DNA from: Halogeometricum pallidum JCM 14848
GTDB taxonomy: Archaea; Halobacteriota; Halobacteria; Halobacteriales; Haloferacaceae
Reading direction: 5' to 3'
Length of the DNA: 37,883 nt
Assembly (NCBI RefSeq): GCF_000337095.1
Contig: NZ_AOIV01000019.1
Span: 1 to 37,883 of the forward strand
Shown: positions 1-37,883 of the stretch, piece by piece
Layout: each line of letters opens with the position of its first letter
Numbering within the stretch: the stretch's first letter is position 1
The notes under the pieces: model-generated
Databases searched by the model: none
Seen by the model: the letters and a program-made list of their open reading frames with translations, nothing else
Told to the model about the DNA's origin: nothing
Translations under genes and position numbers: made by a program

Positions 1-44
1 AGTGCCGCCATCAGGAGGGCACGGAGATTGTTTGTTTCGCTCAT
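1..44 (-). CDS. Start of a leftward gene, possible surface glycoprotein (partial)
   Basis: An ATG on the minus strand at 44-42 opens a frame reading MSETNNLRALLMAA before the window ends. Seen: a short polar start, then a basic residue and a hydrophobic run, as at the beginning of a signal peptide. Haloarchaeal S-layer and surface glycoprotein precursors often begin in this style (Arg-Ala-Leu-hydrophobic), so an S-layer or related secreted protein is an inference, not a recognition. A surface protein here would fit the glycan locus to the right. Only 14 codons are visible. Confidence 0.4.
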   Translation of the reverse strand, partial: MSETNNLRALLMAA

Positions 45-342
45 GTGTGTTTAGTTGAATCGACAACACCTGCTTTCGCCCCGAACGCCGAAAGCGCCCG
101 AGGACTACTCGCCTGTGCCGTCATGGGTAGGGGTACAATTTTCTCGGCCCGCCGCCGGTAAATACTTTCTGTATTCTAAACGGTCTGAGACTTTTTCTCG
201 TTTATATCGTCCGCACGACCCGAAAATCCTCGAATCGGCCGCCTACGGCCGAACCGAGCACGCTCGTTCCGTTTGTACTCGTTTGCAACACTTTATATGC
301 GAGGCGACGAAACGGATGTTGTAGGTAATTACAACACGTCCA
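45..342. promoter_or_regulatory. Divergent promoter region
   Basis: This 298-base gap separates the leftward partial gene from the rightward operon. It is AT-richer than the surroundings and has several TATA-like stretches: TTTATATG at 292-299 serves the rightward operon, TTTATATC near 201-208 is a second rightward candidate, and a minus-strand TATTTACC-like element near 160-168 could serve the leftward gene with a leader of about 90 bases. No convincing gene lies inside it. Confidence 0.5.
317..336. promoter_or_regulatory. Inverted-repeat operator before the COG1361-RND-TrmB operon
   Basis: TGTTGTA (317-323) and TACAACA (330-336) form a perfect 7-base inverted repeat with a 6-base spacer. 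It lies about 22 bases downstream of the TATA box at 292-299, so it should overlap the transcription start, and it ends 6 bases before the ATG at 343. This is where an archaeal repressor would act. The last gene of the operon encodes a TrmB-type regulator, so autoregulation is the simplest hypothesis. Confidence 0.55.
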
Positions 343-1929
343 ATGAACCGAAACCAACTCATCGCTATCGCGTTCGTCGGTCTTCTCATCGCGCCCGGGA
401 CGGCGGCCGCGGTGGTGCGGGGGTCGCCCGATCTCTCCGTCTTTACTCCCGACAACTCCGTCTCGCCCGGCGAACAGACGACGCTGAACGTCCAGATACA
501 GAACACCGGCGACGTCGACGTCGGCGGCAACCCCTCTCTCGTCTCGCAGGTCACCACCGCACGCGGCGTGACCGCCAGCCTCGACGCCGACGGCACGCCG
601 ATCGAGGTCGAGACCGGTCAGACCGCCGTCGGGACCATCCAAGACGGCCAGATTCAGACCGCCGGATTCGCCATCACCGTCCCCGAGGGCGTCGAAGAGG
701 GGACGTACGAGTTGGAGATGGAGGTCGACTACTCGTACACCTCCCAGATCGCGGAGACGACGCAGTCCTACCAGAACCGCGAGGCTTCGAAGACGTACAC
801 GGTCGAAGTGCGCGTCGAGGACCAGGCCAGATTCCGCGTCATCAACACCTCCTCGAACGTCCTCGTCGGCGACGAGGGAACGGTCACGCTCGACGTGCGC
901 AACATCGGTTCCCAGCCCGCGCGCGACGCGACGGTCAACCTCCGTTCCTCGACGGCCGACATCCGCTTCGGCGAGTCCGCCTCCGCCTCCCGCTTCGTCG
1001 GCAACTGGAGCGCCGGCGAGACGAAGAGCGTCGAGTTCGAGGCGACGGCGACCAACAGCGCCGCCACAAGTAGCTACTCTTTGACCAGCAGCGTCCAGTT
1101 CGAGGACACCGACGGCGTGCCCGCTCGCTCGAACAACCTCTCGGTGGGCGTCACGCCGAAGGGCGAACAGTCCTTCTCGCTCTCGAACGTCCAGAGCAAC
1201 CTCCGCGTCGGCGAGGAGGGGACGGTCACGGGCACCATCACCAACAACGGACCGCAGGTCGCGCAGAACGCCGTCGTCACCGTCCAGACGAACTCCGGGA
1301 CGCTGTCGAGCCAGGAGTCCGAGTACGCGCTCGGAACGCTGCGACCGAACCAGTCCGCGGAGTTCGAGTTCACCGTCGACGTGAGCGAGAGCGCCGACCC
1401 CGGCGCGCGCCAACTCACGCACACCGTCGAGTACCAGAACGGGGACAGCGAGGACCGCACGAGCAAGTCCCTGAACAGTCGCGTGCAGATCAACGAGAGC
1501 CGCGACCGCTTTTCGGTCTCGGTGAACGACAGCCTCGAGGTGCCCATCGGCAACAGCGAAGTCGTCGCGGTCAACGTCACTAACAACGGCGAAGAGCCGC
1601 TCACGGACGTGAGCGCGAAGGCGTACGTCAACGACCCGCTCTCCTTGGACGACGACGAGGCGTTCCTCGGTCGACTCGCCCCCGGCGAAACCAAGACCGT
1701 GCGCGTGAGCGCGAGCGTCGCGGGGTCGGCCATCAACAAGACGTATCCGATGTCGATGGACTTCCAGTACGAGAGACCGAACGGCGACACCGAGATATCC
1801 GAGACGTACAAAGTTCCCGTCTCCGCGGTCGAACCCGAGGACAGCGGCCTCCCGATTACGGGCATCGCGCTCGGTATCGTCGCGCTCCTCGTCATCGCCG
1901 GGGTCGTCCTCTACCGCAGGCGGCAATAA
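343..1929 (+). CDS. Secreted COG1361/CARDB-like protein with C-terminal membrane anchor
   Basis: A 528-residue exported protein. Residues 1-25 form a signal peptide (MNRNQ, then a hydrophobic stretch ending in TAAAV). The body, about 30-495, consists of successive beta-rich Ig-like modules with recurring phrases such as VSPGEQTTLNVQIQNTGD, VGDEGTVTLDVRNIG and VGEEGTVTGTITNNG. This is the pattern of COG1361 (S-layer-domain-like) and CARDB modules. A single transmembrane helix (LPITGIALGIVALLVIAGVV) followed by YRRRQ anchors it with the body outside. Several N-x-S/T sites suggest glycosylation. The RND transporter gene follows after 15 bases; in archaea COG1361 proteins are often paired with RND exporters, so it probably acts as an extracellular partner. 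The substrate is unknown. Confidence 0.85.
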   Translation: MNRNQLIAIAFVGLLIAPGTAAAVVRGSPDLSVFTPDNSVSPGEQTTLNVQIQNTGDVDVGGNPSLVSQVTTARGVTASLDADGTPIEVETGQTAVGTIQDGQIQTAGFAITVPEGVEEGTYELEMEVDYSYTSQIAETTQSYQNREASKTYTVEVRVEDQARFRVINTSSNVLVGDEGTVTLDVRNIGSQPARDATVNLRSSTADIRFGESASASRFVGNWSAGETKSVEFEATATNSAATSSYSLTSSVQFEDTDGVPARSNNLSVGVTPKGEQSFSLSNVQSNLRVGEEGTVTGTITNNGPQVAQNAVVTVQTNSGTLSSQESEYALGTLRPNQSAEFEFTVDVSESADPGARQLTHTVEYQNGDSEDRTSKSLNSRVQINESRDRFSVSVNDSLEVPIGNSEVVAVNVTNNGEEPLTDVSAKAYVNDPLSLDDDEAFLGRLAPGETKTVRVSASVAGSAINKTYPMSMDFQYERPNGDTEISETYKVPVSAVEPEDSGLPITGIALGIVALLVIAGVVLYRRRQ

Positions 1930-1944
1930 CAGCCTGAGTACAGC

Positions 1945-4437
1945 ATGGACTACCAACCGTACATCGACGCGGTCGACGATTGGATCGTCAACCGCTCGCG
2001 GACGGTCCTCCTCGCCTTCCTAGTCGCGACGCTCATCTTCTCGGCGGGGCTGCCCGCCATCTCGACGGATTCGGGCACCTCGCAGTTCACGAACGACGTG
2101 CCCGCCCAGACCGCCCTGGAGAACGTCAACGACGAGTTCCTCACCCAGTCGTTCGAGGAGGGCTCCGGGACGACGCAGCTCATCCAACGGGCGAACAACG
2201 CCCTCTCGAAGGACGAACAGCTCAGGATGCTCCGGGCGCAACACCGGATGCGGGAGCACGAGGACCTCCGAGTCGAGAGCACGACCAGCGTCGCCAGCGC
2301 CGTCGCGCAGACGATAAATCCCGACGCGACCACGCTAGAAGCGCAGATTCGCACGCTCGAACGCGCCTCCGACTCCGAAGTGGAGTCGGCGACGCGCACG
2401 ACGCTCGAACGGAGCCCCGGCCTCGCGTCGACGGTCAGCGACGACTACAACAGCAAGACGGTCTCGGCGTCGGCGACCATCGGCGTCGTCACCCACCGAC
2501 TGCCGAACGCCGACACGGGGGGCAGCGCGGGCACCTCTGGGTCGAGTCCGCTCACCTCGATTCAGGAGCAAGCGCAGGTCGTCGTCGCCTCCGTCGGCGG
2601 CACCATCACCGTCTTCGGAAGCGGCATCATCTCGAGCGAACTGACGAACGTCATCACCGACTCGCTGCTGTTGGTCGTTCCGGCGGCGGTGTTGCTCATC
2701 CTGGGGTTCCTCGTCTACTCTTACCGGGACCCGTTCGACCTCCTGTTGGGGGTCGTCTCCCTGGCGATGGCCATACTGTGGACGTTCGGGTTCATGGGAC
2801 TCGCGGGTATCGCCTTCACGCAGATGCTCATCGCGGTCCCACCGCTTCTCTTAGCGGTCGGCATCGACTTCGGTATCCACGCGATCAATCGCTACCGCGA
2901 GGAGCGCGTACAGGGCTACTCCATCTCGGACTCGATGCGGACGGCGACCGACCAACTGCTGGTCGCGTTCACCATCGTCACCGGGACGACGGTCATCGGC
3001 TTCCTGGCGAACGTCACGAGCAGCCTCCAGCCGATTCGCGACTTCGGGCTGGTGGCGGGCATCGGTATCGTGTTCACGTTCCTCATCTTCGGCGTGTTCC
3101 TCCCCGCCGCCAAGGTGCATCTCGACCGCTTCAGAGAGCGTCACGATATCTCCTTTTGGGGACAGTCGCCGCTCGGCGACGAGAAGTCCATCCTCGGCCG
3201 GGTGCTGCCCGCGGGGGTGAAAATCGGACAGACCGCGCCGGCGATATTCGTCGTCGCGATGCTCCTTCTCACCGCCGGAGTCGGTCTCTACGGCACGGAC
3301 GTGGACTCGAAGTTCACGCAGGACGACTTCCTCCCGCCGGAGGACAACCCCGCGTTCATCGACCAGTTGCCCGAACCGTTCGCGCCGGGCGACTACACGG
3401 TGACCGAGACGACGAACTACCTCGAAGACCACTTCCAGACGGGTCAGGGCGACTCGGTCACTCTCTACGTCGAGGGACCGATGTATCAGGATAGCGCCCT
3501 CGAACAGTTGGCGAAGGCCGACGACGACCCGCCGGACTCGTTCGTCAGCGAGGGCGGTGAGGCGTCCTCGACGAGCATCGTCACGGTCATCCGCGACTAC
3601 GCCGACCAGTCCGAGGAGTTCCGACGGTTGGTCGCGCGCAACGACGAGGACGGCAACGGCATCCCGGACGACAACCTCAAGAAAGTGTACGCGGCGCTCT
3701 TGGACTCGCCGTACGGGTCGCAGGCCGAGCAGTACATCGCCGAGGACTACCGGAGCGCCAGAGTCGTCTACGACGTGAAGGCCGACGCCGAGCAGGCCGC
3801 AATCACCCAAGACGCGAAGTCGGTCGCCGACCGACTCCGGTTCGAGACGACGGCGACCGGGTCGACTGTCGTGCTGAAGGCCGTCTCGGACACTATCGCT
3901 AACTCCGCGCTGCAGAGCATGATCCTCGCGATGCTGGCGACGGCGCTCTTCTTGGTCTTCAGCTACTACGTCACCGAGGGCTACCCCTCACTCGGCATCG
4001 TCAACCTGTTCCCCATCGCGGTGGCCATCTCGTTCATCGCGGGAACGATGCGCTACGCGGGCATCCCGTTCAACGCGCTGACGGGGACCATCCTCTCTAT
4101 CGCCATCGGACTGGGCGTGGACTACTCCGCGCACACGGTCCACCGATTCGCCGAGGAGTACGAGGGTCCGGGGACCGCCATCGAGTCGCTGTACGCGACG
4201 GTCCGCGGGACCGGCGGCGCGCTGACGGCGAGCATGCTGACGACGGTCACCGGTATCGGCGTCCTCGTCATCGCGGTGACGCCCATCCTCGGGCAGTTCG
4301 GGCTGCTTATCGGGATCAGCATCCTGTACTCGTACCTCGCCTCGATGTTCATCTTGCCCGCCTCCCTCGTCCTCTGGGACCGCTACATCGGCTACAGAAC
4401 GAACGTTAGGAGTGATACAGATGCCAACTCAGTCTGA
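1945..4437 (+). CDS. RND superfamily (MmpL/HpnN-like) membrane transporter
   Basis: An 830-residue integral membrane protein in the duplicated RND layout. It has one helix near 18-38, a large outer loop (about 40-230) and a block of helices at about 233-400. A second half starts near residue 430 with another helix, has a second outer loop (about 450-650), and ends in helices at about 655-815. Glycine-rich membrane motifs such as LLAVGIDFGIHAINRYREE and IAIGLGVDYSAHTVHRFAEE are the paired D-(Y/F) helix-4/10 signatures of COG1033/sterol-sensing-type RND proteins, with Asp in each half as proton-relay candidate. Its genetic neighbours are the membrane-anchored COG1361 protein and a TrmB regulator that overlaps its 3' end by 17 bases. 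The likely role is export of a lipid or hydrophobic substrate; the actual substrate cannot be read from sequence. Confidence 0.87.
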   Translation: MDYQPYIDAVDDWIVNRSRTVLLAFLVATLIFSAGLPAISTDSGTSQFTNDVPAQTALENVNDEFLTQSFEEGSGTTQLIQRANNALSKDEQLRMLRAQHRMREHEDLRVESTTSVASAVAQTINPDATTLEAQIRTLERASDSEVESATRTTLERSPGLASTVSDDYNSKTVSASATIGVVTHRLPNADTGGSAGTSGSSPLTSIQEQAQVVVASVGGTITVFGSGIISSELTNVITDSLLLVVPAAVLLILGFLVYSYRDPFDLLLGVVSLAMAILWTFGFMGLAGIAFTQMLIAVPPLLLAVGIDFGIHAINRYREERVQGYSISDSMRTATDQLLVAFTIVTGTTVIGFLANVTSSLQPIRDFGLVAGIGIVFTFLIFGVFLPAAKVHLDRFRERHDISFWGQSPLGDEKSILGRVLPAGVKIGQTAPAIFVVAMLLLTAGVGLYGTDVDSKFTQDDFLPPEDNPAFIDQLPEPFAPGDYTVTETTNYLEDHFQTGQGDSVTLYVEGPMYQDSALEQLAKADDDPPDSFVSEGGEASSTSIVTVIRDYADQSEEFRRLVARNDEDGNGIPDDNLKKVYAALLDSPYGSQAEQYIAEDYRSARVVYDVKADAEQAAITQDAKSVADRLRFETTATGSTVVLKAVSDTIANSALQSMILAMLATALFLVFSYYVTEGYPSLGIVNLFPIAVAISFIAGTMRYAGIPFNALTGTILSIAIGLGVDYSAHTVHRFAEEYEGPGTAIESLYATVRGTGGALTASMLTTVTGIGVLVIAVTPILGQFGLLIGISILYSYLASMFILPASLVLWDRYIGYRTNVRSDTDANSV

Positions 4438-5170
4438 AACCGCAGAGCTGCTCGAATGGTTCGGGCTCTCGAGCTACGAAGCGAGCGTGTTCGTCGCGCT
4501 CCAACGACTCGGCCGCGGCACCGCCAAGGAGATAGCCAGCCTCTCGGGAGTCCCCCGGTCGCAGATATACGGGGCCGCGGACTCCCTGCAGGAACAGGGG
4601 CTGGTCGAGGTCCAACAGTCGAACCCGCGGACGTACCGCCCCATCGCGGTCGACGAGGCCATCGACCAGTTGAAACAGCGGTACGAGCGCCGCACCGCCG
4701 ACGCCGAGCGGCAACTGAAGCAGATTCAAAACGAGCGGCGGAGCCGCGAGGACGAGCAGAAGGAGGACGTCTGGACCGTCAGCGGCGCCGCCGCGGTCAG
4801 GTCGCGCATCGCCAGGATAATCTCCGACACCGAGGAGCGACTCGTCGTCGGCATCGACGAGAACTCCCCCCTCTTCGAGCAGTTGGAGGCGCAACTCGAA
4901 GAGAAGAGCGAGGAAGGCGTCGAAATCGTCGTCGTCACCGAGAGCGAGGTAGTGGCGAACCGCTTCGAACCGTTCGCGACCCTCGTCGAGCAGAGAGAAC
5001 CCATCGGGGCGGACGTCCCGAGACCGCAGCACGTTCTCATCGCCGACGACGAGACGATTCTGCTCGGGGTGCAGGCGAACGAGGAGGAGACCGCCATCTG
5101 GAGTTCGGGGACGAACTTCGCGAAGGTGCTCATCCAACTCGCTCGGAGCGGGATGGACCAACCCTCCTGA
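4421..5170 (+). CDS. TrmB-family transcriptional regulator
   Basis: A 249-residue cytoplasmic regulator. The ATG at 4421 is preferred over an in-frame GTG at 4412 because GGAG at 4409-4412 lies 8 bases upstream of it. Residues 8-75 are a winged helix-turn-helix of the TrmB type (LLEWFGLSSYEASVFVALQ ... SGVPRSQIYGAADSLQEQGL). Residues about 78-115 form a charged coiled coil (AIDQLKQRYERRTADAERQL). The C-terminal part (about 120-245) resembles the PLD-like effector domain of TrmB proteins. The gene overlaps the RND transporter by 17 bases, so it is co-translated with it. The natural target is the inverted repeat at 317-336; the ligand is not evident. Confidence 0.85.
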   Translation: MPTQSETAELLEWFGLSSYEASVFVALQRLGRGTAKEIASLSGVPRSQIYGAADSLQEQGLVEVQQSNPRTYRPIAVDEAIDQLKQRYERRTADAERQLKQIQNERRSREDEQKEDVWTVSGAAAVRSRIARIISDTEERLVVGIDENSPLFEQLEAQLEEKSEEGVEIVVVTESEVVANRFEPFATLVEQREPIGADVPRPQHVLIADDETILLGVQANEEETAIWSSGTNFAKVLIQLARSGMDQPS

Positions 5171-5188
5171 GCGGAATCGAATCCGCTC
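5169..5188 (+). terminator. Hairpin after the TrmB gene
   Basis: GAGCGGA (5169-5175) and TCCGCTC (5182-5188) form a 7-base stem with a 6-base loop starting in the TGA stop codon. No long T-run follows at once, so this is a weak terminator candidate or mRNA-end stabiliser. Confidence 0.35.
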
Positions 5189-5572
5189 CACGCTCGACCT
5201 CACCGTCCGCGCGCGCCGCTTCGGTAGATGCGTGCTACCGTTCTGCACGATTCCGGCGTCTCTTCTGTGCATAATCTGTGACGTCGCCGATCAGGCCGGT
5301 CGTCGGATTCGACGCCCGAACCAGGGCACCGACTCTCGTCCGGGTGAGATGGCCGTATTCGGGATTTGAGATGTTCTCACGGCACTCGATAGCATATTTG
5401 GTTTCCGGATAGTGTGCGTCTGAGAAACATCTCCCGTTAAGATGCGGTTATGCACCGATATTCCGTTAAAAACAATGCCGACGGGCGCGTTGGTCTCAAC
5501 AGAGATGTGGTGCTCGAATTCGTATCGTCCGTCCTGCGCACGCCAGAGAGTCGTCTCGGCAGGTGCGTTCAG
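5189..5572 (+). promoter_or_regulatory. Intergenic region with promoter for the D-E-B sugar operon
   Basis: No gene was recognised in this stretch. It is noticeably less GC-rich than the flanking genes. TATA-like elements occur near 5391-5400 (CATATTTGG) and near 5464-5472 (GTTAAAAAC). The open frame of the acetyltransferase can be extended back to 5450, but the extension has no family similarity and overlaps these elements, so it was not used. Confidence 0.4.
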
Positions 5573-6145
5573 ATGAGCGATACGAACGACGATACAGGTT
5601 CGATTTCTCCGGACGCCGACGTCGGCCACGGAGACGGGACCGACCCGGTGTTGGGAGATGAAGCAGTCGTCCGTGCGGGCACGGTTATCTACCACGACGT
5701 CGTCGTCGGCGACCGGTTCCAGACGGGCCACGACGCGCTCGTCCGCGAAGAGACCGAAATCGGCGACGACGTCCTCGTCGGGACGCAGACGGTCATCGAC
5801 GGCCACTCGACCATCGGGTCCGGCGTCAGCCTCCAGACGCGCGTCTACGTCCCGTCCAACACGACGATCGGCGACGACGTGTTCGTTGGTCCGGGTGCTG
5901 TGCTGACGAACGACCCGCATCCGATACGGCGCGACGACGAGTTAGTCGGTCCGACCATCGAAGACCACGCCTCCGTCGGCGCGAACGCGACCGTCCTCCC
6001 CGGCGTCACCGTCGGTCGAGGGGCGTTCGTCGCCGCCGGAGCCGTCGTCACCAAGGACGTGCCGCCCAAGACACTAGCCGTCGGCTGCCCGGCGAGGCAC
6101 GAGGACCTCCCGGAGAAACTACGCGGCGACAACAAGATCCGGTAA
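5573..6145 (+). CDS. Left-handed beta-helix N-acetyltransferase (WbpD-like)
   Basis: A 190-residue acyltransferase. After an acidic N-terminus (about 1-25), residues about 28-165 are hexapeptide repeats of the left-handed beta-helix type (for example TEIGDDVLVGTQTVI, TTIGDDVFVGPGAVLTNDP, ASVGANATVLPGVTVGRGAFVAAGAVVTKDV). The terminus GCPARHEDLPEKLR matches the WbpD/WlbB group, which N-acetylates the 3-amino group of UDP-GlcNAc(3NH2)A using acetyl-CoA. The aminotransferase that would make that substrate starts 4 bases downstream, and a Gfo/Idh dehydrogenase follows, exactly the WbpD-E-B set. The start at 5573 was chosen because the repeats begin soon after it. It could instead acetylate another amino sugar. 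Confidence 0.85.
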   Translation: MSDTNDDTGSISPDADVGHGDGTDPVLGDEAVVRAGTVIYHDVVVGDRFQTGHDALVREETEIGDDVLVGTQTVIDGHSTIGSGVSLQTRVYVPSNTTIGDDVFVGPGAVLTNDPHPIRRDDELVGPTIEDHASVGANATVLPGVTVGRGAFVAAGAVVTKDVPPKTLAVGCPARHEDLPEKLRGDNKIR

Positions 6146-6149
6146 CGCT

Positions 6150-7232
6150 ATGATACATATCGCAAATCCGACGCTCGGAACGGAAGAGAAAGATCGCGTA
6201 ATGGAGGTCATCGACTCGGGTATGGTGGCGGAGGGCGACGTCGTCCACGAGTTCGAGTCAGAGTTCGCGTCGTACTGCGGCGCGGACATCGGCCTCGCGA
6301 CGACGAACGGAACGACGGCGCTGCACACGGCGCTCGTCGGCCTCGGAATCGGCGAGGGCGACAGAGTGCTCACGACGCCCTTCTCGTTCATCGCGACGGC
6401 GAACATGCCCCGACTCGCGGGGGCCGAAGTCGACTTCGTCGACATCGACCCCGAGACGTACAACATCGACCCCGACGCCCTCGAATCGCGCCTCAGCGCG
6501 GGCGAGGACGTGGACGCAGTCATCGCCGTCCACCTGTACGGTCTCCCCGCAGACGTCGGTCGACTCCGCGAACTGGCCGACGAGTACGACTTCAAACTCC
6601 TCGAGGACGCCGCGCAGGCCCACGGCGCCAAATACGAGGGGACGCGCGTCGGCACGTTCGGCGACGCGGCGTGCTTCTCCTTCTACCCGACGAAGAACAT
6701 GACGACCGGCGAGGGCGGCATGGTCCTCACCGACGACGAGGACGTGGCCGAACGGACCCGGCGGTTCATCGACCACGGGCGCACCGAGGGCTACGAACAC
6801 GCCTCGGTCGGCCACAACTTCCGGATGACGAACATCGCGGCGGCCATCGGCCTCGCGCAGATGGAGCGTCTTCCCGGATTCACCGAGGCGCGGCGGCGGA
6901 ACGCCGCGCGGTTGACCGAGGAACTCGAAGACGTCGCGGGCGTGACGCCGCCGACCGAACCCGAGGGGTACGAACACGTCTACCACCAGTACACGGTCCG
7001 CGTCGACGACCGCGACGGCCTGCAGGAGCATCTCTCCGACGCCGGCGTCGGCACGGGCGTCTACTACCCCGTCCCCATCCACCAGCAACCGGCGTACGAC
7101 GACGTCGGAGGCTCGTACCCGGTCGCCGAGGCGGCCACCGAAGAGGTGCTGTCGCTTCCGGTGCATCCCGCTCTGGAGGAGGATGACCTCGACGATATCG
7201 TCGCGGCGATGACAAGGTCGGTGGTCCAATGA
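6150..7232 (+). CDS. DegT/DnrJ/EryC1/StrS sugar aminotransferase (WbpE-like)
   Basis: A 360-residue PLP enzyme of the usual length for the DegT family. The Schiff-base lysine is K182 in SFYPTKNMTTGEGG, the PLP-ring aspartate is D153 in LLEDAAQAHGA, and TTNGTTALHTAL (residues 51-62) is the phosphate-binding region. Members of this family transfer an amino group from glutamate to a keto nucleotide sugar. With an acetyltransferase 4 bases upstream and a Gfo/Idh dehydrogenase overlapping at ATGA downstream, the likely substrate is UDP-2-acetamido-3-oxo-glucuronate, as for WbpE/WlbC. Cytoplasmic. Other keto sugars cannot be excluded from sequence alone. Confidence 0.9.
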   Translation: MIHIANPTLGTEEKDRVMEVIDSGMVAEGDVVHEFESEFASYCGADIGLATTNGTTALHTALVGLGIGEGDRVLTTPFSFIATANMPRLAGAEVDFVDIDPETYNIDPDALESRLSAGEDVDAVIAVHLYGLPADVGRLRELADEYDFKLLEDAAQAHGAKYEGTRVGTFGDAACFSFYPTKNMTTGEGGMVLTDDEDVAERTRRFIDHGRTEGYEHASVGHNFRMTNIAAAIGLAQMERLPGFTEARRRNAARLTEELEDVAGVTPPTEPEGYEHVYHQYTVRVDDRDGLQEHLSDAGVGTGVYYPVPIHQQPAYDDVGGSYPVAEAATEEVLSLPVHPALEEDDLDDIVAAMTRSVVQ

Positions 7233-8227
7233 CGGGCATCGACGTCGGCGTCATCGGCGTCGGTTCGATGGGACAGAACCACGCGCGCATCTACTCGGAG
7301 ATGTGGGAGGCGAACCTCGTCGGCGTCGCCGACGCGGACGTCGAACGGGCCGGGGAGATAGCTTCCGACCTCGGAACGGAGGCGTTCACGACCGAGGAAC
7401 TCCTCTCGCGCGTCGACGCCGTCTCCATCGTCGTTCCCACTCGGTTCCACGCGTCCGTCGCCGAACAGTGCATCGACGCGGGCGTCAACATCCTCGTCGA
7501 GAAACCGTTCGTCACCTCTCAGGAGGAGGGCCGCAAACTCATCGAACGGGCGAACGAAGCGGGCGTCAAGGTACAGGTCGGACACGTCGAGCAGTTCAAC
7601 CCGGCCGTCACCGAACTGGCTCGCATCACGGAGGACTTCGACCCTATCGCCATCCACGCGCGTCGCCTCGGCCCGCCGAGCGACGACGCGCGCTCGCTCG
7701 ACGGCGTGGTCCACGACCTGATGATACACGACATCGACGTGGTCCGGTCGCTGATTCCCGGGCGGGCGGTGCGCGTCAACGCGATGGGTACCTCCGACCG
7801 TCAGTACACCAACGCCCAGTTGTCCTTCGACAACGGCACCATCGTGAACCTCACCGCCAGCCGCGTCACCCAGCAGAAGACGCGCGATCTGACCATCACG
7901 GCCGAGGACAGCTACATCACGCTGGACTACATCGACCAGTCGGTCGAGATACACCGCCAGTCCCGTCCGGAGTACATGAACGACGACGGCAACCTCCGCT
8001 ACCGCCACGAGGGGATCATCGAGAAGCCGTTCGTCAACACGGGCGAACCGCTCCGACTCGAACTGGAGTCGTTCGTCGACTGCATCATCGAGGACGAGAC
8101 ACCGCTCGTCACGGCCGAAGACGGCCTCCGGGCGGTCGAACTCGCAGACCACATCAGAGACTGCGCCGAGGACCCCGAACACGGCATCGACGTCGACGAC
8201 CGACAGATGCCGCACGGGATGAACTGA
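7229..8227 (+). CDS. Gfo/Idh/MocA oxidoreductase (WbpB-like UDP-sugar 3-dehydrogenase)
   Basis: A 332-residue NAD(P)-dependent enzyme. The N-terminal Rossmann domain has the GVIGVGSMGQNHARIY dinucleotide motif (residues 7-22) and the family EKP motif with K92. The C-terminal half is the Gfo/Idh alpha/beta domain with GHVEQFNPA and DLMIHDIDVV, where the histidine is the family catalytic candidate. WbpB/WlbA enzymes oxidise C3 of UDP-GlcNAcA to the 3-keto sugar that the aminotransferase then uses. The start overlaps the aminotransferase stop as ATGA, showing translational coupling. The gene ends 94 bases from a convergent glycosyltransferase. Confidence 0.88.
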   Translation: MTGIDVGVIGVGSMGQNHARIYSEMWEANLVGVADADVERAGEIASDLGTEAFTTEELLSRVDAVSIVVPTRFHASVAEQCIDAGVNILVEKPFVTSQEEGRKLIERANEAGVKVQVGHVEQFNPAVTELARITEDFDPIAIHARRLGPPSDDARSLDGVVHDLMIHDIDVVRSLIPGRAVRVNAMGTSDRQYTNAQLSFDNGTIVNLTASRVTQQKTRDLTITAEDSYITLDYIDQSVEIHRQSRPEYMNDDGNLRYRHEGIIEKPFVNTGEPLRLELESFVDCIIEDETPLVTAEDGLRAVELADHIRDCAEDPEHGIDVDDRQMPHGMN

Positions 8228-8321
8228 GGACGCCGACGAACGACGGTCGATCCCCTTTTCTCTGCGATTCGCTTCGATTCGACTTCGGAGCCGCCGGACC
8301 TCTCGAATTCGACGCGCCGAC

Positions 8322-9260
8322 TCAGACCCCGACGCGCCGCCGGATGCGCCTGACGCGTTCGAGCGTCGACGGCCCGGCAAGCGCCAGCGCGAGGAAGGCG
8401 TAGGTCTTCCAGTCGAGCGGGTAGTAGAACAGCGACCGCAGGAGGAACGGGTACGCCGACCGAAAGTTGCCCGTCCGAATCGCCGCCGCGGCCACCGCGC
8501 GCGACCGCTCGGCGACGAAGCGGCGTTCCATCCCGTACTCCGCTGCCGTCGAGCGGTGTTTGTGGACGAACAGCGGGAACGACACGTCGCGCTTTCGCTC
8601 GAAGTCGTCGCTTATCTGCCCGTGGGAGGCCATCCGACGGACCGTCAACTGCTCGTCGACGTACTCGAACTCGCAGTGCGTCGACAGGCGGAGGTACCAC
8701 TCGCGGTCCTGCCAACTCGGAAAGCGGGTGTCGGTGGGGCCTGCCGCCTCCACGACCGACCGGCGGACGATGGGGTTCGAGAACCCCCCGACGACGTTCT
8801 CTCCCCGGAGGAGCGCTTTCGTCACGTCGCCGCGGCGCGAGGGGCGGACGGACCGAACCGTCTCGCCGCCGCCGTCAACCACGTCGATGCCGCCGTAGAC
8901 GACGCCCACGTCTGGGCCGCCGCGTTCGAAGGCGTCGACGAACCGCTCGACCTTCTCGGGGCGCCAGTAGTCGTCGTCGTCGAGGAAAGCCACGAACTCG
9001 CCGGTGGACTCCTCGATGCCGGTGTTGCGGGCGGCGTTGGCCCCCCGGTTCACGGGGTGGCGGACGACGGTGAGGTCCACCGCGGGGTCCTCGCTGAACT
9101 CGGTCAGCGTCGGTTCGATGGGGTCGGGCGAGCAGTCGTCGACGACCAGAATCTCGACGAGGTCGTACGTCTGCTCGACGACGCTCCGGACGGCCTCCGG
9201 CAGGTACTCCGGGCGACCGTACGCCGGAATCACGACGCTGACGAGGGGGTCCTCGCTCAT
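8322..9260 (-). CDS. Glycosyltransferase family 2
   Basis: A 312-residue GT-A glycosyltransferase. VSVVIPAYGRPEYLPEAV opens the nucleotide-binding domain, ILVVDDCSPD and NRGANAARNTGIEES follow, and FLDDDDYW (about residues 92-99) holds the metal-binding DXD-type motif. GGFSNPIVRRSV and SWQDREWYLRLS are typical acceptor-side motifs of GT2. The C-terminus has a short hydrophobic patch (TYAFLALALAG) and a basic tail, suggesting loose membrane association. The ATG at 9260 was chosen because upstream codons are low-complexity Arg/Gly. Sugar donor and acceptor unknown; the locus suggests a lipid-linked surface glycan. Confidence 0.87.
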   Translation of the reverse strand: MSEDPLVSVVIPAYGRPEYLPEAVRSVVEQTYDLVEILVVDDCSPDPIEPTLTEFSEDPAVDLTVVRHPVNRGANAARNTGIEESTGEFVAFLDDDDYWRPEKVERFVDAFERGGPDVGVVYGGIDVVDGGGETVRSVRPSRRGDVTKALLRGENVVGGFSNPIVRRSVVEAAGPTDTRFPSWQDREWYLRLSTHCEFEYVDEQLTVRRMASHGQISDDFERKRDVSFPLFVHKHRSTAAEYGMERRFVAERSRAVAAAAIRTGNFRSAYPFLLRSLFYYPLDWKTYAFLALALAGPSTLERVRRIRRRVGV

Positions 9261-9462
9261 CGATGGCTCTCCGCCGCGGCGCCGTCGTCGTCGGCCGTCT
9301 CCTCGGGCGGACGCCGACGCGTCGCTCCGTCTGCCGTCGTCTGACTCATCGTGACGGTCGAGGCGTCCCACTCTCTTTGTTACCGAACTACTACGCGTCG
9401 GTAGCCGCCGCCAAACCGTCGATTGTCGGCTGTCGACCGTCGGGTACGGTCACAGTCACGGG

Positions 9463-10347
9463 TTACATCACGAGGTCGACGACGCGCCGCACGCCGCTCA
9501 GCGCGAGGAACTTGATCTTGTCCCGCGTGCAGAGTTCGGGGGAGGTGACCGGCGGGTCGTAGGAGGCGGCGAACTCGAATATCTCCGGGCGGTGCTTGAA
9601 GAGGTACTCCAGGTTCGGATTTCGGCCGGTCCGCTTGCGGATGTACTCGACGAACGAGTTCGCGTAGTCGTGGTAGATGACGGCGTCAGGGTAGTAGATT
9701 ATCTGGTCGCGCCGGATTCCGTCCTGCACCAGCCGGTGGGTCAGTTCGATGCCCTCGTGGCCCGCCCGGTCGGCGAGGTTCTCGTCGTAGCCGCCGGCGT
9801 CGAGGTACGTCTCCCGGTCGAACGACGTGTTCCCCTCGACGTTGATGAAGTAGGGGAACGACTCGTCGCCGAGGTCGTAGTGGCTCTGAATCCGCGTGTA
9901 CACCGTGTCGCGTTTCGGGAGGACGCGGCCGCGCGCCGCGACGATATCGTGTTCCGCGTGGGCGCGCCGATGGGCCGCCACGAAGTCCCGTTCGGGGACG
10001 CCGTCGTCGTCGAGAAACAGAAGGAGGTCTCCCCGGGCGAGTTTCGCACCGAGGTTTCGGCCGACCGTCACGCCGTAGTTGCGGTCGAGTTCGACGAACA
10101 GGTGGACGTGCTCGGACTCCGTGACGGACGATTCGACGTTCGCGTCGGTGTCGTTGGCGACGACGACGATTTCGTAGTCCGACGCCGTTTGGTCGTCGAG
10201 CGCCTCCAACACCGGCTCGAACACCTCGACGGGCGTCCGGTACGTGACGACGATGACGGAGGCGTCGGCGGAGACGTTCTCGTTGACGACCACGCACCGG
10301 GAAACACGGTCGCGCATCTCGGGCCCGAGCCGCGCTGACACGTCCAT
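9463..10347 (-). CDS. Glycosyltransferase family 2
   Basis: A 294-residue GT2 protein. The catalytic domain begins about residue 28 with ASVIVVTYRTPVEVFEPVL, continues with YEIVVVANDTDAN and RNYGVTVGRNLGAKLARGD, and has the metal site LLFLDDDGVPERDF. SFDRETYLDAGGYDENLADRAGHEGIELTHRL is the acceptor-loop pattern (aspartate/histidine-rich) of rhamnosyl- and related transferases. An alternative ATG lies 10 codons in (10317). It is separated from the next leftward glycosyltransferase by about 200 bases, so co-transcription is possible but not proven. Confidence 0.86.
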   Translation of the reverse strand: MDVSARLGPEMRDRVSRCVVVNENVSADASVIVVTYRTPVEVFEPVLEALDDQTASDYEIVVVANDTDANVESSVTESEHVHLFVELDRNYGVTVGRNLGAKLARGDLLLFLDDDGVPERDFVAAHRRAHAEHDIVAARGRVLPKRDTVYTRIQSHYDLGDESFPYFINVEGNTSFDRETYLDAGGYDENLADRAGHEGIELTHRLVQDGIRRDQIIYYPDAVIYHDYANSFVEYIRKRTGRNPNLEYLFKHRPEIFEFAASYDPPVTSPELCTRDKIKFLALSGVRRVVDLVM

Positions 10348-10844
10348 TACGACGCGTCACCCGCCTCGGGGGGAACGCACCGGCCGAGGCGCGCGCGCCC
10401 CGTCCGATGGTTCCGCGCGTGCGCGCGAACGTAATAGCCTGTGCCGCCCCTCACGACGGCGTTCGGGAGGTAGAACATCTGCTTCACCGTGGCTATTCGT
10501 CGGTGCGGTGGACCGTTCTGTACTGCGGCCTCGTCGGGGGCAGGTCGTCGCCGAGACGGGAGGGAGACTGTGCAGGTGCGCCTGAGACGAGTGTCGCACT
10601 GCCTTCGTCGCTCGCAGGTCGGCTCTCGACGGTCGGTCGCCTCGACCCGACCCGATGTGTCGCAGGCATGCTATCGTACACGTACCGATTCCCCCCCTCA
10701 TTAGTAAGTTGTACCTATCTCGACCGACCGGGGGATACGCTTTTGCGTCCGGGTCGGCTTGATACTTACTCGGCGAGTAGTGCGTTCCTGCGGCCCGACG
10801 CCGCACTGCACGACTCGACGGCAAGCAGACTCCTATCATAGACG
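10348..10844. promoter_or_regulatory. Divergent intergenic region between GT2 and epimerase genes
   Basis: About 500 bases without a convincing gene; open frames here are rich in Arg/Ser and look like chance. The right part is AT-richer and contains TTAGTAAG at 10701-10708. It also has a 13-base palindrome, TACTCGGCGAGTA (10767-10779), about 65 bases before the epimerase ATG. The latter could be an operator or part of the rightward promoter (TTGATACTTA just before it). Confidence 0.35.
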
Positions 10845-11768
10845 ATGAACACAGTAGATATCGAAGATCAGACGGTCGTCGTCACCGGCGGCGCGGGATT
10901 CATCGGCAGTCACATCGCCGACGCGCTCGTCTCGGACAACGACGTCCGCGTGTTGGACGATTGTTCGACCGGGTACCGAGAGAACATCCCCGACGGTGCG
11001 GAACTCGTCTCCGGGGACGTCCGCGACGAGGACGTCGTCTCCGCCGCCGTCGAGGACGCCGACCTGGTGTTCCACGAGGCCGCGGAGGTCAGCGTCCAGC
11101 GGAGCGTCGAACAGCCGAAGCGGAGCAACGAGGTCAACGTCGGCGGGACGTTGAACGTCCTCGAAGCCGCCAGAGACGCGGACGCGCGGGTCGTCCTCGC
11201 GTCCAGTTGCGCCATCTACGGCGTCCCGGACTCGGTGCCGCTGTCGGAGACCGAACGGCTCGGTCCGCGGTCGCCGTACGGCGTCGACAAGGCGGCCATC
11301 GACTCCTACGCCGAGGTCTACCACGAGCAGTACGGGTTAGAGACGGTCGCTCTCCGTTACTTCAACGCCTACGGCCCGCGGCAGACGGCCGGCGAGTACA
11401 GCGGCGTCATCAGCATCTTCCTCGACCAGGCGCGCCGCGGCGACCCGATAACGGTCGAGGGCGAAGGAGAGCAGACGCGCGATTTCATCCACGTCAGCGA
11501 CGTGGTGCGCGCGAACCTCGCGGCGGCCACCACCGACGCCGTCGGCGAGTCGTACAACGTCGGCACCGGTGAGGAGACGAGCATCCTCACCCTCGCGGAG
11601 ACGGTCAAGCGTGCGGCCGACAGCGACAGCGACATCGTCCACGTCGAGGGCCGTGAGGGCGACATCCCGCGGAGCGTCGCCGACCTCTCGAAATCCCGCG
11701 AGTCGCTGGGCTACGAACCCACCGTCTCGCTCGAAGACGGTCTCCGAACGCTCGTCGACGACGAGTAA
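10845..11768 (+). CDS. NAD-dependent nucleotide-sugar epimerase/dehydratase (GalE-like)
   Basis: A 307-residue extended short-chain dehydrogenase. VVVTGGAGFIGSHIADAL (residues 11-28) is the NAD-binding glycine motif, ASSCAIYG supplies the catalytic serine, and Y135/K139 in SPYGVDKAAIDSYAEVY is the YxxxK pair. YFNAYGPRQ and DFIHVSDVVRANLAA are standard for UDP-glucose/UDP-GlcNAc 4-epimerases and UDP-glucuronate epimerases. It most likely interconverts C4 epimers of a UDP-sugar feeding the glycosyltransferases here; substrate choice cannot be settled by motif reading. Transcribed alone, with a hairpin plus CTTTT downstream. Confidence 0.87.
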   Translation: MNTVDIEDQTVVVTGGAGFIGSHIADALVSDNDVRVLDDCSTGYRENIPDGAELVSGDVRDEDVVSAAVEDADLVFHEAAEVSVQRSVEQPKRSNEVNVGGTLNVLEAARDADARVVLASSCAIYGVPDSVPLSETERLGPRSPYGVDKAAIDSYAEVYHEQYGLETVALRYFNAYGPRQTAGEYSGVISIFLDQARRGDPITVEGEGEQTRDFIHVSDVVRANLAAATTDAVGESYNVGTGEETSILTLAETVKRAADSDSDIVHVEGREGDIPRSVADLSKSRESLGYEPTVSLEDGLRTLVDDE

Positions 11769-11771
11769 GCC

Positions 11772-11799
11772 CCGCCCTCGCTTCGGCGGACGACCTTTT
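11772..11799 (+). terminator. Terminator candidate after the epimerase gene
   Basis: CCGCC (11772-11776) pairs with GGCGG (11785-11789), followed within ten bases by CCTTTTG. A short stem then a T-tract fits archaeal termination. Confidence 0.4.
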
Positions 11800-12125
11800 G
11801 TACTCGGCCCGACTGCCGCGTGGCGTACCGGACGGCGCGCCCGGCGTCCGCCGCGGTCCTCGACACGCGATAACCGAACGATTCCGCTTCGTTCAGTCGC
11901 TTTGCCCGACGACCGGCGCCTCGCGCGCGACGGCTCCGCTCCAGAGCGGCCTCGACGCCGTCATCCCTCGCTACTCCGACCGGGGTCCCTTCCTCACGGC
12001 GTTTCTCGGGAGCTTCCAACCGCGTTCGGCGTCGGGACTCGACTCCACAGTGTCACGCGTCTGAACACGTTCTCGCCGTATACGAGGGCTATAACAATAC
12101 CGCGCTTGTCCGAACGCGTGAGCAC
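11800..12125 (+). promoter_or_regulatory. Intergenic region with promoter for the GT4 gene
   Basis: No gene recognised. Close to the right end, CTATAACAA at 12089-12097 is a good TATA box about 33 bases before the ATG at 12126, predicting a transcript start around 12118 and a very short leader. The remaining sequence shows nothing clear. Confidence 0.5.
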
Positions 12126-13043
12126 ATGCGGGTTCTCAATCTCGTGGTGAACGAGTCTGCACCTTTCTTCCAACAGCAAGAGGCCATCCTCGAACGACGC
12201 GGCATCGAGTGTGAGACTATCGAGGTGCCGGGTCGTCACGACACCGAACACACCCGTACCGCCGCCGACTACCTCCGGTTTCACTACCCGGTCCTCAAGA
12301 AGTCGCGAGAGTTCGACATCGTGCACGCGAACTACGGCCTCACCGCCCCCGCGGCGCTGCTACAGCCGACGCGACCCGTCGTGCTGTCGCTGTGGGGCAG
12401 CGATCTCTTGGGGTGGACGGGTCCGATAAGCAAGGCCTGCGCTCGCCTCTCCGACGCCGTCATCGTGATGAGCGACGAGATGGCGGAGGCGTACGGCGGC
12501 GACTGCGAGGTCATCCCCCACGGCATCGACATGCAGTTGTTCGACCCCCGGTCGATGCGCGAGGCGCGCGAGGAGGTGGGTTGGAGCCACGACGCCAGAC
12601 ACGTGCTCTTCCCGTACTCGCCCGACCGGGAACTGAAAGACCACCCCCGGGCGGAGCGGGTGGTCGAACGCGTGAACGACACGCTCGACGAGCCGGTCGA
12701 ACTCCACGCGGTCCACGGCGTCTCGCACGACGCGATTCCGACGTACATGAACGCCGCCGACGCGCTCTTGATGACCTCGAAGCGGGAGGGGTCGCCGAAC
12801 ACGGTCAAGGAGGCGCTCGCGTGCAACCTCCCGGTCGTCTCCACCGCCGTGGGCGACGTGCGGAACCTCCTCTCGGACGTCGACCCGTCGTTCGCCTGCG
12901 AGACGGACGAGGAACTCGTCGACGCCCTCGTCGAGACGCTCCGGCGCGGCGAACGGTCGAACGGGCGCGAGACGGTCGAACATCTGCGCTTGGAGACGAT
13001 GGGCGAACGCATCGAAGACGTCTACAGGAGCGTACTGGAGTAA
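12126..13043 (+). CDS. Glycosyltransferase family 4
   Basis: A 305-residue GT-B enzyme, shorter than the typical 370-400. The N-terminal domain (MRVLNLVVNESAPFFQQQ ... FDIVHANYGLTAPAAL) lacks part of the usual glycine-rich acceptor loop. The C-terminal donor domain is well conserved: VIPHGIDMQLFDP, LLMTSKREGSPNTVKEALACNLPVV with the E-x7-E-like element, and VVSTAVGDVRNLL. It should use a nucleotide-sugar donor with retention of configuration on a lipid or glycan acceptor. It has its own promoter and ends 55 bases from a convergent membrane-protein gene. Confidence 0.86.
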   Translation: MRVLNLVVNESAPFFQQQEAILERRGIECETIEVPGRHDTEHTRTAADYLRFHYPVLKKSREFDIVHANYGLTAPAALLQPTRPVVLSLWGSDLLGWTGPISKACARLSDAVIVMSDEMAEAYGGDCEVIPHGIDMQLFDPRSMREAREEVGWSHDARHVLFPYSPDRELKDHPRAERVVERVNDTLDEPVELHAVHGVSHDAIPTYMNAADALLMTSKREGSPNTVKEALACNLPVVSTAVGDVRNLLSDVDPSFACETDEELVDALVETLRRGERSNGRETVEHLRLETMGERIEDVYRSVLE

Positions 13044-13098
13044 GCGGGTCGAGAATAGACGACGCCGGGACGAAACGGAACGGTTCTCTTCTCGCCGC

Positions 13099-14961
13099 TC
13101 AGCCGCTCACTTGGTACATCTTGTAGTCGCCCGTCGTCTGAACGAGGCTCACCTCGGCGGTGGAGTTCAGACTCCGGAACCCGGACTCGTTGTACATGAG
13201 CCCGCGGTACAGTTCGAGTTCGCGGCGTTCGTCGGAGCGTTTCACCACGACGTAGACGTCGCTTTCGCCGTTGTAGTGCGTCGTCAGGTTGCGGTTGAAC
13301 ACCTCAGGCGGGACGCTCCCGCCCGTCGCGAGCCCCGTTATCGACTTCTTGCCCTCGCGGCCGTAGACGGCGTCGGAGTACCGTCCCGGGCCGAGGCGGA
13401 CGCCGAGGAGTCTCGCGTCCGCGCCGACGTTCTCGAAGCTCGCCTCGTAGCCGGCCATCTCCGTCTCGGGCACCTGCGAGGAGGGGAGATAGATGAGCGG
13501 CGACATGAAGAAGGTCATCGTGCTGAGGACGATGAGAAGCGCGAACACCACCGCCAGCGCGCTGTCGGCGCTGATATCGGGGAGTCGTCCCGTCGCCAAC
13601 TCGCGTCCGCGGACGAGCGCAACGCAGCCGAGGATGTTCAACAGGAGAACGACGGCGCCGACGTACCGTCCCCACACCGCCGTCGACGACGCGAGGTAGA
13701 ACACCCCGAATATCGCCGTGAGCGCCGCAGTGGCGACGCCGAAGGCGACGACGATGGCGGATCGACGCGAGGCGTCGCCGCGGGTCTCCGCGACGAGCGC
13801 TCGGACGACCAACCCGGCCGCGAGCAGGCCGAACACGACCGTCGGGAGGAACAGTTTCACGACGACTTCGATGGTGCTCCCGCCGAGCGCGCTCAGCGAC
13901 GTCGCCTGCGTCGCCACGTCGTTCGCGCCGGTCCCCGTCTGGAGGATGCTCTTGAAGAAGCTCTGCACGACGCCGATAGAGGACTGCTGGGCGCGTTCGA
14001 GCCGACTCGTCCACAGGAGGAACACGGTCATGAGGAAGGCGCCGTGTCCGAGCACCGACCGCTGGGCCGCTATCGGGTGGTCGCTCCACCGACGCACGAT
14101 AACCGCCCGCGTCGCGCCGATGAGGAGGAAGACGATGGCGACGTTCAGCGCCTGCTGAGGGTGGAGGAGCACGAGCGCTACCGACGCGAACGCGAGGGCG
14201 CCGTCCGTCGCGGTGATGGGGAGCAGCCCCTCCTCTCCGGGCGCATCGAGGATGTGCCGGAGTGCGAGGTAGAGCAGGACCGGGGTGAAATACAGCGCCT
14301 GCGTGAACGGGTGCGCCATCATGAACACGCCGAGGTCGTTGCTCGGGAGGAGCAACAGCGCCGAGAAGGCGGCGATGACCGAGACGCCGCGTCCGTCGAC
14401 CAACACCCCGACGCAGAGGGGAACCGTGACGAAGTAGACGAGCACGAACAGCAGGACGACGAGCAGCATCGTCCGGTTCAGCGTCATACCCGTCAGCGTC
14501 TCGATGAGGAGCGTCATCGTGTGGACTCCCGGGTAGAGGAACTGCGTCGGCTGCATCGTGCCGGACGCGATGTCCTTCGCCCAGCCGAGGTGCGTGAGCG
14601 AGTCGCCCATCCCGTAGAAGAAGTAGCCGCGGATCAGCGGCAGGGCGGCGACCGAGAGTATCGAGAATCCGCCGACGACCATCGTCGCCCAGCGGAGCGG
14701 ACCGCCGGGGCGGAGGACGAGGCCCACGAGCAGTGCGCAGGCCACCGCGACGCCGATGCCGACCCAGTAGAGCGCCGGGGTCGACCCGTAGATGGAGAGT
14801 TCGTACCCCGTGGCGGGGGAGAAGTACGCCCGCACCAGTCCGCCGAAGAACGCCAGTCCGCCCACGACGAGCAAGAGTTTGGAGAGCCGCGCAGACGTTC
14901 TGCTCTCGCTCTCGCTTCCGCGCACGCTTCGTCGCCTGCGCCGCGTGTTCGCTCGCTGCAC
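13099..14961 (-). CDS. Large multi-spanning membrane protein, possible GT-C glycosyltransferase or polymerase
   Basis: A 620-residue protein with about 12 predicted helices. A basic N-terminus is followed by a helix near 30-48, then helices in pairs through about residue 480, and a soluble C-terminal domain of about 140 residues (TEMAGYEASFENVGADARLLG ... TGDYKMYQVSG). The first large outer loop contains YGMGDSLTHLGWAKDIASG, an acidic-plus-histidine motif placed like the catalytic loop of GT-C transferases. MMAHPFTQALYFTPVLLYLALR and HPQQALN follow. No oligosaccharyltransferase WWDYG motif is present. It follows the DUF354 gene by 51 bases, so both are probably one leftward transcription unit. 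GT-C or polymerase function is inference; related haloarchaeal proteins are usually annotated as hypothetical. Confidence 0.75.
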   Translation of the reverse strand: MQRANTRRRRRSVRGSESESRTSARLSKLLLVVGGLAFFGGLVRAYFSPATGYELSIYGSTPALYWVGIGVAVACALLVGLVLRPGGPLRWATMVVGGFSILSVAALPLIRGYFFYGMGDSLTHLGWAKDIASGTMQPTQFLYPGVHTMTLLIETLTGMTLNRTMLLVVLLFVLVYFVTVPLCVGVLVDGRGVSVIAAFSALLLLPSNDLGVFMMAHPFTQALYFTPVLLYLALRHILDAPGEEGLLPITATDGALAFASVALVLLHPQQALNVAIVFLLIGATRAVIVRRWSDHPIAAQRSVLGHGAFLMTVFLLWTSRLERAQQSSIGVVQSFFKSILQTGTGANDVATQATSLSALGGSTIEVVVKLFLPTVVFGLLAAGLVVRALVAETRGDASRRSAIVVAFGVATAALTAIFGVFYLASSTAVWGRYVGAVVLLLNILGCVALVRGRELATGRLPDISADSALAVVFALLIVLSTMTFFMSPLIYLPSSQVPETEMAGYEASFENVGADARLLGVRLGPGRYSDAVYGREGKKSITGLATGGSVPPEVFNRNLTTHYNGESDVYVVVKRSDERRELELYRGLMYNESGFRSLNSTAEVSLVQTTGDYKMYQVSG

Positions 14962-15012
14962 GCTACGCCATCCTCGCTGGAGTCGCCGTCTGTTTCGTAG
15001 TTCTCATTGGTC

Positions 15013-16125
15013 TCACGCTAGGTTCCGTTTGGTCGGTTGACGAACCGGATCGGAGTCGCGGACGCGTCGGATGTCCTCGGGCGTCGCGTCCGGTTTTCCG
15101 GCCGCCTCCACGGCGTCCGTGACGAATCGCGCGACGTCTATCGTATCGTCCAGCAGTCGTCGCCGCCGTTGCTCGATTTCGCGCTCTCCCTCCGGCCGTT
15201 CGAGCCAGGAGCGGGCCTTCTCGACCGCCTCCTCTCCGTCCGGCGTCGAATACATCAGCCCGTAGCGCTCCTGGAACTCGACGAAGTTGCTCATATCGCC
15301 CTCGCCGGCGAACGAGTTCGTCCGGATGACGGGCGTCCCGAGGATGGCGGACTCGGTGGCCATCGTGTGGGTGTCGGTGACGAACATGTCTGCGGCGTCG
15401 AGCAGCGAGTGCGAGAGGTGGACCGGCGTCTGCAGTGCGTACTGCGACAACGAGTCGGGGAGCTTCTTCGCGACGCTCATGATGTACACCTCCCCGTGCT
15501 CGGACAGCAGGTCGACGAGGCGTTCTTTCACCGCGAGCGACATCCCTTTTTGGCCGATGTCGTGGTGGGCCTTCATCGTCCCGAATCGGAGCAGGAAGTA
15601 CGGTTCGTCGGGTTCGACCCCGTGTTCGCGCAGGGCCTCGTGGTCCGGTTCGAAGTACTCCGGACGGAGATAGGCGAGTTCGTGGAATCCGTCGTACCGG
15701 ACGTGTTTCTTCCCGAAGTCGTCGCGGAACTTCCGCGGCGTGCAGACGAAGTCGGCGAACGGCATGGTGATGCGGTTCGACCCGACAGGGCTGTCGGTCC
15801 AGACGATGCTGCGGGCGTCGACGACCGCCGAGACGTGCGCCGCCGCGATACCGCCGATGGCCGTTATCACGTCCGGGTTCCACTTCCGGGCGACGTTGAG
15901 GATGCGCGCCTCGTACTGGAGTTGCACCTTGACCATGTCGAACGTCGTGTCGACGTGTCCGGCGAGCACCTCGTGGTCGATACCGTACTCCTCGAGGAGT
16001 TCGATGGCCACGTCGTACTCGCGCGCGACGACGCGAACGTCGTGACCGCGGGCTTCGAGTTCCCAGATCGAGTGCTTGAAGAAGTGAACGTGTGCGGGGT
16101 GTTGTATCGTGACGAGTACCTTCAT
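15013..16125 (-). CDS. DUF354 family glycosyltransferase-like protein
   Basis: A 370-residue protein of the GT-B-fold DUF354 family. The start MKVLVTIQHPAHVHFFKHSI is characteristic of that family (the histidines at 9 and 12 are conserved there), followed by ELEARGHDVRVVAREYDVA. Later motifs include WTDSPVGSNRITMPFADFVCTP, FLLRFGTMKAHHDIGQKGM and FVTDTHTMATESAILGTPVIRTNSF, the last being a donor-site-like GT-B pattern. DUF354 is distantly related to UDP-GlcNAc 2-epimerases, but the GTRPE motif of WbpI/WecB is absent, so a glycosyltransferase role fits better. ATG at 16125 chosen because similarity begins there; the frame is open up to 16230. Confidence 0.8.
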   Translation of the reverse strand: MKVLVTIQHPAHVHFFKHSIWELEARGHDVRVVAREYDVAIELLEEYGIDHEVLAGHVDTTFDMVKVQLQYEARILNVARKWNPDVITAIGGIAAAHVSAVVDARSIVWTDSPVGSNRITMPFADFVCTPRKFRDDFGKKHVRYDGFHELAYLRPEYFEPDHEALREHGVEPDEPYFLLRFGTMKAHHDIGQKGMSLAVKERLVDLLSEHGEVYIMSVAKKLPDSLSQYALQTPVHLSHSLLDAADMFVTDTHTMATESAILGTPVIRTNSFAGEGDMSNFVEFQERYGLMYSTPDGEEAVEKARSWLERPEGEREIEQRRRRLLDDTIDVARFVTDAVEAAGKPDATPEDIRRVRDSDPVRQPTKRNLA

Positions 16126-16357
16126 CGCTAGTGGGACGGGGGGAGACGGCGCTCGTCTGAAACAGACGCACCTGTCGACGAACACTCTTGTCGGATTGTC
16201 AACAACGGGGCCGTCATTTGACGAGTACACTCGTCATATCCACTTAGTTAGTAAGCGTCAAAGCCAATCTCATGACACGTAGAAACAGCCTACTCGGGAC
16301 CTGAAGCGGTGTGTTAGCGAACGACAATCTCCACGACGTGTCGTCTACGCTACTATC
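16126..16357 (-). promoter_or_regulatory. Intergenic region with an 8-base inverted repeat
   Basis: TGACGAGT (16219-16226) and ACTCGTCA (16229-16236) form a perfect inverted repeat with a 2-base centre, about 95 bases before the DUF354 start. Just upstream on the minus strand lies CTTACTAACTAAG (16244-16256), which could serve as the TATA region, so the repeat would sit close to the transcript start as an operator. No gene lies in this stretch. Confidence 0.4.
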
Positions 16358-18808
16358 TCAGTTCTCGAAGTCGACAATGGCGAAGCCGGTGATATCGAAC
16401 TGAGTGATGGAACCCGAGAAGCGGTAGGCGTCCACGCCCTCCGCGACGGTGCCTTCGACGCGCCCGTCGAGCACCTCGTCCGCCTTCAGGTCGGCCGCCG
16501 GGGCGTCCGTGGGAACCGTGCTCAGCTCCTCGCTGCGTTCGATGTCGCCGGTGACGGTGAACGAGTAGTGGCTGGTGTTGCGGCTGGCGGAGCCGTCGAC
16601 GTAGAGGACGTGCTCCAGCGTCGACCCGTCGTCCGCACCGCCGTCGTTCGAGTCGTCCCCCACAGACCCGTCTCCCGCGTCGCCCTCCGGGGCGTAGTCG
16701 GCAGGGTCGAGTTTCTCGCCGTTGACGAAGAACGCCGCGTCGTCGCTCAGTTCGACGGAGACTATCTCCCCGGCGAACCAGAACCAGTCCTCGTCGCCCG
16801 CCGCCAGCGACCCCTCGACGGACGTGCTGACCTCGTTCTCGACGATGTGCGAACCCTGATTGATGCCCTGCGTCGTCACGACGCGGTAGTCGAGGGGCGC
16901 GCCGGTGCTCCGGACCGTCGTCGTGTGCGTGAGCTTCCGGGTTCCGTCGAACCGGATGATTTCGGAACCGTCGACCGTATCGCCGTCGGAGACGCTGCCG
17001 TCGGAGTTGTCGACCGTATCGCCGTCGGAGACGCTGTCGTCGCCTTCGGGCGCGTAGTCGGCGGGGTCGACGGGTTCGCCCTCGATGAACAGCGTCGCCT
17101 CGTCGCTGAGGCTCACCTCGGTGACCTCCCCGGAGAACCAAAACCAGTCCTCTTGGTCGTTCTCGTCGAGAGAGCCCTCGACGACGGTGGGCACGTCCTC
17201 GTCGACGAGGTGGGAGCCCTGGTTGATGCCGTCGGTCGTCACGATGCGGTAGTCGAGGGGCGCGCCGGTGCCCCGGACCGTGAGGGTGTACGGCAGCTCC
17301 TTCGACCCGCCGTAGTTCGCTCCCGACCCCGAGAGGCTCGGAACCGGGCAGGCGTCGGCCGTGGACACGTTGGAGGTGCTGATCGTGGAGTTTTGGAACA
17401 GCGTCGACCGACCGTCGACGCCGATGTTCGTGTCGGCGACGACGCCGCTCGAGGTGTCGATGAACTTGATGCCGTTCTGGTCGGCGCCGTCGAGAGAGAT
17501 ACAGCAGTTGCGGAACGAGGTGCCCGGCCGGTCGGTGACCGCGACGGCTATCTTCCGGCCGCCGCCGACGCCCGTGACGGAGACGTTCTCGAACGTGTAC
17601 GCCGTGTCGGGCCAGTCGATGGAGGGTCCCGCGACGACGATGGGGTTGAGCACGTCGGTCGTGTTCACCTGAATGCGCGTGTTCCGAATCGTGCAGTTGC
17701 CCGTCGCGCCCTTGGCGACGATGGCACCGGAGGAGACGCCGGTATCCATCCGGATGTCGCAGTCCTCGACCAGCAGGTTCGTCCGGTTGGCCAGCCAGAT
17801 ACCTCGGGAGTTGACGACGGGTTCGGGTTCGGTACCCGACCGCGGCATGATGTCGTAGTTGCGGGAGTCCCAGGTGTCCGCGGAGATGTTCTTCTCGTTG
17901 TGGATGACCGCGCCTCGCACCGAACTGTTCGTCGACCCGATGCGGACGTTCGAGATGTTGTTGTTCTTGAACACCCCGCCTTCGATGTGAACCTCGCCGT
18001 CGCCGCGGTCGGAGTCGGTCGTCCCGCGGTAGCTTCCGATGTAGCCGGGACTGGAGGCGTAGACGCCGTTGTCAGTCCAGTTCCACACCTCGCAGTCGCG
18101 GATGTAGAGCGTCCCGGCGTGTTTGAGACCGACGAACAGTCCGTGCGAGGCGCTGTCGTACGTGCTGCCGTCGCGGGCGTAGAACCGCTCGATGACGCCG
18201 GTCCCGTTCGGGTCCTCGACCGCGGTGGATAGGCCCTCGCAACTGTGCCCGACGACGCCCTTGACGTGGACGTCACCGATGTAGTAGTCCCCCCGTTCCG
18301 CGATGACGATGAGCGTCCCGCCGTAGCCCTCCCGCGTGTAGTCGAACTCGAAGCCGGCGAAGACGTGGTCGCCGCCGGTCTTCATCAGGATGGTCCACGA
18401 TTCGCTCTCGCTCTGGGGCTTGGCCGGGACGAACACCGGGTCTGCGCCGTCGGCGGCGACGAGGCCGACATTGCTGGACCGGACCCAGCAGGAGTCGACG
18501 AGGTACCGGCCCGTCGGGAACTCGACGAGCGTTCCGCTCGGAACGGCTCCGAGCGCGTCGTCGACCAGCGCTCCCCCGTTCGGGTCGAGACCGAGGTCGT
18601 CGACCGCGTTCACCTTGCGGTCGAACGAGATGCCTTCGTAGGTGTACCCGCCCGCGGCGGCGGCGGAGCCGACGCCCGTGGCGGCGACGGCGGCGGTCGC
18701 CGCGCCGAGTCGAAGCACGTTCCGTCGGTCGATGAGCTTCGGCCCCGTGTGCGCGTTGGTGGGTTCGGTGGGTGATTCGGTCGAAGGCTTGATCGGGTTT
18801 TCTGCCAT
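16358..18808 (-). CDS. Tat-exported parallel beta-helix protein with C-terminal repeat modules
   Basis: An 816-residue secreted protein. The signal (residues about 25-55) has the twin-arginine motif DRRNVLRLGAATAAVAATG. Residues about 58-500 form a right-handed parallel beta-helix (pectate-lyase-like) with many short N- and G-rich turns (VFKNNNISNVRIGS, CTIRNTRIQVN, SFRNCCISLDGADQNGIKF). The C-terminal 315 residues hold three related modules (about 501-589, 621-709, 729-816): the first two share TGAPLDYR, GINQGSH, DWFWFxGE and DPADYAPEGD, the third is divergent. Acidic Ser/Asp/Gly linkers join them. ATG at 18808 is preferred to GTG at 18814. The helix domain is clearly paralogous to the next gene upstream. 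Polysaccharide binding or cleavage is likely from the fold and locus; no catalytic residues could be assigned. Confidence 0.82.
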   Translation of the reverse strand: MAENPIKPSTESPTEPTNAHTGPKLIDRRNVLRLGAATAAVAATGVGSAAAAGGYTYEGISFDRKVNAVDDLGLDPNGGALVDDALGAVPSGTLVEFPTGRYLVDSCWVRSSNVGLVAADGADPVFVPAKPQSESESWTILMKTGGDHVFAGFEFDYTREGYGGTLIVIAERGDYYIGDVHVKGVVGHSCEGLSTAVEDPNGTGVIERFYARDGSTYDSASHGLFVGLKHAGTLYIRDCEVWNWTDNGVYASSPGYIGSYRGTTDSDRGDGEVHIEGGVFKNNNISNVRIGSTNSSVRGAVIHNEKNISADTWDSRNYDIMPRSGTEPEPVVNSRGIWLANRTNLLVEDCDIRMDTGVSSGAIVAKGATGNCTIRNTRIQVNTTDVLNPIVVAGPSIDWPDTAYTFENVSVTGVGGGRKIAVAVTDRPGTSFRNCCISLDGADQNGIKFIDTSSGVVADTNIGVDGRSTLFQNSTISTSNVSTADACPVPSLSGSGANYGGSKELPYTLTVRGTGAPLDYRIVTTDGINQGSHLVDEDVPTVVEGSLDENDQEDWFWFSGEVTEVSLSDEATLFIEGEPVDPADYAPEGDDSVSDGDTVDNSDGSVSDGDTVDGSEIIRFDGTRKLTHTTTVRSTGAPLDYRVVTTQGINQGSHIVENEVSTSVEGSLAAGDEDWFWFAGEIVSVELSDDAAFFVNGEKLDPADYAPEGDAGDGSVGDDSNDGGADDGSTLEHVLYVDGSASRNTSHYSFTVTGDIERSEELSTVPTDAPAADLKADEVLDGRVEGTVAEGVDAYRFSGSITQFDITGFAIVDFEN
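16971..17036. repeat. 27-base direct repeat coding the linker
   Basis: The same 27 bases occur at 16971-16997 and 17010-17036, 39 bases apart. They encode the repeated acidic linker VSDGDTVD between the first and second C-terminal modules of the beta-helix protein. Identity at DNA level suggests a recent slip duplication. Confidence 0.75.
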
Positions 18809-18955
18809 GGACACTTGATTAAGAGACTATTAACGACATAAATCTACTGGTCACAAAACAAACAAGCGTTCAATACTATCAATATTTCCTGAATTTCAAA
18901 TTTTGTTTGTGATTTAAGAAGGCGCAAGCCGAGAAACGCGCCGAACGCGGCATTC
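18809..18955 (-). promoter_or_regulatory. AT-rich promoter region of the large beta-helix gene
   Basis: A strongly AT-rich patch (about 18820-18920) in an otherwise GC-rich locus, with runs such as TTCAAATTTTGTTTG. It directly precedes the ATG at 18808 and probably contains the promoter, with several possible TATA elements; none can be singled out. No gene was seen. Confidence 0.45.
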
Positions 18956-18956
18956 G

Positions 18957-18980
18957 GAGAAAGACCCCGCCTCGGCGGGC
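18957..18980 (-). terminator. Terminator of the smaller beta-helix gene
   Basis: On the minus strand CCCGCC-GA-GGCGGG (18979-18966) is a perfect 6-base stem with a 2-base loop, followed by GTCTTTCT. It lies about 70 bases beyond the stop codon of the leftward gene ending at 19051. Confidence 0.5.
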
Positions 18981-19050
18981 TAAAGGGCTCCAGCGGGGTT
19001 TAATAAGTCGTTAACGACGCTTTGGCGCCTTCCAGAGAAGGAGTCTCGGA

Positions 19051-20505
19051 TTAGGAATTGCTCGCCGCGCAGGTGCCGTTCGCCCGTAGTTTCATCCGCT
19101 TCACGGTCGCATCCCTCGTCGTGATCATCTGTCCGGGCACGTCGATGGTGCTGTTCGACACCGCACAGTTGCGGCAATTCTCGAACGCGATTCCGTTCTG
19201 GTTGCCGCCGTCGAGGGAGATACAGCAGTTCTCGAAACTGGTGTCGTCCCTTCCTTGAACGCGAACCGCCGCATCCCGTGCGGTCGAAGTCCCCGTTATC
19301 GTGACGCCCGTGACGGTGAAGCCGTACCGCCGCCAATCGATAGACGGGCCCTTCAGGTTGATGGGATAGAGCACCTCGTCGGTGTCGACGTGTATCCTCG
19401 TGTTGCGGATGGTGTTCGTCCCCGTCGCCCCGTTGGCGACGATGGCGCCGTCCGATCGGCCGGCGTTCATCACGATGTCGCAGTCCGCGACGAGTTGGTG
19501 GTGCCGGTTCGTCAGTCGGATGCCTCGGGAGTTGACGACGGGGTCGGGTTCGCTGCCCGACCGCGGCATGATGGGGTATCGCCGCGCGTCCCAGGTGTCT
19601 CCCGTGGGATTCCGCTCGTTGCGGATGAGCGCTCCCCGCACGGAACTGTACGTCGACCCGATGCGGATGTTGGCGATGTTGTTGTTCTTGTAGACGCCGC
19701 CGCGGACGTGGACGACGCCGTTGCCCCGGTCGGCCGTCGTCTGCCCCTTGAACCCGCCGACGTAGCCCGGGCTAGAGGCGTAGACGCCGTTGTCGGCCCA
19801 GTTCCACACCTCGCAGTCTCGTATCTCGAGTTTTCCGGCGTGTCCCTGCGCGACGAAGATTCCCGCCCCGGGACTGTCGTACGTGCTGCCGTCGCGCGCG
19901 ATGAACTGCTCGATGACCCCCTCGCCGTCCGGGTCGGTCAGGCTCACGCCGACGCCGTACGTGTCGTAGGGATAGACGCCGAACGCGTGAACGTTGTGTA
20001 GGTAGAGGTTACCAACCGTGGCGATGAGCGTGAGGCTCGCACCCACGTCCTCGCCGCGAAAGTCGAGATCGAAGCGCCCGAACTCGAAGTCCCCCCCGTT
20101 CTCGAACGTGAACAGCCACCCGGTTTCGCTGGCGGCGCTCGTGGGGACGAGCGTCGTCCGGCCGTTCGGAGCGCCCACCACGCCGACGTTCCGGTAGCCG
20201 TTGACCCGTACCGGGTCGATGAAGTGGCGGCCCGCCGGGACAACGAACAGCGTGTCGTCGGCCAGTTCCGAGGCGATGATGGACCCGACGCGCCCCTTAC
20301 TGGCCTCTCCGACGCCGCGGTCGGCGAGTCGCACGACCCGGTCGTAAGACTGGTACTGCTTCGCCGTTCCCCGCGGCGTCTCTACGCCGGTTCGCGGCAG
20401 CGTCCCCGTCGGCGTCGACGGCTTCGAGTCGTCGAACACCGAACAGCCCGCGAGGGGGAGGAGACCCGCCGACGCGGCCGACGCCAAGAACGCTCGGCGC
20501 TTCAT
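19051..20505 (-). CDS. Lipoprotein parallel beta-helix protein
   Basis: A 484-residue exported lipoprotein. The N-terminus KRRAFLASAASAGLLPLAGCS combines a twin-arginine motif with a lipobox (LAGC, Cys 21), typical of haloarchaeal Tat lipoproteins held on the outer face of the membrane. The rest is a right-handed beta-helix closely matching residues 58-500 of the next leftward protein, sharing ARDGSTYDS, DCEVWNWADNGVYASSPGY, GVYKNNNIANIRIGS, IMPRSGSEPDPVVNSRGI and NCCISLDGGNQNGIAFE. It lacks the three C-terminal modules. The pair is a tandem duplication, one copy tethered, the other released or bound through its modules. Role in surface polysaccharide is inferred. Confidence 0.83.
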   Translation of the reverse strand: MKRRAFLASAASAGLLPLAGCSVFDDSKPSTPTGTLPRTGVETPRGTAKQYQSYDRVVRLADRGVGEASKGRVGSIIASELADDTLFVVPAGRHFIDPVRVNGYRNVGVVGAPNGRTTLVPTSAASETGWLFTFENGGDFEFGRFDLDFRGEDVGASLTLIATVGNLYLHNVHAFGVYPYDTYGVGVSLTDPDGEGVIEQFIARDGSTYDSPGAGIFVAQGHAGKLEIRDCEVWNWADNGVYASSPGYVGGFKGQTTADRGNGVVHVRGGVYKNNNIANIRIGSTYSSVRGALIRNERNPTGDTWDARRYPIMPRSGSEPDPVVNSRGIRLTNRHHQLVADCDIVMNAGRSDGAIVANGATGTNTIRNTRIHVDTDEVLYPINLKGPSIDWRRYGFTVTGVTITGTSTARDAAVRVQGRDDTSFENCCISLDGGNQNGIAFENCRNCAVSNSTIDVPGQMITTRDATVKRMKLRANGTCAASNS

Positions 20506-20807
20506 CAGACTCCGTCGTCGGCCGCACGCCTACCCGGTGACGCATCGCCCGTCCGACCCGCGCGGCTCACTTTCTGCGCCCCCTACCGTCCGTTCCGTCG
20601 GCTTCCGTCCCGCTTTCGCGACTCCCCGCGCGGTCCGCTCCCTCGGCGGCCGCGGTGTCGACGACTCCCGACTGGTCCGTCATTTCTGCTTAACGTTTTG
20701 AACACACTTGTTTGAATATGTGTCGCATAAACTGAGCGATTCGGCGCGGTCGGTGAGTGACGAACGGAAACCGGGCGGTCGGATACCCGTGCCGCCGGGC
20801 GGTCTCG
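20506..20807 (-). promoter_or_regulatory. Intergenic region with promoter for the lipoprotein gene
   Basis: The stretch near 20690-20740 is AT-rich and on the minus strand carries TTTATGCGACACATATTC, a plausible promoter. This predicts a leader of up to about 190 bases before the ATG at 20505. Inside the leader a 38-codon frame (20683-20567, starting MTDQSGVVDT) could be a leader peptide, but its composition is uninformative. Confidence 0.35.
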
Positions 20808-21803
20808 CTACGACTCGCTGACGTTGATGTCCAGCGTCAGGTGGCGGTACGCGGAGTCGACGCTCGGGTCGTCCGGTGCCTCACCCCGGTAGATGAGGTA
20901 GGTGTACCGAAGGTTTTCGCCGGCGAAGGTCGGTCGGAGTTCGTGCCGCAACTGCCAGGTCACGTTCTCGCCGATGTTCCGCTGGTACCGGTCCACTTCG
21001 GCCGACCTGACGACGTTGCCGTTCTCGCCCACCTCCTGTTGTTCGACGACGACGGTGTACGTCGTCGGTTCGTCTTCGTGGTTGACGACCTCCAGCACGT
21101 ACTCGGCCGACTCGTCCACCGTGAGGTTCGTCTTGTAGCCGTTGGCGACGAGGTCACCCTCGTCGTTCTCGGTGAGCAGTGACGCCCGCGTGAACGTCGT
21201 CTGGTCCTGCGGGAGCGCCACCGCCCCGAGGAACCCGGCGCTGGCGACGACGAGGACGAGGACGAGGAGGACGTTCAGCCCGATGTCGAGGGCCGACCCC
21301 TCGAACCCGGCGCCGACGGTCCGGCGGAACGCGGCGAGCGGCAGTACGTACCGGCTCTCCTCGCGCTTCCGCACCCGTCGCACGAGTCCGAGTGCGAACA
21401 CGAGCACGGTGAACCCGGCCACCGCCGCGAGCACCACCGGTACCGAGAGCGCGATGGAACTGGTCGCGATGGCGACGCCGAACACGGGGAGCACGGCGAC
21501 GCTGAGACCGATCGAGAGTCCCGCGCGCTGCGCACCCGTGAGCGTCCCGCGGCGCGATCCGGTGTCGGTCCGTCCGAGTCGCCGACTCCGCGCCGGTCGC
21601 TCGACGACGCGCTTCGGAAACACCAGCGTCGTGATGGCGTACCCCGGGAGCCACAGCAGTCCGAGGAGGACGACGGCGATGCGGATGGGTCCCGGGGGGA
21701 GCGTCAGCGCCGCCGCGCCGAACACGGCGAGAGCGGCGACGACGAGGAGCGCCTCTATGACCAACCCGACCGCACCGGACGTCCGCTCAGCGGAACTTCG
21801 CAT
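20808..21803 (-). CDS. DUF1616 membrane protein
   Basis: A 331-residue membrane protein. Four hydrophobic helices occupy the N-terminal 190 residues: about 10-30 (LVIEALLVVAALAVFGAAAL), 36-58 (IRIAVVLLGLLWLPGYAITT), a pair at about 95-140 and one near 180-200. The remainder (about 200-331) is an outer soluble domain with TFTRASLLTENDEGDLVANGY and TYTVVVEQQEVGENG, the DUF1616 pattern. ATG at 21803 was chosen over GTG at 21815. It lies 48 bases after a GT2 gene in the same orientation. DUF1616 proteins recur in haloarchaeal surface-glycan loci; biochemical function is unknown. Confidence 0.82.
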   Translation of the reverse strand: MRSSAERTSGAVGLVIEALLVVAALAVFGAAALTLPPGPIRIAVVLLGLLWLPGYAITTLVFPKRVVERPARSRRLGRTDTGSRRGTLTGAQRAGLSIGLSVAVLPVFGVAIATSSIALSVPVVLAAVAGFTVLVFALGLVRRVRKREESRYVLPLAAFRRTVGAGFEGSALDIGLNVLLVLVLVVASAGFLGAVALPQDQTTFTRASLLTENDEGDLVANGYKTNLTVDESAEYVLEVVNHEDEPTTYTVVVEQQEVGENGNVVRSAEVDRYQRNIGENVTWQLRHELRPTFAGENLRYTYLIYRGEAPDDPSVDSAYRHLTLDINVSES

Positions 21804-21851
21804 GGCTGTGTTCACCCCCGCGGCGGCCGACGGCGTATCTGTGAGCGCTCA

Positions 21852-22973
21852 TCATCGTTCGCTCCCCGGGGACTCGTCGGTCCCCTCGGGGATTTCGTCT
21901 GCGGCGTCTTCGACGTCGCTCGCTCTCTCCGGGGCGCCGCTCGTCGCGTCGCCCGTCTGCGCGTACGCCGCGTCCGGGATGTCCGCCTCGGCGCGTCGCT
22001 CGCCGTACTCGCCGGACGCCATCAGGTCGGCGTTCCGGTCGATGTCGAGGACGACGGCGACGACGAGAAACAGCCATCCGAGGAGCGAGACGACCCCGGA
22101 CAGCAGCAGATTCGTGAAGCGGCTCTCGGAGTCGCGGTCGACCAGCGCCTTCAGCGCCGCACCCGCGCCCGCGCCGGTTCCGGCCGCGCCGAGCGCGTAG
22201 CATAGCCCCGTCGGGTGAAAGTCGTAGACGAAGTACTTCATCTTCAGCCGCCAGAGGAAGTCTCGCAGGAGCAGTTTCGACAGTCTCGGGACGAACGTCG
22301 AGTACTTGATACCGCTCTGTTCGTCGCCGTACAGCGCCTCGTGCGGCACGTCGGCGATTTTGAGCCCCTGCACGTTGAGGTGGACGAGCAGGTCGTTGAG
22401 GAACCCGTACTCCTCGTAGAGGTCGTCGATGGGCAGTTCCTCCAGCGCCCGCAGCGAGATGGCCGCGTAGCCGTTCTGCGGGTCGACCATCCCCCAGTAG
22501 CCGCTGGCTATCTTCGTCAGGACGGTGAGCAGGCGGTTGCCGAACAGGCGCCACCGCGACATCTCGCGCCACGTGTCCTCGCGCCAGAGGCGATTGCCCT
22601 TCGTGTAGTCCGCCTCGCCGTCGACGATGGGGTCGAGAAACTGCGTCAGTTTGCTCGGGTCCATCTGCCCGTCGCCGGCGATGACGGCGGTCACGTCTAT
22701 TTCGTCGCGCAGCGCACGCTCGTACCCCGTCTTGATTGCGCCGCCGACGCCGCGATTCCGCTCGTGGCGGATGGGAACGACGCGCTCTCCGTCGCCCTCG
22801 GCGTTCACTCGTTCGGCGCACTCGCGTAACTCCTCCCACGTCCCGTCGGTCGAGCGGTCGTCGACGGCGTATATCCGGTCGACGTAGGTCGGGATACTGC
22901 GCACAACGTCGCCGACGAAGCCCTCCTCGTTGTACGCGGGGACGACGACGGCGACGCTACTGTCCCGATACAC
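21852..22973 (-). CDS. Membrane-anchored GT2 (dolichyl-phosphate sugar transferase-like)
   Basis: A 373-residue GT2 protein. VAVVVPAYNEEGFVGDVV starts the catalytic domain, YAVDDRSTDGTWEEL and HERNRGVGGAIKTGYERAL follow, and VIAGDGQMDP contains the DXD-type site. NGYAAISLRALEEL and RLKMKYFVYDFHP are typical of DPM1-like transferases, which load a sugar from UDP or GDP onto dolichyl phosphate. Two hydrophobic segments lie at about 275-295 and 312-335, then a polar tail of about 35 residues. The GTG start at 22973 is supported by a purine-rich GGAGGGGGAGAG upstream and by the lack of any early ATG. It overlaps the UDP-sugar dehydrogenase by 17 bases. Confidence 0.87.
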   Translation of the reverse strand: MYRDSSVAVVVPAYNEEGFVGDVVRSIPTYVDRIYAVDDRSTDGTWEELRECAERVNAEGDGERVVPIRHERNRGVGGAIKTGYERALRDEIDVTAVIAGDGQMDPSKLTQFLDPIVDGEADYTKGNRLWREDTWREMSRWRLFGNRLLTVLTKIASGYWGMVDPQNGYAAISLRALEELPIDDLYEEYGFLNDLLVHLNVQGLKIADVPHEALYGDEQSGIKYSTFVPRLSKLLLRDFLWRLKMKYFVYDFHPTGLCYALGAAGTGAGAGAALKALVDRDSESRFTNLLLSGVVSLLGWLFLVVAVVLDIDRNADLMASGEYGERRAEADIPDAAYAQTGDATSGAPERASDVEDAADEIPEGTDESPGSER

Positions 22974-24318
22974 GCTCTCCCCCTCCGATGGTCAGGATGC
23001 GGTAGTCGCCCTCGCCGCACCACTCTTCGAGGACGCCGCGCCCGTCGACGAGGAGGGCGTCTTCGAGACGCCCCCAGTCGATATCGGCGAACTCCTCGTG
23101 GGCGGTGACGAGGACGACGGCGTCGACGTCCTCGTCGGGAATATCCGCCGCGTCGACGGGCGTCGCACCGAACGACTCGATGTCGTCGATGAGCGGGTCG
23201 GCGGCGAGCACCTTCGCGCCGCGCGCGTTCAGACCGTCGATAACGCCGGCGGCGGGCGTCTTGCGCGTCTCCTCGACGCCGGCGCGGTACGTGATTCCGA
23301 GCACCGCGACGGTCGACCCGTCTACGTCGCGCCCCATGGCTTCCAGACCGTCCGCGAGCAGGTGGACGGTGTGGGCGGGCATCGAGTCGTTCACCTCACG
23401 GGCCGTCCGGAGGAGCGGGGTGTCGGTCTCGGTGTACTTCATGATGAAGTACGGGTAGAACGGGATGCAGTGGCCGCCGACACCCGGCCCGGGCGTGTGG
23501 ATGTCACAGAACGGCTGGGTGTTCGCCGCGTCGATGGCCTCGTTGACGTCGATGCCGAGGTCGCGGTCGAGTTTGGCGAGTTCGTTCGCCAGCGCGATGT
23601 TCACGTCGCGGTAGACGCCCTCGAACAGTTTCACCGCCTCGGCGGACGTCGCGTCCGCCATCGGCACGATGTCGTTCGAGGTAAGTTCGCCGTAGATGAG
23701 TTCGGCCGCACGACCGCTCTCCTCGTCCGCGCCGCCGACGACTTTCGGGTACGCGCCGCGGATGTCCTTCAGTGCCCGTCCGCTGGACGTCCGTTCGGGG
23801 CAGAAGGCGACGCCGAACTCGTCCTCGTCGAGGCCGCTGACCGACGAGAGGAGGGGGCGGACGCGCCCTTCGCACGTTCCGGGCGGGACGGTGCACTCGA
23901 CGACGACGAGGTCGCCCTTCGAGAGGCCCTCGCCGATGCCCTCGACGGCGGCGGTCAGCGCCCCGAGGTCCGGTTCGTGGTCGTCCGTCAGCGGCGTTGG
24001 GACGATGACGACGTGTACCGCCGCCGCCTCGGCGGCCTCGGCGGCCGACGTGGTGGCGCGGAGGCGTCCCGCCTCGACCTGTTCGGCGACGAGGTCCGAG
24101 AGGCCTGGTTCGCCCTTGATGTGCGAGCGGCCCTCGTTGATACCGTCGACGACGCCTTGGTCGACGTCGACGCCGATGACCTCGCCCGCCGTCTCGGCGT
24201 ACACCGCGGCCAGCGGGAGTCCCATCTTTCCGAGGCCGACGACGGAGACGGGCACCTCGCCGGACGTGAACGCCCGTCGCTGCTCGTCGGGGTCCCGTTG
24301 GCTGTCGTACAGACCCAT
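22957..24318 (-). CDS. UDP-N-acetyl-hexosamine 6-dehydrogenase (WbpA-like)
   Basis: A 453-residue nucleotide-sugar dehydrogenase. VSVVGLGKMGLPLAAVYA is the NAD-binding motif (residues about 24-42), VECTVPPGTCEGRV and AFCPERTSSGRAL are family signatures, and the catalytic cysteine is C284 in GPGVGGHCIPFYPYF. GGHCIPxxP is the form seen in UDP-GlcNAc and UDP-ManNAc dehydrogenases rather than UDP-glucose dehydrogenases. It would oxidise UDP-GlcNAc to UDP-GlcNAcA, the substrate of the Gfo/Idh enzyme at 7229-8227. ATG at 24318 is preferred to GTG at 24321. It heads a leftward unit with a GT2 and the DUF1616 protein. Confidence 0.88.
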   Translation of the reverse strand: MGLYDSQRDPDEQRRAFTSGEVPVSVVGLGKMGLPLAAVYAETAGEVIGVDVDQGVVDGINEGRSHIKGEPGLSDLVAEQVEAGRLRATTSAAEAAEAAAVHVVIVPTPLTDDHEPDLGALTAAVEGIGEGLSKGDLVVVECTVPPGTCEGRVRPLLSSVSGLDEDEFGVAFCPERTSSGRALKDIRGAYPKVVGGADEESGRAAELIYGELTSNDIVPMADATSAEAVKLFEGVYRDVNIALANELAKLDRDLGIDVNEAIDAANTQPFCDIHTPGPGVGGHCIPFYPYFIMKYTETDTPLLRTAREVNDSMPAHTVHLLADGLEAMGRDVDGSTVAVLGITYRAGVEETRKTPAAGVIDGLNARGAKVLAADPLIDDIESFGATPVDAADIPDEDVDAVVLVTAHEEFADIDWGRLEDALLVDGRGVLEEWCGEGDYRILTIGGGERVSGQ

Positions 24319-24687
24319 CACTGTCGTGTCGACCCCCGACTGTGCGATGTCGCTGTCTGCGCGTCGACTGTCGTTCCCTCGATTCCGTGGAGAGCGCGGA
24401 TCGGAGGGACCGCCTGTGTAACTTCGAGCATATGTGTTCGACCGCCGAGTAGAAAGGCGGCTCTACCGAGCGAACTGGGAGGTACGTACTTTGTTATACG
24501 GTACTTGGCCCTGTCAATCGAATACTAATTCGCCGTATACGGCGGTTTAGGGACCGTCTCGACCGCGTGTGAATCTCTAGCGATTCCGTCCGTCGAAGCG
24601 CACGAAGCATGGGAACGTACCGCACCTTTCGGAGTCGGTTCGACCGCGTCGACGACCGGCGACCGAGCGGGTTCGACTCTCGGGCGA
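24319..24687 (-). promoter_or_regulatory. Intergenic region before the WbpA-like gene
   Basis: About 370 bases without a recognised gene. The stretch 24480-24545 is AT-richer. CGCCGTATACGGCG at 24531-24544 is a perfect 14-base palindrome, and on the minus strand ACCGTATAACAAAG (24488-24501) is a TATA-like element between it and the gene. The palindrome could be an operator or the tail of the NRAMP-like gene's transcript. Confidence 0.35.
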
Positions 24688-26016
24688 CTACGCGCCGGTG
24701 GTGACTTCCTCGCGGGCGTACTTCGCGACGAGGCCGAGCGTTGCGGCGGCCACAAGGACGGCGAACGCGAGGACGGCTCCCGAGAGGGGGCGGAGGCCGC
24801 CGGCGACCTGCCCGCGGACGAAGTTCGCCGCCAGCGCACCCGAGACGAGGAAGATGGCGACGCCGCCGACGTTGGCGAGCGTCGGGGTCGGTTCGGGCAC
24901 CGCCGGGGAGTTCAGGAGGTAGAGCACGAGGGCGAGAGCGAACGGCGTCCCGACGGTGCCGAGAGCGAGGACGAGGACGAGCTGGCCGAGCACCTCGCCG
25001 CCGATGAACGCCCCCGGCGCCGACAGCAGTGCGAACCCGGCCAAGAGGGCGCGGTAGCGACCGTCCTCGACCGTCGTCCCCCAGCCGAGTTTGTCCGCGA
25101 GAAGAAACGGCGGCGCCACGGTGTTCCCGCCGAGCGTCGACACCGCCGCGCCGCCGAGTCCGAGGAGGAACAGCCACTCCGCGCCCGGGCCGACGAGCGG
25201 ACCCAGCGCCTTCGCGGCGCCCACCGTCGTGAGGTTCGGGTCCGTCAGCACGCCCGCCGCGACGAGGAAGACGGCGACGCTGTAGACGCCGAACGCGACG
25301 AGCATCGAGGCGACCACGTCGAACGTGGCGAGGTCGTACTCCGACGCCGTCCACCCGCGCGCCCGCATCGTGTACGAGTGCATCGTGACGAGCGTGACGT
25401 GCACCGCGCCGCCGAGGATGCCGGCGGCCAGCACCGCGCTCCCCGCGGGCAGCGTCGGAACGAGTCCGTCGAGCGCCCGCCCGGCGTCGACAGGAACGAC
25501 GAACAGCGAGGAGACGAACGAGACGACGACGCCGGCCACGAGCAGTTTCGCCCCGAGTTCGAGGAAGCCGTAACCCCGACCCGCGAGTCCGACCGCGAGC
25601 ACCACCGCCCACGCGACGCCGCAGACTCCCGCCCCCACGCCCGTAATCGTCGCCGTGACGGCGGCCAGCGTGTTCAGTATCACCACCTGTGCGGCCCCGG
25701 CGGCCACGACGACGTCGGCGACGAGCAGCCACGCCCACCGCTCGCCGAGGCGCGCCTCCACGACGGCGACGATTCCTCGCTCGGTCAGCAGACCGAGCCG
25801 CATGGCGAGGTACTGCGCGACCGTCCCCGCCGCGGCCGAGAGCACGACCACCCACAGCAGCGCGTAATCGAAGGCCGCCCCGGCGGTAACGAGACTCGCT
25901 ATCGTCGCCGGCCCGGCCGCGACGGCCCCGACGACCCACGAGGGCCCCATCCCCGACAGTCGCTCGCGCACGCCCGCCAGTCGATTCCCCGTGGCCGTCG
26001 GCGTCGCATCGCTCAT
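24688..26016 (-). CDS. NRAMP-superfamily transporter lacking the metal-binding motifs
   Basis: A 442-residue protein with about 11 helices. MGPSWVVGAVAAGPATIASLVTAGAAFDYALLWVVVLS resembles NRAMP helix 1 in layout, but the DPGN metal site is replaced by residues around SLVTAG, and helix 6 reads VTLVTMHSYTMRARG where MPHN would stand. Both metal-ligand motifs are therefore missing. GGNTVAPPFLLADKLGW and PAVPEPTPTLANVGG complete the fold. It has its own promoter with the palindrome shared with the tenA promoter (26023-26033), and directly follows the TenA/symporter operon. This suggests uptake of a thiamine-related compound rather than a metal ion. That is inference; a magnesium or other cation role remains possible. 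Confidence 0.75.
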   Translation of the reverse strand: MSDATPTATGNRLAGVRERLSGMGPSWVVGAVAAGPATIASLVTAGAAFDYALLWVVVLSAAAGTVAQYLAMRLGLLTERGIVAVVEARLGERWAWLLVADVVVAAGAAQVVILNTLAAVTATITGVGAGVCGVAWAVVLAVGLAGRGYGFLELGAKLLVAGVVVSFVSSLFVVPVDAGRALDGLVPTLPAGSAVLAAGILGGAVHVTLVTMHSYTMRARGWTASEYDLATFDVVASMLVAFGVYSVAVFLVAAGVLTDPNLTTVGAAKALGPLVGPGAEWLFLLGLGGAAVSTLGGNTVAPPFLLADKLGWGTTVEDGRYRALLAGFALLSAPGAFIGGEVLGQLVLVLALGTVGTPFALALVLYLLNSPAVPEPTPTLANVGGVAIFLVSGALAANFVRGQVAGGLRPLSGAVLAFAVLVAAATLGLVAKYAREEVTTGA

Positions 26017-26022
26017 ATTCGA

Positions 26023-26044
26023 GTGATATCACCGACGAATAAAT
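26023..26044 (-). promoter_or_regulatory. TATA box and GGTGATATCAC palindrome before the NRAMP-like gene
   Basis: On the minus strand ATTTATTC (26044-26037) is a TATA box centred about 25 bases before the ATG at 26016, predicting a leaderless transcript. GGTGATATCAC (26033-26023) sits between box and start. The same core occurs at the same place in the tenA promoter at 29241-29261. Confidence 0.65.
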
Positions 26045-26063
26045 GGGTGTCGTGTCGGCGTCG

Positions 26064-26198
26064 CTACGCTCGGTCGCGTCGTCGGAGTCGAACGGTCCCA
26101 CGGGCGACGGCGTACGCCTCGAAACAGAACACGCAGAAGACGCCGAGCAGGCTCCCCCAGAGCAGCGCTCCGAAGACGAGTGGGCCGACGGCGCTCAT
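26064..26198 (-). CDS. 44-residue single-span membrane protein coupled to the symporter
   Basis: A small gene found by reading past the symporter stop. Its ATG (26198-26196) overlaps the symporter TGA as ATGA. The product is 44 residues: a hydrophobic helix of about 25 residues (PLVFGALLWGSLLGVFCVFC), then FEAYAVA and a strongly basic tail ending RLRRRDRA. This is the shape of the small accessory proteins encoded beside SSS-family symporters in many prokaryotes, so it may stabilise or regulate the transporter. That assignment rests on size, topology and coupling only. The operator and promoter of the next gene begin about 20 bases after its stop. Confidence 0.65.
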   Translation of the reverse strand: MSAVGPLVFGALLWGSLLGVFCVFCFEAYAVARGTVRLRRRDRA

Positions 26199-27784
26199 CG
26201 GTCGTCCCCCCTCTCCGAGGCGGGACCGCTCGGTTCGGTCGATTCGCTCGGTTCGTCCGGATTGCTCGGGGTCCCGCCATCGGTGACGGGTCGGTCGAGG
26301 CGACGAATCTCCCGCGAGAGACGGTCGAGATCGAACTCACTGCTCGACAGGCGCGCCGCAACGACGGCCGACGCCGAGGAGACGAGGAACGCGCCGGCGA
26401 ACGGCAGGAGGTAGGTCGGGTCGGGGGCGGGGAGGAGGCCGCCGAGGAGCGAGTCCGCCGCGCCGTGCAGGCCGAACGGGAACGGGAAGAACGCGCTCCC
26501 GACGGCGAGGCCGAGGAGGGCGCTCACCAGCGCACCCCGACCGGAGAGGCCGCCGGTGAACAGTCCGTAGACGAGGGGGATGCCGACGGCGGCGCCGAGG
26601 AGGTCCGCGACGAAGAACAGGCTGAGGACGCTCCGCGCGCGGAGGCTCACCGCGACGGCGGCGACGGCGACGACGACGGTGACGAGTCGGGCGGCGAGGC
26701 GGAGCGTCCGGTCGTCCGGGTCGTCCATCGCCCGAGGGAGGTCGGCGGTGACGAGGCTCGACAAGGCGTTGAACAGCGAGTCGGCCGTGCTCGTCACGAG
26801 CAGGAGGGCGAGGAGGAGGACGCCGAGCACCAACCACTCCGAGAAGGCTCCGTCCAAGAGGACGAAGAAGGCGACGCCGGCGTTGTACTCCGCCCCCTGC
26901 GTGAGGACTCCGGAGTTCCCGACGGCGACGACTCCCAACAGCGTCGCGAGAAGCAGGATGAACCCGTTGGCGACGGTGGCGACCCGGAAGCTCCGCTCGA
27001 CCGTCTCGGAGTCGTCCCCGGCGTAGATGCGCTGCCACCACGTCTGGTTGAGGAGTTCCGCGCCGAGCACCGCGAACACCAGCGCCGCGCCGAACCGCAG
27101 ACCGGGGACGTAGCCGGGGTCTAAGAGCGCCGGGTTCGCGTCCGCGATGCCGTCGTAGACGGCGCCGGTTCCGCCGAGTGCGAACAGCAGGGCCGCGACG
27201 CTCCCGACGAGGAGCGGGAGGACGACGAACAGTTGCACCGCGTCGGTGGCGATGCTCGCTCGAAGGCCGCCGTAGGCCGTATAGAGGAGGACGAACCCGG
27301 CGACGAGCGTTGCCGTCTGCCACTGGGGGACGCCGGCGACGTAGTGGAACGCCAGCGAGATGCCGGTCAACTCGGCGGCGAGGAAGACGAACATGTACAG
27401 GGCGCTGATGACGACGACGAACGCGTACATCGCGCCGCCGTAGCGCGCGTAGGCGTACTCGGTCAGCGAGTGGCCCTCCGGAATCAACTCCCGTATCCGC
27501 GGGCCGAGTCGGGAGTACGCGAGCATCGGCGCGGCCTCGCCGAGTCCGTAGCCGACGGCCGCGGCGATACCGTACAGCGCGCCCGCTTCCGGGGCCGACA
27601 GCAGTATCCACACGCCCATCACCGAGGCGACGAGCGTGGCGCTCAACTGCCCCTCGTTCGCGGCGCCGCGGGCGGTGATGAGGTCCTCGACGGAGCCGAC
27701 GCGCCCCCGTGAGAACCACAGCCCCAGCCCCGCGAAGACGGCGAGCGTGACGACGGTGAGACCGAGGGCGAGAGCCGAACTCAC
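26195..27784 (-). CDS. SSS-family sodium:solute symporter
   Basis: A 529-residue transporter with about 13 helices. FSRGRVGSVEDLITARGAANEG opens the family pattern, HSLTEYAYARYGGAMYAF and YTAYGGLRASIATDAVQLFVVLP are typical of helices 3-6, and LLLVTSTADSLFNALSSLVTAD contains the sodium-site Ser/Thr and Asp of helix 8. A 60-residue acidic tail faces the cytoplasm. The GTG start at 27784 gives a GTGA overlap with the upstream tenA gene; a second GTG one codon earlier is equally possible. The context (two TenA enzymes, shared operator) points to a thiamine-degradation pyrimidine or related compound as substrate, by inference. Confidence 0.87.
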   Translation of the reverse strand: MSSALALGLTVVTLAVFAGLGLWFSRGRVGSVEDLITARGAANEGQLSATLVASVMGVWILLSAPEAGALYGIAAAVGYGLGEAAPMLAYSRLGPRIRELIPEGHSLTEYAYARYGGAMYAFVVVISALYMFVFLAAELTGISLAFHYVAGVPQWQTATLVAGFVLLYTAYGGLRASIATDAVQLFVVLPLLVGSVAALLFALGGTGAVYDGIADANPALLDPGYVPGLRFGAALVFAVLGAELLNQTWWQRIYAGDDSETVERSFRVATVANGFILLLATLLGVVAVGNSGVLTQGAEYNAGVAFFVLLDGAFSEWLVLGVLLLALLLVTSTADSLFNALSSLVTADLPRAMDDPDDRTLRLAARLVTVVVAVAAVAVSLRARSVLSLFFVADLLGAAVGIPLVYGLFTGGLSGRGALVSALLGLAVGSAFFPFPFGLHGAADSLLGGLLPAPDPTYLLPFAGAFLVSSASAVVAARLSSSEFDLDRLSREIRRLDRPVTDGGTPSNPDEPSESTEPSGPASERGDDR

Positions 27785-28545
27785 CACTCCGTCTCACCCC
27801 GGTCCGACGGTTCGTCCGCGTAGGCGGCGTCGAAGAAGTCGACTTCCAGCGAGACGGTCCGCCCGAAGAGCCGTTCGAGGCGACGCCGACGCCGGGGGGA
27901 GGCGGCGGCGCCCTCACGGTCGAGTTCCGCGCGGAGCCACCCCACGAACGTTCTGAACTCGTCGTTCGCGTGGAGGTGCACCCACTCGTCGAGGTAGAAC
28001 CGCTCGGGGGACCCGTCGGCGACGGCCGCCGCCCACGCCTCGTACGTCCACTCGGCGGGCAGGAGCACGGCCAGTCGCTCGGCGTACCCGCCCTGCCGGG
28101 CGGCCCGTTCGATGAGGTCCTCGAACGCCAGCGTCGTCGGCGTCCGGTGCGGGTCCTCGTACGTCTCCCGCGGGACGCCCAGCGCCTCGAAGGAGCGCTC
28201 GAAGTAGTCGTTCTCCTCCGCGGTGAGCGTCCCGAGGAACGTCGACAGCCGGCGTTTCGACGCCATCGTCGGCGCGTCGCCCACGGCGTGCCCGACGAGG
28301 CCGACGAGCGACCCGAGGAACGCGTAATCTTGGACCAGATACCGCCGGAACGCCGCGTCGTTCAGTTCGCCGGACCCGAGTTCCCGGGTGAATCGGTGGG
28401 TGGTCGCCGCCGTCCATTCGGGCTCCGAGCGCTCCCGGAGCCAGTCGGTGAAGCGGGCGTCCGTCGCCGTCTCGGCGTACGCGTCGAACGAGTCGGGGAC
28501 CGCCTGTCCGCCGGCCTCCCCCTCGTTTGCCTCCTCCTCGCTCAC
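27781..28545 (-). CDS. TenA-family protein, glutamate class
   Basis: A 254-residue all-helical TenA/heme-oxygenase-like protein. Similarity begins near residue 15 (DSFDAYAETATDARFTDWL) with FRRYLVQDYAFLGSLVGLVGHAV and MASKRRLSTFLGTLTAEENDYFERSFEALGV. Where classical TenA has the nucleophile LLPCxW, this has LLPAEWTYEAW: the cysteine is missing and a glutamate occupies the W-x-x-E-A pattern of the TenA_E class. TenA_E enzymes have been reported to act on formylated or free aminopyrimidines from damaged thiamine. The C-terminus retains SLEVDFFDAAYADE. The GTG start at 28545 overlaps the first tenA stop as GTGA, and the acidic first 15 residues are consistent with this. Confidence 0.82.
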   Translation of the reverse strand: MSEEEANEGEAGGQAVPDSFDAYAETATDARFTDWLRERSEPEWTAATTHRFTRELGSGELNDAAFRRYLVQDYAFLGSLVGLVGHAVGDAPTMASKRRLSTFLGTLTAEENDYFERSFEALGVPRETYEDPHRTPTTLAFEDLIERAARQGGYAERLAVLLPAEWTYEAWAAAVADGSPERFYLDEWVHLHANDEFRTFVGWLRAELDREGAAASPRRRRRLERLFGRTVSLEVDFFDAAYADEPSDRGETEW

Positions 28546-29207
28546 AGCTCCCACCCCTCCTGTCGCCACGCGGCGTCCCAGAAGCGGTACTCGTAGCGCC
28601 CCGACTCGTAGAACAGGTCGCGGTAGCGCTCGCGTTCGGCGTCGCTCGCGTCCCGCGCCACGTCGTCCATCAGTTCCTTGCACCACGTCGTGAGTTCGGT
28701 GAACTCCGCGCCCGCGTAGGTGTCTATCCACTCGGCGTACCGCTCGTCGTCGGGTTTCCCGCGTTCCCGCAGTCGCTCGGCCGTCTCGTTGAACCCCCAC
28801 ATGCAGGGGAGGAGGACGGCCACTAAGTCGCCGAACGACCCCGTCGCGGCGGTGCGGACGAGAAAGTCCGTGTACGCCCGCGTCGTCGGCGACGCCTCGG
28901 TCGCCTCCAGTTCCGCCTCGGAGATGCCGAACTCCGCGGCGTACGCGCGATGGAGGTCCATCTCGGTGTTGATGGTCGAGTCCAGCAGTTCCGCGAACGT
29001 GCCCATCCGCGCCACGTCTGGCGCCGTCCCCGCCCCGTAGGCGAACACGCGCGCGTAGTCGACGAGGTAGACGTAGTCCTGTCGCACCCAGTACTCGAAC
29101 GGGTCGGTCGAGAGCGTTCCCGCTCCCAACCGCTCGACCATCGGGTGCCCCTCGATGGCGTCCCAGAGCGGGTCCGCCACCGTCGACAGTTCGTCGGTGA
29201 AGCTCAT
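28542..29207 (-). CDS. tenA: TenA aminopyrimidine aminohydrolase, cysteine class
   Basis: A 221-residue protein of normal TenA length. Motifs: FEYWVRQDYVYLVDYARVFAYG near the N-terminus, EMDLHRAYAAEFGIS, then LVAVLLPCMWGFNETAERL with the catalytic cysteine, and YEYRFWDAAWRQEGW near the end with the catalytic acid region. Classical TenA hydrolyses aminomethyl-pyrimidine from degraded thiamine to hydroxymethylpyrimidine for reuse. The ATG at 29207 is chosen because an upstream in-frame ATG at 29240 would lie before the transcript start predicted from the TATA box at 29254-29261. It heads a four-gene overlapping chain. Confidence 0.9.
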   Translation of the reverse strand: MSFTDELSTVADPLWDAIEGHPMVERLGAGTLSTDPFEYWVRQDYVYLVDYARVFAYGAGTAPDVARMGTFAELLDSTINTEMDLHRAYAAEFGISEAELEATEASPTTRAYTDFLVRTAATGSFGDLVAVLLPCMWGFNETAERLRERGKPDDERYAEWIDTYAGAEFTELTTWCKELMDDVARDASDAERERYRDLFYESGRYEYRFWDAAWRQEGWEL

Positions 29208-29240
29208 GTCTGCCCGTACTGGTTCGGCGAGGATATACAT

Positions 29241-29261
29241 TGGTGATATCACCAAATAATA
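29241..29261 (-). promoter_or_regulatory. TATA box and TGGTGATATCACCA palindrome before tenA
   Basis: TGGTGATATCACCA (29241-29254) is a perfect 14-base palindrome. On the minus strand TATTATTT (29261-29254) abuts it and is a TATA box predicting a transcript start near 29232, about 25 bases before the tenA ATG. A repressor on the palindrome would block this promoter. The core is repeated before the NRAMP-like gene. Confidence 0.65.
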
Positions 29262-29417
29262 GTCCGGTCGGGAGGGAGAGCATGAATCCGCGGCGTGACT
29301 CCCCGCCACCGGGAACCGCTCTCGTACTTCCCATCCGGCGGGAACGACGGCCGCCAGTCATAGAGTCGGCGCTCGTAGTGGATGTGGAGCACGAATCGCT
29401 CCCGGAGGAGTACCACG

Positions 29418-29633
29418 ATGGACGATAACGCGACGCACGACGCCGAGAAACGCCCGCCGAGAGAGACGAGTCGCCCGGACCGGCCGCCGGGACTGACGGC
29501 CGAGATAGTCCTCCCGCGGGACGGGACGGCCGAGTGTACGCTGTTCCCGCCGGATTCCGTCGGTTTCGAGCGGACGACGACGTGGATAACCGCCGAGGAG
29601 GGGTCGTTCGTCAGCCTGCGCGAGATGATGTGA
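29418..29633 (+). CDS. Small DUF7511-type haloarchaeal protein
   Basis: A 71-residue acidic protein. The first 30 residues are polar (MDDNATHDAEKRPPRE). The conserved part is LTAEIVLPRDGTAECTLFPPDSVGFERTTTWITAEEGSFVSLREMM; ECTLxPP and TTWITAxxGSFVxL are the hallmark of the small haloarchaeal DUF7511 family. GGAGGAG lies about 7 bases before the ATG. Function is unknown. It stands alone between the tenA promoter and transposon remnants. Confidence 0.7.
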   Translation: MDDNATHDAEKRPPRETSRPDRPPGLTAEIVLPRDGTAECTLFPPDSVGFERTTTWITAEEGSFVSLREMM

Positions 29634-29689
29634 GCGATGTCGCGTCGGACGCCCCGCGGACACCCCGCGGGCGTCGACCGGTTGAACTC

Positions 29690-29765
29690 AGCAGAACTCA
29701 AGGTAGAGCCCCCGGCCTCAAGGAGCGACCGAAACGTAGCGAAGGGAGCGAGTAGGCCGGAGCGG
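29690..29765 (+). mobile_element. Remnant of an IS1341-type element end
   Basis: CCGGCCT (29712-29718) pairs with AGGCCGG (29754-29760), enclosing CTCAAGGAGCGACC and GGGAGCGAGTAGG phrases. Sequences of this style commonly end haloarchaeal IS1341-type (tnpB) elements. No tnpB body precedes it, so it is at most a decayed terminus. Assignment is from memory of such ends and is tentative. Confidence 0.35.
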
Positions 29766-29848
29766 AAACTGACATGGTGCGACACAACCGGCGCACTCCG
29801 ACCGACCGACTCCCGAATATCCAAGTACCGCCCACCCTCCTCTGAAGT

Positions 29849-30031
29849 ATGGACGTGCGTCGAACCGCCGTCGCGAAACTCGCCGTTTCCGACGAGCAAC
29901 GCGACGCACTCCACCGAACCGCCGAGCAATACCTATACTGCGCGAACCAAACCGCCGACTATTGTTGGTCCGACACCTCGTACACCGAGTGCAAGACCAA
30001 CAAACGGCAGGTTCGGTCTGCCCGGATATAG
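29849..30031 (+). pseudogene. Truncated tnpB (N-terminal fragment)
   Basis: A 60-codon frame starting MDVRRTAVAKLAVSDEQRDA and continuing with QYLYCANQTADYCWSDTSY and TECKTNKRQV. This is the N-terminal part of a haloarchaeal IS1341-type TnpB, normally about 410-430 residues. Similarity stops around codon 54 and the frame closes at a TAG; the RuvC and zinc-ribbon parts are absent downstream. It differs in sequence from the intact TnpB at 32485, so it comes from another element. Confidence 0.75.
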
Positions 30032-30211
30032 TCCTACTACTGGCAAAATACCGCCTCCCGACCGAGTTCTCCACTACCGATTCCGAACCCGCGTGCAGAG
30101 ATGTGAGACACGTCAGTTCTGCGTCGAATCGCGCTTCCCGCTCCCGAACCGGTTCGACCACGTTCGCTCGTCGTTCAGCGTCAAAAAAGCGCGAAACGGT
30201 GTCGGAATTCG
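30032..30211. other. Gap between tnpB remnant and antiporter
   Basis: No gene seen. It contains the T-tract terminator of the leftward antiporter gene and otherwise unrecognised sequence that may be decayed transposon DNA. Confidence 0.4.
30177..30190 (-). terminator. T-tract terminator of the antiporter gene
   Basis: Six consecutive T residues on the minus strand (30188-30183) lie about 25 bases beyond the antiporter stop codon. Archaeal polymerase terminates at such T-runs. Confidence 0.55.
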
Positions 30212-31777
30212 TCAGTCCGACGAGGAACCGAAGACGCTTGGAACGGCCGCGTCGCGGTGTTCCGAGAGGTAGTACGCGGTGACGAACAGGGCGAGGACGC
30301 CGACGGGCAGGAGCAGGATGGGACCGCTGAGCCCGTACCCGTTGGCGAGGAACAGTAACGTCCCCACCGTCCCGCAGAGCACCGCGTAGGGAATCTGCGT
30401 GTTCACGTGGTCGACGTGGTCCGCGCCGGCGAACATCGACGAGAGCACCGTCGTGTCGCTGATGGGCGAGCAGTGGTCGCCGAACAGCGACCCTGTGAGG
30501 ATGGCGCCGATGGCACTCGGAAGCGGCGCGCCGAGTTGGAACGCCAAGGGAACCGCCACGGGGAACATGATACCCATCGTCCCCCACGAGGTCCCGATGG
30601 AGAAAGAGACGATGGCCGCGGCGACGAACACGACGGCCGGCAGGAGCGGTGCGGTGATAATCCCCTCGGCGATGCTGACGACGAAGCCGCCGACGCCGAG
30701 CGTCTCGCTGACGCCGCCGATGGTCCACGCCAGCGTGAGGACGGCCACCGGGAACATCACCATCTTGAACCCCTCGAATATGGAGTCGCTCACCGCTTCG
30801 AGTTCCACGCGGGCGTGTCCGACGAGGATGGCGAGCAGCAGCGCGCAGGCCGAGAAGACGCCCCACAGGATGGCGTCGGCGGTGGCGGCGCCCTTCAGCG
30901 CCTCGACGGGCGCCTTCGACGGCCACCCGCCCGAGTACAGCAGGCCGAACCCGGTGACGGCGACCAGAGCGACGATGGGGAGCGCGAAGTACCACCAGCG
31001 CGAGTCGACGTGGTCCGGCGTGACGATGTCCTCCTCGCGCGTCTCGATGAGGGGGTCGGCGTCGTCGCCGAGCACCTTCCCCTCCTCTTTCGCGCGCCTC
31101 TCGGCGCGCTTCATCGGACCGAAGTTCCACCCCATGACGACGAGGATGAACACGAGCGCGATGGCGAGGAGGCTGTAGAAGCGGTAGGGGATGCTTTGTA
31201 AGAACACCACGAACGCGCTCTGGTCGATGCCGAGCGAGGAGAACTGATCGCGGATGAGGCCCACCTCGAACCCGACCCACGTCGAGACGACGGCGATGCT
31301 CACGACCGGCGAGGTGGTGGAGTCGAGCAGGTACGCGAGTTTCTCGCGGCTGATGTCGAACTGGTCGGTGATGGGGCGCATCACCGATCCGGTGATCATC
31401 GTGCTCGCGTAGGAGTCGACGAAGATGAGCATCCCGAGGATGCTGGTCCCCAACTCCGCCTGTTTTCTGGTCTTGATCCGAGCGATGATGCGTTCAGCCA
31501 GCGCCTTCATGCCGCCCGAGAGGAATATCATCCCGAGCATCGCCCCCGAGAGGAACGTGAACAGCAGCAGTTTGCTGTTGAACGGCGTGATGAGGCTGTT
31601 GATGACCAACTGTAGGGAGTGGGCCATCCCGGCGATGGGGTTCCACCCGACCAGTATGGTCGCGCCGATCCAGATTCCGGTAAACAACGAGAGGAGCACC
31701 TGCCGGCTCACCAGCGTCAGCACGATGGCGAACAGCGCCGGAAGCAGGCTGATGGCTCCGTACGACTCTGCGGGCAT
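30212..31777 (-). CDS. nhaC: NhaC-family Na+/H+ antiporter
   Basis: A 521-residue membrane protein with about 11-12 helices. Family features: SLLPALFAIVLTLVSRQVLLSLFTGIWIGA near the start, ILGMLIFVDSYASTMITGSVMRPITDQFDISREKLAYLLDSTTSPV as the central NhaC signature, and FSIGTSWGTMGIMFPVAVPLAFQLGA with LTGSLFGDHCSPISDTTVLSSMFAG in the second half. The charged loop KRAERRAKEEGKVLGDDADP is cytoplasmic. It should exchange sodium for protons at the membrane, a housekeeping task in a halophile. The TATA-like GATAAAAC at 31816-31809 lies about 35 bases upstream, so the leader is very short. A related amino-acid/H+ function in this superfamily is possible. Confidence 0.88.
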   Translation of the reverse strand: MPAESYGAISLLPALFAIVLTLVSRQVLLSLFTGIWIGATILVGWNPIAGMAHSLQLVINSLITPFNSKLLLFTFLSGAMLGMIFLSGGMKALAERIIARIKTRKQAELGTSILGMLIFVDSYASTMITGSVMRPITDQFDISREKLAYLLDSTTSPVVSIAVVSTWVGFEVGLIRDQFSSLGIDQSAFVVFLQSIPYRFYSLLAIALVFILVVMGWNFGPMKRAERRAKEEGKVLGDDADPLIETREEDIVTPDHVDSRWWYFALPIVALVAVTGFGLLYSGGWPSKAPVEALKGAATADAILWGVFSACALLLAILVGHARVELEAVSDSIFEGFKMVMFPVAVLTLAWTIGGVSETLGVGGFVVSIAEGIITAPLLPAVVFVAAAIVSFSIGTSWGTMGIMFPVAVPLAFQLGAPLPSAIGAILTGSLFGDHCSPISDTTVLSSMFAGADHVDHVNTQIPYAVLCGTVGTLLFLANGYGLSGPILLLPVGVLALFVTAYYLSEHRDAAVPSVFGSSSD

Positions 31778-31803
31778 GACAGCCTGAGTCTCTTCTCCCG
31801 TCT

Positions 31804-31816
31804 GTTAAGTTTTATC
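31804..31816 (-). promoter_or_regulatory. TATA box of the antiporter gene
   Basis: On the minus strand GATAAAACTTAAC centres about 33 bases before the ATG at 31777. It predicts a transcript start around 31785 and a leader of fewer than 10 bases. Confidence 0.5.
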
Positions 31817-32090
31817 GCCGAGATCCGTCTTATTGTAAAATCATCCCCGCACCTTCCCACAGAAAAATATGTTCGACGGGGAGACACCATCATCGGGAAG
31901 TTCTGTCGAACCGTCCCGCCCGGAGGGCACACCGGTTCGAACGCGCTATCTTTTTCAAGGCGAGAATCCCGCAGTTTACGGCGGGCGTGAAGCCGACAAC
32001 TAACTTACGTTCCACCGTCAGCTGCAGGCCGAATACCGCACGACTGTAAACCTTTACTCGAATTGGGTGTGATGATCTCAGTACGGCCGA

Positions 32091-32483
32091 ATGAAGTACA
32101 ACCTCGAAACCGGGTCGCACACGGTCTACGCGCTCCAATATCACTTTGTGACCGGCACGAAGTACCGCGCGGACATCCTCACCGACGAGATAGCCGAACG
32201 TATCGGTGAGATTGCCAGCGACATCTCCGAGGACTTCGGCGTAGACATCCAGAACGTCAACGGCGGTTCCGACCACGTTCACATCCTGTTCACGGCGAAG
32301 CCGACGACGAACCTCACCAAGTTCATCAACTCGCTCAAAGGCGTCACGTCCCACAAAACCCGTGACGAGAACCCCGAGGTTCGTCAGACGCTCGACAGCG
32401 CGTTCTGGCAACCGGGGTACTTCCTCGCCACCACCGGACAGGTGAGCATCGACGTGCTGATGGAGTACGTGGAGGACCAGTAG
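32091..32483 (+). CDS. tnpA: IS200-type Y1 HUH transposase TnpA
   Basis: A 130-residue single-strand transposase of normal length. ALQYHFVTGTKYRADIL is the family start, GGSDHVHILF carries the HUH pair H62/H64, and FWQPGYFLATTG precedes the C-terminal helix with the nucleophilic tyrosine Y126 in MEYVEDQ. It cuts and joins single-stranded DNA at the element's hairpin ends. All catalytic residues are present, so it appears functional. tnpB follows with a GTG one base after the tnpA stop. Confidence 0.92.
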   Translation: MKYNLETGSHTVYALQYHFVTGTKYRADILTDEIAERIGEIASDISEDFGVDIQNVNGGSDHVHILFTAKPTTNLTKFINSLKGVTSHKTRDENPEVRQTLDSAFWQPGYFLATTGQVSIDVLMEYVEDQ

Positions 32484-32484
32484 C

Positions 32485-33804
32485 GTGTCTACGACCGTCA
32501 CGAAGACGTTGCAAGCGACGTTCGCGCCCCCCACCGCGCACAAACAGGCGAAACTAAACGACCTCCTTGAAACGTACCGTGACAGTCTACAAGAGGCGTT
32601 CGACTCCGGGGCAAGTACCATGTCGTCGGTGAGCGACATCGTGACACCCTACAACCTGCCGTATCAAGCGAAGGCTGCTCTCTGCAACTACGTCCCAAAA
32701 CTCCGCAAGACGTACAACGCGCAGGAGTTGGACGACGAACACCCGATACGGCTCACAAATCAGGCTGCGAAGTTTGACCACTCCGAAGAACGCGACTACG
32801 AGTTCACGTGGTGGGTTCCGCGTCCCGGTCGGGGAACGAACTTCTGGATACCACTTCGCATCAACCCTGAACAGGAAGATCTCTGGCACGACCTCGTATC
32901 AGAGGACGCGAAGGCAGGCGAGATACGGCTTCAACAGCACCGGAAAAACTGGGTACTGCACGTTACCGTCGAGTATCCGGTCGAAGAACTAACGATGGAC
33001 GGTGACGCCGCGCACATCGGCTTAGATATCGGAGAAACCGCCCTCATCACGGGCTGTGCCCTCAAGGATGGTTCTCCGACTGACCCGTTCGTGTGTAGCG
33101 GAAGCAGAGCGAAGCATCTCCGTAAAGAGATGCACACGACCCTGAAACGACTCCAAGAGCGTGACGCATCCGAGTGGCGCATCGAAGACCGCTTCTCGCA
33201 CTACCAAAACGCGCTCACCGACATCGTGGAGAAAGCGTCTCGGGAAGCCGTCGAGTACGCCAAGCAGTTCGAGAACCCGGTGTTGGTGATGGAGGACCTG
33301 ACGTACATCCGTGAGCGTCTCGACTACGGGAAGCACATGAATCGTCGCCTTCACTCGTGGGCGTTCGCCCGACTGCAAGGGCGTATCGAGGACAAGGCGA
33401 CGGAAGCAGGCATCCCGGTCGAGTACGTGAATCCGGCGTACACATCTCAGACGTGCCACTCGTGCCACCGAATCGGTCGGCGGGACTCCCAAGCCGAGTT
33501 CCGGTGCCCGAACGACGACTGCCACGTTTCGATGTTTCAGGCCGACATCAATGCTTCCGCGAATATCGCACGACGGATTGACCCGTGGGGAGAGAGCGTC
33601 CCGCTTGACAAGGCGGAACGCGATGACTCGCTTCGGGATGGGAGCGGTTGTGACACCGCCACAACTTCGTCCGAGACGGCTTCGCCGTCTCGTGGTCACG
33701 AGAGACGCTCCGCGTCTCTCGAACGACACCGTGAGAAGAGCGTCCCAGCGCAGATGACGCTCACGGCGTTTCGAGAGTCGAAACCCTCTGCCAGCGACGA
33801 CTAA
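32485..33804 (+). CDS. tnpB: TnpB RNA-guided nuclease of the IS605 element
   Basis: A 439-residue TnpB. The N-terminal half (about 1-170) is the RNA/DNA-binding part. The RuvC-like nuclease has D in HIGLDIGETALITG, E in VLVMEDLTYIRERLDYG and D in FQADINASANIARR. A zinc ribbon YTSQTCHSCHRIG ... FRCPNDDCHVS supplies four cysteines. All three acidic residues and the ribbon are intact, so nuclease activity is likely. TnpB proteins cut DNA using a guide RNA from the element end and help retain the element. The last 70 residues (after RRIDPWGE) are encoded by hairpin-rich DNA that probably doubles as the RNA gene. The start is a GTG at 32485. Confidence 0.92.
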   Translation: MSTTVTKTLQATFAPPTAHKQAKLNDLLETYRDSLQEAFDSGASTMSSVSDIVTPYNLPYQAKAALCNYVPKLRKTYNAQELDDEHPIRLTNQAAKFDHSEERDYEFTWWVPRPGRGTNFWIPLRINPEQEDLWHDLVSEDAKAGEIRLQQHRKNWVLHVTVEYPVEELTMDGDAAHIGLDIGETALITGCALKDGSPTDPFVCSGSRAKHLRKEMHTTLKRLQERDASEWRIEDRFSHYQNALTDIVEKASREAVEYAKQFENPVLVMEDLTYIRERLDYGKHMNRRLHSWAFARLQGRIEDKATEAGIPVEYVNPAYTSQTCHSCHRIGRRDSQAEFRCPNDDCHVSMFQADINASANIARRIDPWGESVPLDKAERDDSLRDGSGCDTATTSSETASPSRGHERRSASLERHREKSVPAQMTLTAFRESKPSASDD

Positions 33805-33855
33805 CTGGTATTCCCCATGCGTGGGAAGCCTCGCCGTTTACGGCGAGGAGGATGT
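33640..33855 (+). ncRNA. Predicted guide-type RNA (omega RNA/sotRNA) at the tnpB 3' end
   Basis: Two perfect hairpins lie in the tnpB tail: GAGACGGC-TTC-GCCGTCTC (33673-33691) and GAGAGACGC-TCC-GCGTCTCTC (33700-33720). They are followed by the right-end hairpin at 33829-33848. Sense-overlapping transcripts from this part of IS1341-type genes are known in Halobacterium, and TnpB guide RNAs arise from the same place. The guide would be read from sequence just beyond the right end, here the reductase 3' end. The RNA's limits are estimates. Confidence 0.55.
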
Positions 33856-35243
33856 CACATTCCCGACGGCGCCACGTCACGAACGTCCCGGAACGCCCCC
33901 TGCACGACTTCGGACAGCGCCGGGTGGACGTGTATCGTCTCGGCTATCGTCTCGGCGTCCGCGCCGGCGGCGACGGCCGTGCTCACCTCGTGGACGAGCA
34001 TCGACGCGTGCGGGCCGACGACGTGACAGCCGAGCACCTTGCCGCCGTCGGTGACGAGCACCTTCGCGAACCCGCCGTCGTTCGACAGCACCGACCCGAG
34101 CGCGGTGTCGTCGTAGGCGTACGTGCCAACCTCGTAGCCGTCGCCGTCCACCTCCCCCTCGGTCTTCCCGAGGCTTCCGACCTGCGGCGACCCGAACACC
34201 GCGTGCGTCATCCCCGGGTAGGACACCGCCGACGGCGACTCCCCGGTCAGCGTCTCGACGACGTGTTCGGCCTCCTTGTCGCCGGAGTGTTTGAACATGT
34301 AGTTGCCCGCGATGTCGCCGATGGCGTAGACGCCGTCGACGGAGGTTTCGAGGTACTCGTCCGTCTCGACGAACCCGCCGTCGTCGGTATCGAGTCCGGC
34401 GGCCGAGACGTTCCAGCGGTCGGAGTTGGGTCGCCGACCCGTCGCCAACAGCACCTCGTCGCCGGTGAGTTCGATCCGCTCGCCGTCGTCGGACTCGGCG
34501 ACGACGACCGTCTCGTCGCCGCCGTCGCGGAGTTCGGTCACCTCGCGGCCGAGGTGGAGTTCGTGTTTCTCCCCGTACGCCTCGGTCAGTCGCTCGGCCA
34601 CCTCGCGGTCCTCCCTGTCGAGGAGGACGTCCCCGCGGCCGACGACGGCCACGTCCGTCCCCAACGCGCCGAACAGGTGCGCCATCTCGACGGCGATGTA
34701 GCCGCCGCCGGCGACGACGAGGCGGTCCGGCAGTTCGTCCATCCGGACCGCCTCGTCGCTCGTGAGGTACTCCACTTCGTCGGTGCCGTCGATGGAGTCG
34801 GGAATCATCGGCCGCGACCCGCCCGCGAGGACGACCCGGTCGGCCGTCAGTTCCGTCTGTCCGTCCCCGGTATCCACCTCGACCGTCCGTTCGTCGACGA
34901 ACCGGCCCTCCGTCTGATAGAAGTCGATACGTTCGTGTTCGCGGGCGCGTTCGGCCTTCCGCTCGGCAGCCTCGGTCACCTCCTCGATGACCTCGTCGAC
35001 GATGTCGCCGAACGCGACGCCCTCCAGCGAGGCGTCGAGGCCGAGCGAGTCGGCGTTTCTCACCGTCTCGGCGGCGTCGGCCCGGTGGATGAGCTTCTTC
35101 GAGGGGTTACAGCCGCGGTTGAGGCAGGTGCCGCCGAGTCTGTCGCGTTCGACGAGCGCAACGTCGAACCCGTCGTCTGCGGCCGCCGCCGCAACGATGT
35201 TTCCGGTTCCGCCGCCGAGGACGATGAGGTCGTACTCGCGCAT
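33855..35243 (-). CDS. FAD-dependent pyridine nucleotide-disulfide oxidoreductase
   Basis: A 462-residue flavoprotein. YDLIVLGGGTGNIVAAAA binds FAD, the redox cysteines are C40/C45 in GGTCLNRGCNPSKKLI, VVAGGGYIAVEMAHLFGALG is the NAD(P) domain, TSVDGVYAIGDIAG the second FAD site, and HVHPALSEVVQGAF contains the His-Glu pair of the partner subunit in the dimer. The CLNRGCNPSK form and the HPALSE ending resemble mycothione reductase and haloarchaeal bis-gamma-glutamylcystine reductase more than E3 dihydrolipoamide dehydrogenase, and no 2-oxoacid dehydrogenase genes are adjacent. ATG at 35243 is preferred to GTG at 35261. The stop codon lies at the border of the insertion sequence. Confidence 0.85.
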   Translation of the reverse strand: MREYDLIVLGGGTGNIVAAAAADDGFDVALVERDRLGGTCLNRGCNPSKKLIHRADAAETVRNADSLGLDASLEGVAFGDIVDEVIEEVTEAAERKAERAREHERIDFYQTEGRFVDERTVEVDTGDGQTELTADRVVLAGGSRPMIPDSIDGTDEVEYLTSDEAVRMDELPDRLVVAGGGYIAVEMAHLFGALGTDVAVVGRGDVLLDREDREVAERLTEAYGEKHELHLGREVTELRDGGDETVVVAESDDGERIELTGDEVLLATGRRPNSDRWNVSAAGLDTDDGGFVETDEYLETSVDGVYAIGDIAGNYMFKHSGDKEAEHVVETLTGESPSAVSYPGMTHAVFGSPQVGSLGKTEGEVDGDGYEVGTYAYDDTALGSVLSNDGGFAKVLVTDGGKVLGCHVVGPHASMLVHEVSTAVAAGADAETIAETIHVHPALSEVVQGAFRDVRDVAPSGM

Positions 35244-35390
35244 CGTCGGCAGTACGGACACGAGCGTGAAAAGGCGTCTTGCCGCGGCCCTCCTCGGAGC
35301 GGCCCGCGGTGGCGCGCGCGGGGGCAGACGCTTGAATCACCTGCATATACAGCCCCGTCGCCTTCCGGCGTGTGCCCCCCAGTGGAACCA

Positions 35391-35915
35391 ATGAGCGGCC
35401 AGACTTCCTCCTCGAACCGTTCGCTGGAGACGGTCGACGGCGTGACCCGCCGGTCGCTCCTCTCGGCGGGCGTCTTCGGCTTCGGCTTCAGCGGCCTCAT
35501 CGACGTGCTCGTGCTGCATCTCGTCCTCCAGTGGCACCACCTCCTCTCGGGCGTCTACCCGCGAACGACGATGGCCGGCCTCCGGACGAACGTGCTCGCC
35601 GACGGCCTGTTCTCGCTCGCGATGCTCGTCATCGCGTGCGTCGGCGCCGGTCTCCTCTGGCAGTCCGAACGCCGAACCGACGTTCCCCTCGCGCTCCGAC
35701 CGGTGGCCGGCGCGGCGGTCATCGGCCTCGGCACCTTCGACCTGTACGACGTGGTGGTCGACCACGTCCTCCTCGGTCTGCACCAACCGCTCTCGCAGGG
35801 CGGACGGTACAACCCCCACTGGGCCGCCGTGAGCCTCCTCATCCTCGGCGCCGGCTACTACGTCTACCGCACCGGCGTGAAGCGGCGGGCCGAGAGCGCG
35901 ACGGAGGCGGCGTGA
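35391..35915 (+). CDS. DUF2243 membrane protein
   Basis: A 174-residue membrane protein with four helices (about 24-50, 62-88, 98-122, 140-160). SAGVFGFGFSGLIDVLVLHLVLQWHHLLSG is the DUF2243 signature, with a His-rich LQWHHLLS; FDLYDVVVDHVLLGLHQPLSQGG and NPHWAAVSLLILGAGYYVYR complete the family. The paired histidines in or near the membrane suggest metal or heme binding, but function is unknown. A TATA element GCATATAC at 35343-35350 gives a short leader. The stop overlaps the next start as GTGA. Confidence 0.82.
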   Translation: MSGQTSSSNRSLETVDGVTRRSLLSAGVFGFGFSGLIDVLVLHLVLQWHHLLSGVYPRTTMAGLRTNVLADGLFSLAMLVIACVGAGLLWQSERRTDVPLALRPVAGAAVIGLGTFDLYDVVVDHVLLGLHQPLSQGGRYNPHWAAVSLLILGAGYYVYRTGVKRRAESATEAA

Positions 35916-36130
35916 CGCCGGCGCTCTCCCCCGCCGCCCTCTCGGCGTCCGCCGCGCACGCCGCACTCGTCGCCCCCGCGCCGCTTCACGGCGGGGCGGC
36001 CGCCCCGGCGTCGACGCCGGTTCCGCACTGGTCCGTGCTCCTCGTCGCAGTCATCGGCCTCTGGGTCGCTATCGCGGCCGGCGTGCTGGCCTGCGACAGA
36101 GTGCTCGCGCGCCTCGGCGCGACGGAGTAG
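35912..36130 (+). CDS. Small single-span protein coupled to the DUF2243 gene
   Basis: A 72-residue product starting at a GTG that overlaps the DUF2243 stop (GTGA). The first 45 residues are Ala/Pro-rich with a histidine or two (LVAPAPLHGGAAAP), followed by one membrane helix (SVLLVAVIGLWVAIAAGVLAC) and a short charged end. No family recognised. Tight coupling suggests a partner of the DUF2243 protein, possibly a fifth membrane segment of a complex. It ends 5 bases from the convergent sulfite-oxidase-family gene. Confidence 0.65.
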   Translation: MTPALSPAALSASAAHAALVAPAPLHGGAAAPASTPVPHWSVLLVAVIGLWVAIAAGVLACDRVLARLGATE

Positions 36131-36135
36131 AAATC

Positions 36136-37395
36136 TCAACGCTCGACGGTGACGGAGACGCCCAGCGGTCGGTAGGCGTTGTTCCCGTACCCCTTCTGAT
36201 TCCACGGGTAGCGGTCGCCCTCGATGCCGCGCAGACCCTCCTCGGGGTCCGACACCGTCGCCGGTTGCGTCCGCCCCCGGTCGTCCGTCGCGCGCGCGAC
36301 GACGGTGTGTTCCCCGGGGTCGGCGTCCCAGACGTACCGGAACTTCCGGACGGCGTAGCGGCCGAGGTCCGGGCCGACGAACTCCGCATCGTCCCACGTC
36401 TCGCCGCCGTCAGCGGAGATTTCGACGCGTTCGACCCTGTCGTCGCCGGACCACGCCACGCCCGTCACCTCGATGCGTCCGTCGGCGCCCGGCGAGAGTT
36501 CGGCGCCGTCCGCCGGCGACGTGACGAGCGATTTGACGAGTTGGTCGAACAGGTAGGCGTTCCGTATCTCGTCGGTCGCCCGCATCTGGTCGTGCGTGTC
36601 GGCGACGTCGACGGCGGCGTACCGTTCGGGTTCCTCGTCCTGCGCCGGGAGGATGCGGTAGGAGGACTGCTGGTACTCGGTGTAGTCGCGGCCGTCCCGC
36701 GACTGCCACTCCTCGCCGACGACCATCGAGTCCATCACGCGCACCTCCTCGACCCACTTTACGCTGTTGTTGCCGAACCACCCGGGTACGAGGAGTCTGA
36801 GGGGGTAGCCGTGCTCTGCGGTCATCGGGTCGCCGTTCATCTCGTAGGCGAGGATGCAGTCGTCGAGGGCCTTCGCCATCGGAATCGACCGGCAGAACAC
36901 GTCCTCGTCGTCTTTCGCCTCTCCGCCCATCGCCGTCAGCCACCGGCCGTCGGCGGTATCGGCGCCGTGAGCGTCGAGAATCGCCCGTACGGGCGTCCCC
37001 GTCCAGACGGCGTCGCCCACCGCGCCGAACGTCCACTGGTCGCCCTCGGCGTCCGGCGAGAAGTACGCCCGGCCGTTGCCCGAACACTCCATCATGTGGA
37101 CGACCGAGTCGGTGGGGTAGTCGGTTCGTAGCTCTTCCATCGACAGTTCCGCCTCCGAGTCCACCAGCCCCGTCAGCGAGACGGTCCACTCGTCGGCGTC
37201 TATCTCGGGCGTTCGGTGGTGGTTCCGGACGTAGTGTTCGTCCCGCGGCGTGAGGTAGCTCTCCAGATTCTCGCGCGCGTCCGTCTGCGCGTTGTCGGGG
37301 TCGGTCGAGAGCACCTCCAGTCCGGGGTACGTTTCGGCGACCGGTTCGTCCCGCGGACGGGACGCCTCACTCTCGTCGGCATCTCTCGAAGACAT
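36136..37395 (-). CDS. Sulfite oxidase-family molybdopterin enzyme
   Basis: A 419-residue molybdoenzyme. The molybdopterin-binding domain spans about 50-250; the molybdenum-ligand cysteine is C104 in HMMECSGNGRAYF, with WTGTPVRAIL, DEDVFCRSIPMAKAL and YPLRLLVPGWFGNNSVKWVEEV as cofactor contacts. The second, Ig-like dimerisation domain (about 290-417) shows TGVAWSGDDRVERVEISADGGETWDDAEF, the Mo-co dimer signature. There is no signal peptide or heme domain, so it is cytoplasmic or exported by an unseen route. Substrate could be sulfite or another small molecule; sulfite oxidation is the default for this family. Convergent with the small protein to the left. Confidence 0.87.
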   Translation of the reverse strand: MSSRDADESEASRPRDEPVAETYPGLEVLSTDPDNAQTDARENLESYLTPRDEHYVRNHHRTPEIDADEWTVSLTGLVDSEAELSMEELRTDYPTDSVVHMMECSGNGRAYFSPDAEGDQWTFGAVGDAVWTGTPVRAILDAHGADTADGRWLTAMGGEAKDDEDVFCRSIPMAKALDDCILAYEMNGDPMTAEHGYPLRLLVPGWFGNNSVKWVEEVRVMDSMVVGEEWQSRDGRDYTEYQQSSYRILPAQDEEPERYAAVDVADTHDQMRATDEIRNAYLFDQLVKSLVTSPADGAELSPGADGRIEVTGVAWSGDDRVERVEISADGGETWDDAEFVGPDLGRYAVRKFRYVWDADPGEHTVVARATDDRGRTQPATVSDPEEGLRGIEGDRYPWNQKGYGNNAYRPLGVSVTVER

Positions 37396-37480
37396 CGGGG
37401 GTTATCGGTTCAGGGGGGACGCACTCGACTGTGCTGCCTGCGCGTGAAAGGCGCGCGGCCGTCGGCATCTCACCCGCCGA
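37396..37480. other. Short gap, promoter side of the molybdoenzyme
   Basis: Eighty-five bases between two leftward genes. Nothing specific is visible; it is long enough for a promoter of the molybdoenzyme gene. Confidence 0.3.
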
Positions 37481-37882
37481 TTACGCGCCCGCCCGGACGC
37501 GGCCCGCAGTCGCGTTCGCCGTCGTCGACGCCTCCGTCGTCTCCGACGCGTTCCCGGCGCTAGTCCCGTTCGCGGCCTGCCGGATGCGCACGGTCTCGTT
37601 ATCGTACACCTCCATCGTCTCGATCACGGTGCCGTTCTCCGCGACGCGCTGAACGATGACGGTCGGCGCGCCGTCTCCCGGACCGGACTCACCGTCCGCC
37701 CCGCCCGCGCCGCCGGAACCGCCCGTAGCGTTCGTCGGCGTCTCCCCGGCGAGGAACCGCCGAATCGCCTCCGTCTCCTCGAACTCCTGCACGTCGCCGC
37801 TCTGGGCGTCGACGAACGCGACGTATGCGATGCCGCTGTTGTCCTCGGGGACGATGCGCACCTGCCAGTACTCGCGGTCGTC
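37481..37882 (-). CDS. C-terminal part of an unrecognised protein, possibly PepSY-like (partial)
   Basis: The frame enters from the right edge and ends at TAA (37483-37481), giving about 133 residues. It begins DDREYWQVRIVPEDNSGIAY, then VAFVDAQSGDVQEFEETEA, a strand-turn pattern like the PepSY-type modules that read 'W.V.f....g....v.vda.tG.v'. A Gly/Asp/Ser-rich linker and a second stretch (PTVIVQRVAENGTVIETMEVYDNET) follow, and the tail is rich in Asn-x-Ser/Thr sites, as expected of an extracellular glycosylated region. The N-terminus, and any signal peptide, is outside the window. Confidence 0.6.
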   Translation of the reverse strand, partial: DDREYWQVRIVPEDNSGIAYVAFVDAQSGDVQEFEETEAIRRFLAGETPTNATGGSGGAGGADGESGPGDGAPTVIVQRVAENGTVIETMEVYDNETVRIRQAANGTSAGNASETTEASTTANATAGRVRAGA

Positions 37883-37883
37883 T

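Follow-up and report, generated by a model that had tools for sequence, protein, structure and literature searches.

The window analysed here, a 37,883-nt stretch of the Halogeometricum pallidum JCM 14848 genome, carries on its minus strand an operon in the order tenA, tenA2, sodium:solute symporter and 44-aa ORF, with a gene for an NRAMP-like transporter beyond it (Table 1). The tenA product has its active-site Cys in the motif LLPCMW, and Cys is found there in 83/83 orthologues. The Glu that replaces it in the tenA2 product is present in 55/55 orthologues, nearly all of them with the motif LxPxEW. Together the two enzymes would form a salvage pair leading from FAMP via AmMP to HMP. The archaeal TenA_E sequences recovered in an earlier study are largely haloarchaeal (PMC10470507). 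The symporter is a probable pyrimidine or thiamine importer; the 44-aa ORF gave no family match when most of it was scanned.

Table 1. Features of the tenA operon, the NRAMP-like gene and their promoters (positions in the window; operator positions also relative to the ATG of the downstream gene).
Feature	Coordinates	Strand	Basis and remarks
NRAMP-like transporter, distinct haloarchaeal clade	24688..26016	-	PF01566, E 7.8e-66; alignment to DraNramp; AlphaFold model
ThiR-type operator (predicted) of NRAMP-like gene	26022..26033	.	GGTGATATCACT (minus strand); -17..-6 from ATG; matrix score 15.6
TATA box TTTATT of NRAMP-like gene	26038..26043	-	sequence, putative; operator between TTTATT and ATG
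44-aa hydrophobic ORF, last gene of tenA operon	26064..26198	-	translation; overlaps symporter stop codon
Sodium:solute symporter, ThiV-like	26195..27787	-	PF00474; no own operator, within operon
tenA2, TenA_E type, probable FAMP amidohydrolase	27781..28545	-	PF03070; Cys replaced by Glu, LLPAEW; class definition PMC5635689
tenA, TenA_C type (thiaminase II / aminopyrimidine aminohydrolase)	28542..29207	-	Pfam PF03070; NCBIfam TIGR04306, 183.9 bits (cut-off 130)
Likely leaderless TATA box of tenA, GTATAT, ~-32	29233..29238	-	sequence and conservation in relatives; putative start site; just downstream of operator
ThiR-type operator (predicted) of tenA operon	29240..29255	.	TTGGTGATATCACCAA; -48..-33 from tenA ATG; tenA-trained matrix score 17.5
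Alternative tenA TATA, TATTATTT	29254-29261		sequence; just upstream of tenA operator

A palindrome precedes both the tenA operon and the NRAMP-like gene. In front of the latter it is GTGATATCAC, a 10-bp perfect palindrome at 26023-26032, with the minus-strand sequence GGTGATATCAC spanning 26023-26033, at -17..-7 relative to the ATG; in front of tenA, GGTGATATCACC sits within a perfect 16-bp palindrome. A sequence-only reading of this DNA had described a core shared by the two promoters, and this was confirmed at 26023-26033 and on the tenA side, except that the tenA palindrome is 16 bp long and not 14. Its further statement that the two sites are placed identically, between TATA box and transcript start, is not supported: the NRAMP-like site is downstream of its TATA box and separated from the ATG by 6 nt, whereas the tenA site is 32 nt from the ATG and its likely TATA box lies downstream of it. 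The tenA register is the same across haloarchaeal tenA promoters, and the NRAMP-like position is unchanged in orthologues from Haladaptatus, Halomicrococcus and a congener (G001). At thiC and thi4, as at the NRAMP-like gene, the operator is preceded by a TATA-like box and followed by an ATG near enough for leaderless transcripts. Repression by occlusion is a plausible fit to both geometries.

The 4.38-Mb genome contains six copies of the 10-mer GTGATATCAC, two of them 3.2 kb apart and upstream of ATGs. The other four were not taken as regulon members: two are in coding sequences (C11 and C17), one is beside tRNA-Phe (C27) and one just before an SDR gene (C37). The sequence-only reading had named random positions genome-wide as evidence against an operator. 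A search with RGTGRTAWCACY found six places, four of which are the thiC, thi4, tenA and NRAMP-like promoters; the remaining two fall within unrelated coding sequences, one of a nucleotidyltransferase and the other of a lipoate-ligase-like gene. The reversed control had no match in the genome. The pattern RGTRRTAWYACYNRRT matches solely thiC, tenA and thi4, with none for its control. The thiC and thi4 promoter sites are GGTGGTATCACT and AGTGGTAACACT, respectively. Both patterns were designed with the sites already seen, so the held-out matrix tests described below weigh more. Coverage of the thiamine pathway is incomplete: the thiE-thiM-thiD operon has a weak half-site alone (score 7.6), and the thiR gene itself has none.

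Relatives were fetched via tenA (80, of which 76 haloarchaeal), and a motif was trained by expectation-maximisation on 66 non-redundant haloarchaeal tenA upstream regions. The de novo palindromic consensus is TTGGTtATATaACCAA, with a log-likelihood of 261 vs. 22-38 for shuffled sequences. Without forced symmetry it is aTATaACCaaGTTATA (475 vs. about 55 for shuffles), which points to a full operator that probably extends past the 12-mer and includes outer half-sites. With a matrix trained on tenA promoters only, scores >10 were obtained for 77% of held-out thiC promoters (n=13) and 78% of held-out thi4 promoters (n=23), against 2% of symporter (SSF) upstream regions, which are within the operon and served as a negative control (n=49), and 2.6% of unrelated control promoters (n=312); related promoters are not independent, and Fisher values are indicative only. 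The site is present in haloarchaeal tenA promoters, where its absence had been proposed as a further argument against an operator; both checks named by the sequence-only reading thus spoke for its interpretation.

The predicted operator is degenerate, of the type GGT-K-R-TA-Y-M-ACC. The exact 11-mer of the sequence-only reading is the version spelled by H. pallidum and not the general motif. In 60 relatives, the exact 12-mer GGTGATATCACC turns up only where the fetched flank contains no thiamine gene. The degeneracy of the operator accounts for this, and a refutation drawn from the exact search alone would be wrong.

The candidate regulator is the sole ThiN-domain protein of the genome, a 302-aa protein with an N-terminal HTH_3 and a C-terminal ThiN domain (C41:122525-123433; residues 23-52 and 139-297, determined on L005 1087-1995), encoded next to thi4. 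A Met-bearing STMGW/GTMDW segment is present in ThiDN-type sequences from relatives (L055, L081, L014, L022, L121) and absent from this protein. The non-catalytic ThiN domain is said to lack the Met segment of ThiDN, and we take the missing segment to mark the 302-aa protein as the non-catalytic regulator ThiR. In 15 relatives a ThiR homologue is transcribed divergently from tenA and the intergenic region between them holds the operator; at one locus (L101) the same arrangement is seen with thiC; the tenA-facing homologues are only about 40% identical to the ThiR of this genome. Control of archaeal thiamine genes by ThiR has been published (Rodionov et al., 2017; Hwang et al., 2017, both as cited in PMC12029414), and the title of the latter, as given in that citation, speaks of transcriptional repressors. 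We infer that the operator is the same as the published ThiR motif of Halobacteria. No Rfam match to a TPP riboswitch was obtained in positions 24000-30200 of the window or in three relatives' loci (L109, L118, L144); the window also gave weak hits to CRISPR repeats and group-II models, which fell short of gathering scores and were set aside.

The palindrome found at both promoters is very likely a ThiR switch that turns off the thiamine-salvage operon. The proposal of the sequence-only reading that a single regulator serves both promoters gains good support from the same site at thiC and thi4, here and in relatives, and at about 66 non-redundant haloarchaeal tenA loci; that this regulator would be ThiR, which it had mentioned as a candidate, is well supported by the comparative evidence, including the operator at promoters shared with ThiR genes. 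There is a strong case that both palindromes are ThiR operators. When thiamine phosphates are plentiful, ThiR would bind the palindrome, overlapping or adjoining the TATA and start region, and block TBP/TFB or polymerase, so that the TenA_C-TenA_E-symporter operon, the NRAMP-like gene, thiC and thi4 would be off. As thiamine phosphates fall, the operator would be freed and salvage, import and synthesis would resume. In this scheme we infer ThiR as the binder, its ligand, repression as the sign of control, and vitamer import by the NRAMP-like protein.

The NRAMP-like protein belongs to a clade with roughly 55-100% identity, found in 28/60 relatives; other NRAMP homologues of these genomes are about 29% identical. 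Its own promoter scores >10 in 22/43 NRAMP-like loci, and in 8/18 of those whose fetched flank holds neither tenA nor symporter. At some loci (L211, L215-L219) no other thiamine gene was found within 12 kb, and the operator is the only or nearly the only site in that stretch. Elsewhere it lies between the NRAMP-like gene and a divergent thiD (L213), or in front of thiR where the NRAMP-like gene is beside thiR, symporter and thiD (L220). Where the symporter is missing, the NRAMP-like gene can directly follow tenA or tenA2 (L014, L019, L024, L039, L044). Within the genus the second operator comes and goes: it is strong in G001 but missing in two other congeners (G003, G004), where the NRAMP-like gene follows the symporter directly. 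The gene shows no co-occurrence signal with absence of thiC (present in 6/13 genomes with thiC and 8/17 without).

By sequence family (PF01566) and LeuT-type fold the protein is an NRAMP: its AlphaFold model (pLDDT 82.8) has 6d91 (DraNramp) as best PDB match, with Z 45.8, rmsd 2.4 and 380 residues aligned. The metal-site ligands of NRAMP proteins are Asp and Asn of the DPGN motif in TM1 and Met of MPH in TM6 (PMC5230734). In the alignment all 43/43 members of the clade have Gly, Thr/Ser and His at these positions instead, DPGN becoming GPA(T/S) and MPH becoming H(I/V)T (GPAT and HVT in H. pallidum). Two haloarchaeal homologues with 29% identity (L209, L210) are likewise without the canonical ligands, and their loss by itself is therefore no proof of a thiamine substrate. 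The operator on a gene whose metal ligands are lost leads to the prediction that an NRAMP fold here serves the transport of a thiamine vitamer; the most economical reading suggests thiamine or a pyrimidine vitamer as the predicted substrate. We lean somewhat toward the view that this haloarchaeal clade gave up metal binding and now imports thiamine, or else HMP, AmMP or FAMP, under ThiR control. A partial literature search found no link between NRAMP proteins and thiamine pyrimidines.

It is possible, if less probable, that the operator is ThiR's and the NRAMP-like protein still a Mn or Mg transporter, which might feed thiamine-diphosphate enzymes or be co-regulated for another reason. Its sequence and its fold, both of the NRAMP family, would agree with this, as would the high rank of EleNRMT, an NRAMP-related Mg transporter, among the structural matches; the uniform replacement of Asp, Asn and Met, the position of the gene directly after tenA or tenA2 in symporter-less loci, and NCBIfam metal-transporter models scoring far below cut-off argue against it. 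NRAMP genes are common targets of MntR/DtxR regulators, and with one target NRAMP-like, a metal-responsive repressor of this type could conceivably bind the palindrome in place of ThiR. This is most improbable given a site that occurs at thiC, thi4 and tenA across haloarchaea and coincides with ThiR genes, and that the more distant NRAMP homologues L209 and L210 lack in their promoters.

Returning to ThiR as the binder, the sign of control could be otherwise: an activating ThiR, or a tenA site that works in a different geometry upstream of TATA, would be compatible with the tenA palindrome, whose place upstream of the likely leaderless TATA box is typical of activators too. We regard this as unlikely, since the thiC, thi4 and NRAMP-like sites occupy a repressor position between TATA and start, and ThiR is reportedly a repressor. 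Coincidence of two identical palindromes, to which the four further exact copies of GTGATATCAC at unrelated places might point, is refuted by conservation and can practically be set aside: the site is enriched at thi promoters genome-wide, and its positions are fixed in tens of species.

Regulator and operator are an already described system (ThiR, 2017). The newer part, and a possible surprise to specialists, is an NRAMP-like clade in the ThiR regulon, by which a whole thiamine-pyrimidine salvage cassette (TenA_C, TenA_E, symporter and NRAMP-like transporter) would be tied to one known archaeal repressor. Annotation pipelines would call this clade a metal transporter; the operator offers an independent, genome-wide handle on its function. 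If the prediction is true, an NRAMP member would carry a vitamin precursor, a candidate answer to how FAMP and AmMP enter cells. Which transporters bring these in has been asked (PMC10470507), and the symporter and the NRAMP-like transporter are therefore testable candidates.

Among known systems, the archaeal ThiR regulon (Rodionov et al., 2017, J Bacteriol 199:e00743-16; Hwang et al., 2017, J Bacteriol 199:e00810-16) shares with the present one an HTH-ThiN regulator, a palindromic operator at thiC and thi4, leaderless-type promoters, transport and salvage genes, and the lack of a riboswitch; it differs in the spelling of the site in H. pallidum and may differ in the operator on the NRAMP-like gene. 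TPP riboswitches likewise govern thiamine genes, in bacteria and some archaea, but are RNA elements, with no match in the loci scanned, whereas the element here is a DNA operator. The ThiV/SSSP sodium:HMP symporter of Candidatus Pelagibacter (PMC11452348) resembles ours in SSF family, thiamine control and pyrimidine-salvage context; ours is haloarchaeal, and its operon also encodes two TenA enzymes. Co-occurrence of Cys-type and Glu-type TenA is known (PMC5635689, PMC10470507); here the two genes are adjacent, under one ThiR-type promoter. The SLC11/NRAMP divalent metal transporters DraNramp and EcoDMT share the fold and 20-23% identity with the NRAMP-like protein, but the haloarchaeal clade is wholly without the metal-binding Asp, Asn and Met, and its context is thiamine, not metal.

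The adjacent TenA_C (Cys-type) and TenA_E (Glu-type) genes are a FAMP salvage pair, conserved among haloarchaea. Close to tenA in Haladaptatus there is also an acetamidase/formamidase-family gene with an operator-like site, TAGGTAGTACTATTCA, at -59 (loci L019 and L020); its product might be an additional FAMP deformylase.

Elsewhere in the H. pallidum genome, an exact GTGATATCAC lies immediately 5' of the ATG of an SDR-family gene, which may be an extra regulon member or a chance match. The sole site at the thiE-thiM-thiD operon is weak (score 7.6) and half-conserved, and overlaps the operon's start codon.

The window also encodes a TnpB/Cas12f-like protein (PF07282). A hydrophobic ORF of 44 aa overlaps the stop codon of the symporter gene, and its product may serve the symporter as a small accessory subunit.

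Coordinates of features in the window and in fetched loci
Feature	Sequence	Position	Strand
44-aa ORF	window	26064-26198	
TenA_C/TenA_E pair	window	27781-29207	
TnpB/Cas12f-like gene	window	32485-33804	
Acetamidase/formamidase-family gene	L019, L020	2003-2948	minus
Site at SDR-family gene	L004 (G000 C37:6163-6172)	3664-3673	
Site at thiE-thiM-thiD	L144 (G000 C37)	1465-1480	

The canonical DPGN/MPH ligands are also absent from two distantly related haloarchaeal NRAMP homologues (L209, L210), which have GPGT and VVGY instead, so altered ligands may not be confined to a single NRAMP group.
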